DNA of 64,000 bases, from assembly GCF_019084045.1 (NCBI RefSeq), contig NZ_JAHRED010000003.1:248001-312000 (forward strand), given 5' to 3'. The position numbers were made by a program, and so were the translations under genes. This document shows, in pieces, positions 1 to 64,000 of this stretch. The stretch's first letter is position 1; each line of letters begins with the position of its first letter. The notes below the pieces were generated by a model. That model searched no databases. It was not told the DNA's origin and saw nothing but the letters and a program-made list of their open reading frames with translations. The DNA comes from Paeniglutamicibacter quisquiliarum. Its GTDB lineage: Bacteria; Actinomycetota; Actinomycetes; Actinomycetales; Micrococcaceae.

Positions 1-705
1 GGCTACGACCGGAACAAAAAGTTCGGGAATGGCTGGAAGGACTTCAACGGAAACAAGTGCGACGAGCGCCAGGACACGCTCAAACGCGACTTGTCGGCCG
101 TGAAGTACAAGGACGCGAAGAAATGCCAACTTGCCTCCGGCGTCTTGGCCGACGCGTACACCGGGACCCGAATCAAGTGGAAGGTGAACAGCGGATCCGT
201 TGACATTGACCATGTGGTGGCGCTGAAGAATGCCTGGGTTTCCGGCGGCCAGCAGCTGTCCCAGAAACAGCGCCAGGGCCTGGCCAACGACCCGTTGAAC
301 CTCATGGCCTCACAGGCTTCGGCCAACCGTTCCAAGGGTGATTCCAACGCCGCCGAATGGCTGCCGACCAACAAGGCGTTTCGCTGCCAGTACGTGGCCA
401 CGCAGATCAGCGTCAAGAAAAAGTACGCACTGTCGGTGACGGCGGCCGAAAAGAACGCGATGAAGCGCGTGCTCACGACGTGCCCGAAGCAAAAGGCCGC
501 CGCAGTGGCTCCCGTCAAGTCTCTGGCCAAGACTCCCGCCGCGCAAACCAAGAAGCCGACGTCCTCCGCGCCCAGACCCAAACAGGTATCGCCCGGTTCA
601 TACTGCGCGAAGGCCGACAAGGGAGCGACAGGCATTGGCAGAACGAACGGCAAGAGCTACACCTGCAAGACCAGCAACTCGGACACGCGCCTCCGTTGGC
701 GCTAG
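1..705 (+). CDS. HNH/DUF1524 (GmrSD C-terminal-like) nuclease-family protein, 5' end outside window
   Basis: The reading frame is open from the first base, so the N-terminus (probably a signal or lipoprotein peptide) is missing. The visible 234 residues follow the DUF1524 pattern: YDR..FG at the start, a CDERQDTL segment, DAYTGTRI, the catalytic-type IDHVVALKNAW motif, then ANDPLNL, a WLPTN segment and VKKKYALSV. This is the fold of the GmrSD restriction enzyme C-terminal domain, but in actinobacteria stand-alone copies are usually secreted nucleases of unknown role. A lysine/proline-rich linker (about residues 160-195) leads to a short cysteine-containing tail ending DTRLRWR, as in wall-associated relatives. 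The ATG/TTG codons inside the window are not the true start. Family assignment is firm; the substrate is unknown. Confidence 0.85.
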   Translation, partial: GYDRNKKFGNGWKDFNGNKCDERQDTLKRDLSAVKYKDAKKCQLASGVLADAYTGTRIKWKVNSGSVDIDHVVALKNAWVSGGQQLSQKQRQGLANDPLNLMASQASANRSKGDSNAAEWLPTNKAFRCQYVATQISVKKKYALSVTAAEKNAMKRVLTTCPKQKAAAVAPVKSLAKTPAAQTKKPTSSAPRPKQVSPGSYCAKADKGATGIGRTNGKSYTCKTSNSDTRLRWR

Positions 706-780
706 CCCGGCCCGCAGCACCCGGACAACTGCAGGTCATGGAACTAGGCTGAATCGGCTGTCTGGCTCCATCGGGCCATG

Positions 781-1740
781 CTATTGGGCTTGAAAGAACC
801 GCCCGGTGCGCAAGGGCAGCACCTTGCCCAGATCGACGCCCTCGTCGGCGATCTGCAGCAGCAGGCGCTGCCGTTCGCCCGAGGAAATGTTCGCGGCCGA
901 GCATCGCCTGGCCACCAATGCCAACCTGTCGGCCAGCTCATTCATGGGATCACCCGAATGCGCCTTGACCCAGTCATAGCGCACCGTGGAGCGGGAGAGC
1001 AGCTCATGGATCTTGTGCACTATCGACCTGGCCTCGGTGGACCTGGTCCGTGCATGGCTCATGGGATTGTTGAGCAGGTCAATGGCCATGAGCGAGTCCG
1101 AGCGAATGCGGAACCTGACCTTCCCGGCGAACAGCTCCTCGCGGTACCTGCTGGCATCCAGCAGCGCGTAGTAAATGGAGTTGAGTTCGCCCTGCAGGAT
1201 TTCCTTGCCGGTGGCAGCGAAGGCGTTGATTGTGGGCGGCGTACCCCGCCCGTAATCCAGGACCCAGCCATGGCCCATCAGCGGGCTGTGCCAACTTCGC
1301 GAGGCATCGGTGGTGATCGTCAGCTCGGAGTAGAAATCCTCGATGCGATCCTGGAGCAGGGCCATGGCGGCCCGCGCCCCGGCAAGGGGCCGGAACTGTT
1401 CCGAGACCTCGAACCCCAGCTGCCCCAGCGCCTCGGGCAAACGGATATGTCCCTCGAGCAACACGTTGTCGCAGTACACGGATTCCGACGCGTTGCAGCG
1501 CACCGCGCGAATGGCCTTGTCGAGGTGGGACAGCAGGACACCGAGCCGGTGCCCGGATTCGTGAACGGGCAGGACGCCGCATCGTTGCCCGACGACCTGG
1601 AACGAGACGGTGCGAACCACTGCCCAGAACAGGATCTGGTTGTGGTGCCGCACCTCCACGGTGACCCCGGAGCGTTCGGTGACGGTCTGGACCGCAGGAA
1701 TGAACCGCGCGGAGGGAGGCGTCGGGCGTGGTGCCTGCAT
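781..1740 (-). CDS. RNase H-like domain protein with about 135-residue N-terminal extension
   Basis: The C-terminal half is an RNase HI-type fold. The expected acidic residues are visible at D145 (TTDAS), E185 (GELNSIYYALL), D215 (RSDSLMAI) and D271 (NELADRLA), preceded by the WVKAHSGDP helix turn typical of RNase H, so the active site looks complete. The first 135 residues match nothing I recognise; stand-alone RNase HI is only about 150 residues. I chose the ATG at 1740 because GAGGAG lies 5-6 nt upstream; an in-frame Met 35 codons earlier lacks such a site. It stands alone, divergent from the PaaX-type gene. It could be an RNase H acting on RNA:DNA hybrids or a related nuclease. Confidence 0.8.
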   Translation of the reverse strand: MQAPRPTPPSARFIPAVQTVTERSGVTVEVRHHNQILFWAVVRTVSFQVVGQRCGVLPVHESGHRLGVLLSHLDKAIRAVRCNASESVYCDNVLLEGHIRLPEALGQLGFEVSEQFRPLAGARAAMALLQDRIEDFYSELTITTDASRSWHSPLMGHGWVLDYGRGTPPTINAFAATGKEILQGELNSIYYALLDASRYREELFAGKVRFRIRSDSLMAIDLLNNPMSHARTRSTEARSIVHKIHELLSRSTVRYDWVKAHSGDPMNELADRLALVARRCSAANISSGERQRLLLQIADEGVDLGKVLPLRTGRFFQAQ

Positions 1741-1988
1741 GGTCTCCTCCTCGATTCGGGGATCGGCCGGTCCTGCTTGCGGAACATCCGATGTCCCAAA
1801 GCTACCTAAAATACCGTCCCGTGGGGATAGCCAACTGGCATCCATTCGTGAAGCCGCCGGCCTGGACGCGGAAATTGCGCTCCTCGCCTCCTGCGGGCCG
1901 GCGACCCGCCCGGCGTCGTCCAGCTGTCACCTGGCCAGGTGGCGCACCCAGGTGAGCCTAGGATGGATGTGTCAACGAGGAACTCTAG

Positions 1989-2915
1989 ATGAAGCGGGTC
2001 CGCACAGGCATGGAAACACGGCCGTCCAAGCTGCAGCACCAGCAGCTGATCGTCACCCTCTTCGGGCTCTATGGCCGCGCGGCGGACGGTACCTTCCCGG
2101 TGGCCGTGCTGGTTGACATGCTCGGCGCCTTGGGGATCGAGCCGCCGGCAGTGCGCTCGACGGTGTCCCGGCTCAAGCGCAACGGGGTGCTGGTCAGCCG
2201 CCCTGACACCCGCGCCGCCAGCTACAGCCTTTCGGCGGGAGTGCTCGATGCCTTTGAAGAGGGCGACCAGCGCATCTATGCCCCGGAACGGTCGCACCCC
2301 AACGATCCCTGGTCGTTGGTCATATTTTCCGTGCCCGAAGCCCAGCGCAACCGCCGGTACGAGTTGCGGACGGAACTGAACAGCCTGGGCTTCGGCGCGG
2401 TGGGCGCCGGCGTCGCCATCGCCCCGAGCAATGTCCTCCCGCAGGCCATGGCGCGGCTCAAGGACCGGGGGCTTGACCGCTACGTCGAGTACTTCAGCGC
2501 CGACTACCTGAGCCAGGAAGACATCAGGGCCAAGATCCCGCTGTGGTGGGACCTGCAGGAGCTCGACGAGCAGTACCGCGACTTCCTTGCCCTCTATGGA
2601 ACCGCCGAGGCCCAATGGTCAGCACGGCTTTCAGCGGCCGGCGGGGCCATGGAGCCCGCCGGCGAGCTTGCCGGGGAGGCCTTCGCCTTCTACGTCCCCA
2701 TGCTCACGCTCTGGCGCCGTTTCCCCTATCGGGACCCGAACCTGCCGTTGGAATTCCTTCCGGACGGCTGGAAGGCGCCTGCGGCCAAGCATGCGTTCTG
2801 GGCCCTTGACGCGCTGCTTGCCCCCGTGGCCAGGACCTATGCGCTTTCGCTCCTGGGTGCGCGGGGTTCGGGCCCGAATGCGTTGGCCATCCAGGACAGC
2901 GCCCCGGCCCAGTGA
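1989..2915 (+). CDS. PaaX-family transcriptional regulator
   Basis: A 308-residue protein with the PaaX layout. An N-terminal winged helix (about residues 15-75, containing PAVRSTVSRLKRNGVLVS) is followed by the central domain with WSLVIFSVPE and a C-terminal region with WDLQELDEQYRDF. PaaX proteins repress phenylacetate and related catabolic operons in response to CoA thioesters. No paa genes lie in the window, so the target is unknown. GAGGA precedes the ATG by about 9 nt. The last 79 bp overlap the 3' end of the hydrolase on the other strand. Confidence 0.85.
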   Translation: MKRVRTGMETRPSKLQHQQLIVTLFGLYGRAADGTFPVAVLVDMLGALGIEPPAVRSTVSRLKRNGVLVSRPDTRAASYSLSAGVLDAFEEGDQRIYAPERSHPNDPWSLVIFSVPEAQRNRRYELRTELNSLGFGAVGAGVAIAPSNVLPQAMARLKDRGLDRYVEYFSADYLSQEDIRAKIPLWWDLQELDEQYRDFLALYGTAEAQWSARLSAAGGAMEPAGELAGEAFAFYVPMLTLWRRFPYRDPNLPLEFLPDGWKAPAAKHAFWALDALLAPVARTYALSLLGARGSGPNALAIQDSAPAQ

Positions 2916-3604
2916 ACGGCTGAGGGGTCGATGGCCTCGAGGTGGCCCAGCGCGGCGAATTCGCGCAGCCGGACCGGTGAGCCCTGCGACTGCGCGGTGG
3001 CCATGAAGGATCGTGAATGCCCGATCGGCACGCGGTTGTCATTGACCCCGTGCAGGATCAACGTCGGCGTGGCGCCCAGCGGTTGCCGGACGGGGGATGC
3101 AGCCTCGTAGGTCTCCGGTGCCTGGGCGGGGGACGTGCCGAAATATTCGGCCGCCGCCCCGTCTCCCAGGTCCTCCAGGTAGGTTCGTTTCACGTCGGTG
3201 ACCGGGGCCAGTGCCACGACGCCGTTGGCCAGCCGGGCGGTGAGCAACGCCAGCTGCCCGCCCACCGAATGGCCCACCGAGACCAGTGGCCCCGGGATGC
3301 TTTCCCTTCGCATCATGGCATTGAGGCTGCCCAGCGCCGCCGCGGTGTCCCGGAGCGGGTCGGGCCACGGGCCGCCGGCCCCGCGCCGGTATTCGATGTT
3401 GGCGGTGATCCACCCCTCGGCGCGCAGCGATGCGGCGAGCGGTTCCATCAGCGAAGCGGTGAGGTGCGAGCGCCAATAGCCCCCGTGGACCAGCGCGGCG
3501 ATGCCGCGCGGTTCCGTGCCGGGCGCGGGGCGGGAAAGCACGAGGTGCTGGGCCTCGTCGGGGCCGTAGGACAGGATCCCGGACAACGGGGCGGTGCTGG
3601 TCAT
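2837..3604 (-). CDS. alpha/beta hydrolase (carboxylesterase-type)
   Basis: A 255-residue hydrolase. It has an HGG oxyanion-hole motif (VHGGYW, about residue 40), the nucleophile elbow GHSVGG (about residue 111), an acid in HGVNDNRVP (about residue 187) and the catalytic His in GHLEAID near the C-terminus. This is the layout of small esterases, lipases and peptidase S9-like enzymes, including kynurenine formamidase relatives. AAGGAG lies 9 nt upstream of the ATG. It follows the cupin gene on the same strand with an 82-bp gap, so the two may be cotranscribed. The 3' end runs 79 bp into the convergent regulator gene. Substrate unknown. Confidence 0.82.
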   Translation of the reverse strand: MTSTAPLSGILSYGPDEAQHLVLSRPAPGTEPRGIAALVHGGYWRSHLTASLMEPLAASLRAEGWITANIEYRRGAGGPWPDPLRDTAAALGSLNAMMRRESIPGPLVSVGHSVGGQLALLTARLANGVVALAPVTDVKRTYLEDLGDGAAAEYFGTSPAQAPETYEAASPVRQPLGATPTLILHGVNDNRVPIGHSRSFMATAQSQGSPVRLREFAALGHLEAIDPSAVHWAGALSWMANAFGPEPRAPRSESA

Positions 3605-3634
3605 GGCGTTGGCTCCTTGGCGGGAACGATGGAT

Positions 3635-3670
3635 GGGCAGTGCGAGCCGCCGAAGCGGCCAACACTGCCC
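3635..3670 (-). terminator. hairpin between cupin and hydrolase genes
   Basis: GGGCAGTG (3635-3642) pairs with CACTGCCC (3663-3670), with an inner GCCGC/GCGGC pair closed by a CGAA loop. It lies just after the cupin stop codon and before the hydrolase ribosome-binding site. There is no U-tract, so it may act as a weak terminator or a processing/stability element rather than a full stop. Confidence 0.4.
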
Positions 3671-3686
3671 TCGACTTTAGCGGTGG

Positions 3687-4172
3687 CTAGGCCCCGGGGA
3701 CGGCTCCCGGCGGCAGGAAGTTGACGTCGCGCAGGGCCGAAAGCCGGACGACTTCCTCCGGATCGGAGACGTTGTGCAGCTCGTCGAAGAGCGTGGAGAG
3801 CTGTCCCGACGGGCTGACCCAGAAGAGGGACTTTCCGGGTGTCTCGTGCTTGTTGTAGTAGGCGTGGGGCAGGCCCATGGGCATGCGCACGGTGTCACCC
3901 GGTCCGGCGGTGGTCCACTCGCCGTCGAGGTAGAGGGTGTAGACGCCCTCCATGATGAAGATGTGCTCGTCCTGGGTCGGGTGCACATGCGGGGGCACCC
4001 CGGTGCCGGCCGGATCCAGGGAGAGCCAGGCGAACGAGGAAGAGCTTTCGACCTTGGACAGATAGGTGTGGCCCAGCACGTTCCAGGTCTTGTTTCCCAT
4101 GGCCTCGCTGGCCAGGGTGATGCCCTTGGGCAGATCGCCGAGAATGATTTCCTGGCCCTGTTGGATTTCCAT
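3687..4172 (-). CDS. cupin-domain protein
   Basis: A 161-residue single-domain cupin. Motif 1 is GVPPHVHPTQDEHIFIMEG (two His and a Glu as metal ligands, about residues 58-76) and motif 2 is GDTVRMPMGLPHAYYN with a further His. Such proteins are small metal-dependent dioxygenases or isomerases, or simply binding proteins; which applies here cannot be told. AAGGAG lies 6 nt before the ATG. It is divergent from the metallo-hydrolase/MFS pair, and the shared 213-bp region carries overlapping dyads that could be an operator. Confidence 0.82.
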   Translation of the reverse strand: MEIQQGQEIILGDLPKGITLASEAMGNKTWNVLGHTYLSKVESSSSFAWLSLDPAGTGVPPHVHPTQDEHIFIMEGVYTLYLDGEWTTAGPGDTVRMPMGLPHAYYNKHETPGKSLFWVSPSGQLSTLFDELHNVSDPEEVVRLSALRDVNFLPPGAVPGA

Positions 4173-4233
4173 TGCAGCTCCTTGTCGTGTGCTTCCTTGG
4201 TGGACCCAGCATGGCAGAGAAACCCCTTGGTAT

Positions 4234-4255
4234 GCAATAGGTATTGCGATCGCAA
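4234..4255. promoter_or_regulatory. overlapping dyad symmetries, putative operator
   Basis: GCAATA-GG-TATTGC (4234-4247) overlaps the perfect 12-bp palindrome TTGCGATCGCAA (4244-4255). They lie in the divergent region between the cupin gene and the metallo-hydrolase/MFS pair, close enough to control both. No regulator gene is adjacent; the nearest is the PaaX-type gene at 1989. Confidence 0.4.
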
Positions 4256-4385
4256 GTTCTGGTGCATATGATGTGGATCACGCTTGGGGGCGTGCGCTGC
4301 TGCGAGGCCAACATGCGGCGTGCTTGAACCAATCACCAAACCGGGCAAGAACCGACAGCCCTTCACAATGAAGCGAGGCGCCAGC

Positions 4386-5453
4386 GTGAGTACCAAGAAA
4401 TTTAGCGGCATGAGTGTGCATACCCTGGGAACGGGAGGTGGGCCGATCGTCTCAAGTTCGAGAGCCGGCACCAGCACCGCGGTCCGGGTCGACGATGCCA
4501 CCTACGTCTTCGATGCCGGGATGGGCAGCATCCGCAATTACCGGTCGCACTGCGAGTGGGGACAGCTGCGCGGCATCTTCCTCACCCACCACCACTCCGA
4601 CCACATCTACGACCTGGGTTCCTTCCTGGTCACCGGCTGGCAGGTGCCCGGCGAGTCCTTCGCCGCGCCGATCGAGGTCTTCGGCCCCGGCAAGCCCGCC
4701 CGCATCCCGGCACTCGATGCGGACCACGCCCGCGACATCGACGCCCGCGTGGGCAAACGCGAAATGACCTCGACCACCGAGATCGTCGACGCCCTGCTCG
4801 ATACGGTCTTCGCCTCCGACATCGCCATCCGCATGGCCGACGAGGGGCGCGGGGAGCCGCATGAATGGGTGCGCGGGCACGACATCGAGATCCCCGCGGC
4901 CGCGGGTGCCGACCCGGTGGCCAACAGGCACCCGGTGATGGAGCCGTTCGAGATCTACCGCGACGAGCTCGTGGTCGTTTCGGCCATCCTGGTCGACCAC
5001 CGGCTGTGCTTCCCGGCCTTCGGGTTCCGCATCGACTCGCGCCACGGCTCGGTCGTGATCTCGGGGGACACCGCATACTCGGAAAACTGCATCCGGCTCG
5101 CCCGGGGCGCCGACCTGCTGCTGCACGAGGTCATCGACCTGCCCTCCATCCTGGCGACCTTCCCCGATGGTCCCACCCGCGAGGGGATCGAGGTCCACCT
5201 GCGCGAATCGCACACGCCCTTTGCCGACGTGGGCAAGGTCGCCGCCGCGGCCGGGGTCAAGGCGCTGGTGCTCCACCACATCGTTCCCAACACCCCGGGC
5301 ACCGCCGACCTGGCGGCAATGGACGAGGCGGTCCGCCGGGACTTCGCCGGCACCGTGCACATTGCCGAGGACAACGACGTCTTCTTCCCCCGGGATCCCG
5401 GAACCAATAGTGTTGAAACCGCAGGACTTGAAAGCATCGGAGCAGGCGCATGA
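4386..5453 (+). CDS. metallo-beta-lactamase-fold hydrolase
   Basis: A 355-residue protein of the RNase Z/arylsulfatase-like branch of the metallo-beta-lactamase superfamily. The zinc motif HHHSDH is at about residues 64-69, followed by further ligands in SGDTAYSENC and LHHIVPN near the C-terminus. The start is taken as GTG 4386, which has GCGAGG 7 nt upstream. An ATG at 4368 has no site, and the ATG at 4410 would remove the first conserved strand. The gene overlaps the MFS gene by ATGA, so hydrolysis and transport are probably coupled, for example uptake of an ester or lactone and its cleavage. Substrate unknown. Confidence 0.82.
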   Translation: MSTKKFSGMSVHTLGTGGGPIVSSSRAGTSTAVRVDDATYVFDAGMGSIRNYRSHCEWGQLRGIFLTHHHSDHIYDLGSFLVTGWQVPGESFAAPIEVFGPGKPARIPALDADHARDIDARVGKREMTSTTEIVDALLDTVFASDIAIRMADEGRGEPHEWVRGHDIEIPAAAGADPVANRHPVMEPFEIYRDELVVVSAILVDHRLCFPAFGFRIDSRHGSVVISGDTAYSENCIRLARGADLLLHEVIDLPSILATFPDGPTREGIEVHLRESHTPFADVGKVAAAAGVKALVLHHIVPNTPGTADLAAMDEAVRRDFAGTVHIAEDNDVFFPRDPGTNSVETAGLESIGAGA

Positions 5454-6898
5454 GCACCTCGGAGCACGTCCAGCCGCACACCCTTCGTGCGGCCGTCAAA
5501 TACGGGAAAATGAATCGCCGGGCATGGATTGTCACGTCCCTGCTGGTCGTCTTCCAGATCATCAACTTCGCTGACAAGGCGGTGCTGGGCCTCGTTGCCG
5601 ACTCGGCCATCAAGGAACTCGGCCTCACCGCGGGCCAGTTCGGACTCATCGGCAGCGCATTCTTCTTCCTCTTTGCCATCGCCGCGGTGGCCGTGGGCTT
5701 CCTTGCCGGCAAGGTCTCCACCCGCTGGATCCTGCTGACCATGGGCATCAGCTGGGCCGTGCTGCAGTTCCCGATGCTGTTCGGGGGCGGCGCCGCGGTC
5801 CTCCTGGTCACCCGCATCCTGCTCGGCGGGGCCGAGGGCCCGGCAACCCCCATTTCCCTGCAGCACGTCCACGGCTGGTTTCCGGCCAAGGAGCGCGGCT
5901 TCCCCTCCAGCATCATTGCCATTGGCTCCACGCTCGGACCCATCATCGCTGCCCCCATCCTGGCCGGCATCATCGCCCACCCGGCACTCGGCTGGCGTTG
6001 GGCCTTCGGGTTCCTCGGCATCGTGGGCCTGCTCTGGAGCGTTGTCTGGTTCCTCGTCGGGCGCGACGGACCCTACAGCCACACCACCGGGAAAAGGGCC
6101 GCCGCGGAGGCGGAGCCGGTGGAGGCAGCGGCGCCCCGGGAGCAGCCGGCCGCCGGAAAGCCAAGCGCAAGCATCACCGAACGTGCCGACCTCCTCAAGC
6201 TCGTCCCCATCCGCCGGGTGCTGGGCTCGAGGATGTTCCTGGCCGCGGTCCTGGCCGGCGCCGGCTGCTTCTGGGCCCAGGGCTTCCTGACCACCTGGTC
6301 GCCGAAGTACCTCGGCTCGGTGGTTGCCCTCTCGCCCGAGATGATCGGGCTGGTCTCGACCTTCCCGTGGGTCATCGGGGCGCTGGCGCTGCTGGTGCTG
6401 GGATACACCTCGCGGTACCTGATGCGCCGCGGCGTCACGGTGCGCTGGGCCATGGGCGCCCTGTTCGGCGCGTCCCTGCTGGCCTCGGGCATCTGCTTCA
6501 CCGTGCTGCCGCACCTGCACGGCTATGCCGCGGTGACGGCGCTGACCCTCGGTGCCGGATTGGCGATGATCTACCCACTGGCCCCCACCGCCATCGCGTT
6601 CTGCGTCGCCTCCAAGCAGCGCGCGGCCATCATGGCCACGCTGACCGGGCTGGCCTCGGTCGGCGGCGTCATCGCCCCGGCCATGGTCGGATCGCTCATG
6701 GACCGCGCCGGGTACGTGCCCGGGCCCAAGGGCGTGCGCGACAGCGTCGAAATGGCCTCGTTGCTGGCCCAGGGCATGAACTCCTCGTTCTCCATGATCG
6801 GGATCTACCTCATCGTCGTGGGCGTCATCTGCGTCCTGTTGCTGAACCCCGACCGCACCGCCGAGCGGCTGCAGACCCGGTTCGCCTTCAACGGATAG
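5450..6898 (+). CDS. MFS transporter
   Basis: A 482-residue, 12-TM major facilitator with a charged central loop at about residues 205-245. The first loop has the family pattern for anion/metabolite porters, followed by a long hydrophobic N-half. It is coupled to the upstream metallo-hydrolase through an ATGA overlap, and a strong terminator follows. It resembles the anion:cation symporter group that takes up organic acids, but the substrate cannot be read from sequence. Confidence 0.83.
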   Translation: MSTSEHVQPHTLRAAVKYGKMNRRAWIVTSLLVVFQIINFADKAVLGLVADSAIKELGLTAGQFGLIGSAFFFLFAIAAVAVGFLAGKVSTRWILLTMGISWAVLQFPMLFGGGAAVLLVTRILLGGAEGPATPISLQHVHGWFPAKERGFPSSIIAIGSTLGPIIAAPILAGIIAHPALGWRWAFGFLGIVGLLWSVVWFLVGRDGPYSHTTGKRAAAEAEPVEAAAPREQPAAGKPSASITERADLLKLVPIRRVLGSRMFLAAVLAGAGCFWAQGFLTTWSPKYLGSVVALSPEMIGLVSTFPWVIGALALLVLGYTSRYLMRRGVTVRWAMGALFGASLLASGICFTVLPHLHGYAAVTALTLGAGLAMIYPLAPTAIAFCVASKQRAAIMATLTGLASVGGVIAPAMVGSLMDRAGYVPGPKGVRDSVEMASLLAQGMNSSFSMIGIYLIVVGVICVLLLNPDRTAERLQTRFAFNG

Positions 6899-6920
6899 CC
6901 CGGGCCAGACGCGGGAACCC

Positions 6921-6971
6921 CGCGCGGGGCGCGGGGAAGGAATCTTCCTTCCCCGCGCCCCGCGCGTTTTT
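6921..6971 (+). terminator. intrinsic terminator after the MFS gene
   Basis: A 22-bp perfect stem (6921-6942 with 6945-6966) has almost no loop and is followed by five T residues (6967-6971). It sits between the MFS gene and the convergent FAD monooxygenase gene, whose stop codon lies at its edge. Confidence 0.85.
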
Positions 6972-8149
6972 CATCCGGGGCCTTCCCCGGCCGGCCACCC
7001 TCCGCTTCCCGGGCCGGTCATGGTGAACGTGGCCGCGACGGCGGCGGAGAACCTGTCGGAGGCAAAGAGCGCATGCGCCAGCGCATCCCGGGCGGCCGCC
7101 GCCGGTCCACCCAGGGGGCGGCCCAGCGCCATGTTCACCCGGGCCTGCCGGGCGGCGCGCCGGGCAGCGGCCAGCCGCCGGCGGGAGACGCCGGCGAGCT
7201 GCTCCTCGATCCGCTCCCGGGGCAGCCTCCCGCCCAGCGCCGCATCCAGGACCGGGGCCAGCTCGGCGGCGTCGAGCAGGCCCAGCGTCATGCCCTGGCC
7301 CCCGATGGGGCTGACCTCGTGGGCGGCATCGCCGATCAGGAGAAGGTTCGGGTGGTTCATGGATCCCACGGCAAAATTCGCCGTCCCGAATTCGCTGAGC
7401 ATGGTGTTTTCGCCTCCCTCCACCCGGTGGCCGGTCCGCTGCGCGATGAGCTCGGGCAGGGACGCGGTCCCCGAGTCCCGGAGCCGGGCGACCCAGCGCC
7501 GCCGGTTCCCCGGCAGCGGAAACGACTCGGTGATCCCGTGCCCGTGCAGGAACAACACCGCGACCGGCCCGAGGCCGGTGCGATCCGGGTAGTCGCCCAT
7601 GAGGTAGCGATCGGGCAGGTCCCGGCCGCGGAACGGGAGCCGGGCGGCCCGCCGCACCGCCGAGCGGGTGCCGTCCGCCCCGACGACGAAGCGGCACCGA
7701 AGCCGCGTTCTCCCGCCGCCGGCTTCGTCGGCCTCGACGTCGTGGAACCCCGGGTGCGCGGCGAACGCGGTGAATTCGTGGCCGACCAGCAGCGCCGAGG
7801 GATCCAGGGCTTCCAGCCGTTCGCGCAGCAGGGCGACGGTCTGGTTTTGCGGCAGCGACAGGACGAAGCGGTGCCCGGCGGGGATGGAACCGAACCCCAG
7901 TTCCGCCACCACCCGCCCCCGGGAAATGCCCACCCCGCGGGTGATCGGCACCCCGGCTTCGAGCGCCGCGGCGCCGACGCCGAGGCGGTCCAGGACCGCA
8001 AGTCCCGGAGGATGGATCCCGATGGCCCGCGAATGCTCCCCGATGGCGGTGCGGGACTCGAGCACGCGCACGCTGCGGCCGGCCTCCAGCAGCAGGATCG
8101 CCAGTGCCATCCCGCTGGGTCCGGCCCCGACCACGACGACGTCGATCAT
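6971..8149 (-). CDS. FAD-dependent monooxygenase (UbiH/PhzS-type) of the type III PKS operon
   Basis: A 392-residue class A flavoprotein hydroxylase. It has the FAD dinucleotide fold VVVGAGPSGM at residues 4-13, the GADGTRSAVR motif at about residue 155 and the GDAAHEVSPIGGQG motif at about residue 265. These enzymes hydroxylate aromatic rings with NAD(P)H and oxygen. The start overlaps the methyltransferase stop by ATGA. As last gene of the polyketide synthase/methyltransferase operon it most likely oxidises the aromatic product, for example to a quinol or quinone. Confidence 0.87.
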   Translation of the reverse strand: MIDVVVVGAGPSGMALAILLLEAGRSVRVLESRTAIGEHSRAIGIHPPGLAVLDRLGVGAAALEAGVPITRGVGISRGRVVAELGFGSIPAGHRFVLSLPQNQTVALLRERLEALDPSALLVGHEFTAFAAHPGFHDVEADEAGGGRTRLRCRFVVGADGTRSAVRRAARLPFRGRDLPDRYLMGDYPDRTGLGPVAVLFLHGHGITESFPLPGNRRRWVARLRDSGTASLPELIAQRTGHRVEGGENTMLSEFGTANFAVGSMNHPNLLLIGDAAHEVSPIGGQGMTLGLLDAAELAPVLDAALGGRLPRERIEEQLAGVSRRRLAAARRAARQARVNMALGRPLGGPAAAARDALAHALFASDRFSAAVAATFTMTGPGSGGWPAGEGPG

Positions 8150-8856
8150 CTGTCCGCCGAATGTTCCCCGTGCCAGATGGCCAGGTTGCGGTACAGCCCC
8201 GCGGCGTGCGCATGCCAGCCGGGCGGCAGCACCCGGGCGAGTTCGTCGCGGGTGAAACTGCGCCTGATGGAGGTGAGCCCGTCGCGCCTGATGAACGAGC
8301 TGCCGGCCAAGGGCAGGGTGGCCAGCCCGAAGAACAGCAACGCGCTGCTGCGGCGCCGGATGTCGCTGTGGATTGCCAGCGAGCGGGCCAGCCGCCGGCT
8401 GTCGGCGAAAATGCCTGCAAGCGCGGGCGGGTCCAGGTGGTGCAGGACGTGGTTGGAGATGACCACGTCGAACACCTCGCCCCCGGCCACCAGGTCGGCA
8501 CTTGCGGCCCGCCGGAATTCCAGCTCGCCGGGGCCGAACCCGGCTGCCGCGCCGGCCCGGGAGGCGAAGTCGTGGGCACGCGGGTCCGGGTCGATGCCCG
8601 TCACCTTGACCTTGTAGCCGTCGGCCCGCGCCCAGCGCAGCAGCGCCAGGGCGATGTCCCCGCCGCCGCAGCCGATGTCCAGGATCGTGGCGGTCCGCCC
8701 GCGGGGCAGCGCGGGGCGCACCAGGTGCAGGTACACGTCCCGCCAGCCGGACACGCAGCGGTTCACCAGCGGGAACTGCGCGTACGTCCGCTCCAGCAGC
8801 ACGGGGTCGGCATCGGGCCTGTCCATCTGCTCGACTGCCGCGATGTCCCGTTGCAT
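8146..8856 (-). CDS. class I SAM-dependent methyltransferase of the type III PKS operon
   Basis: A 236-residue methyltransferase. Motif I is ILDIGCGGGDIAL, the acidic motif II is GIDPDPRA, and post-I/motif IV is FDVVISNHVLHHL, so it is the UbiE-like class I fold. I start it at ATG 8856, 11 bp after the PKS stop; a longer frame exists but would overlap the PKS gene by 76 bp. The 3' end overlaps the monooxygenase by ATGA. In this context it probably O- or C-methylates a phenolic polyketide. It differs from the ICMT-type membrane methyltransferase of the Streptomyces srs operon. Confidence 0.83.
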   Translation of the reverse strand: MQRDIAAVEQMDRPDADPVLLERTYAQFPLVNRCVSGWRDVYLHLVRPALPRGRTATILDIGCGGGDIALALLRWARADGYKVKVTGIDPDPRAHDFASRAGAAAGFGPGELEFRRAASADLVAGGEVFDVVISNHVLHHLDPPALAGIFADSRRLARSLAIHSDIRRRSSALLFFGLATLPLAGSSFIRRDGLTSIRRSFTRDELARVLPPGWHAHAAGLYRNLAIWHGEHSADR

Positions 8857-8867
8857 GGCCGCCGCGC

Positions 8868-10007
8868 TCAGCCCCGCCGGCCGGAAACCAGGGTCATCAG
8901 GGAAGTCTCGACGGTCAGGCCGGGGCCGAAGGCCATGGAACACACGCGCTCGCCGGTGGCTGATGCGCGTCCGAGGTGCTCGTCCATGATGTCCTTGAGC
9001 ACGAACATCACCGTGGCGCTGGACATGTTCCCGTAGTCGTTGAGGATCCGGCGCGCGGGCATCAATTGGCCGTCCCCCAGCCCGAGGCGTTTTTGCACGC
9101 GGTCAAGGATGGCCCTGCCCCCGGGGTGGATGCCCCAGTGCGGGATCTGCGCATAGTCCGCGCCCAGGGTGTCGTCGCGGGCCAGCAACGGTTCCAGGGC
9201 GCCGACGATATGTTCGTCGATGATGTGGGGGACATAGGTCCCCAGAACCATTTCAAACCCCTCGTCGCCGATGTTCCAGGCCATGGCCTCCTCGCCCACC
9301 GGGGTCAGCACCGTCTCGAAGTGGTCAAGCCGCAGGCCGGGCCCGGGGTGGGGGCGGGCCGTGACAATGGCGGCGGCGGCCCCGTCGGCAAAGAGCGCCG
9401 ATCCCATGATGGTGTCGGGGTCGTTGGAGCTGCGTACGTGGATGGAACACAATTCGGCGCAAACGACCAGCACCACGGCCTCCGGATCGGCCTCGCAAAA
9501 GCTCTTGGCGGCCCGCAGGGCCGGGAATGCGGCGTAGCATCCCATGAACCCCAGGTGGTAGCGCTGGGTTGCCGGACTCAACCCCAGCGCCCTGACCAGC
9601 TGGTAGTCGGGCCCGGGGTTGTAGAAGCCGGTGCAGGACACCGTGATCACGTGGGTGATGTCGCCCGGTCCAAGATCGGCGCAGGCATCCAGGGCCTTTT
9701 GCGCCGAATCAATATAGAGCCCGGGGGCGGTGGCCGCAAAGACTTCGTTGCGTTCCCTGGTGCTGGGCCGCAGCAAAAGCCCGGAGTCGGCGTCGAAGAA
9801 GAGCGGGTTCTCGGCCACCGTTTCGGTGGTGAACTCGGTGACCGCGGTGTGCCGGGTCGATATTTGGGCCGAATCAAACGACGTGTTGATCAGGCGCTGG
9901 CCCAGCCGGGTCAGGCCGGGTTGGGCGCCAAAGACGTCACGGGCCTTGTCCTGGTACAGGATGGTGGGCGGGACTGCTGTTTGGATGGTTCTCATCATCA
10001 CCGGCAT
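8868..10007 (-). CDS. type III polyketide synthase (chalcone/stilbene synthase family)
   Basis: A 379-residue homodimeric-type condensing enzyme with the full Cys-His-Asn triad: C125 (VSCTGF), H294 (GIHPGG) and N327 (NYGNMSS). It also has the N-terminal thiolase fold and the GFMGCYAA segment typical of bacterial type III PKS. It would extend an acyl-CoA with malonyl-CoA units and cyclise to an alkylresorcinol, pyrone or phloroglucinol; residues alone do not settle which. ATG 10007 is chosen because a TAGGCT -10 box lies exactly 7 nt upstream, implying a leaderless mRNA. It heads a three-gene operon with the methyltransferase and FAD monooxygenase. Confidence 0.9.
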   Translation of the reverse strand: MPVMMRTIQTAVPPTILYQDKARDVFGAQPGLTRLGQRLINTSFDSAQISTRHTAVTEFTTETVAENPLFFDADSGLLLRPSTRERNEVFAATAPGLYIDSAQKALDACADLGPGDITHVITVSCTGFYNPGPDYQLVRALGLSPATQRYHLGFMGCYAAFPALRAAKSFCEADPEAVVLVVCAELCSIHVRSSNDPDTIMGSALFADGAAAAIVTARPHPGPGLRLDHFETVLTPVGEEAMAWNIGDEGFEMVLGTYVPHIIDEHIVGALEPLLARDDTLGADYAQIPHWGIHPGGRAILDRVQKRLGLGDGQLMPARRILNDYGNMSSATVMFVLKDIMDEHLGRASATGERVCSMAFGPGLTVETSLMTLVSGRRG

Positions 10008-10014
10008 AGTGCCG

Positions 10015-10043
10015 AGCCTATGGCCCGATGCCCCCGCGGTAAA
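10015..10043 (-). promoter_or_regulatory. leaderless promoter of the PKS operon
   Basis: Read on the minus strand, TTTACC (-35), a 17-bp spacer and TAGGCT (-10) end 7 nt before the ATG at 10007, so transcription should begin at or next to the start codon. There is no Shine-Dalgarno sequence, in agreement. Confidence 0.55.
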
Positions 10044-10205
10044 GGGTGTTGCGCATCGCCCCGGGCCGGCCAAGCCCGGCGGCGCCCCCGGCGGAAAGGG
10101 TCGAAAAAATTGCTGGCATCCTCTCGACCGCAGGAGTATCGTCTTTATGTGGGGAGACCAACCGCGGTCGTAAGTGATCCCCGACCCCAGGGTGAGAGGT
10201 AATTG

Positions 10206-10343
10206 ATGCCAGACAAATCACCACATAGACACGAACACAAGAAGCCTGCAGGCAAGTCGATCAAGGCGCGACGCGCGGAGAAGCGCTCGAAGAACGCACC
10301 TGAGACAGAGACCGAGCAGGTAACCCACATCAAGAAACACTGA
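10206..10343 (+). CDS. small, highly charged 45-residue protein
   Basis: The protein starts [17 protein letters not shown] and ends THIKKH. It is rich in Lys, Arg, His and Glu, has no hydrophobic segment, and is probably cytosolic and disordered or nucleic-acid binding. GAGAGG lies about 6 nt before the ATG and a terminator hairpin follows the stop, so it looks like a real monocistronic gene. Short basic proteins of this kind are common in Micrococcaceae, but I know no function. Confidence 0.65.
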
Positions 10344-10372
10344 GCAACTTGATGATTGGAGATGGTTTCGCG

Positions 10373-10405
10373 GAAGCGGGGAAGAACAGACATCTTCCCC
10401 GCTTC
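10373..10405 (+). terminator. terminator after the 45-residue gene
   Basis: GAAGCGGGGAAGA (10373-10385) pairs perfectly with TCTTCCCCGCTTC (10393-10405) around a 7-nt loop. It lies 30 bp past the stop codon; the downstream U-tract is weak. Confidence 0.65.
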
Positions 10406-10470
10406 TTCCATGTCCGGCGCAGGACCCGATCGCGGCCGGTTTCCGGCCCAAAAAGTTTCTTGGCATGTTT

Positions 10471-10498
10471 CCAATCCGTTTGCGGACCGGCACCGAAT
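10471..10498 (+). promoter_or_regulatory. SigK-type promoter of the fasciclin lipoprotein gene
   Basis: CCAATCC (10471-10477), 15 bp, then CCGAAT (10493-10498). The same two boxes at the same spacing recur at 12931-12958 before the molybdopterin oxidoreductase gene, flanking the sigK-rskA pair. CCGAAT is the -10 type I recall for mycobacterial SigK promoters. The predicted 5' UTR is about 70 nt. Confidence 0.65.
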
Positions 10499-10575
10499 GC
10501 TCCATGACAGCCCGAACCAACAGTGGTCGGGACGGCGCGGAGGCCAAGGGGCCGACGCCAAGCAAGGAGCATGAC

Positions 10576-11253
10576 ATGAAGCGCATGAACAGCAAGTTTG
10601 CCGCAGCACTCGGACTGATTGCAGTTGCCACCGTGGGCCTGACCGCTTGCTCGGCGGGCACCGGTGCCAGCGAATCGATGGCACCGTCCTCCTCGGCCGC
10701 CTCCTCCAGCAGCGCGGCGGCCCCGAGCAGCTCGGCCGCGGCCATGGACCCGGCAGCCAACCTCGTGGGCTCCGGTTGCGCCGCCTACGCCGAGGCCGTC
10801 CCGAGCGGCGAGGGTTCGGTTGCCGGAATGGCGAAGGATCCGGTGGCGGTTGCGGCCTCGAACAACCCGCTGCTCAAGACCCTCACCGCGGCGGTGTCCG
10901 GCAAGCTCAACCCGAAGGTCGACCTGGTTGACACGCTCAACGGCGGCGAGTTCACCGTGTTCGCGCCTGTTGACGAGGCCTTCGCCGCCATCCCGGAAAA
11001 GGATCTCAACGCGGTGGTCGCCGACGCCGATACGTTGAGCACCATCCTGACGTACCACGTGATTCCGGGCCAGATCGCCCCGAGCGACATCGCCGGCAGC
11101 CACACCACCGTCGAAGGACAGGACGTGAAGGTCACCGGCAGCGGCGACAAGCTCATGGTCAACGGCGCATCGGTGATCTGCGGAGGCGTCCAGACCGCCA
11201 ATGCAACCGTCTACCTGGTGGACACCGTGCTGATGCCCCCGGCCAAGAAGTAA
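10576..11253 (+). CDS. fasciclin (FAS1) lipoprotein, MPT83/MPT70-like
   Basis: A 225-residue lipoprotein. It has a signal peptide with lipobox LTAC (Cys25), then a Ser/Ala-rich linker (about residues 30-60) and one FAS1 domain (about residues 85-225). Within the domain are [20 protein letters not shown] and the H-box region [11 protein letters not shown], ending in [17 protein letters not shown]. This closely resembles the mycobacterial antigens MPT70/MPT83, which are SigK-regulated. AGGAG precedes the ATG by 6 nt; an upstream in-frame extension is ignored. It is followed by a long terminator hairpin, so it is transcribed apart from sigK, yet carries a SigK-type promoter. Role: surface adhesion or envelope protein, unproven. 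Confidence 0.9.
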
Positions 11254-11287
11254 CAGCAGCGCCTCGCACTGCGGCAGGTCAACCCAC

Positions 11288-11335
11288 CAGGGGGTTGGCA
11301 ACCGGTGGAACGTTCCATCGGTTGCCGGCCCCCTG
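11288..11335 (+). terminator. 24-bp hairpin terminator after the fasciclin gene
   Basis: The 48 bases form a nearly perfect inverted repeat centred on GGAACGTTCC, with three G-T wobbles. It separates the fasciclin gene from sigK. Only a short TT tract follows. Confidence 0.7.
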
Positions 11336-11425
11336 CGGTTTACTTGCCCCGGTCGGAAGCTTCGGCGGGCAGGGAACCTGGATTCCTGCCCGCCGCACCA
11401 GAAAGGATGAAGGACGGGGCCTGGA

Positions 11426-12028
11426 ATGCATGAGACGCTTTATCGCATGAGCTCACACCTACCCGGTGGCACGGACCAAACTTCCGCCCCCACCACCGAA
11501 GAACTGATGCTCGGGATCGCCACAGGTGACGAGAACGCCTTTGAGGAACTCTACGACCGTCTCTCGCCCCAGGTCTTCGGCCTGATCCGGCGCATCCTGA
11601 AGGACCAGGCACAAAGCGAGGAAGTCACCCAGGAGGTGTTCGTCGAAGCCTGGCAGCAGGCGGCGCGCTATGACGCAGCCCGCGGCAAGGCGATCACCTG
11701 GCTGCTGACCTTGGCGCACCGCCGGGCGGTTGACAGGGTCCGCGCCAGCCAGGCCAGCAAGGACCGCGACCTGCGCGAAGGCATCAAGGACTTCCAGGCG
11801 AGCTACGATGACGTTGAGGAAACGGCCATCGCCCACGATGAGGGACAGCGCGTCACCCGGGCGCTGGAAAAGCTCAGCGCAAACCAACGCGATGCGATCC
11901 AACTGGCTTATTTTGGCGGCTATACACACCTTGAAGTCGCCGAGTTGCTCAAGATCCCGGTGGGAACGGCAAAGACACGAATACGCGACGGAATGAACAA
12001 ACTTCGAGACCTGATGGGAGTGGCGTGA
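11426..12028 (+). CDS. sigK: ECF RNA polymerase sigma factor SigK
   Basis: A 200-residue ECF sigma factor. Region 2 (about residues 40-105) contains EEVTQEVFVEAWQQ and ITWLLTLAHRRAVDRVR. Region 4 (about residues 145-198) contains LSANQRDAIQLAYFGGYTHLEVAELL and VGTAKTRIRDGMNKLRD. The sequence type and the RskA partner immediately downstream identify it as SigK. GTG/ATG overlap with rskA couples the two genes. A second in-frame ATG at 11447 has no better ribosome site. No copy of the CCAATCC-N15-CCGAAT promoter lies upstream, so self-activation by the same element is not evident. Confidence 0.9.
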   Translation: MHETLYRMSSHLPGGTDQTSAPTTEELMLGIATGDENAFEELYDRLSPQVFGLIRRILKDQAQSEEVTQEVFVEAWQQAARYDAARGKAITWLLTLAHRRAVDRVRASQASKDRDLREGIKDFQASYDDVEETAIAHDEGQRVTRALEKLSANQRDAIQLAYFGGYTHLEVAELLKIPVGTAKTRIRDGMNKLRDLMGVA

Positions 12029-12903
12029 TGGACAAGGACAAGAACGAGCTGACCGGCAGCTTCGCCCTGAACGCACTGGGCGACGCGGAACGCGAGGAAC
12101 TCCTCCGCCATGCCGAAACCTCCGAAGAGGTCCGCAGGGAAGTGGATGCACTGCAGGAAACGGCTGCGCTTCTGGGCCTCTCCGCCGCCCCCGCGGCCCC
12201 GCCGGCCAGGGTCAAGGCCAGCATCATGGCCTCCATCCGCAACACCCCGCAGCTGCCGCCGGCCGTCTCAGCGCAGGACGTTCCGTCCGAGGCAACGCCT
12301 GGGTCCACCGCAGCGCAGGAGCCCTCGGTGTCCGTTGCTTCCGGGCACGGAAGCGAGGACGCCGCGGAACCCCCGGCCACAGCCGACCCGGTTCCCGGGA
12401 GGGCCGCGTCGCCGGCCCTCCCGGCGAAGTCAAGCCAACGGATGTTTGCCCTGGCGGCCAGCGTGCTGTTGGTGGCCGCCGGCGTGCTGAGCGGCGTGGT
12501 GGTCAACCAGAACGCACAGCAGCAAAAACTCGAGGAACAGTTGGCCGCGCTGACCACCCAGCAGTCCGAGTTGACCCGCATCCTGACAGCTTCTGACGCC
12601 CAGTCCAAGAGCCAGAAACTGGACGACGGGGCAACCGTCACCCTTGCCTATTCAGCATCGGAGGGCAAGATGGCGGTGACCACCGCCGGCCTGCCTGCCC
12701 TGCCCAGCGACAAGGGCTACGAACTCTGGTTGATCTCCGGCACCGGGGCAGTACCCGCAGGAATGGTCGACGGGTCACAGGCAGATGGCATGGTCATGGT
12801 TACCGGGGCGATGGAGGGCGTGACGCACTTCGGCATCACGGTGGAACCGGCCTCCGGTTCCCCGGCACCCACCACCGAGCCGATCCTCGTCCAGGAGCTT
12901 TAG
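12028..12903 (+). CDS. rskA: anti-sigma-K factor RskA
   Basis: A 291-residue single-pass membrane protein. The N-terminal anti-sigma domain (about residues 1-70, starting ELTGSFALNALGDAERE) is followed by a low-complexity linker. One TM segment is at about residues 139-159, and an extracytoplasmic RskA domain ends with GYELWLISGTGAVPAGMV and FGITVEPASGSPAPTTEPIL, the conserved C-terminal signature. There is no zinc motif, as usual for RskA. It would hold SigK at the membrane until regulated proteolysis releases it. Start ATG 12028 shares one base with the sigK stop; GTG 12025 is the alternative. Confidence 0.9.
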   Translation: MDKDKNELTGSFALNALGDAEREELLRHAETSEEVRREVDALQETAALLGLSAAPAAPPARVKASIMASIRNTPQLPPAVSAQDVPSEATPGSTAAQEPSVSVASGHGSEDAAEPPATADPVPGRAASPALPAKSSQRMFALAASVLLVAAGVLSGVVVNQNAQQQKLEEQLAALTTQQSELTRILTASDAQSKSQKLDDGATVTLAYSASEGKMAVTTAGLPALPSDKGYELWLISGTGAVPAGMVDGSQADGMVMVTGAMEGVTHFGITVEPASGSPAPTTEPILVQEL

Positions 12904-12930
12904 GCTCCCGGGTGAAAAGCCGGTCTCCAT

Positions 12931-12958
12931 CCAATCCGCTGGTGGTAGCGTTCCGAAT
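12931..12958 (+). promoter_or_regulatory. SigK-type promoter of the molybdopterin oxidoreductase gene
   Basis: CCAATCC (12931-12937), 15 bp, CCGAAT (12953-12958), identical in both boxes and spacing to the element at 10471. An overlapping CCATCC occurs at 12927. The predicted leader is about 60 nt and holds a CCCCGC-AGTC-GCGGGG hairpin (12977-12992) just before a GGAGGAGGAA run. Confidence 0.65.
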
Positions 12959-13025
12959 ACGTAGTGGTTAGTCGTTCCCCGCAGTCGCGGGGAGGAGGAA
13001 TCACAACGTACGGGTGGGTGAAATC

Positions 13026-14585
13026 ATGAACAAGTTAACAGCGAAAAGGCTGCGGGACCTGGGCGCCTTCGGGCTCGCGGGATTCGCGTCGGCTGCCGTG
13101 CTCTTTTCCGTGGCTCAATTTGTGTCGGCCTTTTTCGCCACATCTTCGGCACCCTTGGTGGCCATGGGTTCGGTGTTCATCGACCTGACGCCGCCATGGC
13201 TCAAGGACTTCGCCATTGCCGCCTTCGGCACCAATGACAAACTGGCACTCTTCATTTCCATCGGCGCGATAGCAGCCATCGCCGCGGTGCTGCTGGGGAT
13301 CCTGGCCAGGCGCAGCTTTGCCTCGGCGGCCACCTGCATCGTCATCCTCGCCGTGGCAATCGGAGCGGCCGTGCTTTCCCGGCCGGCCACCGGACCGGTG
13401 GACGTGACCCCCATCATCTTGGGGGCGGTCGCAGGCCTGGCCGCGCTGCGGTGGCTCACGACCCTTGCCGGAAAGGCGCGGCCGACCGCGCCGGAAGCGG
13501 TTCCGTCCTCCGGCGCCTCGCGCCGGAACTTCCTCCTGGCCACGGCCGTGACGCTGGTGGGCGCCGCCGTGGCCACCGGTGTCGGCAAGTCCTTGGCAAC
13601 GGCACGAAACCTCGCGGATGCGGCACGTTCGTCGCTGGGACTTCCAGCGGCCAAGGTGACGGCGAAGGCACCCCCGGCGGAGGCACAGGTCGATCTGGCG
13701 GGCATGCCCCGGTTCATAACGCCAAACAAGGATTTCTACCGGATCGACACGGCACTTTCGGTGCCGCGCATCAATCCGTCCGAGTGGTCATTGCGGGTCC
13801 ACGGCATGGTGGAGAAGGAATTCACCATGGGCTTCGAGGAGCTGCTGGCCGAAGACCTGGTGGAAAGCTACCTGACCCTGACCTGTGTTTCGAACCCCGT
13901 CGGCGGCCAGCTGGTGGGCAACGCAAAGTGGCTGGGCTACCCGCTGCGCCTCCTCTTGGAGCGGGCGGTGCCCCAGGACGGCGCGGACATGGTGCTGTCG
14001 ACCTCGATTGACGGCTTCAGCGCCTCCACTCCGCTGGAGGTCCTCACCGACGACCGCATGGCGCTGCTGGCGGTCGGCATGAACGGGGAACCCCTGCCGC
14101 TCGAGCACGGATTCCCGGTCCGCATGGTGGTTCCCGGTCTCTATGGATATGTCTCGGCCACCAAGTGGGTCGTGGACCTGGAGGTCACCCGTTTCGCGGA
14201 CAAGGTCGCCTACTGGACCACGCGTGGATGGTCGGATCGCGGGCCCATCAAGCTCTCCTCGCGGGTGGACGTGCCGCGGTCCTTCGCCAGTGTTCCGTCC
14301 GGAAAAGTTGTCATGGGCGGAACCGCCTGGGCGCAGACCCGAGGCATCTCCAAGGTCCAGGTGCAAATCGACGACGGTGAGTGGATGGACGCGGAACTGG
14401 GTGCCGAGGCCTCCGTGGACACCTGGCGCCAGTGGCGCTACGAATGGGACGGCGGATCCACCGGAAACCACGTGGTCAGCGTCCGTGCCTTTGACGGGCA
14501 AGGGGAAATGCAAACCAGCGAGAAGGCCGACCCCGTTCCCGACGGGGCCAGCGGCTGGCAGCGCGTCCAGTTCTCCGTTGAATAG
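13026..14585 (+). CDS. membrane-anchored molybdopterin-dependent oxidoreductase (sulfite oxidase/MsrP-like fold)
   Basis: A 519-residue protein. About five TM segments fill the first 190 residues. A SUOX-type molybdopterin domain follows (about residues 225-400) with RFITPNKDFYRID, the candidate Mo-ligand Cys287 in LTCVSNPVGG and YGYVSATKWV. It ends in a C-terminal Mo-co dimerisation/Ig-like domain (about 410-519). The catalytic domain should face outside. Comparable genes accompany SigK regulons in actinobacteria, and here it carries the same promoter as the fasciclin gene. It could repair oxidised methionine in envelope proteins; this is inference. ATG 13026 follows GGTGA; an in-frame GTG at 13014 is possible. 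Confidence 0.85.
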   Translation: MNKLTAKRLRDLGAFGLAGFASAAVLFSVAQFVSAFFATSSAPLVAMGSVFIDLTPPWLKDFAIAAFGTNDKLALFISIGAIAAIAAVLLGILARRSFASAATCIVILAVAIGAAVLSRPATGPVDVTPIILGAVAGLAALRWLTTLAGKARPTAPEAVPSSGASRRNFLLATAVTLVGAAVATGVGKSLATARNLADAARSSLGLPAAKVTAKAPPAEAQVDLAGMPRFITPNKDFYRIDTALSVPRINPSEWSLRVHGMVEKEFTMGFEELLAEDLVESYLTLTCVSNPVGGQLVGNAKWLGYPLRLLLERAVPQDGADMVLSTSIDGFSASTPLEVLTDDRMALLAVGMNGEPLPLEHGFPVRMVVPGLYGYVSATKWVVDLEVTRFADKVAYWTTRGWSDRGPIKLSSRVDVPRSFASVPSGKVVMGGTAWAQTRGISKVQVQIDDGEWMDAELGAEASVDTWRQWRYEWDGGSTGNHVVSVRAFDGQGEMQTSEKADPVPDGASGWQRVQFSVE

Positions 14586-14601
14586 GCCGCCGCTCGCCTG
14601 A

Positions 14602-15048
14602 CTAGGTGTACATGAGCGAGCCCGGGGTGGTCAGTCGCTCGCCGGTCTCCAGCCAGGTCTTCATGCCGGAGAGGATCATGGGCCAGCCGCCGTATAGCTG
14701 CTGGTTTGCGTCGTCCCGGAGCCGGTCATGGGTGACCGTCAGCAGGCATGAATCCTCGATCTGGCTGATTTCGTAGGTTATCCGGGACTCGCCTTCGGCC
14801 TTCACCTCGTCGTCCCACAGCGCGGTCATGCTCATCACGAGCCTGCGGGGAGCGTCGACCTCCAAGACGGTTCCCTCGCCCAGCGGTCCCTGGGCATTGG
14901 GGTTTTGGGTGGCGTAAACGGACCCGGGTGTCCAGTCGGTGACGAAGGTGTTCCCAAAGTAGTAGACGGCCGTTTGCTCAGCGTCTGTCAGCGCCGCCCA
15001 GATCCTTTCCGGCGTGGACTTGATGTAGAACTCATAGATCTTTTCCAT
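14602..15048 (-). CDS. SRPBCC (AHSA1-like START-fold) protein
   Basis: A 148-residue protein beginning MEKIYEFYIKSTPERIWAALTD, the AHSA1 opening, with a TWTPGS-like turn (VTDWTPGSVYA) and a C-terminal helix GWPMILSGMKTWLETGE. Such proteins bind hydrophobic ligands or act in stress responses, often next to an ArsR regulator, which is absent here. A GTG two codons upstream is an alternative start; no strong ribosome site is visible. Confidence 0.8.
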   Translation of the reverse strand: MEKIYEFYIKSTPERIWAALTDAEQTAVYYFGNTFVTDWTPGSVYATQNPNAQGPLGEGTVLEVDAPRRLVMSMTALWDDEVKAEGESRITYEISQIEDSCLLTVTHDRLRDDANQQLYGGWPMILSGMKTWLETGERLTTPGSLMYT

Positions 15049-15287
15049 GTGCACAGGGTAGTCCCGATCCGCGGGGGCGTCCGGGTGCCGCAGTTACTTT
15101 CCTGAACACGGTCCGGCAGGAGAGCCAAGCCCCGGCCGTCCCGTTTCCCCGTTTCAGGTGCAGCTGGACGGTCGGCGTCTTGGCCGTGGCCGTGGGTTGG
15201 TCGCACGAAGCCATTTCTTGTCGTGAGAAGATCTTGAAGGCAGGTCGGGTGATGCCCACCCCCCCCGCTTTTGAAAGGATGGTGAGC

Positions 15288-16083
15288 ATGCCTCGCGATT
15301 CTTCACCGTATCAACGCCAGCTCACCTCCGTGTTCGCATCCCTTGGTGAGCAAGGACGAGCCAAGCGCGTTGAAGACCGCATTGTCTCGGGCATTGCCGC
15401 AGGGATCCTGCTCGATGGTGACAGGCTTCCCAGCGAGGCCGAACTGGCGTCCTCCCTCGGAGTTGCCACCATGACCGCGCGCGAAGCCCTAGTTTCCCTG
15501 CGGTCCATGGGGTTGGTGAAGACCACCCGTGGCCGTGAAGGCGGAACGTTCATCACGCTGTCCGATGGCGATCGATGCGGCCTCCTGCAAGACCGACTGG
15601 GGTCCATGAGTCGGGTGGAACTACGCGACCTGGCAATCCACTACGCAGCCATCGCCTCCACCGCGGCAGAGCTTGCGGCAGGTGCCGCCGACGAGCGAGA
15701 TGTCGGCAGCCTGCGCCGGCTTCTGGAAAGCCGGAGCGCGGGCAGCGGCACGGGCGGGTCCGTGGTCGGTGAGTTCCTGCTCGAGCTCGCCGCACTAAGC
15801 CAGTCGGCGAGGCTCACCCGTGAGCACGTCAGGCTGCACACGGATTTCGGTTCGCTGCTGGCCTTGGCCCACGCGGATCCCGCGTTCGATGCCCGGATGA
15901 TCGGCCTGTGCGGTGACATCCTTGAAGCGATCCGGCACGGATCCGGCCCTGGCGCGAAAGCTGGTCAACGACTATGTCAGGGACGGCGTCATCTGGCTCA
16001 TCGCTGACCAGGCCCGGGTCCGGATGCGGATCGAGAAGCAAGAGAGAACAAGGCCCGAAAGCCCCGTGCGGAGGATCTCATGA
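15288..16083 (+). pseudogene. FadR/GntR-family regulator with a frameshift near 15940
   Basis: The N-terminal winged helix is clear (about residues 20-85: VEDRIVSGIAAGIL, LPSEAELASSLGVATMTAREALVSLRSMGLV), followed by an all-helical FCD-type ligand domain. Translation in the starting frame ends early at 16007 with an unlikely basic tail. Shifting one base at about 15937-15944 restores EAIRH-DPALARKLVNDYV and a natural end at 16083, whose TGA overlaps the next ATG as ATGA. A 1-nt insertion or 2-nt deletion therefore separates the two parts; it may be a real lesion or a base-calling error. ATG 15288 has GAAAGG 9 nt upstream. It probably senses an organic acid. Confidence 0.75.
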
Positions 16084-16811
16084 CCGAAAACAATGCCACC
16101 GGCAACGGCGCCGACGTGTCCTATTTCTTCGAGTCCCTGCTGCTTGACCTGAATGCATGGGCGGAGCAGATAGGCAGGATTTTTGAATCCCGGGATGAAG
16201 CCCCCGGGCCACGGGAACTCGATGCGGCTTTCCATCCGCTGGTCGACCAGTTCCTGGACCGGGAGACCCATCCATTGGTCGGCGCGGGATTCGTCGCCGC
16301 CCGCGATGCACTTGCCGGGGCCCCCTGGCATATGGCCTGGTGGCAGGGCGAAGCCAAGGAACGACTGCTCAGGCTGACCATGGAATCGGCGGGCGAGACC
16401 TATTCGCGACGGGAGTGGTTTACCGTACCCATGGATACCGGTGAGGGACATATCGCCGGACCGTACGTCGATTTCCTCTGCACCGATGAATACACGTTGA
16501 CGTTCACCGTCCCGGTGACGGCGAAAGGGAACATCGTCGGTGTTGCCGGTGCCGACGTCTTGGTCGAGACCATCGAGCTGCTGCTCGTTGACCGACTCCG
16601 CGACATTGACCGGCGCGCCGCGCTGGTCAATGTCAATGGCCGCGTCGTCGTTTCGGCCGATCCGCAGCTGGCCGCCGGGAAGCTGCTGGTTCGTGGCTGG
16701 CAGGATTCACGGGATTCCACCCTGCCTGTTGCCGGTGGCGACCTTGGCTTTGACAAGGTTCTGCTCAGTCGCTGCGGAACGTTGCCGCTAGCCATCGCGG
16801 TGCCTGCCTGA
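16080..16811 (+). CDS. cache/PDC-sensor-domain protein, soluble
   Basis: A 243-residue protein without signal peptide or TM segment. The centre (about residues 95-190) has the PDC/cache signature: a TYSRREWFTVP strand, GPYVDFLCTDEYTLTFTVPV and GNIVGVAGADVLVETIE. Cache domains normally sit outside the cell in receptors; here the ligand-binding module is cytoplasmic and coupled by ATGA to a FadR-type regulator. That suggests the two form a sensing pair or respond to the same small carboxylate. The C-terminal part (ALVNVNGRVVVSADPQLAAG) completes the second sub-domain. Confidence 0.75.
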   Translation: MTENNATGNGADVSYFFESLLLDLNAWAEQIGRIFESRDEAPGPRELDAAFHPLVDQFLDRETHPLVGAGFVAARDALAGAPWHMAWWQGEAKERLLRLTMESAGETYSRREWFTVPMDTGEGHIAGPYVDFLCTDEYTLTFTVPVTAKGNIVGVAGADVLVETIELLLVDRLRDIDRRAALVNVNGRVVVSADPQLAAGKLLVRGWQDSRDSTLPVAGGDLGFDKVLLSRCGTLPLAIAVPA

Positions 16812-17157
16812 ACCCGGGTCCGTGGCATTTGAAACCGCTAGAAACAGCGGCGAATTCGGCGTAGTCTCAGGAGTAGGCGGAAGAACCGTAGATCGGAAGG
16901 CCGCCCAAGGGAATGCGGAGACTGCACATGGATAATGCACACAGCACGGTGCCGACGGCTGGCTTGCTCTAGGCAGGCAATGTGCGTCTCCTGCACGGGC
17001 ATTCCAAGCGCGCAGTGACCTTGTAAAACCATTCTCCTTCGCGCGGCCCCCCTCATTGGCGGCAAGCCCTCAGTGGACGGGAACATCGGCAACCCCTGGC
17101 ACCCGGAACCACGACCCTAAAATCATTGCCATTGCTTCGGCGACTAAGGAGCGCGTG
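16812..17157. other. intergenic region, no gene recognised
   Basis: Of these 346 bases I recognise only a possible 14-codon leader frame at 16928 (ATG after GCGGAG), too short to support. No terminator, repeat or RNA gene stands out. Confidence 0.4.
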
Positions 17158-17322
17158 ATGAGCAAAGACACCAACGTCCAGCCAGACCTCGATGTCGAGG
17201 CCGACGACACCGTGGAGACAAGACCACGGAAACCATCCCCGGACGAGCTGCCCGATGGTTCAGGCAACGACGCGCACAGGCATCTCGATTCGGATGCAGA
17301 AGGCCGCTTCGACGCCGGGTAG
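17158..17322 (+). CDS. small acidic protein, 54 residues
   Basis: It begins MSKDTNVQPDLDVEADD and is dominated by Asp, Glu and polar residues with no hydrophobic core, so it is probably disordered. AAGGAG lies 8 nt before the ATG, a strong site that argues for translation. It stands alone between gaps of 346 and 167 bp. No family recognised. Confidence 0.6.
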   Translation: MSKDTNVQPDLDVEADDTVETRPRKPSPDELPDGSGNDAHRHLDSDAEGRFDAG

Positions 17323-17489
17323 GATCGGCAATTCGCCGGGCACCGACTCCGAACCATGGAGTGCCGGAGCCAAGCACGATCGAGGTGGCCGCGGGCCGGG
17401 TTGAGGGCCCGGGAGCCACCGGGTGGCGTGTGGGCACGCAGCCCCGCTAGAAACTTCAGGTCAAACACATTCGAAGGATGTGAATAGTC

Positions 17490-17777
17490 ATGACACAGGA
17501 TGCACATATTCCAGCACCGCGCGAGGAACCCAAGGCAAAGCTGAGGGTGTCGAGGATTCACCACGCCAACGGGTTGTTGATCGGTGGCGGATTGACCGCA
17601 CTGCTCTTCTTGCTGTTTATCATCACCGGCGGCGTCACGCTGGGAACAGTGATCAGCCCGCTGTGGATTGGGTTCATCATCGGTGTCCTGGTCGCGCTTC
17701 TTGGGGCCTTCCGCATGGTTCGCGGCCCCGAAGCATTCGGCCTGGGCGACACGGAACACAAACACCCGGCCGCGTAA
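17490..17777 (+). CDS. small membrane protein, two TM segments
   Basis: A 95-residue protein with a charged N-terminus (about 28 residues), then two TM helices (about 29-48 and 56-76) separated by a short loop, and a polar tail ending HKHPAA. GAAGGA lies 11 nt before the ATG and a hairpin follows. Hypothetical; no family recognised. Confidence 0.65.
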   Translation: MTQDAHIPAPREEPKAKLRVSRIHHANGLLIGGGLTALLFLLFIITGGVTLGTVISPLWIGFIIGVLVALLGAFRMVRGPEAFGLGDTEHKHPAA

Positions 17778-17794
17778 AACAACACGGGTGAAAT

Positions 17795-17843
17795 CACGGA
17801 GGCCATCGTCTTGCCGCCCCCAGGGCAGACGGTGGCCTCCGTG
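17795..17843 (+). terminator. hairpin after the small membrane protein gene
   Basis: CACGGAGGCCA (17795-17805) pairs with TGGCCTCCGTG (17833-17843), and the enclosed bases pair further with mismatches. No T-run follows. Confidence 0.6.
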
Positions 17844-17955
17844 TGCGCAGCGGACAGAAAAACATTCGTCGTATCGCCAAGGTGTCTTGGCCGTGGTGTA
17901 GGCACGCAGCCGATTAGGCTGAGGACCAGTACCAAGAAAGGGACCTGCACCTGAT

Positions 17956-18621
17956 ATGAGACGTGTCTTGGCCTACTTGCTGCGCATTGGCGGTTGCATT
18001 GCCATCGTTGCGGCCGTGGTCGCCCAATTGCAACAAAGCATCAAAAACGAAGGTTCGGGCCAGGGCGAAGTGGATTTTGTCATCCAGAATTTCTTCTCGT
18101 TCTTCACCATTGAATCCAATGTCTTGGCCGCGATTGTCTTGTTTGTGGGCATCTTTACGCTGTCTTCGAGGAGCGAGCCCCGCGGGTGGAGCATGATCCG
18201 GGCCTCGGTCGCCACCTATATGGCCACCACCGGCGTGGTCTACAACCTGTTGCTGCGGGGCATTGAACTGCCGCAAGGCACCACCGTTCCCTGGTCCAAC
18301 GAGATTCTTCATGTCATTGCGCCCGCGATCATGGCGCTGGATTGGCTCATCGCGCCGGGACGCCGACCGCTGCACGCCAAGGTGCTGTGGGGGATTGTGG
18401 CCTTTCCCATTCTCTGGGCCGGCTATACCCTGGCCCGCGGTGTCATGGTGCTTGACCCGCGTACCGACCTGCCCTGGTATCCCTATCCCTTTCTGGACCC
18501 AAACACGAGTGCAAACGGATATTTCTCTGTCGGCTTCTACGTGGCACTCATCGCCATGGTCATCGGCGTCGTCGGCGCCGGGATCTTGTGGCTTAGCCGC
18601 GTGCGACGCCGCACCCCGTAA
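17956..18621 (+). CDS. Pr6Pr-family membrane protein
   Basis: A 221-residue protein with about six TM helices. It has FFSFFTIESNVLAAIVLF, TGVVYNLLLRG, HVIAPAIMALDWLI and a late YPYPFLDPN-GYFSVGFYV block, the pattern of the Pr6Pr (FAR-17a/AIG1-like) family found across actinobacteria. Function unknown. AAAGGGA lies about 13 nt before the ATG. It stands alone. Confidence 0.8.
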   Translation: MRRVLAYLLRIGGCIAIVAAVVAQLQQSIKNEGSGQGEVDFVIQNFFSFFTIESNVLAAIVLFVGIFTLSSRSEPRGWSMIRASVATYMATTGVVYNLLLRGIELPQGTTVPWSNEILHVIAPAIMALDWLIAPGRRPLHAKVLWGIVAFPILWAGYTLARGVMVLDPRTDLPWYPYPFLDPNTSANGYFSVGFYVALIAMVIGVVGAGILWLSRVRRRTP

Positions 18622-18708
18622 TACCGGCATACCGGCCTGCGATAGCCTGGGGGCTTGGAAACCCCGGGAGTCCGGCGGTAGCCGCAAAGGCTGGTTGGAC
18701 GGAGTGGA

Positions 18709-18927
18709 ATGCGCGATCGCGTGATCTGGGTGGTTGTAGCAATGGTGCTTGCCGCCATGGGGATTTCGCTTTGGTCCGATGCCCCTGTCGCCGCGGTGGG
18801 CGCCTGTGCGGCCGCGGCGTACTCCTTAGTTTCGGCCATCCGGGGCCATTGCCTTGGGGGCACCTGCATACCGCCTGCTGCGGGCGAGGGAGACACGCAA
18901 AAAAATCAAGAGGCCGACCGGGAATGA
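18709..18927 (+). CDS. small membrane protein with CxxxxC pair, 72 residues
   Basis: Two hydrophobic helices (about residues 5-22 and 27-44) are followed by RGHCLGGTC and a polar tail. The layout resembles short actinobacterial membrane proteins of unknown role. A GGAGTGGA site precedes the ATG. The 3' end overlaps the promoter of the FMN reductase gene. Confidence 0.5.
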   Translation: MRDRVIWVVVAMVLAAMGISLWSDAPVAAVGACAAAAYSLVSAIRGHCLGGTCIPPAAGEGDTQKNQEADRE

Positions 18928-18946
18928 ATTGGCGACCCTTGGGGTT
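18921..18946 (+). promoter_or_regulatory. SigR/SigH-type promoter of the FMN reductase gene
   Basis: GGAAT (18921-18925), an 18-bp spacer and GTT (18944-18946) match the actinobacterial thiol-oxidative-stress consensus GGAAT-N18-GTT. The predicted start site is about 37 nt upstream of the ATG. Confidence 0.5.
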
Positions 18947-18989
18947 TTACATGCAAAGACATGTATTTCACTAGAGGGAGCAACACACC

Positions 18990-19670
18990 ATGAGCCAAAA
19001 CATCGTAGTCATCTCCGGCGGACTGGGCACGCCATCGACCTCCGGCCTGCTGGGTCGCCAACTCGGCGAATCCGCCGTCAGGGAACTTGCCGCCATGGGC
19101 ATCCAGGCCGACCTTACGGTGTTGGAGCTGCGCGACTATGCCGCCGACATCACCAACAACCTGCTCACCGGCTACGCGCCGCCGCGCCTGGCCGAGGCCA
19201 TCGAATCGGTTCGCAACGCCGGCGGACTGATCGCCGTCTCCCCGGTCTTCACCGCATCGGTCTCCGGGCTCTTCAAGTCCTTCATCGATGTCCTTGACCC
19301 CACCTCGCTCGATGACAAGCCGATGATCCTGGCGGCCACGGGCGGAAGCGCACGGCACAACCTGGTCGTTGACTACGCGATGCGTCCGATATTCGCCTAC
19401 CTGCGCGCCCGGATCATGCCCACTTCGATCTTTGCCTCACCCGAGGACTGGGGAGCCGACCAGGGTCACGGTGCCCTGGCCGAACGCGAGCGCCGGGCCG
19501 GAATCGAACTGGCCCAGGCCATCGCCGGACCCAACGGGGCCGCTGCGCAGACCCAGGACCTCGGCGATACGCGCTCCATTGCCCCGCGCGTGAGCGAAAC
19601 CGCGAACCCGCGGGACAACATGACCTCCCTGCCCTTCGAGCAGCTGCTGGCCAACATCCAGCAGGGCTAG
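18990..19670 (+). CDS. NADPH-dependent FMN reductase
   Basis: A 226-residue flavodoxin-like reductase. It has the N-terminal strand and phosphate loop NIVVISGGLGTPSTSG, the SPVFTASVSGLFKSFIDVLD segment at about residue 90 and GGSARHNLVVDYAMRP at about residue 120, as in the SsuE/MsuE/CE1759 type. It would supply reduced FMN to a two-component monooxygenase, though none lies nearby. AGGGAG is 9 nt before the ATG. A GGAAT-N18-GTT promoter suggests induction by disulfide stress. The C-terminal 50 residues are polar and variable. Confidence 0.85.
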   Translation: MSQNIVVISGGLGTPSTSGLLGRQLGESAVRELAAMGIQADLTVLELRDYAADITNNLLTGYAPPRLAEAIESVRNAGGLIAVSPVFTASVSGLFKSFIDVLDPTSLDDKPMILAATGGSARHNLVVDYAMRPIFAYLRARIMPTSIFASPEDWGADQGHGALAERERRAGIELAQAIAGPNGAAAQTQDLGDTRSIAPRVSETANPRDNMTSLPFEQLLANIQQG

Positions 19671-19684
19671 GCGCGCGCCGGTGG

Positions 19685-20890
19685 CTATTGGGCAAACTCC
19701 GGATCGGTGACGTCCTTGTTGTCGCAGCCGTCGACAGCCGCCCCCATGCGGTGGATCATCCCGCCCAGGACCGGCTGCGGGGTGGCGAAGTTCAGCCGCA
19801 CGAAGCCCTTCCCGCCGCTTCCGCAGGCGGTCCCGTTGATCAGTGCGACCTGGGCCTCCTTGAGGAAAAACTGGGCGGGTCCCGGGTCCAGGGCCAGGCG
19901 GGAGACATCCAGCCAGGCGAGGTACGTGCCCTGTGGGGGACGGTAGCGCACCTGTGGCAGGTGTTCCTTGATGATGTCGGAGAGCAGCATCCGGGAGTCG
20001 TCGAGGTAGCCGATGACCCCGTCGAGCCAGCCGGTGCCCGTGCGGTACGCGGCGGTGGTCGCCGCCAGCCCCACGTTGGCCGCGCCATGTTCGGGGACCC
20101 CGCCCACCCGCTCCCACACGGTCCGGTCCGCGTCGTTGGTCAGGATGAGCTGGGCGCACTTGAGCCCGGGCAGGTTGAAGGCCTTCGTGGCGGCAACGGC
20201 CGTCACGGAGTGGGCCGCGGCCGCGGGCGAAACCGTGGCGTAGGGAAGGTGCGAGGCGCCGTCGAACACCAGGGGCGAATGGACCTCGTCGGCGAAGACC
20301 CTCGAGCCGGTGGCCTCGACCAGTTCGGAAATCGCCAGTAGTTCCCCGCGTGAATAGACCTTGCCGATGGGGTTGTGCGGATTCACCAGGACCAGCAGCG
20401 CGCCGCCGGCCAACGCCTGCCCCAGGGCGCTCCAGTCGATCTCCCATCCGGTGTCGGATTCAACCATGGCCACCTGGATGGAGTCGCGCCCAAAGCGCTC
20501 CGCCGTGGCGATGAAGGGCATGTAAGCGGGGGTGAGCAGCACCAGCGGAGCGTCGCGGCGGTGCCCTGGGGAGAAATGCATGATGGCCGCATCCAGGGCC
20601 GCCGCCACCGACCCCGTGGGCCGCACCCGGTCGGGGTCGACCTTCCACTCAAACCTGTTGTCCAGCCAAGCCGCGGTCGCCTGCTGCATGTCGTTGACCA
20701 ATGGCGTCGGCGCGTAGCCGATCAGGCCGTTGGCCAGGGTTTCCTGCGCCGCCGCAATGACGCCCGGGGCGGTCCCGAAATCCATTTCCGCCACCCATGC
20801 ACCCAGCGATCCGCGGTATTCGGACCACTTCAGGGAGCCTGTCCGGCGCAATTGATCGACGGTCAGCAGGTCGAAGGGGTGGGCACTCAT
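19685..20890 (-). CDS. PatB/MalY-type pyridoxal-phosphate C-S lyase (cystathionine beta-lyase-like aminotransferase)
   Basis: A 401-residue fold-type I enzyme. The PatB/MalY pattern shows in WVAEMDFGTAPGV near the N-terminus, NPHNPIGKVYS at about residue 170, FADEVHSPLVF at about 195 and the PLP lysine in ATKAFNLPGLK at about 235, plus the C-terminal RLNFATP arginine. It cleaves cystathionine or cysteine conjugates, or acts as an aminotransferase. It is separate from the methionine operon at 57-63 kb. Its ATG is preceded at 6 nt by TAAGCT and has no ribosome site. Confidence 0.85.
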   Translation of the reverse strand: MSAHPFDLLTVDQLRRTGSLKWSEYRGSLGAWVAEMDFGTAPGVIAAAQETLANGLIGYAPTPLVNDMQQATAAWLDNRFEWKVDPDRVRPTGSVAAALDAAIMHFSPGHRRDAPLVLLTPAYMPFIATAERFGRDSIQVAMVESDTGWEIDWSALGQALAGGALLVLVNPHNPIGKVYSRGELLAISELVEATGSRVFADEVHSPLVFDGASHLPYATVSPAAAAHSVTAVAATKAFNLPGLKCAQLILTNDADRTVWERVGGVPEHGAANVGLAATTAAYRTGTGWLDGVIGYLDDSRMLLSDIIKEHLPQVRYRPPQGTYLAWLDVSRLALDPGPAQFFLKEAQVALINGTACGSGGKGFVRLNFATPQPVLGGMIHRMGAAVDGCDNKDVTDPEFAQ

Positions 20891-20896
20891 CTAGCC

Positions 20897-20902
20897 AGCT
20901 TA
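20897..20902 (-). promoter_or_regulatory. leaderless -10 box of the PatB-type gene
   Basis: On the minus strand TAAGCT ends 6 nt before the ATG at 20890. No Shine-Dalgarno sequence intervenes and no clear -35 is seen. Confidence 0.4.
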
Positions 20903-21067
20903 GACTCGTTCGGCAACGAAAGCCCCTGCGGTTTTTCATTTCTTCTGCCCAAGGCGCAGGTTCTTCGGTAGGTTGGCTGGTGAAGCAGCATGCGTGAAGG
21001 TTCCCACCCGATGTGCCGGGATTCAACCCGGGCATCGGTCAAGGGATGGATGCCGAACGGGGGAGCC

Positions 21068-21559
21068 ATGGACGGGCGCAATGAAACGGTCGAGCAGCGA
21101 CTGGACCGGAACTGGAACGAACTCATGCAGGAGCTGCGGGTCATGCAGACAGGCGCGCAGATCCTCGCCGCTTTCCTGGTGGTCCTGCCCTTCCAGGCCG
21201 GATTCACGGCGCTGGGCCAGGCGGAACGGACGTTCTACCTGATCCTGCTGGTGTTCTCCGCGATGCTGATCATTCTGCTGGTCACGCCCGTTGCCGTGCA
21301 CCGGCACCTCTTTGGCCAACGCGTCAAGATCACCACCGTGCACATGGGCCACGTCATTTCCAAGGTGGTCATCATCGGCGTGGGGGTGCTGGTGGCCGGG
21401 TGCGTGTGGTTCGTGGTCCAGGTCCTCTACGGCTGGGCGTTGGGCGCGCTCATCGGCGGGCTGGTGATGCTGGCTGCGGTTTTCCTGCTGGTGGTCCTGC
21501 CGCGGATCATCAAACCGAAGTCCTCGATCCCGGCCGCGGCAATACACGGGGCGGAGTAG
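21068..21559 (+). CDS. DUF6328-family membrane protein
   Basis: A 163-residue protein with the DUF6328 opening ELMQELRVMQTGAQILAAFLVVLPFQAGF, followed by four TM helices and a cytosolic HRHLFGQRVK loop. Function unknown. GGGGGAG lies just before ATG 21068; 26 in-frame codons upstream were left out for lack of a site. Confidence 0.8.
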   Translation: MDGRNETVEQRLDRNWNELMQELRVMQTGAQILAAFLVVLPFQAGFTALGQAERTFYLILLVFSAMLIILLVTPVAVHRHLFGQRVKITTVHMGHVISKVVIIGVGVLVAGCVWFVVQVLYGWALGALIGGLVMLAAVFLLVVLPRIIKPKSSIPAAAIHGAE

Positions 21560-21694
21560 CGTAGTGACGCACACGCCCTGGAATGACAACCCGGGTCGGT
21601 CCTCCACCCCGGAACCATGACAAGTCCGACCTTTCGTGACAGTGCCCGGCCGTTTGGCCGAAAAGACCGACAAGAGAATCGAGCTGCCTCGTCC

Positions 21695-22511
21695 ATGAGC
21701 ACCGAACGGCGTCCCCAAGACACGTCTCCCCGAATCGCCGGAACCCCTGCTGGCCCGGCCCGGGCAACACGGAACCCCACGGCCACGCTGGAAATCGCCG
21801 TGCAGGACGCGGCCGGGGCGAGGGTTGCCCTGGAAAACGGCGCCGACCGCATCGAGCTGTGCAGCGCACTGGGCCTGGGCGGGCTGACCCCCAGCCTGGC
21901 CACCACCGAGCAGGCGGTGGGCGTGGGCATCGGCGTGCATGTGCTGATCCGCCCGCGCGGCGGCGGATACGTCTACACCGCAGAAGAGGTCGACCTGATG
22001 GCCGCGGACATCGCCCATGCGGCCCACGCCGGGGTTGCCGGGATCGTTACCGGTGCGCTGACCGAGGACGACGGCGGCCTGGACATCCCGGTGATCTCGG
22101 AACTGGTGGCAGCTGCGCACGCGATCAACCCGGCCCTCGAGGTGACCGTGCACCGCTGCGTGGACGTGTTGCTGGAAAAGGGCATGTCCCTCACGAAACT
22201 CATCGCCCAGCTGCGCGTCCTGGGGGGTGCATCGCATCCTGACCTCGGGAGGTGCCCCGGCCTCGGGGGACGGCGCGGAGGTACTGCACCGGCTGCGTGC
22301 CGAGGCGCAGGGCAATCCGCAGGTGCAGGCCGGCGGCGGCGTGAAGCTCGAGGACATCCCCGCCCTGGCCGGGCTGGACGGCATCCACCTCTCCGCGCGC
22401 AGCCAAGCCACGAGGGGCGCCTCGGGTCCCGGCGGCGGGGACTCGGCGTTCGACGTGACCAGCGCGGAGCTGGTTGCCGCGGCCGCCGCGGCCCTGGCCG
22501 CATGCCGGTAG
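21695..22511 (+). pseudogene. cutC: CutC-family copper homeostasis protein, frameshifted in a G6 run
   Basis: The N-terminal part reads LEIAVQDAAGARVALENGADRIELC and GGLTPS, then VHVLIRPRGG and VTVHRCVD, all CutC landmarks of this TIM barrel. At 22222-22227 six Gs push the frame out. With five Gs the frame continues LG-VHRILTSGGAPASGDG and runs to the natural stop at 22511 (ending AAAALAACR). So the gene is whole except for one extra G, either a real frameshift or a homopolymer error. About 30 residues precede the usual CutC start; ATG 21695 is used. No copper genes lie nearby. Confidence 0.8.
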
Positions 22512-22681
22512 CACCCCGGACGCCTGGGGCGGTGCCGCGCGGCGCAGACACAAAGCCGGCGCGAATGTGACCCCGGTGACGTATTGGCTAACATGTTCAG
22601 GGTGCGACCCCGTGCCGGAAGGCCTTGGCCGGGGGAGCCACGTGACGTGCATCCAGAACTTCAGAAGGGGCCCAGGCCAGC

Positions 22682-23467
22682 ATGCTCAACGATGAGACCA
22701 TCACCCGGATAGCCGATGAACTCGTGCAGGCGGGCCACGACCGCGTGCCGGTCAAGCGCCTGACCGCCCGCTTCCCCGAAATGACGGTGGAGGACTCCTA
22801 CCGGGTCCAGAACCTCTGGCGCCAGCGCTCGGAGGCCAACGGCCGCGTCCTGGCCGGACGCAAGATCGGGCTGACCTCCCGCGCCATGCAAATGGCCACC
22901 GGCATCACCGAACCGGACTACGGCATCATCTTCGATGACATGGTGCTCGACTCGGGCTGCACCATCGAGTGGGACAAGTACACCCACCCGCGCGTGGAGA
23001 TGGAACTCGCGTTCAAGCTCAACAAGGACGTCGAGGGGCCCAACGCCAACATCTTCGACGTCCTCAACGCCACCGAGTACGTCATCCCCGCCCTGGAGAT
23101 CCTGGACTCGCGCATCGAGATGGAGGGCCGCACCATCGTGGACACCATTTCCGACAACGCGGCCATGGGCGCCATGGTCATCGGCGGCAACCCGATGAAG
23201 CCGCAGGACATCGACCTGCGCTGGGTCTCTGGCATCCTGTTCAAGAACCAGGTCGTCGAGGAGACCGGCGTCGCCGCCGGCGTGCTGAACCACCCGGCCG
23301 CCGGCGTCTACTGGCTGGCCAACAAGATCGCCGCCCACGGCGACAAGCTCAACGCCGGGGAAATCATCCTGGCCGGGTCCTTCACCCGCCCGATGTGGGT
23401 GGACAAGGGCGACACCGTCTTTGCCGACTACGGACGAATGGGGACCGTGACATGCCATTTCTCATAG
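22682..23467 (+). CDS. hpaH: 2-oxo-hept-4-ene-1,7-dioate hydratase
   Basis: A 261-residue hydratase of the HpaH/MhpD family. The marker is GRKIGLTSRAMQMATGITEPDYG at about residues 59-81, followed by HPRVEMELAF (metal-ligand Glu residues) and the ITRPMWVDKGDT-like C-terminus. It hydrates 2-oxo-hept-4-ene-1,7-dioate in homoprotocatechuate meta-cleavage. The next gene supplies the following step and overlaps by 16 bp. The other hpa genes are not in the window. GAAGGGG lies upstream of the ATG. Confidence 0.88.
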   Translation: MLNDETITRIADELVQAGHDRVPVKRLTARFPEMTVEDSYRVQNLWRQRSEANGRVLAGRKIGLTSRAMQMATGITEPDYGIIFDDMVLDSGCTIEWDKYTHPRVEMELAFKLNKDVEGPNANIFDVLNATEYVIPALEILDSRIEMEGRTIVDTISDNAAMGAMVIGGNPMKPQDIDLRWVSGILFKNQVVEETGVAAGVLNHPAAGVYWLANKIAAHGDKLNAGEIILAGSFTRPMWVDKGDTVFADYGRMGTVTCHFS

Positions 23468-24267
23468 AACCGGACCCGTCCTTCAAGGACGCGCTCAACC
23501 ACGCCGACCACGCGCTATCGGGGATCTGGGTGTGCTCCGGCTCCCCGCTGGTCGCCGAGATCTGCGCCGGCGCCGGATTCGACTGGATCTTCATTGACGC
23601 CGAGCATTCGCCCAACGGGCTTGAGTCGATTTTGGGCCAGCTGCAGTCGGTGCGCGGCTACCCGGTCATCCCGGTGGTCCGTCCGCCGGTCAACGACACC
23701 GTGGTCATCAAGCAGTACCTGGACCTGGGCGTGCAGTCGCTGATCATTCCCATGGTCAACAACGCCGAGCAGGCCCGCGCCGCGGTGGCAGCCTGCCACT
23801 ACCCGCCGACGGGCGTGCGCGGCGTCGGGTCGGCGCTGGCCCGGTCGGCACGCTGGAACCGGATCCCGGACTACCTGGAACGCGCCGGGCAGACCCTGAC
23901 GCTGATGGTGCAGATCGAATCGGCAGAGGCGGTGGCCAACGTCAAGGAAATCGTGGAAACCGAGGGCGTGGACGGCATCTTCATCGGCCCCTCCGACCTG
24001 GCCGCCTCGATGGGCGTGATCGGGCAGCAGGACCACCCCGACGTGGTCGCCGCGGTGGAGACAGCCATCGCCGCGGGCAAGGCGGCGGGCAAGTACGTCG
24101 GCGTCAACGCCTTCGCCGAAGCGCCCGCCAAGCGCTACATCGAGCTCGGCGCCCACTACGTGGGCGTCGGCGCCGACGTGGCCCTGCTGGCCCGCGGCAC
24201 CGAGGCGCTGGCCGCAAGGTTCCGGCCCGGCGCCTCGGGCCCGGCGGGGACCCCCGCCAGCTACTGA
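23452..24267 (+). CDS. hpaI: 4-hydroxy-2-oxoheptanedioate aldolase (HpcH/HpaI family)
   Basis: A 271-residue class II pyruvate aldolase. It has FDWIFIDAEHSPN (catalytic-region His and Asp, about residue 42), VRPPVND, and the metal-binding QIESAEAV and GIFIGPSDLAASMG segments. It cleaves the hydratase product to pyruvate and succinate semialdehyde. It starts inside the hpaH coding end, so the two are translationally coupled, and a hairpin terminator follows. Substrate range in this family is broad, so another 2-oxo acid is possible. Confidence 0.88.
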   Translation: MPFLIEPDPSFKDALNHADHALSGIWVCSGSPLVAEICAGAGFDWIFIDAEHSPNGLESILGQLQSVRGYPVIPVVRPPVNDTVVIKQYLDLGVQSLIIPMVNNAEQARAAVAACHYPPTGVRGVGSALARSARWNRIPDYLERAGQTLTLMVQIESAEAVANVKEIVETEGVDGIFIGPSDLAASMGVIGQQDHPDVVAAVETAIAAGKAAGKYVGVNAFAEAPAKRYIELGAHYVGVGADVALLARGTEALAARFRPGASGPAGTPASY

Positions 24268-24291
24268 GAACCGGGCCGCCGCCCGGGGCCC

Positions 24292-24352
24292 ATGGCAAGC
24301 GGTCCTGTTCGGGGAGCAGTTCATTCACTCCTCGTGCGGGGCCGCTTGCCAT
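24292..24352 (+). terminator. hairpin after hpaHI
   Basis: ATGGCAAGCGG (24292-24302) pairs with CCGCTTGCCAT (24342-24352) across a 39-nt loop, followed by TTGTCCCC. Position 25 bp past the aldolase stop fits a terminator. Confidence 0.5.
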
Positions 24353-24423
24353 TTGTCCCCGCAAGGCCGCCCGGAAGGTTTCCGGCCGCCGGCCGGCCGT
24401 CACGAGCGCGTGGCCAAAACCGA

Positions 24424-24429
24424 TAGGCT
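24424..24429 (+). promoter_or_regulatory. leaderless -10 box of the TauE/SafE gene
   Basis: TAGGCT ends 7 nt before the ATG at 24437. No Shine-Dalgarno sequence is present and no convincing -35 is seen. Confidence 0.45.
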
Positions 24430-24436
24430 CGCTTGA

Positions 24437-25183
24437 ATGGACCTTTCCCTTATTTTGCTGGTGCTCGGCCTGGTCGTGGTCGGGGCAATCGCGCAGCGCG
24501 TGGCGGGGCTCGGGTTCGCGATGCTTGTCTCCCCGTTCCTGGTCATCGCCCTGGGCGCACACGAGGGCGTGTTCCTGGTGAACATCTGCGGCGTGCTTTC
24601 CTCGGCGATCATCATGCCGCGGGTGTGGAGGGACATCGACTGGTCGATGTTCCGCTGGCTGTGCTCCTTCAGCGTCTTCGGCTCGGTGGCCGGGGCGCTC
24701 ATGGCCGGGGGACTGCCCTCGGCCCCGCTGTCGATCATCGTCGGCGCCACGGTGCTCGCCGCCCTGCTGCTGTCGCTGATCCTGGTGCGCGCCAACGTCA
24801 CCGTCTCCGGACAGGTCCCCAAGGCCAGCGCCGGGTTCCTCTCCGGTCTCACCAACTCGCTGGCGGGCGTGGGCGGACCGGCGGTGAGCGCCTATGCGGT
24901 GCTGGCCCGCTGGCCGCAGCGCCCCTTCGCCGCGACGCTGCAGCCCTTCTTCGTGGTGACCGGGATGGTCACCATCGCCATGAAGTTCGTCACCACCCCC
25001 GATGCCCTGCCGCCGCTTCCGGTGTGGGCCTGGATCGGGGTCGCCGTGTTCATCTGGGCGGGCGTGCTCATCGGCGAACAGGTGCAGCGCGTGGTCTCCG
25101 ACCGGCACGCACGCTTCTTTGTGCTTTGCTGCGCCTTCTTCGGCGCCATCACCGCCCTGGTCAGCGGGCTGCGCGCGCTCTAG
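24437..25183 (+). CDS. TauE/SafE-family membrane exporter
   Basis: A 248-residue protein with about eight TM helices in two repeats. Each repeat carries the family glycine-rich signature: QRVAGLGFAMLVSPF at about residue 20 and SGLTNSLAGVGGPAVSAY at about residue 136. The family exports sulfite, sulfoacetate or related organosulfonate anions. It has no sulfur genes next to it. Starts at a leaderless-type promoter. Confidence 0.87.
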   Translation: MDLSLILLVLGLVVVGAIAQRVAGLGFAMLVSPFLVIALGAHEGVFLVNICGVLSSAIIMPRVWRDIDWSMFRWLCSFSVFGSVAGALMAGGLPSAPLSIIVGATVLAALLLSLILVRANVTVSGQVPKASAGFLSGLTNSLAGVGGPAVSAYAVLARWPQRPFAATLQPFFVVTGMVTIAMKFVTTPDALPPLPVWAWIGVAVFIWAGVLIGEQVQRVVSDRHARFFVLCCAFFGAITALVSGLRAL

Positions 25184-25246
25184 GAACGCGGTGCCCGCCG
25201 CGTCAATCAGTGGTGCGCGGGCACATCGGTGGGACGATGGAAAACA

Positions 25247-26575
25247 ATGAGTGAGAAGAAAAAGCAGCCGCCCGCCGCGGCGGCACTGAACGCGGCGCGC
25301 CAGCGGTTGAGCACCGGCTGGCCCATGCCGCTATTCCTGCAGGGAGCCTTCGAGTTCATGCAGGCCGCCCTGTTCTCGGCCTTCCTGGTGGTCATCCCGT
25401 GGTTCGCCGTGTGGTTCAGCGGGGGCTTCGCCAACCGCAGCATCGAATCGGTGCTGCAGATGGGCGGTCAGATCTGGCTCCTGATCCACGCGGTCCCGCT
25501 GCACCTGTTGCAGGTGGGCACCGGGACCGACCCCTCGCAGGGCTCGGCCGTGCTGGACTTCATCCCGCTGGGGCTGACCCTCATCCCGTTCTTCCTGTGC
25601 TGGCGGGCCGGGCGGCGCATTGCGCGGGCCTCCTACACCGACTCGTTGTGGCAGGGCATCCTTGGTGCCCTGGGCATCTACCTGCTCTGCGGGCTGTTCA
25701 CCGGCTTCCTGGTGAACAACGAGGAGGCCAGCGTTTCGCTGCTGGCCGCCACCCTCATCCCGCTGATCCCCGCCGGGGCGGGCGTGATCACCGGCGCCCG
25801 CCGCGAGTCCGGCTCCTGGGGCCGGCTGATCGGCTTCGACGCCGCTGCCTGGATCTCCAAGACCTCCCAGCACTCGCGGTGGGCCGGGTCCTACGTCTGG
25901 GCGGTGCTCTGCGGCGGCACCCTGGCCTACCTGCTCACCTTCGCGCTGGCATCCCTGCTGCTGGCGATCAACCTCGCGGTGCACTGGGTCGATGTCTCCA
26001 ACGTCTACCAGCAGCTGCGCCCCGGACCCATCGGATCGGCCGTGCTGACCCTGGGCCAGCTGGGCGTCATGCCGAACCTGGCCCTCTGGACCCTGGCGTG
26101 GATCACCGGCGGCGGCATCACCCTGGGGGTGGGCAGCACGCTGTCCACGCTGGAAACCACCGTGGGCCCGCTGCCGGCGGTGCCGGTGCTCGCGGCGCTG
26201 CCTTCCGGGGACCTTGACTACGCCTGGGCGTTCATGTTGTTGCCGGTGTTCGCCGGGTTCATGGCCGGCTGGTATTTCCTGCGGGTGGGGGAGAACCACC
26301 TGGACGACTGGGTGTCGCTGCGCATCCGCACCCGATGGCTGTCGCTCGGGCTGTCCACGGTCGCCCTGGGCGTGTTCGTCGGCACCTTTGCCGGCGCCCT
26401 GTCCCTGGTCGGTTCCTGGCTGGCCGGCGGGTCGCTGGGCATTGGGCGGTTCACCGAGGTGGGGCCCGACATCCTGTTGACGGCCGTGCTGCTTGCGGCG
26501 CAGGTGGCACTGGGCACCGCGATCGGGTACCTGGTCTCCCCGCTGCTCGAGCACGACCCGGTGCTCGACCGCTAG
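25247..26575 (+). CDS. DUF6350-family membrane protein
   Basis: A 442-residue protein with about ten TM helices, beginning LFLQGAFEFMQAALFSAFLVVIP, the usual DUF6350 opening. This actinobacterial family often sits just upstream of purN, and here it lies 6 kb before purN, separated by an ABC transporter operon. Function unknown. The start is ATG 25247; an in-frame GTG six codons earlier is possible. The 3' end overlaps the DinB gene on the other strand by 4 bp. Confidence 0.8.
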   Translation: MSEKKKQPPAAAALNAARQRLSTGWPMPLFLQGAFEFMQAALFSAFLVVIPWFAVWFSGGFANRSIESVLQMGGQIWLLIHAVPLHLLQVGTGTDPSQGSAVLDFIPLGLTLIPFFLCWRAGRRIARASYTDSLWQGILGALGIYLLCGLFTGFLVNNEEASVSLLAATLIPLIPAGAGVITGARRESGSWGRLIGFDAAAWISKTSQHSRWAGSYVWAVLCGGTLAYLLTFALASLLLAINLAVHWVDVSNVYQQLRPGPIGSAVLTLGQLGVMPNLALWTLAWITGGGITLGVGSTLSTLETTVGPLPAVPVLAALPSGDLDYAWAFMLLPVFAGFMAGWYFLRVGENHLDDWVSLRIRTRWLSLGLSTVALGVFVGTFAGALSLVGSWLAGGSLGIGRFTEVGPDILLTAVLLAAQVALGTAIGYLVSPLLEHDPVLDR

Positions 26576-27111
26576 CGCGGCCTGCCGACGCCCAAATCGT
26601 GATGCAGGTGGTGCGCCGCATCGTGCCACGCGTATTGGGCCAACGTGGCGGTGGTGAACACCGCGCCATTGGACCTCGTCCCCATCCGCGGCAGTTGCGC
26701 GTCGGTCAGCGCCTCCAGCGCGTCGGCAAAGGACGCCGCGGATTCCTCCAGCCGCCGGGCCACCTCGGCGGCGGGGATCGCCGCGTAGTCCGCGCGCACC
26801 GCCGCCTCGTTCTGGTCCCAGCTGGCGAACGTCGGGGCGTCCGACTCCAGCATCAGGGCCAGCCGCGCGTTCATCACCTGGAGCATTTCCGCCACGTGCG
26901 CGCAATACTCGTGCGTGCTCCACACCCCGGGGTCATTGCGAACCCCTGCATCCGGCGCCGCCAGCGCGCGGGTGTAGTGCGGGACGGATTCGCGCAGCAG
27001 CGCGGCGACCTGCGCGGGGTTCAGCGCCCGCACATCGATCCCGCATTCGCCGCAGGGCTCAGAGAGCACCACGGTCCAGTCCTTGGTGTCGGGGGTTGGC
27101 TGGTCATTCAT
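26572..27111 (-). CDS. DinB-superfamily protein
   Basis: A 179-residue four-helix protein with DinB/mycothiol-transferase-like metal ligands: His in WSTHEYCAHVAEML (about residue 67) and the paired His residues in YAWHDAAHHLHH (about 163-170). An extra CGECGIDV motif lies near the N-terminus. The family includes thiol S-transferases that use mycothiol or bacillithiol. Convergent with the DUF6350 gene, overlapping 4 bp. Confidence 0.8.
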   Translation of the reverse strand: MNDQPTPDTKDWTVVLSEPCGECGIDVRALNPAQVAALLRESVPHYTRALAAPDAGVRNDPGVWSTHEYCAHVAEMLQVMNARLALMLESDAPTFASWDQNEAAVRADYAAIPAAEVARRLEESAASFADALEALTDAQLPRMGTRSNGAVFTTATLAQYAWHDAAHHLHHDLGVGRPR

Positions 27112-27126
27112 GGGACGATCCTCGAT

Positions 27127-27516
27127 TCATTGGGGGGCCAAGTGGTCCCGGAAATCCTGGGTGCAGGCGGTCTCGGAGCGCAGGGTCAGCGCATCGGCGC
27201 GGCACTGCTGGTACTGCAGCGACGGCCCGAGGAACACCAGCTGCCCTGCCAGCAGCACTGCAACGAGCCCGCAGGCCACCGTCGCCACGGGCGCCGCCAG
27301 CTTCAGCATGCCGGCTGCGGGATTGCCGAACGCCTTCAGGGAAGTCAGCACGCCCAGGACGAATCCGGCCACGGCGAAGGGCAGCCCGGCGAGCCGAAAC
27401 GGCAACGGCAGGTACCAGCCCGCCAGCGTGCAGGCCATGGCGACGACGGTGGCACCTACCCAGCGCAGCAGCGGGCGGGCTGCATCCGGTGCGTCCCGGC
27501 GGGTGTTGCTGGCCAT
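27127..27516 (-). CDS. small integral membrane protein, hypothetical
   Basis: A 129-residue protein with three TM helices (about residues 20-40, 44-62 and 74-96) and a C-terminal extracytoplasmic tail with two Cys (QYQQCRADAL and ETACTQDF) that could form a disulfide. It is 15 bp upstream of the DinB gene and may share its transcript. No family recognised. A GTG three codons earlier is an alternative start. Confidence 0.6.
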   Translation of the reverse strand: MASNTRRDAPDAARPLLRWVGATVVAMACTLAGWYLPLPFRLAGLPFAVAGFVLGVLTSLKAFGNPAAGMLKLAAPVATVACGLVAVLLAGQLVFLGPSLQYQQCRADALTLRSETACTQDFRDHLAPQ

Positions 27517-27659
27517 GACACCCACACTAGCCCCCCGCTCCCGTTCGTTACATGGATTAGGTCGCCGCCGGGTGCACTTGCGTACGATAATGGTTTGTCA
27601 CGGGTGCTTTTGCGCCCGCCGCGGCGCCGACGCCCAAGTACCGAAGGACTGATGGAACG

Positions 27660-29183
27660 ATGCAGGCAACGCCAACGAGCCGACGCAGGAAAACCGGCGC
27701 ATTGCTCGCCGCCGTGCTCGGCGCCACCCTGCTGCTTTCCGCCTGCAACGCCGGCGCCGGAACCGGTGCCCGGGACCCGCAGCAGCTGGTCGTCGCCTTG
27801 ACGGGCGAACCGGTGAACCTCGACTTCACCACCACGGCCGGTGCGGCGATCCCGCAGGCCATGATGGCCAACGTGTACGAGGGGCTGGTGACGGTGGACC
27901 AGACCGGCGCGATCCAGCCGCTGCTCGCCACCGGCTGGGAAACCAGCGCCGACAACAAGTCCTACACCTTCACCCTGGTTCAGGGCGCCACCTTCTCCAA
28001 CGGGGCGGCCTTCGACGCCTCCGACGTGAAGTTCTCCATCGAGCGGGTCAAGTCCGACGCCTGGCTCAACGGGCTGAAGTCGAAGATGGACGTGGTCGAC
28101 GACGTGGTGGTCAATTCCCCGACCTCGGTCACGGTGAACCTTTCCCGGCCCTCGCAGGCGTGGCTGTACTCGATGACCACGCTGGTCGGGGCGATGTTCG
28201 ACCCCTCCGGCGTGGACGACCTGGCCAACAAGCCGGTGGGCACCGGCCCCTACGCGCTCGAGTCCTGGGCCCGCGGGGAGTCGATCAGCCTGGTCGCCCG
28301 TCCCGACTACCGGGGCGCCGCCCCGGGCATTGCCCGCGTGACCCTGCGCTACTTCGCCGACGCAATCGCCACCACCAACGCCCTGTCCTCCGGCGACGTG
28401 GATGTCATCTACAACATGCAGGCACCCGAGCTGCTTTCCTCCTTCGAGTCCAATCCCGGCTACCAGGTCATCGAGGGCACCTCCAACGGCGAGATCATCC
28501 TGTCGATGAACAACAAGGCCAAGCCCTTCAACGACAAGCGGGTCCGCCAGGCCGTGCTGTACGCCATCGACCGCAAGTCGGTGCGCGACACCGCCTGGAA
28601 CGGGCTGGGCGCCCTGGTCGGCGGGCCGGTGCCGCCCACCGACCCCTACTACGAGGACCTCAACGAGCTCTACCCCTTCGACCCGGCCAAGGCTCGCGCC
28701 CTGCTGAAGGAGGCCGGCGCCGAGAACCTGAAAATCACCTTCACGGTGCCCACCCGCCCCTACGCCACCGCCGTCTCAGAGATTGTCCAGTCCCAGCTGC
28801 GCGACGTGGGGATCGATGCGAGGATCGCCTCCGCCGAGTTCCCCGCCGTCTGGCTGGATACGGTGTTCAACCGCCACGACTACCAGATGTCGGTGGTCCT
28901 GGCCGTGGAGGCCCGCGACGTGCTGACCATGTTCAACAACCCCGACTACTACATCGGCTACGACAACTCCAAGATCAAGGCCGAGGCGGCGGCCGCGGAC
29001 GCCGCGGACACGGCGAATTACGTGGCGGGCATGAAGAACGTGGTGCGCACCATCGTGGACGACGCGCCGGTGGACACGCTGTTCATCTTCCCGAACATCT
29101 CGGTGGCCAAGGCGGGGATCACCGGCCTGAGCGCCAACTCCGTCTCCGAGGCGCTGAACCTCGCCACCATCGCCTGGTCCTAG
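27660..29183 (+). CDS. ABC transporter substrate-binding lipoprotein (family 5, oligopeptide/nickel type)
   Basis: A 507-residue lipoprotein with signal peptide and lipobox LSAC (Cys29). The SBP_bac_5 fold shows in QLVVALTGEPVNLDF, ANVYEGLVTVD, the YTFTLVQGATFSNG block and VRQAVLYAIDRKSV. It binds peptides or similar solutes outside the membrane. It opens a four-gene operon with two permeases and a fused ATPase, closely spaced or overlapping. The ligand cannot be told; the peptide/opine class is likely. Confidence 0.9.
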   Translation: MQATPTSRRRKTGALLAAVLGATLLLSACNAGAGTGARDPQQLVVALTGEPVNLDFTTTAGAAIPQAMMANVYEGLVTVDQTGAIQPLLATGWETSADNKSYTFTLVQGATFSNGAAFDASDVKFSIERVKSDAWLNGLKSKMDVVDDVVVNSPTSVTVNLSRPSQAWLYSMTTLVGAMFDPSGVDDLANKPVGTGPYALESWARGESISLVARPDYRGAAPGIARVTLRYFADAIATTNALSSGDVDVIYNMQAPELLSSFESNPGYQVIEGTSNGEIILSMNNKAKPFNDKRVRQAVLYAIDRKSVRDTAWNGLGALVGGPVPPTDPYYEDLNELYPFDPAKARALLKEAGAENLKITFTVPTRPYATAVSEIVQSQLRDVGIDARIASAEFPAVWLDTVFNRHDYQMSVVLAVEARDVLTMFNNPDYYIGYDNSKIKAEAAAADAADTANYVAGMKNVVRTIVDDAPVDTLFIFPNISVAKAGITGLSANSVSEALNLATIAWS

Positions 29184-29198
29184 GGACAGGCGGTACGG

Positions 29199-30149
29199 AT
29201 GCTGGTGCGCATTGCGGGGAACCTGGCCCGCTTCCTGCTGTCCCTGCTTGCAGCCACGGTTCTGGTCTTCGCCCTGATGCGCGTGCTGCCCGGGGACCCG
29301 GCAGTGATTGCCGCCGGGCAGAACGCCTCGCCGGAGATCGTCGCCTCCCTGGCCCGCCAGTTCGGGACCGACAGGCCGCTTCCCGTGCAGTACTGGGACT
29401 GGTTCTCCGGGCTCTGGCGCGGGGACTTCGGAGTTTCCTACGTGACGCGTGCGGACATCTCCCCGCTGGTGGCGGACAAGGTGCAGGTCTCCCTGATCCT
29501 GGTCTCAGCGGCCATGGTGCTCGCGCTGGCGATCGCGATCCCCGCCGGGACCCTCGCCGCGGTGCGGCACAACAAGCCCTCCGGCGCGCTGGTCTCCGCG
29601 GCCAGCCAGCTGGGCATCGCGATCCCCGGCTTCCTGCTGGGCATCGTGCTGGTCTCCTTCTTCGCCCTGCGCCTGGGCTGGCTGCCGGCCAACGGCTGGG
29701 TGGCCCCGGGCGTCGACTTCGCCGGGTTCCTCTCCCGCCTGGTGCTGCCGGTCATGGCGCTGGCCGGGGTGCAGTCGGCAATCCTGGTGCGCTACATCCG
29801 CTCCGCGGTGCTCGAGGTGATGCACGAGGACTACCTGCGCACCGCGCGGGCCAAGGGTCTGTCCCGGATGCGCGCGCTGGGGCGGCACGGGCTGCGCAAT
29901 GCGGCGATCCCGGTGCTGACGGTCACCGGGGTGCAGTTCTCCGCGCTGATCATCGGCGCGGTCGTCATCGAGCGGGTCTTCGTGATCCCGGGCCTGGGCT
30001 CGATGCTGCTGGCCGCGGTGGGCAACCGCGACCTGCTCACCGTCCAGTCGGTGGTGATGGTGCTGGTGGCCATCACGCTGATCGTGAACCTGCTGGTGGA
30101 CGTGCTCTACACCGTCCTTGACCCGCGCATCCGCGCCGCGGTCCGATGA
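29199..30149 (+). CDS. ABC transporter permease (DppB-type)
   Basis: A 316-residue inner-membrane permease with six TM helices. It has an N-terminal helix LARFLLSLLAATVLVFALMRVLPGDPA and the EAA loop EDYLRTARAKGLSRMRALGRHGLRNA at about residues 208-233, the contact point for the ATPase. It starts 15 bp after the binding-protein gene and ends in an ATGA overlap with the second permease. Confidence 0.9.
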   Translation: MLVRIAGNLARFLLSLLAATVLVFALMRVLPGDPAVIAAGQNASPEIVASLARQFGTDRPLPVQYWDWFSGLWRGDFGVSYVTRADISPLVADKVQVSLILVSAAMVLALAIAIPAGTLAAVRHNKPSGALVSAASQLGIAIPGFLLGIVLVSFFALRLGWLPANGWVAPGVDFAGFLSRLVLPVMALAGVQSAILVRYIRSAVLEVMHEDYLRTARAKGLSRMRALGRHGLRNAAIPVLTVTGVQFSALIIGAVVIERVFVIPGLGSMLLAAVGNRDLLTVQSVVMVLVAITLIVNLLVDVLYTVLDPRIRAAVR

Positions 30150-31054
30150 GAACCCCGGAGCCGGAACCCATGACCCCAGGAGCCATGACCCCAGGACCCG
30201 TGTCGCCCGAGACGCTGAAGCCGGGACCCGTGCGGCCCAGGCCCGTCCCCGCGCTGCTGATCGGCGGGGCGATCGTGGCCCTGATTGCCCTCACCGCGCT
30301 GCTCTCGCTCGTCTTCACCCCCTTCGACCCGCTGCAGGCCAACCCGCCGGTGCGGCTGCAGGGCCCCGGCCCCCAGCATTGGCTGGGCACCGACAACCTG
30401 GGCCGCGACCTGCTCTCGCGGATCCTGGTGGGAGCGCGCATCACGCTGCTGGTCGGCGTGGTCTCGGTGGGCATCGCGGTGCTCATCGGCACCCCGCTGG
30501 GCATCTGGGCGGGCATGCGGCGCGGGGCCGTGGAGGAAATCACCATGCGCGCCTCCGACATCCTGCTGGCCTTCCCCGCGCTGCTGCTGGCCATCATGTT
30601 CGCCGCGATCTACGGGGCCTCCACCGTCTCGGCGATGGCCGCCATCGGCCTGGCCTCGGTGCCCGGATTCGCCCGGGTGGCCCGCGCCGGGACGCTGCAG
30701 GTGATGAACGCCGAATACGTGCTCGCCGCCCGCGCCGCCGCCCAGCGCCCGTTGCGCATCGCCGTCCGCCACGTGCTGCCCAACATCACCGGGATGCTGC
30801 TGATCCAGTGCTCGGTGACCTTTGCGCTGGCGGTGCTGGCCGAGGCGGCGCTGTCCTTCCTGGGCCTGGGCACGCCCCCGCCGGTGCCCTCCTGGGGGCG
30901 GATGCTGCAGGAATCCCAGCAATACTGGGGCACCTTCCCGCTCATGGCGCTGTGGCCGGGGCTCGCGATCGCGCTGGCGGTCATGGGCTTCAACCTGCTC
31001 GGGGACGGGTTGCGCGACGCATTGGATCCCAAGCTGGGGAGGGGCAAGGCATGA
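30146..31054 (+). CDS. ABC transporter permease (DppC-type)
   Basis: A 302-residue permease. It has GTDNLGRDLLSRILVGARI at about residue 85 and the EAA loop YVLAARAAAQRPLRIAVRHVLPN near residue 190. The first 35 residues are a proline-rich leader with a tandem MTPG repeat; ATG 30171, with GGAGCCGGAA before it, could be the real start. ATGA overlaps link it to both neighbours. Confidence 0.88.
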   Translation: MRTPEPEPMTPGAMTPGPVSPETLKPGPVRPRPVPALLIGGAIVALIALTALLSLVFTPFDPLQANPPVRLQGPGPQHWLGTDNLGRDLLSRILVGARITLLVGVVSVGIAVLIGTPLGIWAGMRRGAVEEITMRASDILLAFPALLLAIMFAAIYGASTVSAMAAIGLASVPGFARVARAGTLQVMNAEYVLAARAAAQRPLRIAVRHVLPNITGMLLIQCSVTFALAVLAEAALSFLGLGTPPPVPSWGRMLQESQQYWGTFPLMALWPGLAIALAVMGFNLLGDGLRDALDPKLGRGKA

Positions 31055-32802
31055 GGAACCGGGACACCGCGAGCGCCGGGGCGGGCACCGGGAACCTGCT
31101 GGAGGTGTCGGACCTGTCCGTTTCCGCCGGGAGCAAGGCCTTGGTGTCCTCGCTGTCCTTCTCCATGGCCGCCGGGGAGCGGATCGGGCTGATTGGGGAA
31201 TCGGGCTCCGGCAAATCGCTGACTGCCACCGCGCTGCTGGGCCTGCTGCCCGACGAGCTCACCGTCTCCGGCACCGCGCACCTGCGCGGCTTCGGGCCCG
31301 ACCTGCTCACCGCCAGCGACAAGGCGATGCAGGATTTGCGCGGGGACGAGATCTCGATGGTCTTCCAGGAGCCGCTTTCGGCCCTGAACCCGCTGATGAA
31401 GGTCGGCGCGCAGGTCGCCGAGGTCATGCTCCAGCACCGAACCGTGCCGAACCGCGCCGCCGCGCGCCGGCGTGCCGTCGAGCTGCTGGCCTCGGTGAGG
31501 ATCCCCGATCCGGCGCAGGCCGCCGGCGCCTACCCGCACCAGCTCTCCGGCGGGCAGCGCCAACGCGTCATGGTCGCCATGGCACTGGCGAACGACCCGC
31601 AGCTGCTGCTGGCCGACGAGCCGACCACGGCGCTGGATGTCACGGTGCAGTCCCAGGTCCTCGAGCTGATCTCCGCCCAGGTTTCCGAGCGCGGCACCGG
31701 GCTGCTGTTCATCACCCACGACCTCGCCGTGGTGGCGAACATGTGCACCCGCGTGCTGGTGCTCAACAAGGGCCGCTTGGTGGAATCCGGGGACCTCGAC
31801 AAGATCTTCTCCGCCCCCGAGCACCCCTACACCCGTGCGCTGCTGGCCGCCAGCGACCTGTCGGCCACCGACGGGCGCGGACGCCTGTTCACCGTGGAGA
31901 CGGCCGCGGCCTACGTGCCCCCGGCACTGCGCGGGGGGACGCCGCCGGCCGCGCCGACCCCGCAGGCACCGCGGAGCGAGGCGGCCGCCGGACCGGCGCT
32001 GATCAGCGCAACGGGGCTGGGCCGAACCTACCACCGCGCCCGCACCACCCCCTTCGGCCCGCGCCCCGTGGTCAACGCCCTGGCCGATGTCAGCTTCACC
32101 GTGGCGCCCGGGGAACGGGTGGGCATCGTGGGGGAGTCGGGATCGGGCAAGTCGACTCTGCTGCGCATCCTGGCCGGGCTCGATACGCCCACCAGCGGCC
32201 AGGCCACCGTCGCCGGAACCTCGATCGCCGGGGCCCGCGAATCCGACCTGGTCCCGCTGCGCAACGCCCTGCAGATCGTCTTCCAGGACCCGCTGGGCTC
32301 ACTGGACCCGCGGATGAAGGTCGCGGACATCATCGCCGAACCCCTGCTGGTGCCGGGGCGGAAGCTTGACGCGGCCGGGCGCCTGGCCGAGGTCCACCGG
32401 ATGCTCGGGCTGGTGGGCCTGGACGCGGAATCGGCGCATCGCTACCCGCACCAGTTCTCCGGCGGGCAGCGCCAGCGCATCTCCATCGCCCGCGCCCTGG
32501 TGAACCGCCCGCGCATCCTGGTGGCCGACGAGCCGGTCTCAGCGCTGGATGTCTCGGTGCGCGCGCAGGTGCTGAACCTGATCGCCGACCTGGTCGACGA
32601 GTACGCGCTGACGCTGCTGCTGGTCTCCCACGACCTTTCGGTGGTGCGCCACCTCTGCGGGCGGGTGATCGTGATGAAGGACGGGCGCATCGTCGAATCC
32701 GGGGACACCGAGCAGATCTACAACCACCCCGCGCACCCCTACACGGCCCAGCTCATCTCCAGCTCCCTTGACCTGTCCGAGGAACTGGCGATGCCCAACT
32801 AA
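31051..32802 (+). CDS. fused dual ABC ATPase (DppD-DppF type)
   Basis: A 583-residue protein with two nucleotide-binding domains. Walker A GESGSGKS is at about residues 49 and 361, and signatures LSGGQRQRV (about 165) and FSGGQRQRI (about 469) are each followed by an ADEP Walker B. Both halves look catalytically complete, with oligopeptide-type C-terminal extensions. It overlaps the permease by ATGA and energises the transporter. purN follows after 10 bp, but has its own promoter-like box. Confidence 0.92.
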   Translation: MRNRDTASAGAGTGNLLEVSDLSVSAGSKALVSSLSFSMAAGERIGLIGESGSGKSLTATALLGLLPDELTVSGTAHLRGFGPDLLTASDKAMQDLRGDEISMVFQEPLSALNPLMKVGAQVAEVMLQHRTVPNRAAARRRAVELLASVRIPDPAQAAGAYPHQLSGGQRQRVMVAMALANDPQLLLADEPTTALDVTVQSQVLELISAQVSERGTGLLFITHDLAVVANMCTRVLVLNKGRLVESGDLDKIFSAPEHPYTRALLAASDLSATDGRGRLFTVETAAAYVPPALRGGTPPAAPTPQAPRSEAAAGPALISATGLGRTYHRARTTPFGPRPVVNALADVSFTVAPGERVGIVGESGSGKSTLLRILAGLDTPTSGQATVAGTSIAGARESDLVPLRNALQIVFQDPLGSLDPRMKVADIIAEPLLVPGRKLDAAGRLAEVHRMLGLVGLDAESAHRYPHQFSGGQRQRISIARALVNRPRILVADEPVSALDVSVRAQVLNLIADLVDEYALTLLLVSHDLSVVRHLCGRVIVMKDGRIVESGDTEQIYNHPAHPYTAQLISSSLDLSEELAMPN

Positions 32803-32805
32803 ACT
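32800..32805 (+). promoter_or_regulatory. leaderless -10 box of purN
   Basis: TAAACT ends 7 nt before the purN ATG, overlapping the stop codon of the ATPase gene. No ribosome-binding site precedes purN. Confidence 0.45.
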
Positions 32806-32812
32806 TGTATCC

Positions 32813-33379
32813 ATGCGCATCGTAGTTCTTGTCTCCGGCACCGGGTCCAACCTCCAGTCAGTCATCGACGCCGTCGCCGACGGGTCGCTGAAAAACGTGG
32901 AAATCGCCGCCGTGGGCGCCGACAAGCACGGCACCTACGGGGTGGAACGTTCCGCGGCCGCCGGCATCGAGACCTTCGTGGTGAACTTCAGGGACTACGG
33001 ACAGCGCGCGGACTGGAACCACGCGCTGACCGAGAAGTGCCTGTCCTACGAGCCCGACTACGTGGTCTCCTCGGGCTTCATGCGCATCGTCGGGGAGGAA
33101 TTCATCAACGCCTTCGACGGCACCTACATCAACACGCACCCGGCCCTGCTGCCCTCCTTCCCGGGCGCCCACGGCGTGCGCGACGCGCTGGCCTACGGCG
33201 TCAAGGTCACCGGATGCACCGTCCACATCGCCGACGCCGGCGTGGACACCGGCCCCATCCTGCGCCAGGAAGCCGTGGCCATCGAGGACAACGACACCGA
33301 GGACACCCTGCACGAGCGCATCAAGGTGGTCGAGCGCCGCCTGCTCATCGCCACGCTGGCAGACCTGGCCGCGAAGTAG
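32813..33379 (+). CDS. purN: phosphoribosylglycinamide formyltransferase
   Basis: A 188-residue enzyme of purine synthesis that transfers formyl from 10-formyl-THF to GAR. It begins MRIVVLVSGTGSNLQ, then has INTHPALLPSFPGAHGV (catalytic Asn/His) and GVDTGPILRQEAV (catalytic Asp). In most actinobacteria purH follows directly; here purH lies at 44075 with accessory genes between. The start fits a leaderless transcript. Confidence 0.93.
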   Translation: MRIVVLVSGTGSNLQSVIDAVADGSLKNVEIAAVGADKHGTYGVERSAAAGIETFVVNFRDYGQRADWNHALTEKCLSYEPDYVVSSGFMRIVGEEFINAFDGTYINTHPALLPSFPGAHGVRDALAYGVKVTGCTVHIADAGVDTGPILRQEAVAIEDNDTEDTLHERIKVVERRLLIATLADLAAK

Positions 33380-33416
33380 CGGGCGGGCCGCCGCGGCCCG
33401 ACCGGCGGGCCGGGGA

Positions 33417-33749
33417 TCAGTCGCCGAAGACGTTCCAGCAAATGGCGTTGCGGAGCTTCTGGTCCTCGAGCACCAGCGCGCGGACCGCTTCGGGCAGCCG
33501 TTCCCGCTGCCACTGCCGTTCGGCCGCTCGGGCCGGGGCGGCGTCCCGGTGATCGACGGCCGCCCCGGCCGCCCTGATAGCGTGCCGCGGCCGGCCGTCG
33601 CCCGGCTGCCGCTCCTCGAAGAGCGGCAGCACGTGTGCGACGCAGTCCAGTGCCCAGCTGGCAAGCTGCCGGTGGTGTTCATCGCCCAGGGTGCCCCCGC
33701 GGCGGATGGTGACCAGGCGGGGGTCGCGTTCCCGGGGAAGGAACGGCAT
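33417..33749 (-). CDS. Imm5-like putative immunity protein, internally deleted
   Basis: A 110-residue protein. The N-terminal half (DPRLVTIRRGGTLGDEHHRQL, CVAHVLPLFEERQPGDGRPR) and the C-terminal end (ERQWQRERLPEAVRALVL) match what I recall of the family called putative immunity protein. The middle helical part with the conserved ARAWVRGE and AHVAAHELGAAAY-type motifs (roughly 55-60 residues) is absent, yet the frame is intact. It is probably an in-frame deletion product and non-functional, or a shortened variant. It lies at the start of the accessory stretch between purN and purH. Confidence 0.6.
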   Translation of the reverse strand: MPFLPRERDPRLVTIRRGGTLGDEHHRQLASWALDCVAHVLPLFEERQPGDGRPRHAIRAAGAAVDHRDAAPARAAERQWQRERLPEAVRALVLEDQKLRNAICWNVFGD

Positions 33750-34159
33750 GCTGCCAAGATACCTTTCGAGCGGTAACGGACCTGATCCGGGGCATTGGCG
33801 GCGTGATCCCCGGATCGCTGCCCGATGGCGGAAGCCCACGCCACCTCCAGCACCGCGGCAATGAGCGCAGGAACGGGCCGACCGACGCGATCACGCGCTG
33901 GTTCAGGCCGGGAGCACCAGCATGATGGTTTTTGATGCTCCTATGCTTGTGAACCGCTCTCTGAGGCCTGTTCTTGAAGCCACTTGCTGTACTTGGCAAT
34001 GCCTTAGCGGAACCGGGACTTTTCGATTTCGATTCATCACATGGTGCCATGCCCGGAATACGAATTGAACTCTTGCCGGGTTAGCAATAGAACTAGTCGA
34101 AGAGAGTCAGCGTTTATTACCGCTGATATTGATTGATTCCGGTCGGTTTAGGGCTGGTC
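33750..34159. other. GC drop at the start of a low-GC patch, no gene recognised
   Basis: From about 33910 the base composition falls from about two thirds GC to about half and stays low to about 35290. Short frames occur but none resembles a protein I know. The abrupt change suggests transferred or remnant DNA. No transposase or integrase is visible. Confidence 0.45.
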
Positions 34160-34190
34160 TTGACAGTCGAGTCTAGACTGCAGCTATACA
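34160..34190 (+). promoter_or_regulatory. promoter of the EVE-like gene
   Basis: TTGACA (34160-34165), a 19-bp spacer and TATACA (34185-34190), about 40 nt before the ATG. The spacer is slightly long, but both hexamers are close to the housekeeping consensus, unlike most promoters in this window. Confidence 0.5.
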
Positions 34191-34230
34191 CCTAGATGTG
34201 TGTTCTTGTGATCTCAAACAAGGGGGAAAA

Positions 34231-34713
34231 ATGGAGAAGCGGGACAATTGGGGTAACCCGGGAATGTTGTTGACTTGGAACCCTAAGTACTGGAGCAAGG
34301 AACAGTGGGTCCCGCACTACGACAAAGCAGTTGACCGTACGTTGAGGGACGAACCTGTCACCACGACTTGGAGCGTGGGGCAGAAGACTGAAATTAAACG
34401 TTACACGGAAGTATGGCTCCATTTGCAGGGCAGCGGAGATCGTGGCCTAATCGGGCATGGTCTGGTCCATAGCGAACCGTTCGTCGAGGAACACTTTTTC
34501 TTTGAAAGCCAGCTCAGCCATCACTACGCCGAGATTATATTTGTTGATCTCTGGCCATGGGAGGATCGAATCGACATCGAGGAGTTGAAGGTTGAATGCC
34601 CTTCGATCCCATGGAACTCGATACGCCAGTCCGGATTCTCATTGGCTCCCGAACAAGCTGACGAACTTCGTAAAGCTTGGCACAGCACCCCTCGACCGGG
34701 CCCATCGAAATAA
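34231..34713 (+). CDS. orphan EVE/PUA-like domain protein
   Basis: A 160-residue protein. The opening LLTWNPKYW, then a WSVGQKTEI turn, VWLHLQGSGDRGLIGHGLV, and the closing PWNSIRQSGFSL with ADELRKAW follow the EVE-like module found at the N-terminus of some HNH endonucleases. In those proteins it is thought to read modified bases. Here no nuclease domain follows; the protein ends 20 residues after the module. GC is about half, far below the neighbours. AGGGGGA lies 6 nt before the ATG. It could be a remnant of a modification-dependent restriction enzyme or a stand-alone reader. Confidence 0.55.
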   Translation: MEKRDNWGNPGMLLTWNPKYWSKEQWVPHYDKAVDRTLRDEPVTTTWSVGQKTEIKRYTEVWLHLQGSGDRGLIGHGLVHSEPFVEEHFFFESQLSHHYAEIIFVDLWPWEDRIDIEELKVECPSIPWNSIRQSGFSLAPEQADELRKAWHSTPRPGPSK

Positions 34714-35305
34714 GCACAGTGGAACTACGTTCTCTTCGCCAGCAGGGGGCTGCCGTTCACCTTGGAGCATGACCTTCCGCTTTGGCTTTGCAAGGCACGT
34801 GAAATCTTACGCCGCCCTTTAATTGTGTGACACGCAGCCGGCGAGTCGGATCGATGGTCGGGCGCATCGCAGGCTCCGTCAGGCTTGAACGCCGGGCCGG
34901 CATGCGGCGTGGAGCACACTTTCGCCAAGACTGGCGAAACAAAAATGAATGGAGCGACAGAGTAGTCGTTGGGATATGCGCGGGCGACTGCGCCTAATTT
35001 CACCGGCAACGATCGATTTCGGTAGAGACTGCGGCATGTTTCGTCGACGAGCACGTGCCTATTGGCCCGGGCAAGCGTCCGCTTTAGCGACTGCGACGCA
35101 CATGTTGTCTTAGCGGCACCCGAAATCGCAAACCTCAGGCACTGGCGGAGGAGATATGGGCGTCAACGAGGAAAGTCGATTTCACCCTAATCAATTTCTG
35201 ACCTACTGCGGGCGATCATTGAATGATGATCGATTGAAAGCGAGGCACATTCTCCAGTCAACCTGTAAATCGACAACACGACGCGCCCATCGCCGCCCGT
35301 GGCGA
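34714..35305. other. low-GC intergenic stretch, no gene supported
   Basis: These 592 bases continue the low-GC patch. Frames on both strands (a 109-codon minus frame at 34725-35054 and the start of a plus frame at 35156) show no recognisable motif or good ribosome site. A partner domain of the EVE-like gene (for example an HNH motif) was looked for and not found. Confidence 0.45.
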
Positions 35306-38300
35306 TTAACCATTGAACCTGAAGCGCAGGGTGCGCACCTCGAAGGCCGTCAACGCAAGCTTCACCGATCCCTCCGAATGCTCGACGATCCCTTCCGGAC
35401 CCTCGATGGCATCCTCCAGCAAACTGATCACCGAAACCCCTGTCACCGGATGGTGTACGTTCACGGAGCCCGCGGACCGGCGGCCCAGGGACTCGTAGAT
35501 GCGCACGACCAGGTCGCCGGACTGGTCCCCGGCGAGCTTCACGCTCGAGAGCACGATGCCCTTGCCCTCGAGCGTGACCAGCGGGTCGAACCCGCGGCTG
35601 CCGGGGATGGTGCAGGCGTTGCTGTTCAGCAGCGCCCCGGCCTCGGTTGCCGCGGCGATGTCGGCGCCGATGACCAGGCCATAGCGATGTGTCTGGAGGC
35701 CTTGGTCGGTTTCCGGATCGGGGAAGCGCGGGGCACGCAGCAGCGACAAGCGCACGTTGGTCACCACGCCGGCCGCGGTCGAATCGCGGGTGACGTCAAA
35801 GCCGTAGATCGAATCGTTGACCAGCGCTGCGCCGAAGCCCGGTTCCTCGGCCAGCACGAAGCGGTGCATCGAAGTCTCGAACTTCGCGGCCTCCCAACTG
35901 GTGTTCACGTGGGTGGCGCGCTTGTGGTAGCCGAACTGGGTCTCTGCGATCGTCTGCTCGGCGCGGATATCGAACGGGAAAGCGACCTTCAGGAACTTCT
36001 CGGTCTCGTGCCAGTCGGTGGCCTGCTCGATGTGCAGCACCTTCGAGCCCGGGGACAGGGTCAGGTCCTGGCGCACCGTCGAGGCGGAGAAGCTGCGCTC
36101 GACCCTCACGCGGGCGGTGCCGTCGGCATCGGTGGACAGCGTGAGCGAGTCCAGGTCGCGCAGGTCGGTGACCTGGTTGCGGTAGTACCTGTCCACGTCC
36201 CAGGCGTCCCACTTGTTCGGGAAGTCCTGGTGCAGTTGCAGGAGATTGGCCTCGCTGCCGACAGCAATGGTCTCGCGTCCGGTGGCGTGGTCAACGGCGG
36301 AGGTGATCAGGCCCTGGCGGGAAATGGCCACGGTGACCAGCGCGTTGGACAGCACGAAGCCCTCCGCCGTTTCGCTTGCGGCCACGGCGTCGGCCACGGC
36401 GGCCAGCTCGGCCGCCGGAACGCCGGCACCGGTGCGGATGCCCGAACGGGTGAAGGGCGCCGCATTCAGCGTGATCGGGGTGTCCCCGGTTCCGACCAGC
36501 GCGGCCTGCGCGGAGGCGATGAGCGCCTCGGCGGCTTCGGTGACGCGGGCGTATCCGGCCACGACCTCGCGGTGGACCCAGGCGATCGAGGTTCCCGGCA
36601 GGATGTCGTGGAACTGGTGCAACAGCACCTGCTTCCACAAGGCGTCGATTGCGGCGTAGGGGTACTCGAAGCCTGCATGCACGGCGGCGGTGGCGGCCCA
36701 AAGCTCCGCCTCCACCAGTAGCTGCTCGGTGCGGCGGTTGCCCTCCTTGGTCCGGTGCTGGCTGGTCAAGGTGGCCCGGTGCAGCTCCAGGTAGAGCTCG
36801 CCGACCCACACCGGAGGGTTCTCCAGCTCGGTCTTGGCGCGCCTGAAAAACTCATCGGGGTGTTCCCACTTCACCTTGGCACTGCCCTCGAGGTCGGCCA
36901 GGCGGCGCGCCTTGCCGGTCATCTCGCGGGTGGTGCCGCCGCCACCGTCGCCCCAGCCCACCGGGGCGATGGAGCCGGTGGCGTGGCGGGACTCGCGGAA
37001 CTGGCGCGAGGCGCGGGCGACTTCTTCGCCGGAGAGCTGCGAGTTGTAGGTGTCCATCGACGGGAAGTGGCTGAACACGCGCGAGCCGTCGATCCCCTCC
37101 CAGTTGAAGGTGTGGTGCGGGAACACGTTCTGCTGGTTCCAGGAGATCTTCTGGGTGAAGAACCATTCGAAGCCGGCGCGGCGCATCAATTGCGGCAGTG
37201 CGGGGGAGTACCCGAAGGAATCCGGCAGCCACACCCCGGCGCAGGTCACACCGAATTCCTCACGGAAGAACCGCTGGCCGTAGTGGAACTGGCGGACCAT
37301 GGACTCGCCCGAGGGCATGACGGTGTCGGATTCGACCCACATGCCGCCCAAGGGCAGGAAGCGGCCGGCGGCCACTGCCTCCTTGACGCGGCCATAGACC
37401 TCGGGGCGGTGTTCCTTGAGCCAGGCATATTGCTGGGCGCTTGACATGCCGAAGACGAAATCCTCGTCAACGCCGAGCATCTCCAGCATGGAGGAGGAAG
37501 TGCGGGCGACCTTGCGGATGGTCTCGCGTACCGGCCACAGCCAGGCCGAGTCGATGTGGGAGTGGCCCACGGCGGAAATGCGGTGTGCGGATTCGTCGGC
37601 CCGCGTGGCCAGCACTTCGGTCAGTTCGGCCCGGGCCGCGGGCGCGGTTTCGCTGATCCGCTGCAGGTCCAGCACGTCCAGCGCATTGTCCATGGCCTGC
37701 AGGATGCGCATCCTCCGCGGGCCCGCGGGCAGCTCGGCCTGGAGCTCGAGGAGGACCTCAAGGTCCAGGGAGAGCTCGTGGACCTCGGGATCGAAGATGG
37801 CCAGGTCCATGCGGCGGGTGGTGTAGAGATGGCGCGCGGACGAGGTCTGGATGTCGCCTTCCTGCGTGGGAAGGAACGGGTGGTGGCCGAGGAGTATGGG
37901 GTTGGCCGCGGCCTCGACGAAATACTCCACCTCTTCGCCTCCCGCTGCGGGATCCGCAATCGGGATCCACTGGTTGCGGGGATTGATCGCCTTCACGGCG
38001 GTGCCGTCGCCACGGTGGACCAGCCCCTCGCACTGGAAGCCCGTCATGGTCGTGTCGAATCCCAGGTCGACCAGGGCCTCGACGCGCTTGCCGGCCCATC
38101 CGGAGGGAACGGTGCCCCGCAGGCGGAACCATGCGGTTCCCCAGGCCGCGCCCCAGGCGGAGCCGACCCGGTGCTCGGTGTAGTCCAATCCCAGTGCCGC
38201 TGCCGGGATGATCGGCTCGCCCGGAAGCTCATGCCAGTCCACGGTGAGCGGAACGGAGACCGGATGGACGGCCGGGTGAATGCGTTCATCGAGAACCCGC

Positions 38301-38338
38301 GTGACGCGACCGAGGGTCAGGGGAATGTCATCGTGCAT
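35306..38338 (-). CDS. GH38 alpha-mannosidase
   Basis: A 1010-residue glycoside hydrolase. It has the zinc/catalytic GHSHIDSAWLWP block (His259, His261, Asp263) and the nucleophile Asp373 in WLPDSFGYSPALPQL. A middle helical domain and a long C-terminal beta domain complete the usual actinobacterial GH38 length. No signal peptide is seen, so it is cytosolic and would cut alpha-mannosides brought into the cell. It is divergent from a sugar kinase gene (352 bp between), which in turn is convergent with an MFS transporter, suggesting a small sugar-use locus. Confidence 0.92.
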   Translation of the reverse strand: MHDDIPLTLGRVTRVLDERIHPAVHPVSVPLTVDWHELPGEPIIPAAALGLDYTEHRVGSAWGAAWGTAWFRLRGTVPSGWAGKRVEALVDLGFDTTMTGFQCEGLVHRGDGTAVKAINPRNQWIPIADPAAGGEEVEYFVEAAANPILLGHHPFLPTQEGDIQTSSARHLYTTRRMDLAIFDPEVHELSLDLEVLLELQAELPAGPRRMRILQAMDNALDVLDLQRISETAPAARAELTEVLATRADESAHRISAVGHSHIDSAWLWPVRETIRKVARTSSSMLEMLGVDEDFVFGMSSAQQYAWLKEHRPEVYGRVKEAVAAGRFLPLGGMWVESDTVMPSGESMVRQFHYGQRFFREEFGVTCAGVWLPDSFGYSPALPQLMRRAGFEWFFTQKISWNQQNVFPHHTFNWEGIDGSRVFSHFPSMDTYNSQLSGEEVARASRQFRESRHATGSIAPVGWGDGGGGTTREMTGKARRLADLEGSAKVKWEHPDEFFRRAKTELENPPVWVGELYLELHRATLTSQHRTKEGNRRTEQLLVEAELWAATAAVHAGFEYPYAAIDALWKQVLLHQFHDILPGTSIAWVHREVVAGYARVTEAAEALIASAQAALVGTGDTPITLNAAPFTRSGIRTGAGVPAAELAAVADAVAASETAEGFVLSNALVTVAISRQGLITSAVDHATGRETIAVGSEANLLQLHQDFPNKWDAWDVDRYYRNQVTDLRDLDSLTLSTDADGTARVRVERSFSASTVRQDLTLSPGSKVLHIEQATDWHETEKFLKVAFPFDIRAEQTIAETQFGYHKRATHVNTSWEAAKFETSMHRFVLAEEPGFGAALVNDSIYGFDVTRDSTAAGVVTNVRLSLLRAPRFPDPETDQGLQTHRYGLVIGADIAAATEAGALLNSNACTIPGSRGFDPLVTLEGKGIVLSSVKLAGDQSGDLVVRIYESLGRRSAGSVNVHHPVTGVSVISLLEDAIEGPEGIVEHSEGSVKLALTAFEVRTLRFRFNG

Positions 38339-38690
38339 GGATGCCTTTCGCCGGACCTCGGCCCGGTGGATGGGGTCTCTGCTCTGGAAAGGTTCTGGAC
38401 TTCAAGGAATTCTCGTTGGTGACCTGTGTTGACAGCGTATCTGACGCGCCTGCCCCCGCCGCGGCGGGGCCCACGCGAGTCTGGAAGAAAGACCGTCGAG
38501 TCGGCTTCCTCCAACCAACCCATGCCGTTTCCACCGTGGCAGGGGATCCATGGACAGCACCGGCGGATACCATGCCATCATGAAGTATGGCATCCACCGG
38601 GCCGAGTCCTCCCCGGACGACGGCAGGGTCATCAGCGTGGGCCAAGACAACATCGGCGATGCGTTGGCATCACGCAGGACAGGAACCTTC
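38339..38690. other. divergent intergenic region, mannosidase/kinase
   Basis: The 352 bases should hold both promoters. I see a TTGACA at about 38428 but no matching -10 and no clear operator palindrome. An in-frame extension of the kinase covers part of it without a ribosome site. Confidence 0.4.
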
Positions 38691-39608
38691 ATGAGCAAAC
38701 CCCGGCAGACCCCGCTGTCGCTGGTTGGCCTGGACATCGGCGGCACCAAAACCCACGGCCTGCGCTGGAACGGAAGCGAGGTGTGTGCCGAGGCCAGGAG
38801 CGGCAGCGCCAACGTGCAGAACGTCAGTGTCGAAACCGCCGGGCGAAACATCGCCGAGGTGTTTGCCGCACTGGGTTCCGGGCCCATCGACCGTGTGGTT
38901 GCAGGATCCGGGGGCATCGACACCGAGACGGACGCCGAGTCCCTGCGCGCCCTCATCGCCGTCCATGCCCCGGGCGCCGAGATCCTGGTGGTCCACGACA
39001 CCCGGCTGATCCTGGCCGCGGGCCGGGCCGCCACCGGCATGGCGGTCATCCTGGGTACCGGTTCGGCGGCCTGGGGCATCAATGGCTCGGGCCGTGAGGG
39101 CAGGGCCGGGGGGTGGGGCTACCTGTTGGGGGATGAGGCCAGCGGTTACTGGCTGGGGCGCGAGGCGGTGCGTGCCACGCTGCGCGAGTTCAACCGGGGA
39201 CAGGCACCCGGCGAGCTGGGCCGCCGCGTGCTTGCTGCCAACAAGGTGGAGTCCCCGGATGAGCTGATTGCGCTGTTCCACGGCGACACGGATCGCCGCT
39301 ATTGGGCGCAGCAGTCCCCGCTGGTCTTCGAGGCGCTGGCGGCGGGGGACCCCGGGAGCGCGTTGATCGTTGCCGAGGCGGTGGAGCATGTGTGCGGGAT
39401 GCTCGGGGACCTTGCCGCCCTGCTGGGCCTCGACGGACCTGTCATCATCGGCGGAGGCGTGGGCACGCACCAACCTGTCTTCCAGGACGGGCTGCGCGCA
39501 GCCCTGGACGCCATGGGCCTGGGGGACATCCGCTTCCTGGAGGTCGACCCGGTGCACGGCGCACGATTCATCTCCGACCACACCGCCTTGCCCGCAACTG
39601 CCCCGTAG
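38691..39608 (+). CDS. BadF/BadG-type ATPase, N-acetylglucosamine/sugar kinase-like
   Basis: A 305-residue ASKHA-fold kinase. The phosphate-1 loop is GLDIGGTKTHGLRW (about residue 10), phosphate-2 is AVILGTGSAAWG (about 115), and the adenosine motif VIIGGGVGTHQPVF is near 260. The family includes N-acetylglucosamine kinases. Start ATG 38691 has AGGA 8 nt upstream. Next to GH38 it may phosphorylate mannose or an amino sugar released there; this is inference. Confidence 0.82.
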   Translation: MSKPRQTPLSLVGLDIGGTKTHGLRWNGSEVCAEARSGSANVQNVSVETAGRNIAEVFAALGSGPIDRVVAGSGGIDTETDAESLRALIAVHAPGAEILVVHDTRLILAAGRAATGMAVILGTGSAAWGINGSGREGRAGGWGYLLGDEASGYWLGREAVRATLREFNRGQAPGELGRRVLAANKVESPDELIALFHGDTDRRYWAQQSPLVFEALAAGDPGSALIVAEAVEHVCGMLGDLAALLGLDGPVIIGGGVGTHQPVFQDGLRAALDAMGLGDIRFLEVDPVHGARFISDHTALPATAP

Positions 39609-39671
39609 GCCGTCGGCGGTCGCGGCCACTGCTGGCTGCCGACTCCGGCCGCCCCAAAAATCGGTGGCGAC

Positions 39672-41021
39672 CTATTGCAGCTGGCGTCCCTTGGTCTCGG
39701 GGGCGAGGAATGCCATCAATATGACCGCAGCCAGCACCAGCACCCCGGCGGACAGGAACAGGTTGCCGAGCCCCACCACCGGCCACAGCGCGGCGAAGGC
39801 CAGCGGACCGAAGCCGGCACCCAGGCGGCTGAACGAGGAGGCCCAGCCGAAGCCGGATCCGCGCAGCTCGGTTGGATACAGCTCGGAAACGTAGGCGTAC
39901 AGCACCGGGATGGCGATCTGCACGACGACACCGAAGACCAGCAACCAGAAGAGCGACAGCGCGGGCGCGTTGATGGTCACCGCGACCATGACCAGGACGA
40001 CGGCCGACAGGGGGCCGGTGATGCCCAGGAGCCATTTGCGGCCCACCCTTTCGACCAGCAGTGCTGCAATGACCACGCCGATCAGGCCCATCAGCGCCAT
40101 CACCGAGGTCATGAAGAATGCCGTGGACTGCACCATGCCGGTGTCCGCCAGAATGGAGGGCATCCAGGTCAGGGCCAGGTAGTAGACCAACAGGATGGTC
40201 AGGAACAGCGACCACGACACCAGGGTGATCCGGGGACTGAAGCGCCAGATCTTCACCAGCTGCTCGAGCCAGGAACCCGCGGACAGCCGCGGCGCGGCCT
40301 CCGGTTCCGGGAGCGTGTAGGCCTGGGCCGGGGTTCCGGTCCGTGCCACCAAATCGTCAATGACCTTTGCCGCTGCCTCGCGCTGGCCCTTGCGGACCAG
40401 GTAGAGCGGGGACTCCGGAACGCTGCGCCGCACCCAGAACACCAGCAGCGCGGGGAGCACCATGACGGCAAGGATGAGCCGCCAGTTTCCGGTGGTTGCC
40501 TGCACCCAGCCGGAAATGAAGAAGGACAGTGCGGCGCCGACGGGCCACCATCCGTCCATGGCCGTGAGCACTCGGCCGCGCTGCTTGGACGGGGTGAACT
40601 CGCCGACCAGGGCGTAGTCCACCGGGATGCACCCGCCCAGGCCCACACCGGCAATGAAGCGGAAGGCAACGAACCACGCGAAGCTGGGGGCCAGTGCACC
40701 CGCGACGGTGAAGATCGAGAAGATCAGCAGCGTCCAGGTGAAGGCCTTCTTGCGCCCGATCTTGTCGGCGATGGTTCCCCACAGGAACGCACCCAGCGCC
40801 ATGCCCACCAGGTTTCCGGTGCCCAGCAGTGCGGCCGTGGTCCGGTCAAGCCCCCACTCCGCGGCGACCAGCGGGATCAGTGCCCCGTTGAGCGTGACAT
40901 CCCAGGCATCGAACATGAACCCGAGCCCGCCGATGATGAAGATCTTGCCCTGCACGCCCCACTTCCACGGCAGGTTTTGGACGACCGACTCGCCGGTGGG
41001 TAGTTTCAGGAATTTGTTCAT
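39672..41021 (-). CDS. MFS transporter, sugar/metabolite:H+ symporter type
   Basis: A 449-residue, 12-TM facilitator. The sugar-porter-like signature GTIADKIGRKKAF is in loop 2-3 (about residue 85), RFIAGVGLGGCIPVDYALVGEF in TM4 and PESPLYLVRKG before the central loop. It is convergent with the sugar kinase. Start ATG 41021 has AAAGG about 9 nt upstream. It may bring in the sugar handled by the kinase and mannosidase. Confidence 0.83.
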   Translation of the reverse strand: MNKFLKLPTGESVVQNLPWKWGVQGKIFIIGGLGFMFDAWDVTLNGALIPLVAAEWGLDRTTAALLGTGNLVGMALGAFLWGTIADKIGRKKAFTWTLLIFSIFTVAGALAPSFAWFVAFRFIAGVGLGGCIPVDYALVGEFTPSKQRGRVLTAMDGWWPVGAALSFFISGWVQATTGNWRLILAVMVLPALLVFWVRRSVPESPLYLVRKGQREAAAKVIDDLVARTGTPAQAYTLPEPEAAPRLSAGSWLEQLVKIWRFSPRITLVSWSLFLTILLVYYLALTWMPSILADTGMVQSTAFFMTSVMALMGLIGVVIAALLVERVGRKWLLGITGPLSAVVLVMVAVTINAPALSLFWLLVFGVVVQIAIPVLYAYVSELYPTELRGSGFGWASSFSRLGAGFGPLAFAALWPVVGLGNLFLSAGVLVLAAVILMAFLAPETKGRQLQ

Positions 41022-41272
41022 CAGGGATTGGCCTTTGGACAGGTGCGGGCTGACGCAGGACGGGAACGGTCGGGGCAAGAGTGGTGGAGCGGTGGCGCCG
41101 GAAGAAAACATGTTTCCGATCCATCGACAACGCTACGCGCTGGAACGGCAATCCACAGAATAACCCTTGACTTTTTGTGGCTTTGCGTTTCACCGATCGG
41201 CAGCCCCCGGGGCATCCGACATCGGGCGAAGCCCCTTGTGCCGGGGCTGTTCCGGTGCGGGGCAACCCGGGG

Positions 41273-41278
41273 TAGGCT
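41273..41278 (+). promoter_or_regulatory. leaderless -10 box of the DUF4303 gene
   Basis: TAGGCT ends 6 nt before ATG 41285. There is no Shine-Dalgarno sequence. Confidence 0.45.
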
Positions 41279-41284
41279 CTGGAT

Positions 41285-42037
41285 ATGGGAGTAGATTGGA
41301 CCGCTCTCGAAGAGGCGATACGGGTGTCGGCTCTTCGCCAGGCGGAAGAAATAATTCACCGTCACCCGGACGAAGTTTTCTATGCGATTGCCCTGGACGG
41401 GGTGAGCGCCGACGAGACCGACCATATCGATTTGCCCGTGCTTGCCCTGAACTCCGAGGAAGCCCTGACCCGTGCGTTCGCCGGCGGCGACGACGAAGGC
41501 GTTGACGAGGACTTCGACGACGAGGACGAAGAGGAATACTTCGAGGAACGTGCCGACGCCGACGACGACGGGTCCGACAGGGACGTGCATCTCCACGACG
41601 GCGAGGCCACGGACTCGGACGATGACGACGAGGATGACGACGTTGCCACGGACGAGGATGAGGACGACGAAGACATCGACGCGGTGCTCAAGGAATTCGA
41701 CGCGCTGACCTCGGATGCCGAACAGGGCTACTACTCGTCGAAATGGAATCCGGCGGACTGGCAGTGGAGTCCGATTGAGCTCTTTGACGAATCGGCGTCG
41801 GTCCTGTGGAGCCAGGCGCTGACCAGTGTTGCCAAGGACCACGGGTGGGAAAAGACGAACCGCCTGTACTACGAGATGCTCATCCGCGTCACCGAGTCAT
41901 TGCGCAACGCCTTGGCCACGGGACGAAACGCGGACGTGGTGGTCTACCTCTCCGACGAGGAGCACGGCGATGCATTGCTGCGCAGGTGCCTCACCGAATC
42001 CCAGCTGGCCAAGCACTTCCCGGAACTCGCACATTAG
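41285..42037 (+). CDS. DUF4303-family protein with a long acidic insert
   Basis: A 250-residue protein. The first 65 residues (LEEAIRVSALRQAEEIIHRHPDE-type opening, FYAIALDGV) and the last 115 (KWNPADWQWSPIELFDES, EMLIRVTESLRNALATGR) match DUF4303. Between them, about residues 67-132 are almost wholly Asp and Glu, built from GAC/GAG runs, which the family normally lacks. DUF4303 proteins are often linked to toxin-immunity systems (as SUKH-like immunity proteins); none is seen here. Convergent with the anti-sigma gene, 3 bp apart. Confidence 0.78.
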   Translation: MGVDWTALEEAIRVSALRQAEEIIHRHPDEVFYAIALDGVSADETDHIDLPVLALNSEEALTRAFAGGDDEGVDEDFDDEDEEEYFEERADADDDGSDRDVHLHDGEATDSDDDDEDDDVATDEDEDDEDIDAVLKEFDALTSDAEQGYYSSKWNPADWQWSPIELFDESASVLWSQALTSVAKDHGWEKTNRLYYEMLIRVTESLRNALATGRNADVVVYLSDEEHGDALLRRCLTESQLAKHFPELAH

Positions 42038-42040
42038 GCA

Positions 42041-42709
42041 TTAGCCGGGCAGGTCCGAAGAGCCTTCCGGGAGGCTGAGTTCGGCGAGGATCCTGGAATC
42101 CAGGTCGCGCAACTGGATCGCCGAGATGCGTCCCAGCTCCGTGGGCACGGCCCCGCTCAGGCGGGCCGTGCCCGTCTTCGTGGCGCTCCAGGAGCCGGCC
42201 CTGTCGACCTGGCCGGAGCGGTCGACCACCCACAGCGACAGCGTCCCGCTGGTGGGCAAGTCGGTTCCGCTGAATTGCAGCTCGGTGCCCCAGGCCTTGG
42301 CGTTCAGACCCAGGTCCACGCGCGGCCCGGCGGCCGAGACCACCTCGTAGCTGGCATCGGGTGCCGGGGCGGGACGCAGCACGGGTGCCAGGAACACGCC
42401 CCCGGCCACGGATGCGGCGACCGCCGCCACCGCCGCTGTCCCCAGCAGGGTGCGCCGGGTCCGGCGCCTGGCCCGCAGCCGGTCCAGGAGTTCGACCCCG
42501 GGGTCCGAGGCAGGCACATCGGGTTCGGCCGACAACATCGCCCGGGCCGCCTGCACGTCCAACGCGCCAAGCCGCGTCGTCACCGGCGCGAAGGAGGCCA
42601 GCTCCTCGCGGCATTGCGCGCATCCGGCCAGATGCTCCTCGAAGGCGCTTGCCTCCTCGGGTTCCAGCCCGCCCAGCAGATAGGCCCCCAGGTCCAAGTG
42701 CTCGTTCAC
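42041..42709 (-). CDS. zinc-type anti-sigma factor
   Basis: A 222-residue single-pass protein. The ZAS motif is H26-x3-C30-x2-C33 in EEHLAGCAQCREEL, the TM helix is at about residues 87-111, and the outer RskA-like domain contains TLSLWVVDRSGQVDRAGSW. It would bind the ECF factor and release it on a redox or envelope signal. GTG start overlaps the sigma stop as GTGA. Confidence 0.88.
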   Translation of the reverse strand: MNEHLDLGAYLLGGLEPEEASAFEEHLAGCAQCREELASFAPVTTRLGALDVQAARAMLSAEPDVPASDPGVELLDRLRARRRTRRTLLGTAAVAAVAASVAGGVFLAPVLRPAPAPDASYEVVSAAGPRVDLGLNAKAWGTELQFSGTDLPTSGTLSLWVVDRSGQVDRAGSWSATKTGTARLSGAVPTELGRISAIQLRDLDSRILAELSLPEGSSDLPG

Positions 42710-43239
42710 TGCTCCACCCCCATTTCCGCCAGGATCCCGCGCAGGGCCCGCAGCGCATAGTACGCACGTGATTTCACCGTGCCCTGGGGTATCCCCAGGC
42801 TCGTTGCCGTCTGTGCCACCGTGGAACCGAGATAGTGCAGGTGGACCACGACCTGCCGATGTTCAAGCGTCAAGCGCATCAGCGCCTCTTCCATAAGTAT
42901 CCTGTCCAGCACCACTTCCATGCCCGTGGTGCCGCCCGCGGCCTCGGGATCCTGGTCGCCCAACGCCGAGGCGGAAATCCGTGCGGCGGACCGGCGATGC
43001 CGGTCGATGATCACGTTGCGGGCGGTGGCAAACAGGTAGCTGCGCAGCGATCCGGTCAACTCCGGGGCCGCCTTCCACACCTTGAGCACGGTCTCCTGCA
43101 CCACGTCGTCTGCCTCGTCTCGGTCGGTGGCCACACGCAGCACAAAACGCCTCAGGGCATCTCCGTGGTCGCGGTAGATGTCCGACACCACTTGCGCATC
43201 TAGCGGCACATGGGCTCCATTGGATCGCTTCGGGAACAT
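42706..43239 (-). CDS. ECF sigma factor, SigL/SigE-like, autoregulated
   Basis: A 177-residue ECF sigma factor with region 2 (ADDVVQETVLKVWKAAPELT, LFATARNVIIDRHRR) and region 4 (LTLEHRQVVVHLHYLGSTVAQTATSLGIPQGTVKSRAYYALRALR). It is coupled to the anti-sigma gene. A TGAACC-N16-CGTCTT promoter directly upstream equals the one in front of the divergent lipoprotein gene, so self-activation is likely. GGGGTGA precedes the ATG. Confidence 0.9.
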   Translation of the reverse strand: MFPKRSNGAHVPLDAQVVSDIYRDHGDALRRFVLRVATDRDEADDVVQETVLKVWKAAPELTGSLRSYLFATARNVIIDRHRRSAARISASALGDQDPEAAGGTTGMEVVLDRILMEEALMRLTLEHRQVVVHLHYLGSTVAQTATSLGIPQGTVKSRAYYALRALRGILAEMGVEQ

Positions 43240-43253
43240 GGGTTCACCCCACT

Positions 43254-43281
43254 AAGACGCATCGGTACTTCAAACGGTTCA
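43254..43281 (-). promoter_or_regulatory. ECF promoter of the sigma/anti-sigma operon
   Basis: On the minus strand: TGAACC (43281-43276), 16 bp, CGTCTT (43259-43254). The start site would fall about 8 nt before the sigma ATG. Same boxes and spacing as the divergent element at 43321. Confidence 0.75.
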
Positions 43282-43320
43282 AACACGTTCCAAGTATGCG
43301 CAGAAAAGTCGGCCACGGCG

Positions 43321-43348
43321 TGAACCCCGACACACCTTGCTGCGTCTT
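43321..43348 (+). promoter_or_regulatory. ECF promoter of the lipoprotein gene
   Basis: TGAACC (43321-43326), 16 bp, CGTCTT (43343-43348), facing the lipoprotein gene with a leader of about 104 nt. Its twin at 43254-43281 drives the ECF operon on the other strand. Confidence 0.75.
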
Positions 43349-43458
43349 ACCCGGTGAGAGATGCCTCGGGAGCACCGGAACAACCAGCCCCCGGGGAGTC
43401 CCTGGCCCCCCAGGCAACGGGGGCCCAAGTCCCGCCCCCAAGTGTTAGGAATTGCATC

Positions 43459-43986
43459 ATGTACCCGAAGAACCACACGAAGACCGCCGCCGCGGCACTG
43501 TTCCTCGGCGCAGCGCTGCTGCTGTCGGGTTGCGCAGACACCACCCCGCCGGGGCAAAGCCCCGCCGCCACGTCGCCCGGGACCGGTGGTGCATACGAGG
43601 CACCGGCACCCAGCGCCTCCGACACGGCCATGGCCGCCGCGGACCTGAAGACCGCGGAAACCAGCCTGGGCACCGTGGTGGTGGACGGCAAGGGCATGAC
43701 CCTGTACTACTTCACCAAGGACACCAAGGGCACCACCACCAGTGCGTGCACCGGCGAGTGCCTGGATGCCTGGCCGATCGCCGTGGCCACGGGCGACACC
43801 CCCGTGGTCGAGGGCGTCACCGGGGAGGTCGGAACCATCGACAGTCCCGACGGATCCAAACAGCTGACGCTCAACGGCATGCCGCTGTACTACTTCGCCA
43901 AGGACACCAAGCCCGGCGACGTGCTGGGCCAGGGCGTCAACGATGTCTGGTACGTGGCCTCGCCCGCGGGGGAGATGATCAAGTAA
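43459..43986 (+). CDS. secreted-repeat lipoprotein (COG4315 type)
   Basis: A 175-residue lipoprotein with lipobox LSGC (Cys25). Two COG4315-like repeats follow the linker. The first contains VVDGKGMTLYYFTKDT with CTGECLDAWP; the second contains LNGMPLYYFAKDTKPGDVLGQG, ending DVWYVASPAGE. Such proteins sit outside the membrane, commonly near ECF sigma/anti-sigma pairs, and may sense or buffer redox or metal stress (unproven). TAGGAA precedes the ATG. It is divergent from the ECF operon and shares its promoter type. Confidence 0.87.
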   Translation: MYPKNHTKTAAAALFLGAALLLSGCADTTPPGQSPAATSPGTGGAYEAPAPSASDTAMAAADLKTAETSLGTVVVDGKGMTLYYFTKDTKGTTTSACTGECLDAWPIAVATGDTPVVEGVTGEVGTIDSPDGSKQLTLNGMPLYYFAKDTKPGDVLGQGVNDVWYVASPAGEMIK

Positions 43987-44074
43987 CACCGGAGCCATCC
44001 AGGAAGTCCGCCGCCAGGGTGCGGGATAAGATGGGCATTGCACCCCCTCAATTTCCGCACCCTGGGAGACTTTT

Positions 44075-45742
44075 GTGAGCCAGATTGTCCTTGATCGCGT
44101 CCCGCTTCGCCGGGCCCTGATTTCCGTCTACGACAAGAGTGGTCTGGAGGAGCTGGCAGCGGGCCTGCACGCGGCCGGCGTCGCACTGGTCTCCACCGGT
44201 TCCACCGCCAAGCGCATTGCCGCTGCCGGGATCCCGGTCACCGAGGTCGAGGAAGTCACCGGTTCCCCGGAGATGCTTGACGGCCGCGTCAAGACCCTGC
44301 ACCCGCGCGTGCACGGCGGCATCCTGGCCGACCGCCGCGTCCCGGAGCACATGAAGACCCTTGAGGACATGCAGATCGAGGCCTTCGACCTGGTCGTGGT
44401 GAACCTCTACCCGTTCGTCGACACCGTGCGCTCCGGCGCCGCGATGGACGACGTCGTGGAGCAGATCGACATCGGCGGACCGGCCATGGTGCGTTCGGCG
44501 GCCAAGAACCACGCCGCCGTGTCCATCGTCGTGGACCCTGCCTACTACTCCGAGGTCATCGCGGCGGCCTCGGCCGGCGGCTTCGACCTCAAGTCCCGCC
44601 AGCGCCTGGCCGCCAAGGCCTTCGCGCACACCGCGGCCTACGACACCGCGGTCGCCTCCTGGACCGCCGCCCAGTTCCTCGACGAGGACGGCGACGGCGT
44701 CATCGACTGGCCCGCATACTCGGGCCTGGCCCTTGAACGCTCCGAGGTCCTGCGCTACGGCGAAAACCCGCACCAGCAGGCGGCGCTCTACGTCGACAAG
44801 GCGGCCCCGTCGGGCATCGCCCAGGCCGACCAGCTGCACGGCAAGGCCATGAGCTACAACAACTACGTCGACGCCGACGCCGCGCTGCGCGCCGCCTTCG
44901 ACTTCGACGCCCCGGCCGTTGCCGTCATCAAGCACGCCAACCCGTGCGGCGTCGCCGTGGCTTCGGCAGATGCGGCCGACCCGATCGCCGACGCGCACGC
45001 CAAGGCCCACGCCACCGACCCGCTCTCGGCCTTCGGCGGCGTCATCGCCGCCAACCGCACCGTGACCGCCGGGATGGCCAACACCGTCAAGGACATCTTC
45101 ACCGAGGTCGTCATCGCCCCGGCCTTCGAACCCGAAGCAGTGGAGATCCTCTCCAAGAAGAAGAACATCCGCCTGCTGGCACTGCCCGAGGGCTACGGCC
45201 GCTACCCGGCAGAAATCCGGCAGGTTTCCGGCGGCGTGCTGGTCCAGGTCTCCGACAAGGTCGACGCCGACGGCGACAACCCGGCGAACTGGACCCTTGC
45301 CGCCGGCGAGGCAGCCGACGAGGCAACGCTCGCCGACCTGGCCTTCGCCTGGACCGCAGTGCGTGCCGCGAAGTCCAACGCCATCCTGCTGGCCAACAAC
45401 GGCGCCGCAGTGGGCATCGGCATGGGCCAGGTCAACCGCGTGGATTCCTGCAAGCTTGCGGTCGAGCGCGCCAACACCCTGGGCGTCACCGTCGAGTCCA
45501 CCGTGGATGCAGCCGGCGGAGCCGCGGGTGCCGAGGGCACCTCGGCGGAACGCGCCCGCGGCGCGGTTGCTGCCTCGGATGCGTTCTTCCCGTTTGCGGA
45601 CGGACTGCAGATCCTGCTGGATGCCGGCGTGCGCGCCGTGGTGCAGCCCGGCGGTTCGGTTCGCGACGAGGAAGTCATCGCCGCTGCCAACGCCGCGGGC
45701 ATCACCATGTACTTCACCGGTGCACGCCACTTCTTCCACTAG
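44075..45742 (+). CDS. purH: bifunctional AICAR formyltransferase/IMP cyclohydrolase
   Basis: A 555-residue enzyme for the last two steps of IMP synthesis. The N-terminal MGS-like cyclohydrolase domain has [26 protein letters not shown] and [16 protein letters not shown]. The C-terminal AICAR transformylase has [12 protein letters not shown] and the catalytic KHANPCGVA, and closes with HPAT-like GARHFFH. GTG start with GGGAG 8 nt upstream. A strong terminator follows. Its usual neighbour purN is 10.7 kb upstream. Confidence 0.95.
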
Positions 45743-45756
45743 GAACTGGTGATCCG

Positions 45757-45808
45757 GCTGCCGTCGGCGTTCCCCCCACCGGGAGCGCCGACGGCAGCTT
45801 TCTGTTTT
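45757..45808 (+). terminator. purH terminator
   Basis: GCTGCCGTCGGCG (45757-45769) pairs perfectly with CGCCGACGGCAGC (45786-45798) around a 16-nt loop, followed by TTTCTGTTTT. Textbook intrinsic terminator. Confidence 0.9.
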
Positions 45809-45994
45809 AATCGCTGCCGGGCCATTTTGCGGGCGGGGCCCCAAGGGACGTCCACCGGCGAAACTTCAACGACGCCGTCATTTGCCCCTGAGACGACTGC
45901 ACTTTTCATCCATGGTCCCCTGCACTGCAATTGCCCGTGCGCAAATGGAATGCGATCCGGCCAGTCGTTGGCCCAGGGGTACGTGGGCCGGGGC

Positions 45995-46813
45995 TCAGTA
46001 CAGGAAAATCGGCAGCCAGTCGCGGTTGTGCGCGTGCACCAGCACGAGGAACAAGACGAAGTCGAAGATCAAGTGCACCGAGACGACATAGGTCAACGAC
46101 TTGGTCAGCTTGAAGGTGTAGCCCTGCAACAGGGCGAAGGGAAACGTCAAGAGCGGACCCCAGGCCTGGTAGCCGATCTCCCACAGAAACGATGAGAAGA
46201 CCACCGCCTGCAGGATGTTGGCGAGCCAGTCCGGAAAGTGCTGCCGCAGCAGCGTGAAGGTGGTGCAGATGAAGAACAGCTCATCCCAGATGCCAACGGC
46301 ATTCACTCCCAGAAAGAGCCGCCAGAAGATGGTGGGATCCGATGCGTCAGGCCAGTTGTGGAAGACCCCCGTGCCGATCAGGTACATCGGCAAAATCAGG
46401 TACCCAAGGGCGACAACACCGAGCAGGTACAGCTTGGCAGCCAACGGCCATTTGCGTCCGGTGTTCACCGGAAACTTGATGATCTCTTCGCGGTAAATAA
46501 ACCGCGAGGCCAGCCACGGCAGCAGCACCGCCAACGCGAGCGCACCACCCATCAGGATCATGTGCTGGATGCTCAAATCGGCATTTAGCGGAACAAGGCT
46601 GATGATCGCCAGTCCCGCCGCGATGAGGGCAAGGTGGCGTGCGAGCCTGCGGTCGATAACTGCCGCCGTGAGCAGGCTCAAGGCGAGCAGGCCGTAACCC
46701 GCCGGGTCGTTGCCAACGCCAAAAAGCAGCACTCCGGAGGTCGAGAGCAGCGCTGCCGGCAGCACTTTCCAACTGAGGGCGGTACGGGGCGGATCAGCCA
46801 GGATCGGTCTCAC
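45995..46813 (-). CDS. CPBP-like (CAAX protease family) membrane protein, degenerate motifs
   Basis: A 272-residue protein with about eight TM helices. The region WDELFFICTTFTLLRQ, then FSSFLWEIGYQ, then HLIFDFVLF has the order of the three CPBP protease motifs. The first lacks a perfect EExxxR, and the second has Trp-Glu where a His is expected, so catalysis is doubtful. The start is taken as GTG 46813; the open frame extends 88 codons further but that part looks non-coding. Confidence 0.55.
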   Translation of the reverse strand: MRPILADPPRTALSWKVLPAALLSTSGVLLFGVGNDPAGYGLLALSLLTAAVIDRRLARHLALIAAGLAIISLVPLNADLSIQHMILMGGALALAVLLPWLASRFIYREEIIKFPVNTGRKWPLAAKLYLLGVVALGYLILPMYLIGTGVFHNWPDASDPTIFWRLFLGVNAVGIWDELFFICTTFTLLRQHFPDWLANILQAVVFSSFLWEIGYQAWGPLLTFPFALLQGYTFKLTKSLTYVVSVHLIFDFVLFLVLVHAHNRDWLPIFLY

Positions 46814-47170
46814 ACCACCAGCATGCCAGCACCGCCCGCCGCACAAAAGCATTGACGCCGCACTTGGCCGAGCCCGACCAAAACGTGTCGTCATCGAGGG
46901 ACATGCCCATCTGCAGGGTCCTGCCACCTGATCGCCGCACGGGACAGAAGCCGTGCCCGGCATCGCGGACACGTTGCCGCCGGCCATGGAACCACCGGGA
47001 GCCACACGGCAGACCACGCAGAACCCGGTCAGGCCATCGCCCCCTGCGCCGGCTTCGAGCCACATTGCATCCGTCAAAGGACCCTCGCGGCCGCCCCCTT
47101 AGGAAAAGGGAGCAGATCCCGCGCTAGGCAGAGATGGTCGAGTCCGCCACAGGCTGGCGTGACTCTGTCG
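46814..47170. other. intergenic region, no gene recognised
   Basis: These 357 bases lie upstream of the CPBP-like gene and past the 3' end of the M23 gene. No terminator, RNA or supported frame was seen; the upstream extension of the CPBP-like frame has no motif. Confidence 0.4.
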
Positions 47171-48208
47171 TTATAGCCAGCCCTCCGGGTTGACCCACTT
47201 GCCGTTGACGATGACCTCGAGGTGCAAATGCGGCCCGGTGGAATTGCCCGTGCTGCCCGCAAGGGAGACGGTTTCGCCCGTCTGGACCTTCTGGCCCACG
47301 GACACCTTGAGAGCCGAGTTGTGGTTGTAGCTGGTGTGCAGCCCGTTGCCGTGGTCGATCTCCACTCGGAAGCCGGAGTGTCCGGCCCATTCGGCCTGCA
47401 CCACGGTGCCGGCGGCGGTGGCCTTGATGGGCGTTCCCATGGGAACGGCGTAGTCCAGGCCGTTGTGGTTCATGTAGCCGGGGCCCGTCGGGTTCTTGCG
47501 GAAACCGAAGCGCGACGTCAACCGGATGCTGTCCACCGGCTGGGCGAGCCGGGTGACTTTTCCGGCGGAAGCGGCGGCGGCGGGTGCCGGCTTCTCTTCC
47601 GTGGTGACTTTCCCGGCGGCAGCTGTGGTGACGGGTGCAGGCTTTTCCTTCTTGACGTACTTGCTGGTCACCGAGGCGCGCTTGACCGTGAGCTTGTCGT
47701 TGGCCGGGGCCCTGACATCTGCGACAGCGGTCTGCGCGACGCGCTGGGGCTCCGGGACAACTTCCGCATCTTCCTGTGCGGGGGCGGCGGCGAATGCCAG
47801 GCCGGACACGGCGGCGACCGCGGCGAGCTTGTGCACTAGCCCGAGGCGGGGGCGCTTGGTGCGCGCCGCGAACTTCAGGTCGTTGTGCAGCTCGTCGGCT
47901 TCGGCAGGCATCGCCTGCGGTACCGACTGTGCGACAGATGCGGAAGGGATGACGGGGGCAGCGCTGGATGCCGCGTCCGGGGAGGCTCCATAGCGCAGGC
48001 CGGCGACAAAACGGCGGCCGGTGTACTGCGTTGCATCCTGGGCCTCGACGGCATCCGGGACCGCGCCTAGTGCGCGTCGGCCGGGACGTCGGGAAGTGAT
48101 TTCGCCGTTCAATGCGGTGTCCACCGTCTGCTCTGGTGAACCGTTGGCAGGCGAAGCGTCAACTGGGCTGGGCGCGCGGCGGCGCCCGGAATTAAAGTGC
48201 TGGGTCAA
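47171..48208 (-). CDS. M23-family cell-wall endopeptidase under a c-di-AMP riboswitch
   Basis: A 345-residue protein. Residues 1-115 are polar and charged, a TM/signal-anchor is at about 120-140 (LAAVAAVSGLAFAAAPAQ), then a Lys/Ala-rich linker leads to the LytM domain (about 225-345). That domain has HNGLDYAVPMGTPI and GPHLHLEV (zinc His/Asp and catalytic His). It would cut peptidoglycan cross-bridges. I choose TTG 48208 because AGAGGT lies 5 nt upstream; the ATG at 48223 abuts the riboswitch without a site. Control by c-di-AMP fits a role in wall turnover. Confidence 0.85.
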   Translation of the reverse strand: MTQHFNSGRRRAPSPVDASPANGSPEQTVDTALNGEITSRRPGRRALGAVPDAVEAQDATQYTGRRFVAGLRYGASPDAASSAAPVIPSASVAQSVPQAMPAEADELHNDLKFAARTKRPRLGLVHKLAAVAAVSGLAFAAAPAQEDAEVVPEPQRVAQTAVADVRAPANDKLTVKRASVTSKYVKKEKPAPVTTAAAGKVTTEEKPAPAAAASAGKVTRLAQPVDSIRLTSRFGFRKNPTGPGYMNHNGLDYAVPMGTPIKATAAGTVVQAEWAGHSGFRVEIDHGNGLHTSYNHNSALKVSVGQKVQTGETVSLAGSTGNSTGPHLHLEVIVNGKWVNPEGWL

Positions 48209-48226
48209 ATGATTACCTCTCATGTA

Positions 48227-48400
48227 TCGCCTGCGAAGTTAGCTGTCGGATTCGAGTCATGAGATCAACTCGGCCGAGCCCGCCTGGACGGACTCCGCTT
48301 CACCCCAAGATCCGTGGTCCAAGACCAGGATCGGTTGAATGGGTCCTCCGCCCCTACCGGGAATTCTTGCTCCGCGATCCGCCGGTAGGGTTCTGCGAAC
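48227..48400 (-). ncRNA. c-di-AMP riboswitch (ydaO-yuaA type)
   Basis: On the minus strand the order of conserved blocks is GGGGCGGAGGACCCA, TTGGGGTGAAGC and GAATCCGACAGCTAACTTCG-CAGGCG. These are the invariant parts of the ydaO/yuaA (RF00379) fold. It lies directly before the M23 peptidase gene, the usual actinobacterial setting. Ends are approximate. Binding of c-di-AMP normally switches such genes off. Confidence 0.85.
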
Positions 48401-48440
48401 CGGATCGGGACTGGGTTGCGTAAGTGCAACCTGACCTAAA

Positions 48441-48470
48441 ACCCTACGGGGGCATATGCAAAAGTTACAA
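48441..48470 (-). promoter_or_regulatory. promoter of the riboswitch/M23 transcript
   Basis: On the minus strand TTGTAA (48470-48465), 18 bp, TAGGGT (48446-48441), just upstream of the riboswitch. A GTTGC-ACTTA-GCAAC type hairpin lies between it and the aptamer. Confidence 0.5.
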
Positions 48471-49069
48471 TTTCGTTATCAATCCATGCGGCGGACAAAC
48501 ACGCGGGCCCAGACGTCGGTCGGGAGCTCCAGCGCGCCCTCGATCCCTGCGCCCGGATAATGTTGTAGGATCAACCTTTTTCGTGGTGACTAGGCCCCCG
48601 GGCGAAATGCCGCACTCGTTGGGCTGCGCCAGCGACGCGGGTTCCACCCGGTTGATTTTGGCCGCATGGGCGCGCGGGACTGCATCGTAGAAGTGATCAA
48701 GAATACGGTGGTTCCGGGTCTGCAGCGGTGCTGATGCCCCCCATTCACGTTGGTCGACGGGCCGAACGGCCCACAAATTGAGCAGAGTCATGGCACTGCG
48801 TGGAAGAGATGGCCCGCAGTCAGGGGCTGAGGCCAGGATCCCAGGGATGTGAGCAATGGACAGCGGCGACTTGGACGGAGGCAAGGGCTCGGAACATGGG
48901 TTCCAGAGGGCCCGACGCCAGAGCCGACCTTCCCATGCTTGGGACCGATGGTTCCCGGAGCCGAGCCACTAGTCGTGGGTGCATGGTCGCCTCGGGGATA
49001 TGCTGACTCATGATTGGCACGTGCCCTACCGCAAGCAGGCGGCACTCCTCTCATCACCAGGAGCAGACA
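48471..49069. other. gene-poor interval, no gene supported
   Basis: About 600 bases. Frames on both strands (for example 48465-48884 minus) lack ribosome sites and family motifs. No tRNA or other RNA fold was recognised. Confidence 0.4.
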
Positions 49070-49990
49070 ATGCCGAATTCCCCCTTCGCGTACTTGCAGA
49101 GGGTTCATGCAGAGCGACTTGCAAAGGCTGCCCGCCGCCTCGGCCGGCTTGAACCACCTTCCGATGGGTTGGGCGTTCACCGACCCCTCGCCCGAGTGCG
49201 CCGCACGCCGTTGGCAGGTGCCAGTGCCGTGCTGACAGCGGTAATGGGCGCGGTACTGGTCGTGTCAGGGCAGCCGGATTATGTTGACCGGTTCGCCCCG
49301 GTCTGGGCCCCGCTGGTGGGTGGCGTCCTGGTCCTCCTTGCATCCGCATCGGTCCGGTATTGCAAGCCACTGTGTGTTTTGGCAACGGTGTTCCTGGGGC
49401 CGCCCGCTGTCGCTCTCGTGTTCCACCTGCTGCGCGCGGTGGGGGCAATCCCCTTACCGATGGACCTGTTTTCGATGCTGATGTCCCTCGCGGCCACCGC
49501 CACGATCATTGCCGCATGGGTCCAGTGGCGCCCGCTGCGCACGGTCGCCGGCTTTCCCTTGGAGACTCCCAAGTGGGTTGCCCTGCTCGGCATTGGCGTT
49601 GCCCTGGTTTATCCCGGCCTCAAGACCCTGTGGGTTGCAGGCGGAAAGTGGCTGGCGCCCGAGGGCTCCCACGCAGTGGATGGGGCCTATCTTGCGCCGG
49701 TGGGACTTGCCGTGATCGGGACTGCGGCGACGGTGGTGGCCTTGCGGTGGTGGCGGCGCGATGCCCCGCGGTGGGCACACCCCACTGCGGCTGCCGGTGG
49801 CCTGACGCTGATTGGGCTCGGCACGGCTGGTCTCCACTCATCGCTTGCCCACGAGTTGGCCGAAGGTCCCTTGCTCGGTGTGCTGGTCTACGGAGGGTGG
49901 CTGATCTGGGGACTGGCGACACTTGGAGTCGCAGCACGTTTGTCGCACCGCCGCACGGACCCAAGCCCGACATCTACGACTGCGGGATGA
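49070..49990 (+). CDS. hypothetical polytopic membrane protein
   Basis: A 306-residue protein with a basic N-terminal segment (about 50 residues) and about eight TM helices, including VLTAVMGAVLVVSG, GVLVLLASASVRYC and GGWLIWGLATLGVA. AGGAG lies 6 nt before the ATG. It stands between a gene-poor interval and the DHA2 exporter. No family recognised. Confidence 0.65.
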   Translation: MPNSPFAYLQRVHAERLAKAARRLGRLEPPSDGLGVHRPLARVRRTPLAGASAVLTAVMGAVLVVSGQPDYVDRFAPVWAPLVGGVLVLLASASVRYCKPLCVLATVFLGPPAVALVFHLLRAVGAIPLPMDLFSMLMSLAATATIIAAWVQWRPLRTVAGFPLETPKWVALLGIGVALVYPGLKTLWVAGGKWLAPEGSHAVDGAYLAPVGLAVIGTAATVVALRWWRRDAPRWAHPTAAAGGLTLIGLGTAGLHSSLAHELAEGPLLGVLVYGGWLIWGLATLGVAARLSHRRTDPSPTSTTAG

Positions 49991-50156
49991 CTGCCGAACG
50001 ATGCAGTTCGCGGGCTGCGCACGGCCGTCCCTTCGGGATTCCAGGTCGGCGGCCGGCGTCGGGATGGGATAAAGGCCTGGCGGTCCGGGTGCAGCAAGGC
50101 CCCCGGGCGATCAATTCGCCTGGGGGGCCAGTGCCTGGTGCTTGCCGGGGGAACCC

Positions 50157-51617
50157 CTAGCGCCGCTTGTCCACCTTGACGAAGAACGAGATTCCCAGGC
50201 CGATGGTGGCCAGAATGGCGCCGATGATGAAGGCCACGTGCGCGCCGGAGAACAGGGCGTGGGCCAGATCGGAACCCTTCTCAAGCTTTGCCGCCGAGAG
50301 CAGGGACATGACGGTCACGAAGATCGTGGTGCCGATGGCGCCGCCGAGCTGCTGGCCGGTGTTGAAGATGGCCGAGCCATGGCCGTAGAGGCGGGGCTCG
50401 ACGGTCGCCAGGGCCGATGACATCAGGCCGGTCATCAGCAGCGCCAGGCCGATGGAGAAGACGATGTGGTTGATCATGAACATCCACAGCGCGGTGTCCG
50501 AATCCACCGTGACATACAGCCACTGGCCCAGGGCAAGCATGGCCGCACCCGGAATGAGGACCGGGCGGGGGCCGAAGCGGTCGTAGATGCGGCCGAAGAT
50601 CGGAGCGACCACTGCCTGGGCAAGCCCGCCGGGCAACAGCATCATGCCGATGGACAGCGTGCTGATGCCGGCACCGGACTCGAGGATGATCGGGAGCATG
50701 ACGATGGTGCCCAGCAAGGTGCCCATGGCGATCATGATCATCACCACGGAGAAGGTGAAGGTGCGTGCCTTGAACGGGGTGAGGTTCAGCAGTTCCCTGC
50801 CATCGCGGGTCAGGCGCACCTGGCGCTTGATGAACAGGGCGAGGGAGACCAGGCCGACGGCGAAGGAAGCGACGGTCACGGGCAGGTTCTCGCCGGCATG
50901 CTCAAGGCTGGAGATGCCGTAGACCAGGAACCCGAAGGCCAGCGCGGAGAGCACGACCGAGGGGACATCGAGCGGAACCCTGCGTGCCTGCGTGGGTAGC
51001 TTGATGAAGACGATGCCAAGGACCAGGATGGCCACCGACAGTGGCGCCATGAGGATGAAGATGTAGTGCCAGGTGAAGGCGTTGACGATCGCGCCGGACA
51101 CCGTGGGGCCGATGGCCGGGCCGACGGAGATGACGATCGAGTTCAAGCCCATGATGGCTCCGCGTTTGTGCACGGGAACCAGCTGAAGGGTCGTGGTCAT
51201 CAGCAGCGGCAGCACGATTGCGGTGCCGATGGCCTGGATGATGCGGGCCACCAGCAGGACGGCGAAGCTCGGCGCGAAGACCGCGAGCAGCGTGCCGACC
51301 AGGAAGCTGGAGAGCGCGAAGATGAACAGGCTTCGGGAGCTGAAGCGCTGCAGCAGGTAGCCGGTGGTCGGGATGACAACGGACATGGTCAGCAGGAAGC
51401 CGGTGGTCAGCCACTGTCCGGCGGCGGCGGAGACCGAAAGGTCCGCCATGATCGCCGGGAGGGCCACGCTGAGCACGGTTTCGTTCAGGATCATCAGGAA
51501 GGCGGCAAGTGCCAGGGAGCCGATGATGCCGACGAGTTGCCTGGTGGGCAGTGTTGGCGGGGTCTGGCGGGCAGGGGCCGCCGGCGGGGAAATCGTGTCT
51601 TCTGTGGACATGGCCAT
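50157..51617 (-). CDS. DHA2-family MFS drug exporter (EmrB/LfrA/QacA type)
   Basis: A 486-residue, 14-TM MFS protein. It has LNETVLSVALPAIMADLSVSAAAGQWLTTGFLLT in TM1-2 (the DHA2 start), RIIQAIGTAIVLPLLMTT in TM4 and the antiporter motif GPAIGPTVSGAIV in TM5. It would expel cationic drugs in exchange for protons. AGAGG precedes the ATG. Divergent from a TetR gene with twin operators between. Confidence 0.9.
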   Translation of the reverse strand: MAMSTEDTISPPAAPARQTPPTLPTRQLVGIIGSLALAAFLMILNETVLSVALPAIMADLSVSAAAGQWLTTGFLLTMSVVIPTTGYLLQRFSSRSLFIFALSSFLVGTLLAVFAPSFAVLLVARIIQAIGTAIVLPLLMTTTLQLVPVHKRGAIMGLNSIVISVGPAIGPTVSGAIVNAFTWHYIFILMAPLSVAILVLGIVFIKLPTQARRVPLDVPSVVLSALAFGFLVYGISSLEHAGENLPVTVASFAVGLVSLALFIKRQVRLTRDGRELLNLTPFKARTFTFSVVMIMIAMGTLLGTIVMLPIILESGAGISTLSIGMMLLPGGLAQAVVAPIFGRIYDRFGPRPVLIPGAAMLALGQWLYVTVDSDTALWMFMINHIVFSIGLALLMTGLMSSALATVEPRLYGHGSAIFNTGQQLGGAIGTTIFVTVMSLLSAAKLEKGSDLAHALFSGAHVAFIIGAILATIGLGISFFVKVDKRR

Positions 51618-51658
51618 CGGAAGCTACCTCTTCTGTAAGATTCGAACGACTAAAATCA

Positions 51659-51706
51659 TGTCACGGTCTGACACCTTTGGTAAGTTAAAGCTGTCAGAGT
51701 GTGACA
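51659..51706. promoter_or_regulatory. twin TetR operators TGTCA-N5-TGACA
   Basis: Two 15-bp inverted repeats: TGTCA-CGGTC-TGACA (51659-51673) and TGTCA-GAGTG-TGACA (51692-51706). Their centres are 33 bp apart, three helical turns, so two dimers would lie on one face. They sit between the exporter and its divergent TetR gene. Confidence 0.75.
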
Positions 51707-51752
51707 TGAAATATACTTTGATGAGCCCCGCCCCCTGCCGGGGCGGACCTTC

Positions 51753-52358
51753 TTGCGAGAAAAGAGCCGAACCTTGGGTATCCGTGAAGAGCACCGCGCC
51801 CAGATGCTGCGCGAGATCCAGGGTGCCACGCTGGACCTCGTGGAGGAACAGGGCCTGGATGCCACGACGATCGGCGACATCGCCGCGCGCGTGGGCATTT
51901 CCGAGCGCACGGTCTTTCGCTACTACGGTTCAAAGGAACATGCGCTCATGCCCGGCCAGCAGAGCCTGATCGACACGCTGGTGTGCAGCGAAAGTGCCCA
52001 CGCCGAGGCCTCCGGAATCCTGGGGGACCTTCTGGCGGTGTGCCGTGAGCTCTTTGCGCTGGAGGTCGCACAGAGCGATTTCCGCAGGATTTCCCGCCTG
52101 ATGGTCCGGGAACCGGAGATGCTGCGGATTGTCGCGCGGCAGGAGCGGAACCTGGTGGAGGCCCTCAGTTCGGCGTTGGTCCAGCGGGGGCCGCTGAGCC
52201 CGATCCAGGCGCTCCTGGTTGCCGAAGTGGTCACCGCCGCCTGGCGTGTCGCCTGGCAGACTTTCGCCCGGCAGGAATTCGACGGCGTGGAGTCCGATCC
52301 GGTGGAACTCTTCGACGAAACCGTACGTGAGTTGGGGAGCCTGTTTCCTCGCGCGTGA
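51753..52358 (+). CDS. TetR-family regulator of the DHA2 exporter
   Basis: A 201-residue regulator. The N-terminal helix-turn-helix (about residues 25-65) reads ATLDLVEEQGLDATTIGDIAARVGISERTVFRYYGSKEHAL, followed by a helical ligand domain. Divergent from the exporter and next to the twin dyads, it most likely represses the exporter and itself until a substrate drug binds. TTG 51753 is used; TTG 51774 is possible. Confidence 0.87.
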   Translation: MREKSRTLGIREEHRAQMLREIQGATLDLVEEQGLDATTIGDIAARVGISERTVFRYYGSKEHALMPGQQSLIDTLVCSESAHAEASGILGDLLAVCRELFALEVAQSDFRRISRLMVREPEMLRIVARQERNLVEALSSALVQRGPLSPIQALLVAEVVTAAWRVAWQTFARQEFDGVESDPVELFDETVRELGSLFPRA

Positions 52359-52524
52359 GGCCCGGACCCCCGGAGTTCAGTTACGACGGGTTAACTTAAT
52401 GCGGATCGGCGGCCAGGGTGCCGGTTTCCCCGGCTTTTCGGGGCGAAACGGGGCCGGGGGAGAACGGGAGCCTCGCCACAAAAAGTGTCTGGACGCAGCA
52501 AATCGGGTAAGTTAGGGCTGTTGA

Positions 52525-54801
<2,277 letters not shown>

Positions 54802-54831
54802 TCCCTCCCCTTCCGCAAGGAAGCACGGCAG

Positions 54832-54863
54832 AGGCCGCCACGATCCTTCGATCGTGGCGGCCT
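54832..54863. terminator. shared terminator between icd and dgt
   Basis: AGGCCGCCACGATC (54832-54845) pairs perfectly with GATCGTGGCGGCCT (54850-54863) over a CTTC loop. It lies between two convergent genes and could serve both, though the T-runs are short. Confidence 0.75.
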
Positions 54864-54881
54864 TCGTCGGTTAACCGTGCC

Positions 54882-56414
54882 CTACAGCCCGCGGCCGACC
54901 TCCCAGATGCTCTCGGAGGTTCCGGTGAGCAGGGCGTTGACGGAGGCGGCCTGCGCGTCAGTGAACGAGGCGATGTAGTCCACGATGGCCCGCGCCCTGC
55001 CGAGGCGCTCGATCTCGCCGGCCGGGACGTTGCCGGCGGGTCCGGGGGTCTGAGCGTAGAGCTGGCGGTATTCGCCGGTCGCCGCCTCGACCGAGTCAAG
55101 CAGCCGGCGCGGTGCGCGGGCCGCATCCTGCGGGTCATCGAGCCAGGCGGCCAGCCCCTCGGCCAACGACCTGATGATGCGGGTCTGCCCGCGCTGGTAG
55201 AGGGCCAGGTCGGAGCGTTCAAGGACGAAGCGTTCGTGCACGAACTTGAGCACCACCACGTCGTGCCAGGCCTCGTCGGCCAGGCGCACGTGGCCGCTGC
55301 GCACCCCGGGGTCCCTTTCCACCGCGATGGAGGCCTGCAACCTGTCGATCCAGCGGCGGGTGAAGCCAGTGACGGCGCGGTCCGCATCCAACCCGCCGTC
55401 GTAGGGCAGGGAGAGCAGCCCCTCGACCAGGTCGTGGCCCACGCGCAACACCGAGGCCCGGAAGGCGTCGGCGTTCGCGATCCACGGGTCCTTGGCTGCC
55501 ACCCGGCGCCAGGTGCGCTCCAGCCCGTGGCCGGGCAGGCGCGGGTCCAGCTCGCGCATATCCAGGCGGGCCAGCTCCGACCCCGATTCGAGCCAGTGCC
55601 GCAGCTCGGTGGACACCAGCGAATACTGCAGCACCCCGGCGCGGTAGAAGTCGTCCAGGTCGTGGACCGCGTAGGCGATGTCGTCGGCGATGTCCATGAC
55701 CGAGCATTCCAGGGTCTGCTGGTGTTCGGCGATCTGCGGGAACACCGAGAGCACGTCGCGCATTTCGGCCTCCTCGATGTCGTAGGCCGAGTACTTCAGG
55801 GCGGGGCTGCCGCCGCCCGTGCCCACGCCGCGCGGCAGGAGTGCCGGGGACCGGGCCGGCAGGGAACGCCATTCGTTGCGGGTCCAGGGGTACTTGAGCA
55901 CCGCCGCCCGCACCGCCCGGGTCAGGTTCATCCCGCGCGGGCTCGCGTCGCAGCTGTCCAGCGCGGTGAGGATGCGGAAGGACTGGGCGTTGCCCTCGAA
56001 CCCGTCGGGCAGGCGCAGGATCTGCCGGGCGGCCCGGTCCAGTTCCTGTTCGCCCAGGTGCCCGAAGGGCGGGTGGCCCAGGTCGTGTGCGGCCGCGGCG
56101 GCCTGCACCACCACGGGATCGCAGCCGCCAAGCTCGGCCACGAGTGAGCGCGTCGGCTCGTCGGCGTTGCGCAACCCGATGGCAATCGAGCGGGCCACGG
56201 CCGAGACCTTGAGCGAGTGGGTGAGCCGGTTGTGCACCACGGTGCCCGCGCCGGCCTGCGGAATCACCTGGGTGACCGCCGAGAGCCGGGAGAAATAGGG
56301 GGAGAAGCGGATGCGTTCGATGTCGACGCGGAATTCGTCTTCGCCGGGCCGCGAGTCCTCGCGGATCGGCCGCTCGCGGCCGCCGGTCTGGTGGGTGGTG
56401 TTCCTGTAGTCCAT
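54882..56414 (-). CDS. dgt: deoxyguanosinetriphosphate triphosphohydrolase
   Basis: A 510-residue HD-domain enzyme. It has NRLTHSLKV (His66), [12 protein letters not shown] (His110, Asp111) and a later D in [17 protein letters not shown], giving the HD metal set. It converts dGTP to deoxyguanosine and triphosphate, setting dNTP pools. The longer form of about 500 residues is the Dgt type 1 found in many bacteria. ATG 56414 has no clear ribosome site; a start 18 codons upstream is possible. Confidence 0.88.
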
Positions 56415-56743
56415 GGTGCGCACCAGCTTAGTGCGCACCCGGTGCGGGCGCCCCGCGACCCACGGCATCTTCGGAGGATGGCGCGGATCATCTGGATCGG
56501 CGCCGAACCCCCGGAGCCGGTATCCGTCGACACAAAGGCGTCACAGAAACCGGGACGAGTCACACGCTGGAACCACATCCCCGTGAATACGGGTGTTCCG
56601 CGGGTTCCGGGTCCGTAACAATGTGACCGTCGCTCCGCCCGGAAATGACGCCGCATGGACACATGAAGTGTTTTTGCCCTTCGTGACGGCTGCATCGGCG
56701 AGCGCCTTGCGCACCTTGTCGACGCTGTTCCAAGATGAATGCA

Positions 56744-56862
56744 TCAACCATCAAGAGCGGCTGAGAGATCTGGCTCGTTGACGCCGCAGCAACCATCGTC
56801 CGATGGATTCCCCTCGCGGGGACTCCGCTCGGCGAGGGTGCTAAGGCCAGAAGCGATGGAGC
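56744..56862 (+). ncRNA. SAM riboswitch (S-box, SAM-I type)
   Basis: The blocks ATCAAGAGCGGCTGAGAGA, TCTGGCTCGTTGACGCCGCAG-CAACC and GAGGGTGCTAAGGCCAGA are in the SAM-I order, flanked by CCATC/GATGG that can pair as P1. It lies about 100 nt upstream of metF, so it would shut the met operon when SAM is plentiful. The downstream 100 nt hold complementary CATC-ATCGCC and GGCGAT-GATG arms for the switch. Confidence 0.82.
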
Positions 56863-56965
56863 CGCTTCAGCGTTCACTCATCATCGCCGCAGGAAATCCG
56901 TGACGGATCCCTGGGGCTTTGGTGGCGATCCCTGATGCCTCCCTCGAATCGACGAGGAGACACGC

Positions 56966-57892
56966 ATGAGCATTGAAACGACAGCCGCACCGCCGTCCCT
57001 GTCCTACGAGCTGTACCCGCCGGTGAACCGCGACGCCACCGAGGGGATCTTCAACAGCATTGCGGCCCTGGAGGCGACGGATCCCGACTACGTGTCGGTG
57101 ACCTACTCGGGGTCCCCGACAAGGAGGAACGCGTCGCTGGAACTGATCGAGCACCTCATCCAAAACACCCGGCTGCGCCCGCTGGCGCACCTGACCTGTG
57201 TGGGGGAGAGCCGCGAATCCCTGCAGAACCTGATCCGGCACTTCATCTCCCTCGGGGTCCGCGGGGTGCTGGCCCTCCGCGGGGACCTGCCGACGGACCC
57301 GGATGAGTGGCGCGGGGAGTTCCCCTTCGCCCGCTACCTGATCGAGTTGATCCGCGAGGTCGAGGCCGACCACTCGGCCGCCCTGGCCGGCGGGCGGCTG
57401 GGGGTGGGCGTTGCCGCCTACCCGATCCGGCACCCGGAGTCCCCGTCCTTCGAGCACGACGTCGAGGTGCTGCTGGCCAAGGAGCGCTCCGGAGCGAACT
57501 ACGCGATCACGCAGGTCTACTTCCGGGCCGGCGAATACACCAACCTCGTGGAATCGGCCCGCCGCGCCGGGGTCACCATTCCGATCATCCCCGGGGTCAT
57601 CCCGCTGAACTCGCTGCGGCGCCTGAACCGGCTGGCATCGATGACGGGCATTGCCCCGGACCCGTTCCTGGCCCACGCCCTGGAGACGGCGGACTCGGAT
57701 GCCGAGCGCCACCGCATCGGCGTGGACGCCGCCGTCACCCTGGCCAAGCGCGCCTTCGACGACGGGGCGCCGGGCGTGCACCTCTACACCTTCAACGACC
57801 ACCGCGGCTCCCTCGATGTCATCGAGCGGCTCGAATTGCCGCGGACCCGTGCCAGGGCGTCCAACGCCTGGGCAACCCGCGCCGCCGTCTAG
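56966..57892 (+). CDS. metF: methylenetetrahydrofolate reductase
   Basis: A 308-residue MetF-type TIM barrel. It has SYELYPPVNRDATEGIF near the start (catalytic Glu), DYVSVTYSGSPTRRNASLEL, HLTCVGESRESLQNL, VLALRGDLPTDPDE and FITQVYF-like AITQVYF. It makes 5-methyl-THF, the methyl donor for the next gene, MetE. It is first in the SAM-riboswitch operon. GAGGAG lies 8 nt before the ATG. Confidence 0.92.
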   Translation: MSIETTAAPPSLSYELYPPVNRDATEGIFNSIAALEATDPDYVSVTYSGSPTRRNASLELIEHLIQNTRLRPLAHLTCVGESRESLQNLIRHFISLGVRGVLALRGDLPTDPDEWRGEFPFARYLIELIREVEADHSAALAGGRLGVGVAAYPIRHPESPSFEHDVEVLLAKERSGANYAITQVYFRAGEYTNLVESARRAGVTIPIIPGVIPLNSLRRLNRLASMTGIAPDPFLAHALETADSDAERHRIGVDAAVTLAKRAFDDGAPGVHLYTFNDHRGSLDVIERLELPRTRARASNAWATRAAV

Positions 57893-57946
57893 ACCCACAC
57901 ACCTTCCCATTACTTTCCACCACGCCAGAACAACAGGAGAATCACC

Positions 57947-60304
57947 ATGACCAAGGCAACCTTCCCGGCAGCATCCATCCTCGGCTACCCGCGCATCGGG
58001 CCCAACCGCGAGCTCAAGAAGGCCCTCGAGGCGCACTGGGCAGCACGCACCGACGAGGCCACGCTGCACGCCGCCGCCCGTGAACTGCAGAACGCCAACC
58101 TGGCAAGGCTCACCGGGCTGGGCCTGGCGGCCGACGACGCCTCGCTTCCCGGCGACTTCGCCTACTACGACCAGGTGCTCGACGCGACCGTCGCCCTCTC
58201 GGCGCTGCCCGCCCGCTTCGCCGACCTGGCCGACGCCAACGGCGCCATCGACACCGCCGCCTCCTTCGTGCTGGCCCGAGGCGACGAATCCCGCGCCCCG
58301 CTGGAAATGACCAAGTGGTTCGACACCAACTACCACTACCTGGTCCCGGAAATCGGCGAAGCCACCCCGGTCAAGGCCAACGCCGCCGCCCTGGTCGAGT
58401 CCTTCGCGGCACACGCCGCCCAGGGCAACACCATCCGCCCCACCCTCGTGGGCCCGATCAGCTACTTGCTGCTGGCCAAGCCCGAGGACGGCGCACCTGC
58501 CGGTTCCGACCCGCTCTCGCGCATCGACGAGGTCGTTGCCGCCTACGGCGAGATCCTTGCTGCACTTGCCGCCGCCGGCGCGCCCTGGGTGCAGCTCGAC
58601 GAGCCGGCACTTGTCACCGACCGCGGCGCCGCCCTGGCCGTCCCCGGTGCGCTCGCCGAAACCGTCTACACGCAGCTGGCCGCCGCCACGGCGCGCCCGG
58701 CCCTGCTGGTGGGCCTGGGCTACGGCACCGCCGGGGATCCCGCCCGCCCGGGCGCCACCCAGGGCCTGCTGGCCCGCACCGGTGTCGAGGCGGTGCACGC
58801 CGACCTGGTCCGCGGCGCCGTGCCCACCGCCGAATTCCTCGGCGACCTTGCCGGTTCCACCCTGGTTGCGGGCATCGTTGACTCGCGCAACATCTGGCGC
58901 AACGACCTGGCCGCCTCGCTGGGCACGCTCGCCTCCCTGCGCACCGAGGTCGAAAAGGCCGGCGGCACCCTGGCCGTGGGAACCGCCACCTCGCTGCAGC
59001 ACGTCCCGCACGACGTCGCCCAGGAGGCGAACCTGCCGGCCCACCTGCCCGAATGGCTGGCCTTCGCCAACCAGAAGGTCGCCGAGGTGCTGACCCTGGC
59101 CAAGGGCCTGGCCGAGGGCGAATCCGCCATCGCCGCCGAGCTCTCAGCCGCCGAATCGGCACGTGCCCACCGCGCCGGATTCGCCGGGACCACCGTTGCA
59201 GCGGTGCGCGAGCGCCTGGCCAACCTGACCACCGCCGACTTCTCCCGCTCGGATGCCGCGACCCGCAAGGCAGCCCAGGAGACCGCCCTGGCGCTGCCGC
59301 CGCTGCCGACCACCACCATCGGTTCCTTCCCGCAGACCACCCAGGTCCGCACCGCCCGCGCCGCGCACAAGGCCGGCACCCTGGACGACGCCGCATACGA
59401 GGGCTTCCTCAAGGAGGAAATCCAGCGGGTGGTGGAACTGCAGGAACGCCTGGGACTCGACGTGCTGGTGCACGGCGAGGCCGAGCGCAACGACATGGTC
59501 CAGTACTTTGCCGAGAACTTCGACGGCTTCTCCGAAACGGAGAACGGCTGGGTGCAGTCCTACGGATCGCGCGCCACCCGCCCCTCGATCCTTTGGGGCG
59601 ACGTCTCCCGCCCGGCGGCCTTCACCGTCCCGTGGATTTCCCACGCCGCCTCGCTGACCAACAAGCCGCTCAAGGGCATGCTCACCGGCCCTGTCACCAT
59701 CCTGGCCTGGAGCTTCATCCGCGACGACCAGCCCCTGGCCACCTCCGCCAACCAGGTGGCCCTGGCGCTTAGGGACGAGATCGCGGACCTGCAGGCCTCG
59801 GGCATCGGCATCATCCAGGTCGACGAGCCGGCACTGCGCGAGCTGCTGCCGCTGCGCGCCACCGACCAGGCCAAGTACCTAGGCTGGAGCGTTGACTCCT
59901 TCCGCCTGGCCACCTCGGGGGCCGCGGACGCCACGCAGATCCACACCCACCTGTGCTACTCGGAGTTCGGCGAGATCATCGAGGCCATCGACGCCCTGGA
60001 CGCGGACGTGACCTCGATCGAGGCTGCCCGCTCCCGCATGGAGGTCACCGCGGACCTGACGGAATTCGGCTACTCCCGCGGCATCGGCCCGGGCGTGTAC
60101 GACATCCACTCCCCGCGCGTGCCCTCCACCGCCGAGGTCGCCGAGCTCATCGACATCGCCCTGGCGTCCCTGGACCCGAAGTCGCTGTGGATCAACCCTG
60201 ACTGCGGGCTGAAGACCCGCGGCTACGCGGAGACCGAGGCCTCGCTGGCCAACCTGGTGGAAGCGGCCGTCGCGGCCCGCGCCACCCTGGGCGCCTCCGT
60301 CTAG
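57947..60304 (+). CDS. metE: cobalamin-independent methionine synthase
   Basis: A 785-residue two-barrel enzyme. The N-barrel starts [19 protein letters not shown], and the C-barrel has [10 protein letters not shown] and the zinc ligands in HTHLCYSEF and NPDCGLKTR. It transfers the methyl from 5-methyl-THF to homocysteine without B12. It follows metF by 54 bp in the operon; AGGAG lies before the ATG. Confidence 0.95.
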
Positions 60305-60313
60305 TCCCGCCGT

Positions 60314-60350
60314 GCGGGTGCGGCATCCACCTTGGGGGTGCCGCATCCGC
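60314..60350 (+). other. hairpin between metE and metY
   Basis: GCGGGTGCGGCATCC (60314-60328) pairs with GGTGCCGCATCCGC (60337-60350) with wobbles. No T-run follows, so it is more likely a processing or attenuation element inside the operon than a full terminator. Confidence 0.45.
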
Positions 60351-60400
60351 ATCCCATCCCGACCACGCTTAGCCTCCCCTCCGGCCCGAAAGGCACGATC

Positions 60401-61732
60401 ATGGCCCCCAGCACCTGGCGCAACGCCACCACCGAAATCCATTCCGGGTACGCCCCGGCGGCACCGCACCGCCCCATGACCGTGCCGATCTACAACTCGG
60501 CCGCCTACCAGTTCCCCGACTACGCCACCGCCGCGAAGCTCTTCGCGCTCAAGGCGCCGGGCTTCACCTATTCGCGCACCGGGAACCCGACCGTCGCGGT
60601 GCTGGAGGAACGCGCCGCGGCCCTCGAGGGCGGGATCGGCGCCATCGCCACCGCCACCGGGCAGGCGGCTGTCGCGATCTCGCTGCTCGCGCTGCTGCAG
60701 GGCCAGGGCCACCTGGTGGCCTCCAACAAGCTCTACGGCGGCACCGTGGACCTGCTCACCGACACCTTCGCCGACTTCGGCGTGAGCGTCACGTTCGTCG
60801 ACCCCCAGGACCCGGCCAACTGGGCAGCGGCCATCACGGAGAAGACCCGCGGCTTCCTGCTCGAGTCGGTTTCCAACCCGCTGATCACCCTGGTGGACTT
60901 GCGCGCCATCGCCGAGGTGGCCCACGCCGCGGGCGTGCCGGTGGTCGTTGACAACACCCTGGCCACCCCGGCCGCCTACCGGCCCATCGACTTCGGCGCG
61001 GACATCGTGGTGCACTCGGCCACCAAGGCGCTGGCGGGACACGGATCGGTTCTTGGGGGACTGGTCATCGACGCCGGCACCTTCGATTTCTCCGACGCCG
61101 CCCGCTGGCCGCAGATCGCCGCGCCCAAGGCGCGGTACTACGGGGATTCGCTGCTGGAACGCTACGGGAACAAGGCCTACCTGATGCTGGTGCGCTCCAA
61201 GTTCCTGCACGACCTGGGCCCCAGCCTCGCCCCGGCATCGGCGGCGGCGATCCTCACCGGCATCGAGACGCTCTCGCTGCGCGTAGCCAGGGCCCAGGAC
61301 AATGTGTTGGCACTTGTCCGCGCGCTGGCGGCGCACCCCGCGGTGGCCCGGGTCCACCACCCTTCCGTGGCCACGCACCCGGATCATGCGCTGGCGGCAC
61401 GGGACTACCCGCGGGGCACCGGCTGCGTGTTCTCCTTCGACCTCAAGGACCCGGACGCCGTGCCGGGGCTTGTCGACTCGCTGCGGCTCTTCGCCCTGGC
61501 CGCGAACATCGGGGACACCCGCTCCCTGGTGGTCCACCCCGCGGCGATGACCCATTGCCGGTTCAACGCGGAGAAGCTTGCCGCAGCGGGTATCGGCGCC
61601 GGCACGCTGCGCATCTCCGCCGGCCTCGAGGACGCCGCCGACCTGGTGGCAGACCTGCTCGCCGCGCTCGATGCGCCCGAAAGCCGCAAAAGCGCACCCC
61701 CGGCCGCGCACCGCGAAACCATCAACGCCTAG
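60401..61732 (+). CDS. metY: O-acetylhomoserine aminocarboxypropyltransferase/sulfhydrylase-type PLP enzyme
   Basis: A 443-residue Cys/Met-metabolism PLP enzyme. It has a MTVPIYNSAAYQF start, FTYSRTGNPTVAVLE, VVDNTLATPAAYRPIDFGADIVVHSATK and the PLP Lys in SATKALAGHGS. The length and the AHC-type insertions place it with O-acetylhomoserine sulfhydrylases (direct sulfhydrylation), distinct from the CGS-like gene next door. GAAAGG precedes ATG 60401. Third gene of the met operon. Confidence 0.82.
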   Translation: MAPSTWRNATTEIHSGYAPAAPHRPMTVPIYNSAAYQFPDYATAAKLFALKAPGFTYSRTGNPTVAVLEERAAALEGGIGAIATATGQAAVAISLLALLQGQGHLVASNKLYGGTVDLLTDTFADFGVSVTFVDPQDPANWAAAITEKTRGFLLESVSNPLITLVDLRAIAEVAHAAGVPVVVDNTLATPAAYRPIDFGADIVVHSATKALAGHGSVLGGLVIDAGTFDFSDAARWPQIAAPKARYYGDSLLERYGNKAYLMLVRSKFLHDLGPSLAPASAAAILTGIETLSLRVARAQDNVLALVRALAAHPAVARVHHPSVATHPDHALAARDYPRGTGCVFSFDLKDPDAVPGLVDSLRLFALAANIGDTRSLVVHPAAMTHCRFNAEKLAAAGIGAGTLRISAGLEDAADLVADLLAALDAPESRKSAPPAAHRETINA

Positions 61733-61749
61733 AGAAGGGACGAACCACC

Positions 61750-62955
61750 ATGGGCACCACCACCAGCCACGGCTTTAACACCCAGGCCATCCACGCGGGC
61801 CAGGCTCCCGACCCGCTCACCGGCGCGGTCATCCCGCCGATCTACCAGACCAGCACGTTTGTCCAGGACGGGATCAACGTACTGCGTGCCGGGCACGAAT
61901 ACTCGCGCGGCTCCAACCCGACGCGCAACGGCTTCGAAACCCAGCTCACCGCCCTGGAGGCGGGACATGCGGGCTTCGCGTTCGCCTCCGGGATCGCCGC
62001 GGAAGACGCGCTGCTGCGCGCGGTGCTGGAACCCGGGGACCACATCGTGCTCGGGGCCGACGGCTACGGCGGCACCAACCGCCTGGTCAACCGCCTGCAC
62101 GGCAAGTGGGGGATCACCAACACCCCGGTCGAGATCACCGACCTGGCGGCCGTCGCCGCGGCCGTGCAACCCGGGAAGACCGCGCTGCTCTGGGTGGAGA
62201 CGCCGTCCAATCCGCTGCTGGGCATCGCGGACGTCGCGGGCTGGGCCGCGATCGCCCGCGCCGCCGGTGCACTGCTGGTCGTGGACAACACCTTCGCCAC
62301 CCCGTTCCTGCAGCGCCCGCTCACCCTGGGCGCGGACGTGGTGGTGCACTCGACCACCAAGTACATCGGCGGTCACTCGGATGTGCTCGGTGGAGCGGTG
62401 ATCGTCGCCGACCGCGTGTTCCGCGGCGAGGAGCTCGCCGCGGCAGTCGGCTTCCAGCAATTCGCCGGGGGCGCGGTGGCCGGTCCGCAGGACTGCTTCC
62501 TGGCCGCCCGCGGGCTGAAAACCCTGGGGTTGCGCATGGAGCGCCACTGTTCAAACGCCGCCGTCATTGCCGCATGGCTGCAGGGGCGCGGGGAAGTCGA
62601 CACCGTGCTCTACCCGGGCCTTGACACACATCCCGGCCATGAACTGGCCAAGAGCCAGTCCAGCGGCTTTGGCGGGATCGTCTCGCTGCAATTTGCCGGC
62701 GGCGAGGCCGCCGCACGGGCCTTTGCCGAGTCGACCAAGCTTTTCGCGCTCTCGGTGTCCCTGGGCGGGGTCGAGTCGCTGGTTTGCTACTCCGCGGAAA
62801 TGACCCACGCCTCGGTGATCGGTACCCCGTTGGCGGTGCCGCGGAACCTGGTGCGCCTTTCGGTGGGCATCGAGCAGGTCGAGGACCTCGTCGCGGACCT
62901 AGAGCTCGGGCTCGCCGCAGCCCGCAGCGCCTCGCTCCAGGGTGCCGCGGCCTGA
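61750..62955 (+). CDS. metB: cystathionine gamma-synthase-type PLP enzyme
   Basis: A 401-residue enzyme. It has [72 protein letters not shown] (PLP Lys) and a C-terminal [14 protein letters not shown]. It makes cystathionine from O-acyl-homoserine and cysteine, or acts as a gamma-lyase; the two cannot be separated here. GAAGGGA lies 8 nt before the ATG. It is 17 bp after metY, so the operon can reach homocysteine by two routes. Confidence 0.85.
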
Positions 62956-62995
62956 GGCACATGACTTGCGGTGGTCCTGCAAATGGTCTGAGGGG

Positions 62996-63035
62996 GCCGG
63001 GGAGGACCGCCGCATTGCCCCGGCACGGTGTTTTT
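62996..63035 (+). terminator. terminator of the met operon
   Basis: GCCGGGG (62996-63002) pairs with CCCCGGC (63018-63024), and a T5 run follows at 63031-63035 after ACGGTG. The 333-bp gap to the next gene also holds a second, stronger stem at 63097. Confidence 0.5.
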
Positions 63036-63096
63036 ACATCGACGCCGGGGCCGGAGACACGGCGGGTAATGGAGTCATCCATGCCGTGTTGGACGG

Positions 63097-63132
63097 GTGG
63101 GAGCGGACCGGCAGCTGGCGGCCGGCCCGCTC
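63097..63132. other. 13-bp hairpin downstream of metB
   Basis: GGGAGCGGACCGG (63097-63109) pairs with CCGGCCCGCTCCC (63120-63132) with one mismatch. No T-run follows. It may block read-through between the met operon and the transporter gene. Confidence 0.4.
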
Positions 63133-63288
63133 CCGCACCGCGGGTATTCGCTCCACTGCGTTACCGACCCCGGTCACATGACGCCGGGATGTTGCGATGA
63201 GCGGTACATTTTCCGCGACCAGCGGTCAGGCTTGGGCGAACTGGCAAATTGATTGGACATGCCTTGATCAATTTGTCACCATTTTTTC

Positions 63289-64000
63289 ATGTCAACCGAT
63301 CGAAACGTACAACCCAAGCCCGGACTGGATGCCGAGGAGCGCAGCGCGAAGGTCGCCGTGACGCTCTTCCCGCTGCTGGTCCTGGCCGGCGGGGCCATTG
63401 CCCTGCTGACCCCTGAAACCTTCAGCGGATTCTCCAAGGCCATCAATCCCTTGCTCATGATCATCATGTTTGGCATGGGCCTGACGCTCACGCTGCCGGA
63501 CTTTGCGCTCGTCGTGCGCAAGCCGCTGCCGGTGCTCCTGGGCGTCGTGGCGCAGTACGTGATCATGCCGCTGCTGGGCCTGGGCATTTCGATGCTGCTG
63601 CAGCTGCCTCCGGCGCTGGCCGCCGGCGTCATCCTGGTGGGCTGTGCGCCGGGCGGAACCGCCTCGAACGTGGTGACCTACCTGGCCAAGGGGGACGTCG
63701 CCCTCTCGGTGACGATGACCTCGATCTCCACCCTGCTGGCACCCATCTTCACCCCGCTGCTGACCCTGTGGCTGGCTGGCCAGTACCTGCCGGTGGATGC
63801 CGGGTCGATGGCCAAGTCGATCGTGCAGATCGTGCTCATCCCCGTCGTGCTCGGCCTGGTGCTGCGCGTGCTCCTGCCGCGCGTGGTCGCCAAGGTCCTG
63901 CCCGCCCTTCCCTGGGTCTCGGTCATCGCCATCACCGGGGTGGTGCTCATCGTGGTGGCGGGCAGCGCCGCCGCCATCTTCAGCGCCGGTCTCTTGATCC
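63289..64000 (+). CDS. BASS-family (bile acid:Na+ symporter-like) transporter, 3' end outside window
   Basis: The frame is open to the last base, 237 residues so far. After a 20-residue polar start come about seven TM helices, including INPLLMIIMFGMGLTL, VAQYVIMPLLGLGISMLL and the family hallmark GCAPGGTASNVVTYLAKGDVALSV. These are secondary transporters for bile acids, pantothenate or 2-oxo acids. ATG 63289 lacks a ribosome site. It is probably apart from the met operon because two hairpins lie between. The substrate is unknown. Confidence 0.85.
   Translation, partial: MSTDRNVQPKPGLDAEERSAKVAVTLFPLLVLAGGAIALLTPETFSGFSKAINPLLMIIMFGMGLTLTLPDFALVVRKPLPVLLGVVAQYVIMPLLGLGISMLLQLPPALAAGVILVGCAPGGTASNVVTYLAKGDVALSVTMTSISTLLAPIFTPLLTLWLAGQYLPVDAGSMAKSIVQIVLIPVVLGLVLRVLLPRVVAKVLPALPWVSVIAITGVVLIVVAGSAAAIFSAGLLI

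Follow-up and report, generated by a model that had tools for sequence, protein, structure and literature searches.

The window analyzed here, a 64,000 nucleotide stretch of the Paeniglutamicibacter quisquiliarum genome, contains a fasciclin gene, sigK, rskA and a molybdo-oxidoreductase gene in that order. It also displays two copies of the motif CCAATCC-N15-CCGAAT, termed P1 and P2, and a strong hairpin (Table 1).

Table 1. Features of the sigK locus, with positions in the window
Feature	Positions	Strand	Remarks
P1, predicted SigK-type promoter of the fasciclin gene	10471..10498	+	-35 CCAATCC 10471-10477; -10 CCGAAT 10493-10498
Fasciclin (FAS1) lipoprotein gene, MPT70/MPT83-like, 225 aa	10576..11253	+	Pfam PF02469
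Strong hairpin between the fasciclin gene and sigK	11288..11335	+	20 pairs counted; scan maximum
sigK, ECF sigma factor	11426..12028	+	start 11426, or 11447 or later
rskA, membrane anti-sigma factor	12028..12903	+	sigK stop and rskA start share bases (TGATG)
P2, predicted SigK-type promoter of the oxidoreductase gene	12931..12958	+	-35 12931-12937; -10 12953-12958
Membrane-anchored sulfite-oxidase-fold molybdo-oxidoreductase gene	13014..14585	+	Pfam PF00174

The single fasciclin-domain match of this genome is the fasciclin gene at 10576..11253. Its product displays an N-terminal hydrophobic segment and a lipobox-like LTAC, and AAGGAG is located 6 nt before the ATG (both read by eye). The nearest PDB match is MPT70 (1nyo, E-value = 7e-57 over residues 62–223). 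The FAS1 domain, the proximity to MPT70 among solved structures and the predicted secretion or lipid anchoring identify the sequence as a putative lipoprotein of the MPT70/MPT83 type. MPT70 is a known SigK target; the function of fasciclin proteins of this type is, to our knowledge, unsettled.

The sigK product scores 259.1 bits with NCBIfam model NF007228 (PRK09646), over the cut-off of 226, and its best PDB match is SigK (4nqw, E-value = 2e-47). The full protein has no cysteine, and the columns aligned by eye to Cys133 and Cys183 of M. tuberculosis have none in 19 of 19 family sequences. The cysteine pair is present in 94% of ECF18 and 56% of ECF19 according to PMC7509140; its absence is treated here as a variant trait and not as grounds for exclusion. 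The rskA product displays the RskA_C domain (PF10099, E-value = 5e-27) and a single hydrophobic span at residues 141–159, and reaches 150.7 bits with the NCBIfam anti-sigma model NF052375 (cut-off 100).

The oxidoreductase has N-terminal hydrophobic spans followed by a twin-arginine sequence, SRRNFL, a molybdopterin domain (PF00174, E-value = 4e-42) and a SUOX-type C-terminal region; the best PDB match is SorA (2ca3, E-value = 3e-19, residues 209–499). The PF00174 domain and the C-terminal region place the predicted enzyme in the sulfite oxidase family (SUOX fold). It scores as neither SorA (107.7 bits, NCBIfam cut-off 600) nor MsrP (YedY; 58.4 bits, cut-off 207), and the scores for SoxC (88.3 of 420) and SorT (59.1 of 570) are likewise far below their NCBIfam cut-offs.

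An earlier note on this DNA had reported both pairs of boxes with a 15-bp spacer, and an exact scan of the window agrees: the motif occurs twice, both times on the + strand, and is absent from 100 shuffles. The note termed the two promoters identical, which is correct for the boxes and their spacing but not for the spacers, where 6 of 15 bases are in common. Each site does face one of the genes flanking sigK-rskA, as had been proposed. The -10 box of P1 is 77 nt before the fasciclin ATG at 10576, and that of P2 is 55 nt before a GTG start at 13014 or 67 nt before an ATG at 13026. In the whole genome (4,439,639 bases, 35 contigs) P1 and P2 are the sole exact sites with a 15-base spacer; a scan of spacers 14–17 over the same sequence adds three exact box pairs, one separated by 14 bases and two by 17. 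By a first-order Markov model derived from the window, approximately 0.2 exact N15 sites are expected per genome. The pattern read backwards gave no sites, but by the same model it is about 20 times rarer (0.01 expected), and no weight is placed on this overly lenient control.

Both exact sites are kept in all 15 sampled genomes of the genus (Paeniglutamicibacter-type), and a SigK orthologue is present in each. All 13 box columns are invariant at both sites, versus 4 of 15 spacer columns at P1 and 5 of 15 at P2. In a test of position, an exact site is found before the fasciclin gene in 15/15 genomes and before the oxidoreductase gene in 15/15, and before sigK and rskA in 0/15 each. The earlier observation that no copy precedes sigK extends to the genus, where none of the 15 genomes has a site of 15-base spacing and up to two mismatches in the 400 nt upstream of that gene.

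P2 begins only 27 nt past the rskA stop codon, a location that would also suit an oxidoreductase gene transcribed mainly by read-through from sigK-rskA, with P2 as a decaying relic. In addition, 10 of 29 oxidoreductase genes from other loci of the family have no N15 site within two mismatches (the figure for fasciclin genes is 9/37). This reading is unlikely, however, as the P2 boxes are invariant in 15/15 genus genomes while most of the surrounding sequence drifts. Moreover, an exact site heads the oxidoreductase gene at a locus where the stretch examined has no SigK or RskA match (L250), and at another where the only upstream match is RskA-like (31%; L249).

The position test was applied to 40 other loci of the family and to 70 further named loci (10 of 80 were dropped beforehand because the genus or family sets already included their contigs). 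Genes with fewer than 60 bases of upstream sequence were skipped. In the family loci a site precedes the fasciclin gene in 27/37 cases at up to one mismatch and 28/37 at up to two, and the oxidoreductase gene in 8/29 and 19/29, respectively. In the named loci, at up to one mismatch, the numbers are 19/32 for fasciclin and 5/7 for oxidoreductase genes, and the motif is within 400 nt before sigK in 23/70. The control, 60 permuted motifs, has a mean of at most 0.03 per set at up to one mismatch. At two mismatches it is not clean: one permuted motif scores 8/15 before the genus sigK genes, with a mean of 0.13 over the 60. The compared genomes are related and the counts are thus not independent. 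The FAS, SIGK, RSKA and MO queries were fixed beforehand; those for DUF4383, CHRD-like and amine-oxidase genes were chosen after the genes behind the sites had been seen.

Exact sites were also collected without reference to the locus. In 149 family genomes 67 places reduce to 64 distinct sites when identical surroundings are counted once, 14 of them from this genus. These precede 23 fasciclin, 12 oxidoreductase, 8 CHRD-like and 7 DUF4383 genes, and 14 precede no tested gene. At one of the 14 (L256) a DUF4383 match begins just past the 400-nt limit. In 150 genomes of the Amycolatopsis order there are 32 places, of which 28 distinct sites were classified (7 before flavin amine-oxidase-type genes, 5 before sigK, 2 before oxidoreductase genes, 2 before fasciclin genes and 12 before none); one (G189) was left out and the three of the Amycolatopsis genome were read separately. 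The latter are found before amine-oxidase-type, fasciclin and AhpC/TSA genes. The flavin amine-oxidase-type gene is presumably Rv0449c-like.

In many Microbacteriaceae loci the motif is directly before sigK. In other actinobacteria it is found ahead of the fasciclin or oxidoreductase gene, of sigK, or of a flavin amine-oxidase-type operon located upstream of sigK. The motif tracks the predicted regulon genes across lineages and not map position. The reading of P1 and P2 as SigK promoters heading the two genes draws strong support from this movement, together with the retention of the sites in 15/15 genus genomes and the confinement of the footprint to the boxes.

Some matches may have other origins. 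Sites that seem to precede rskA in Microbacterium-type loci are inside sigK and were rejected, as the sequence, GCAATCC-N15-CCGAAY, fits conserved codons (by eye), and the sites before no tested gene (14/64 in the family, 12/28 in the order) are roughly on the scale of chance. That P1 and P2 are themselves chance or coding-driven matches is nevertheless extremely improbable: two sites are found where about 0.2 are expected per genome, they are separated by 2.5 kb and placed as predicted, and permuted motifs at up to one mismatch score only very rarely in these regions. A conventional regulator site, i.e. a split direct element bound by a dimeric repressor or activator, would fit strict boxes and a fixed spacing as well. 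This is very unlikely, since the asymmetric boxes, the fixed 15-bp spacer, the constant orientation and the distance to the inferred start (mostly 50–80 nt at the exact family sites) fit -35 and -10 elements, and no sigma-70-like promoter was found in positions 10343–14900 (0.4 in shuffles).

If P1 and P2 are sigma-factor promoters, another ECF factor could be their user and SigK-RskA a mere neighbour. The SigK query has six sigma matches in this genome including itself, thus five other ECF-sigma matches are possible users, and the promoters used by different ECF factors can overlap. The motif also precedes an oxidoreductase gene in two family genomes (L249, L250) and a CHRD-like gene in a third (L255), none of which has a close SigK. 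Locus L255 nevertheless carries a weaker sigma match, in pieces of 40% and 35%. Use by another ECF factor is unlikely, however, since the motif follows sigK across lineages, as in the 23 of 70 named loci, and is associated with SigK-bearing genomes. Among the 52 family genomes encoding a SigK of at least 51% identity, 34 have an exact site; among the other 97 the number is 11 (Fisher p = 1.5e-11, from a table counted by hand), and in three of those 11 (G105, G145 and G048) the motif still precedes a target-type gene. The targets also agree with mycobacterial SigK targets given in PMC7509140, i.e. fasciclin and the Rv0449c promoter.

A one-mismatch site at G000:C1:499010-499037 is located 57 nt before the ATG of a distant gene encoding a DUF4383 membrane protein. 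The site is conserved in relatives, and a second DUF4383 group is without it: of 20 DUF4383 genes in the genus, 10 have a site at up to one mismatch and the other 10 have none up to two. Because this third site heads a distant gene, the predicted SigK regulon is not purely local. The compact local regulon proposed in the earlier note thus holds for P1 and P2 but is not the whole of it. There are 85 places with up to two mismatches genome-wide. Nine weak or odd-spacing sites that were read (L265–L267, L270–L275), drawn from these 85 and from the five exact box pairs of the spacer 14–17 scan, are not called members because each overlaps mechanically listed open reading frames and the nine stretches show no target-gene match. 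No CHRD-like gene was found in this genome; 2 of 15 genus genomes have one, in one case with an exact site. PF07452 is uninformative for this gene, since it has no match in the single CHRD-like protein that was scanned. A search of paper listings found no description of the oxidoreductase or DUF4383 genes as SigK targets.

The hairpin region (positions 11254–11345) has a predicted energy of -59.3 kcal/mol (z = -7.3). The structure is conserved, with z about -3.0 or below in 15/15 genus loci and a median of -3.5 over 52 loci. It is probably a terminator or attenuator that limits read-through into sigK-rskA.

Very probably, P1 and P2 are promoters that RNA polymerase recognizes when it carries SigK, the product of the gene between them. 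From sequence, we infer SigK as the user of the sites, the transcription starts, the role of the hairpin and the release from RskA. RskA, with its one membrane span, would hold SigK until an envelope signal frees it; PMC9861118 describes the stimuli of SigK-RskA as obscure, and oxidative or light/UV stress of the envelope is a guess. Freed SigK would start transcription of the fasciclin lipoprotein gene from P1, of the gene for the membrane-anchored, sulfite-oxidase-like molybdoenzyme from P2, and of the DUF4383 membrane protein gene from at least one distant site, so that genes under the shared signal are probably switched on together. sigK-rskA, without a site of its own, is probably expressed from a basal promoter and by limited read-through from P1 past the hairpin, an arrangement under which fasciclin levels would stay high and those of the sigma/anti-sigma pair low.

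A tentative extension is that the original function of SigK in Actinomycetota was to activate an envelope module composed of fasciclin lipoprotein, molybdo-oxidoreductase and DUF4383 protein, which CHRD-like, flavin amine-oxidase-type or peroxiredoxin genes possibly joined in some lineages. If so, the mycobacterial antigens MPT70 and MPT83 would belong to an extracellular system for redox or photo-oxidative protection, acting with the molybdoenzyme where one occurs, and the module here would be triggered without a SigK cysteine switch. The near-invariant promoter marks putative regulon members by sequence alone; it gives a partner list of molybdo-oxidoreductase, DUF4383 and CHRD-like proteins and sets the SigK-linked DUF4383 group apart from the unlinked one.

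The locus shares with the mycobacterial SigK-RskA regulon the NCBIfam SigK subfamily, an RskA_C anti-sigma factor and an MPT70-like fasciclin gene with its own site. The gene order fasciclin-sigK-rskA is that of the mpt83-sigK-rskA cassette (PMC7509140). That paper describes SigK sites as highly conserved among Actinobacteria, with the cassette's site conserved even in Yersinia, and cites a 2008 J. Bacteriol. paper for a non-mycobacterial fasciclin-sigK-rskA cassette with conserved SigK sites. The comparative data support a regulon outside mycobacteria, as predicted in the note, but such cassettes are already published. Unlike the mycobacterial regulon, the cluster here is completed by a SUOX-fold oxidoreductase gene with its own site, there is a predicted distant DUF4383 target, and no site precedes sigK. 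SorA/SUOX sulfite dehydrogenases and MsrP have the same PF00174 fold; the oxidoreductase here is fused to N-terminal membrane spans.

By eye, the N-terminal sequence of RskA, ELTGSFALNALGDAEREELLRH, is similar to two AS19-1 motifs, HTLAGAYALDAL and LDDERAAFERHL (ECF19/AS19-1; PMC7406223). M. tuberculosis SigK is assigned to ECF18 (PMC7509140) and its RskA to AS19-1 (PMC7406223), thus the ECF group labels differ between the papers. PMC7509140 reports that no RskA activation was seen with a SigK cysteine mutant and that a cysteine-less Nocardia SigK is active by itself. Unlike M. tuberculosis SigK, the SigK described here has no cysteine and RskA is nonetheless full length; the pair appears to have retained both the regulon and a complete RskA without the cysteines held important in mycobacteria.

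The source of the window (GC 0.669) is, judged by its relatives, an actinobacterium of the Micrococcaceae, and the closest named relatives of its SigK are in Paeniglutamicibacter psychrophenolicus (92% identity) and P. sulfureus (89% identity). SigK passes the curated SigK model and its nearest solved structure is M. tuberculosis SigK. RskA displays an RskA_C domain and one hydrophobic span, and by analogy would hold SigK until an envelope signal is received.

Features of the sigK cluster and of a distant SigK-type site (window positions unless prefixed; G000:C1, a contig of the same genome; L269, a locus on that contig)
Feature	Position	Strand	Remark
SigK-type promoter P1	10471-10498		fasciclin gene
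Fasciclin lipoprotein gene	10576-11253	+	
Very stable hairpin	11288-11335		between fasciclin and sigK
Second stem	11364-11394		between fasciclin and sigK; perfect-looking by eye
sigK	11426-12028	+	
rskA	12028-12903	+	
SigK-type promoter P2	12931-12958		oxidoreductase gene
Molybdo-oxidoreductase gene	13014-14585	+	
Distant site and DUF4383 gene	G000:C1:499010-499505 (L269:2011-2545)		SigK-type, one mismatch

The earlier note proposed that CCAATCC (-35)-N15-CCGAAT (-10) heads both genes flanking sigK-rskA and is missing before sigK itself, and this is borne out. The exact motif is found at two sites in the 4.44 Mb genome, where about 0.2 are expected from a first-order Markov model; both are in the window at the sigK-rskA cluster, one 77 nt upstream of where the fasciclin gene starts and the other 55 or 67 nt upstream of the start of the oxidoreductase gene. 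Both copies, with boxes exactly 15 bases apart, are present in 15/15 Paeniglutamicibacter-type (genus) genomes. Over these genomes 13 of 13 box columns are invariant at P1 and at P2; the invariant spacer columns are 4/15 and 5/15, and those outside box and spacer 49/162 and 20/142, respectively. At P1, TGACAGCCC, directly 3′ of the -10 box, is likewise well conserved and an A/T tract is found 5′ of the -35 box.

The position of the motif was analyzed in the 400 nt upstream of the fasciclin, sigK, rskA and oxidoreductase genes with the spacer set at 15, in three sets of loci and with 60 permuted motifs as control. In the genus, the exact motif precedes the fasciclin gene (15/15) and the oxidoreductase gene (15/15), and is absent from the 400 nt before sigK (0/15) and rskA (0/15). 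With at most one mismatch, 40 other family loci show it before fasciclin in 27/37, oxidoreductase in 8/29 and sigK in 2/40; at two mismatches or fewer the first two counts are 28/37 and 19/29. The 70 further named loci (80 found minus 10 duplicates) give, at one mismatch or fewer, fasciclin 19/32, oxidoreductase 5/7, sigK 23/70 and rskA 7/69. The sites before rskA that were inspected fall within sigK and match its codons, and were left uncounted. Permuted motifs average at most 0.03 per set at up to one mismatch and at most 0.27 at two mismatches, where one scored 8/15 before sigK in the genus.

The order of the genes differs between loci. The oxidoreductase gene is present in 29/40 family loci, 26 times downstream of rskA and three times upstream of fasciclin; in locus L151 it is downstream of rskA, about 3 kb off. 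In many Microbacteriaceae loci the motif is immediately 5′ of sigK, and in Nocardiopsis it heads an oxidoreductase-fasciclin-sigK run. By its placement, the motif tracks the regulon. In Amycolatopsis coloradensis (L233) it heads a gene of the flavin amine-oxidase type, presumably like Rv0449c, that lies about 2 kb 5′ of sigK. PMC7509140 describes M. tuberculosis sigK as autoregulated via the Rv0449c promoter.

Several other features are found nearby. A 45-codon open reading frame encoding a very basic peptide (10206-10343, + strand) is immediately 5′ of P1. Beside the fasciclin gene (8146-10073, - strand) are genes for a type III polyketide synthase of the chalcone/stilbene-synthase type and for a methyltransferase, and past these is a flavin-monooxygenase-like open reading frame (6971-8149); the group is similar to a phenolic lipid or quinone cluster. 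A hairpin, CCCCGC-AGTC-GCGGGG (12975-12994), is ahead of the oxidoreductase start region; the fold z of 12965-13012 is -3.6, but some members of the genus have a weaker stem.

The hairpin between fasciclin and sigK is very stable (-59 kcal/mol for 11254-11345, z -7.3). When 90-base windows were compared with shuffles in 52 loci, z was below -3 after the fasciclin gene in 32 (median -3.5), after rskA in 10, before fasciclin in four and within sigK in none. The structure is kept in most family loci and the stem sequence varies by species; by the fold measure (z ≥ -0.8) it is absent from seven loci of one other genus (L131-L133, L135-L137, L140) and from L128. The hairpin reads as a putative terminator or attenuator limiting read-through into sigK-rskA. 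With its poor T run, it may alternatively act as a 3′ stability element.

The earlier note had further predicted a compact local regulon. One of four one-mismatch sites in the genome, the distant GCAATCC-N15-CCGAAT at G000:C1:499010-499037, is 57 nt upstream of the ATG of a DUF4383 membrane-protein gene. There are 20 DUF4383 genes in 12/15 genus genomes. Ten of them, one each in as many as 10 genomes, are preceded by a site (no more than one mismatch, 15-base spacer) that lies 51-69 nt from the inferred start. The remaining 10 form a group with no site even at two mismatches or fewer, and thus a natural control. The regulon therefore works in trans, at least in part.

The exact site is found in 45/149 family genomes, and a backward-pattern control gave three places. 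It is present in 34/52 genomes with a best SigK match of at least 51% identity vs 11/97 others (Fisher p 1.5e-11, from a hand-counted table of related genomes). The 67 places reduce to 64 distinct sites, 14 of them from the Paeniglutamicibacter-type genus, which precede fasciclin (23), oxidoreductase (12), CHRD-like secreted protein (8), DUF4383 (7) or no tested gene (14). In the order of Amycolatopsis, 24/150 genomes have a site; the 28 distinct sites that were read, out of 32 places, precede amine-oxidase-type genes (7), sigK (5), oxidoreductase (2), fasciclin (2) or none (12). Tests fixed in advance are limited to the counts for fasciclin, sigK, rskA and oxidoreductase; queries for CHRD-like, DUF4383 and amine-oxidase genes came post hoc, once these were seen to recur. 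Eight of eight named genomes, selected for holding a SigK locus, have at least one exact site, followed by genes that include fasciclin, oxidoreductase, sigK, DUF4383, AhpC/TSA and DUF4331, with some unplaced.

Exact sites are upstream of the gene for a secreted protein of ~260-270 aa (L235-L239, L245, L255, L337) with an HVQHIHI-type motif and an anchor-like C-terminal end; the one member scanned has no Pfam match. Among relatives it is a candidate for the regulon. In L307 and L323 of the Amycolatopsis order and in L300 and L306, exact sites are followed by genes of the AhpC/TSA peroxiredoxin type and by DUF4331 genes (a single one of either kind was scanned, the rest assigned by likeness), which are possible further members in other orders.

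The fasciclin protein resembles MPT70 (E 7e-57). The oxidoreductase displays a SUOX fold, with hydrophobic spans at its N-terminus and a twin-arginine motif; SorA is its best match, yet it falls below the curated SorA cut-off, as it does those of SoxC, SorT and MsrP. RskA protein is reported to be decreased by UV in soil actinobacterium strain Act20 (PMC8965627) and two M. kansasii fasciclin genes are up in light (PMC9861118), and a light or oxidative signal at the envelope is therefore a reasonable guess for SigK-RskA.

In the literature searched, two papers combine at least three of fasciclin, sulfite oxidase, anti-sigma and SigK, and neither mentions sulfite oxidase. A few papers, PMC5885015 among them, contain both SigK and molybdopterin, and the one paper listed with DUF4383 concerns the DosR regulon of M. 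avium. Unlike M. tuberculosis SigK, which has a cysteine pair, the P. quisquiliarum SigK sequence has no cysteine, and by eye an alignment of 19 family sequences shows none in either column of the pair. According to PMC7509140, 94% of ECF18 and 56% of ECF19 SigK proteins carry the pair, a pair mutant shows minimal activity and no RskA activation, and a cysteine-free Nocardia SigK is active without RskA. A mycobacterial-type redox switch is therefore unlikely here. The same paper describes SigK sites as highly conserved across Actinobacteria and a mpt83-sigK-rskA cassette that extends, with its SigK site, to Gram-negatives; the fasciclin-sigK-rskA arrangement with its SigK-type site corresponds to this published cassette.
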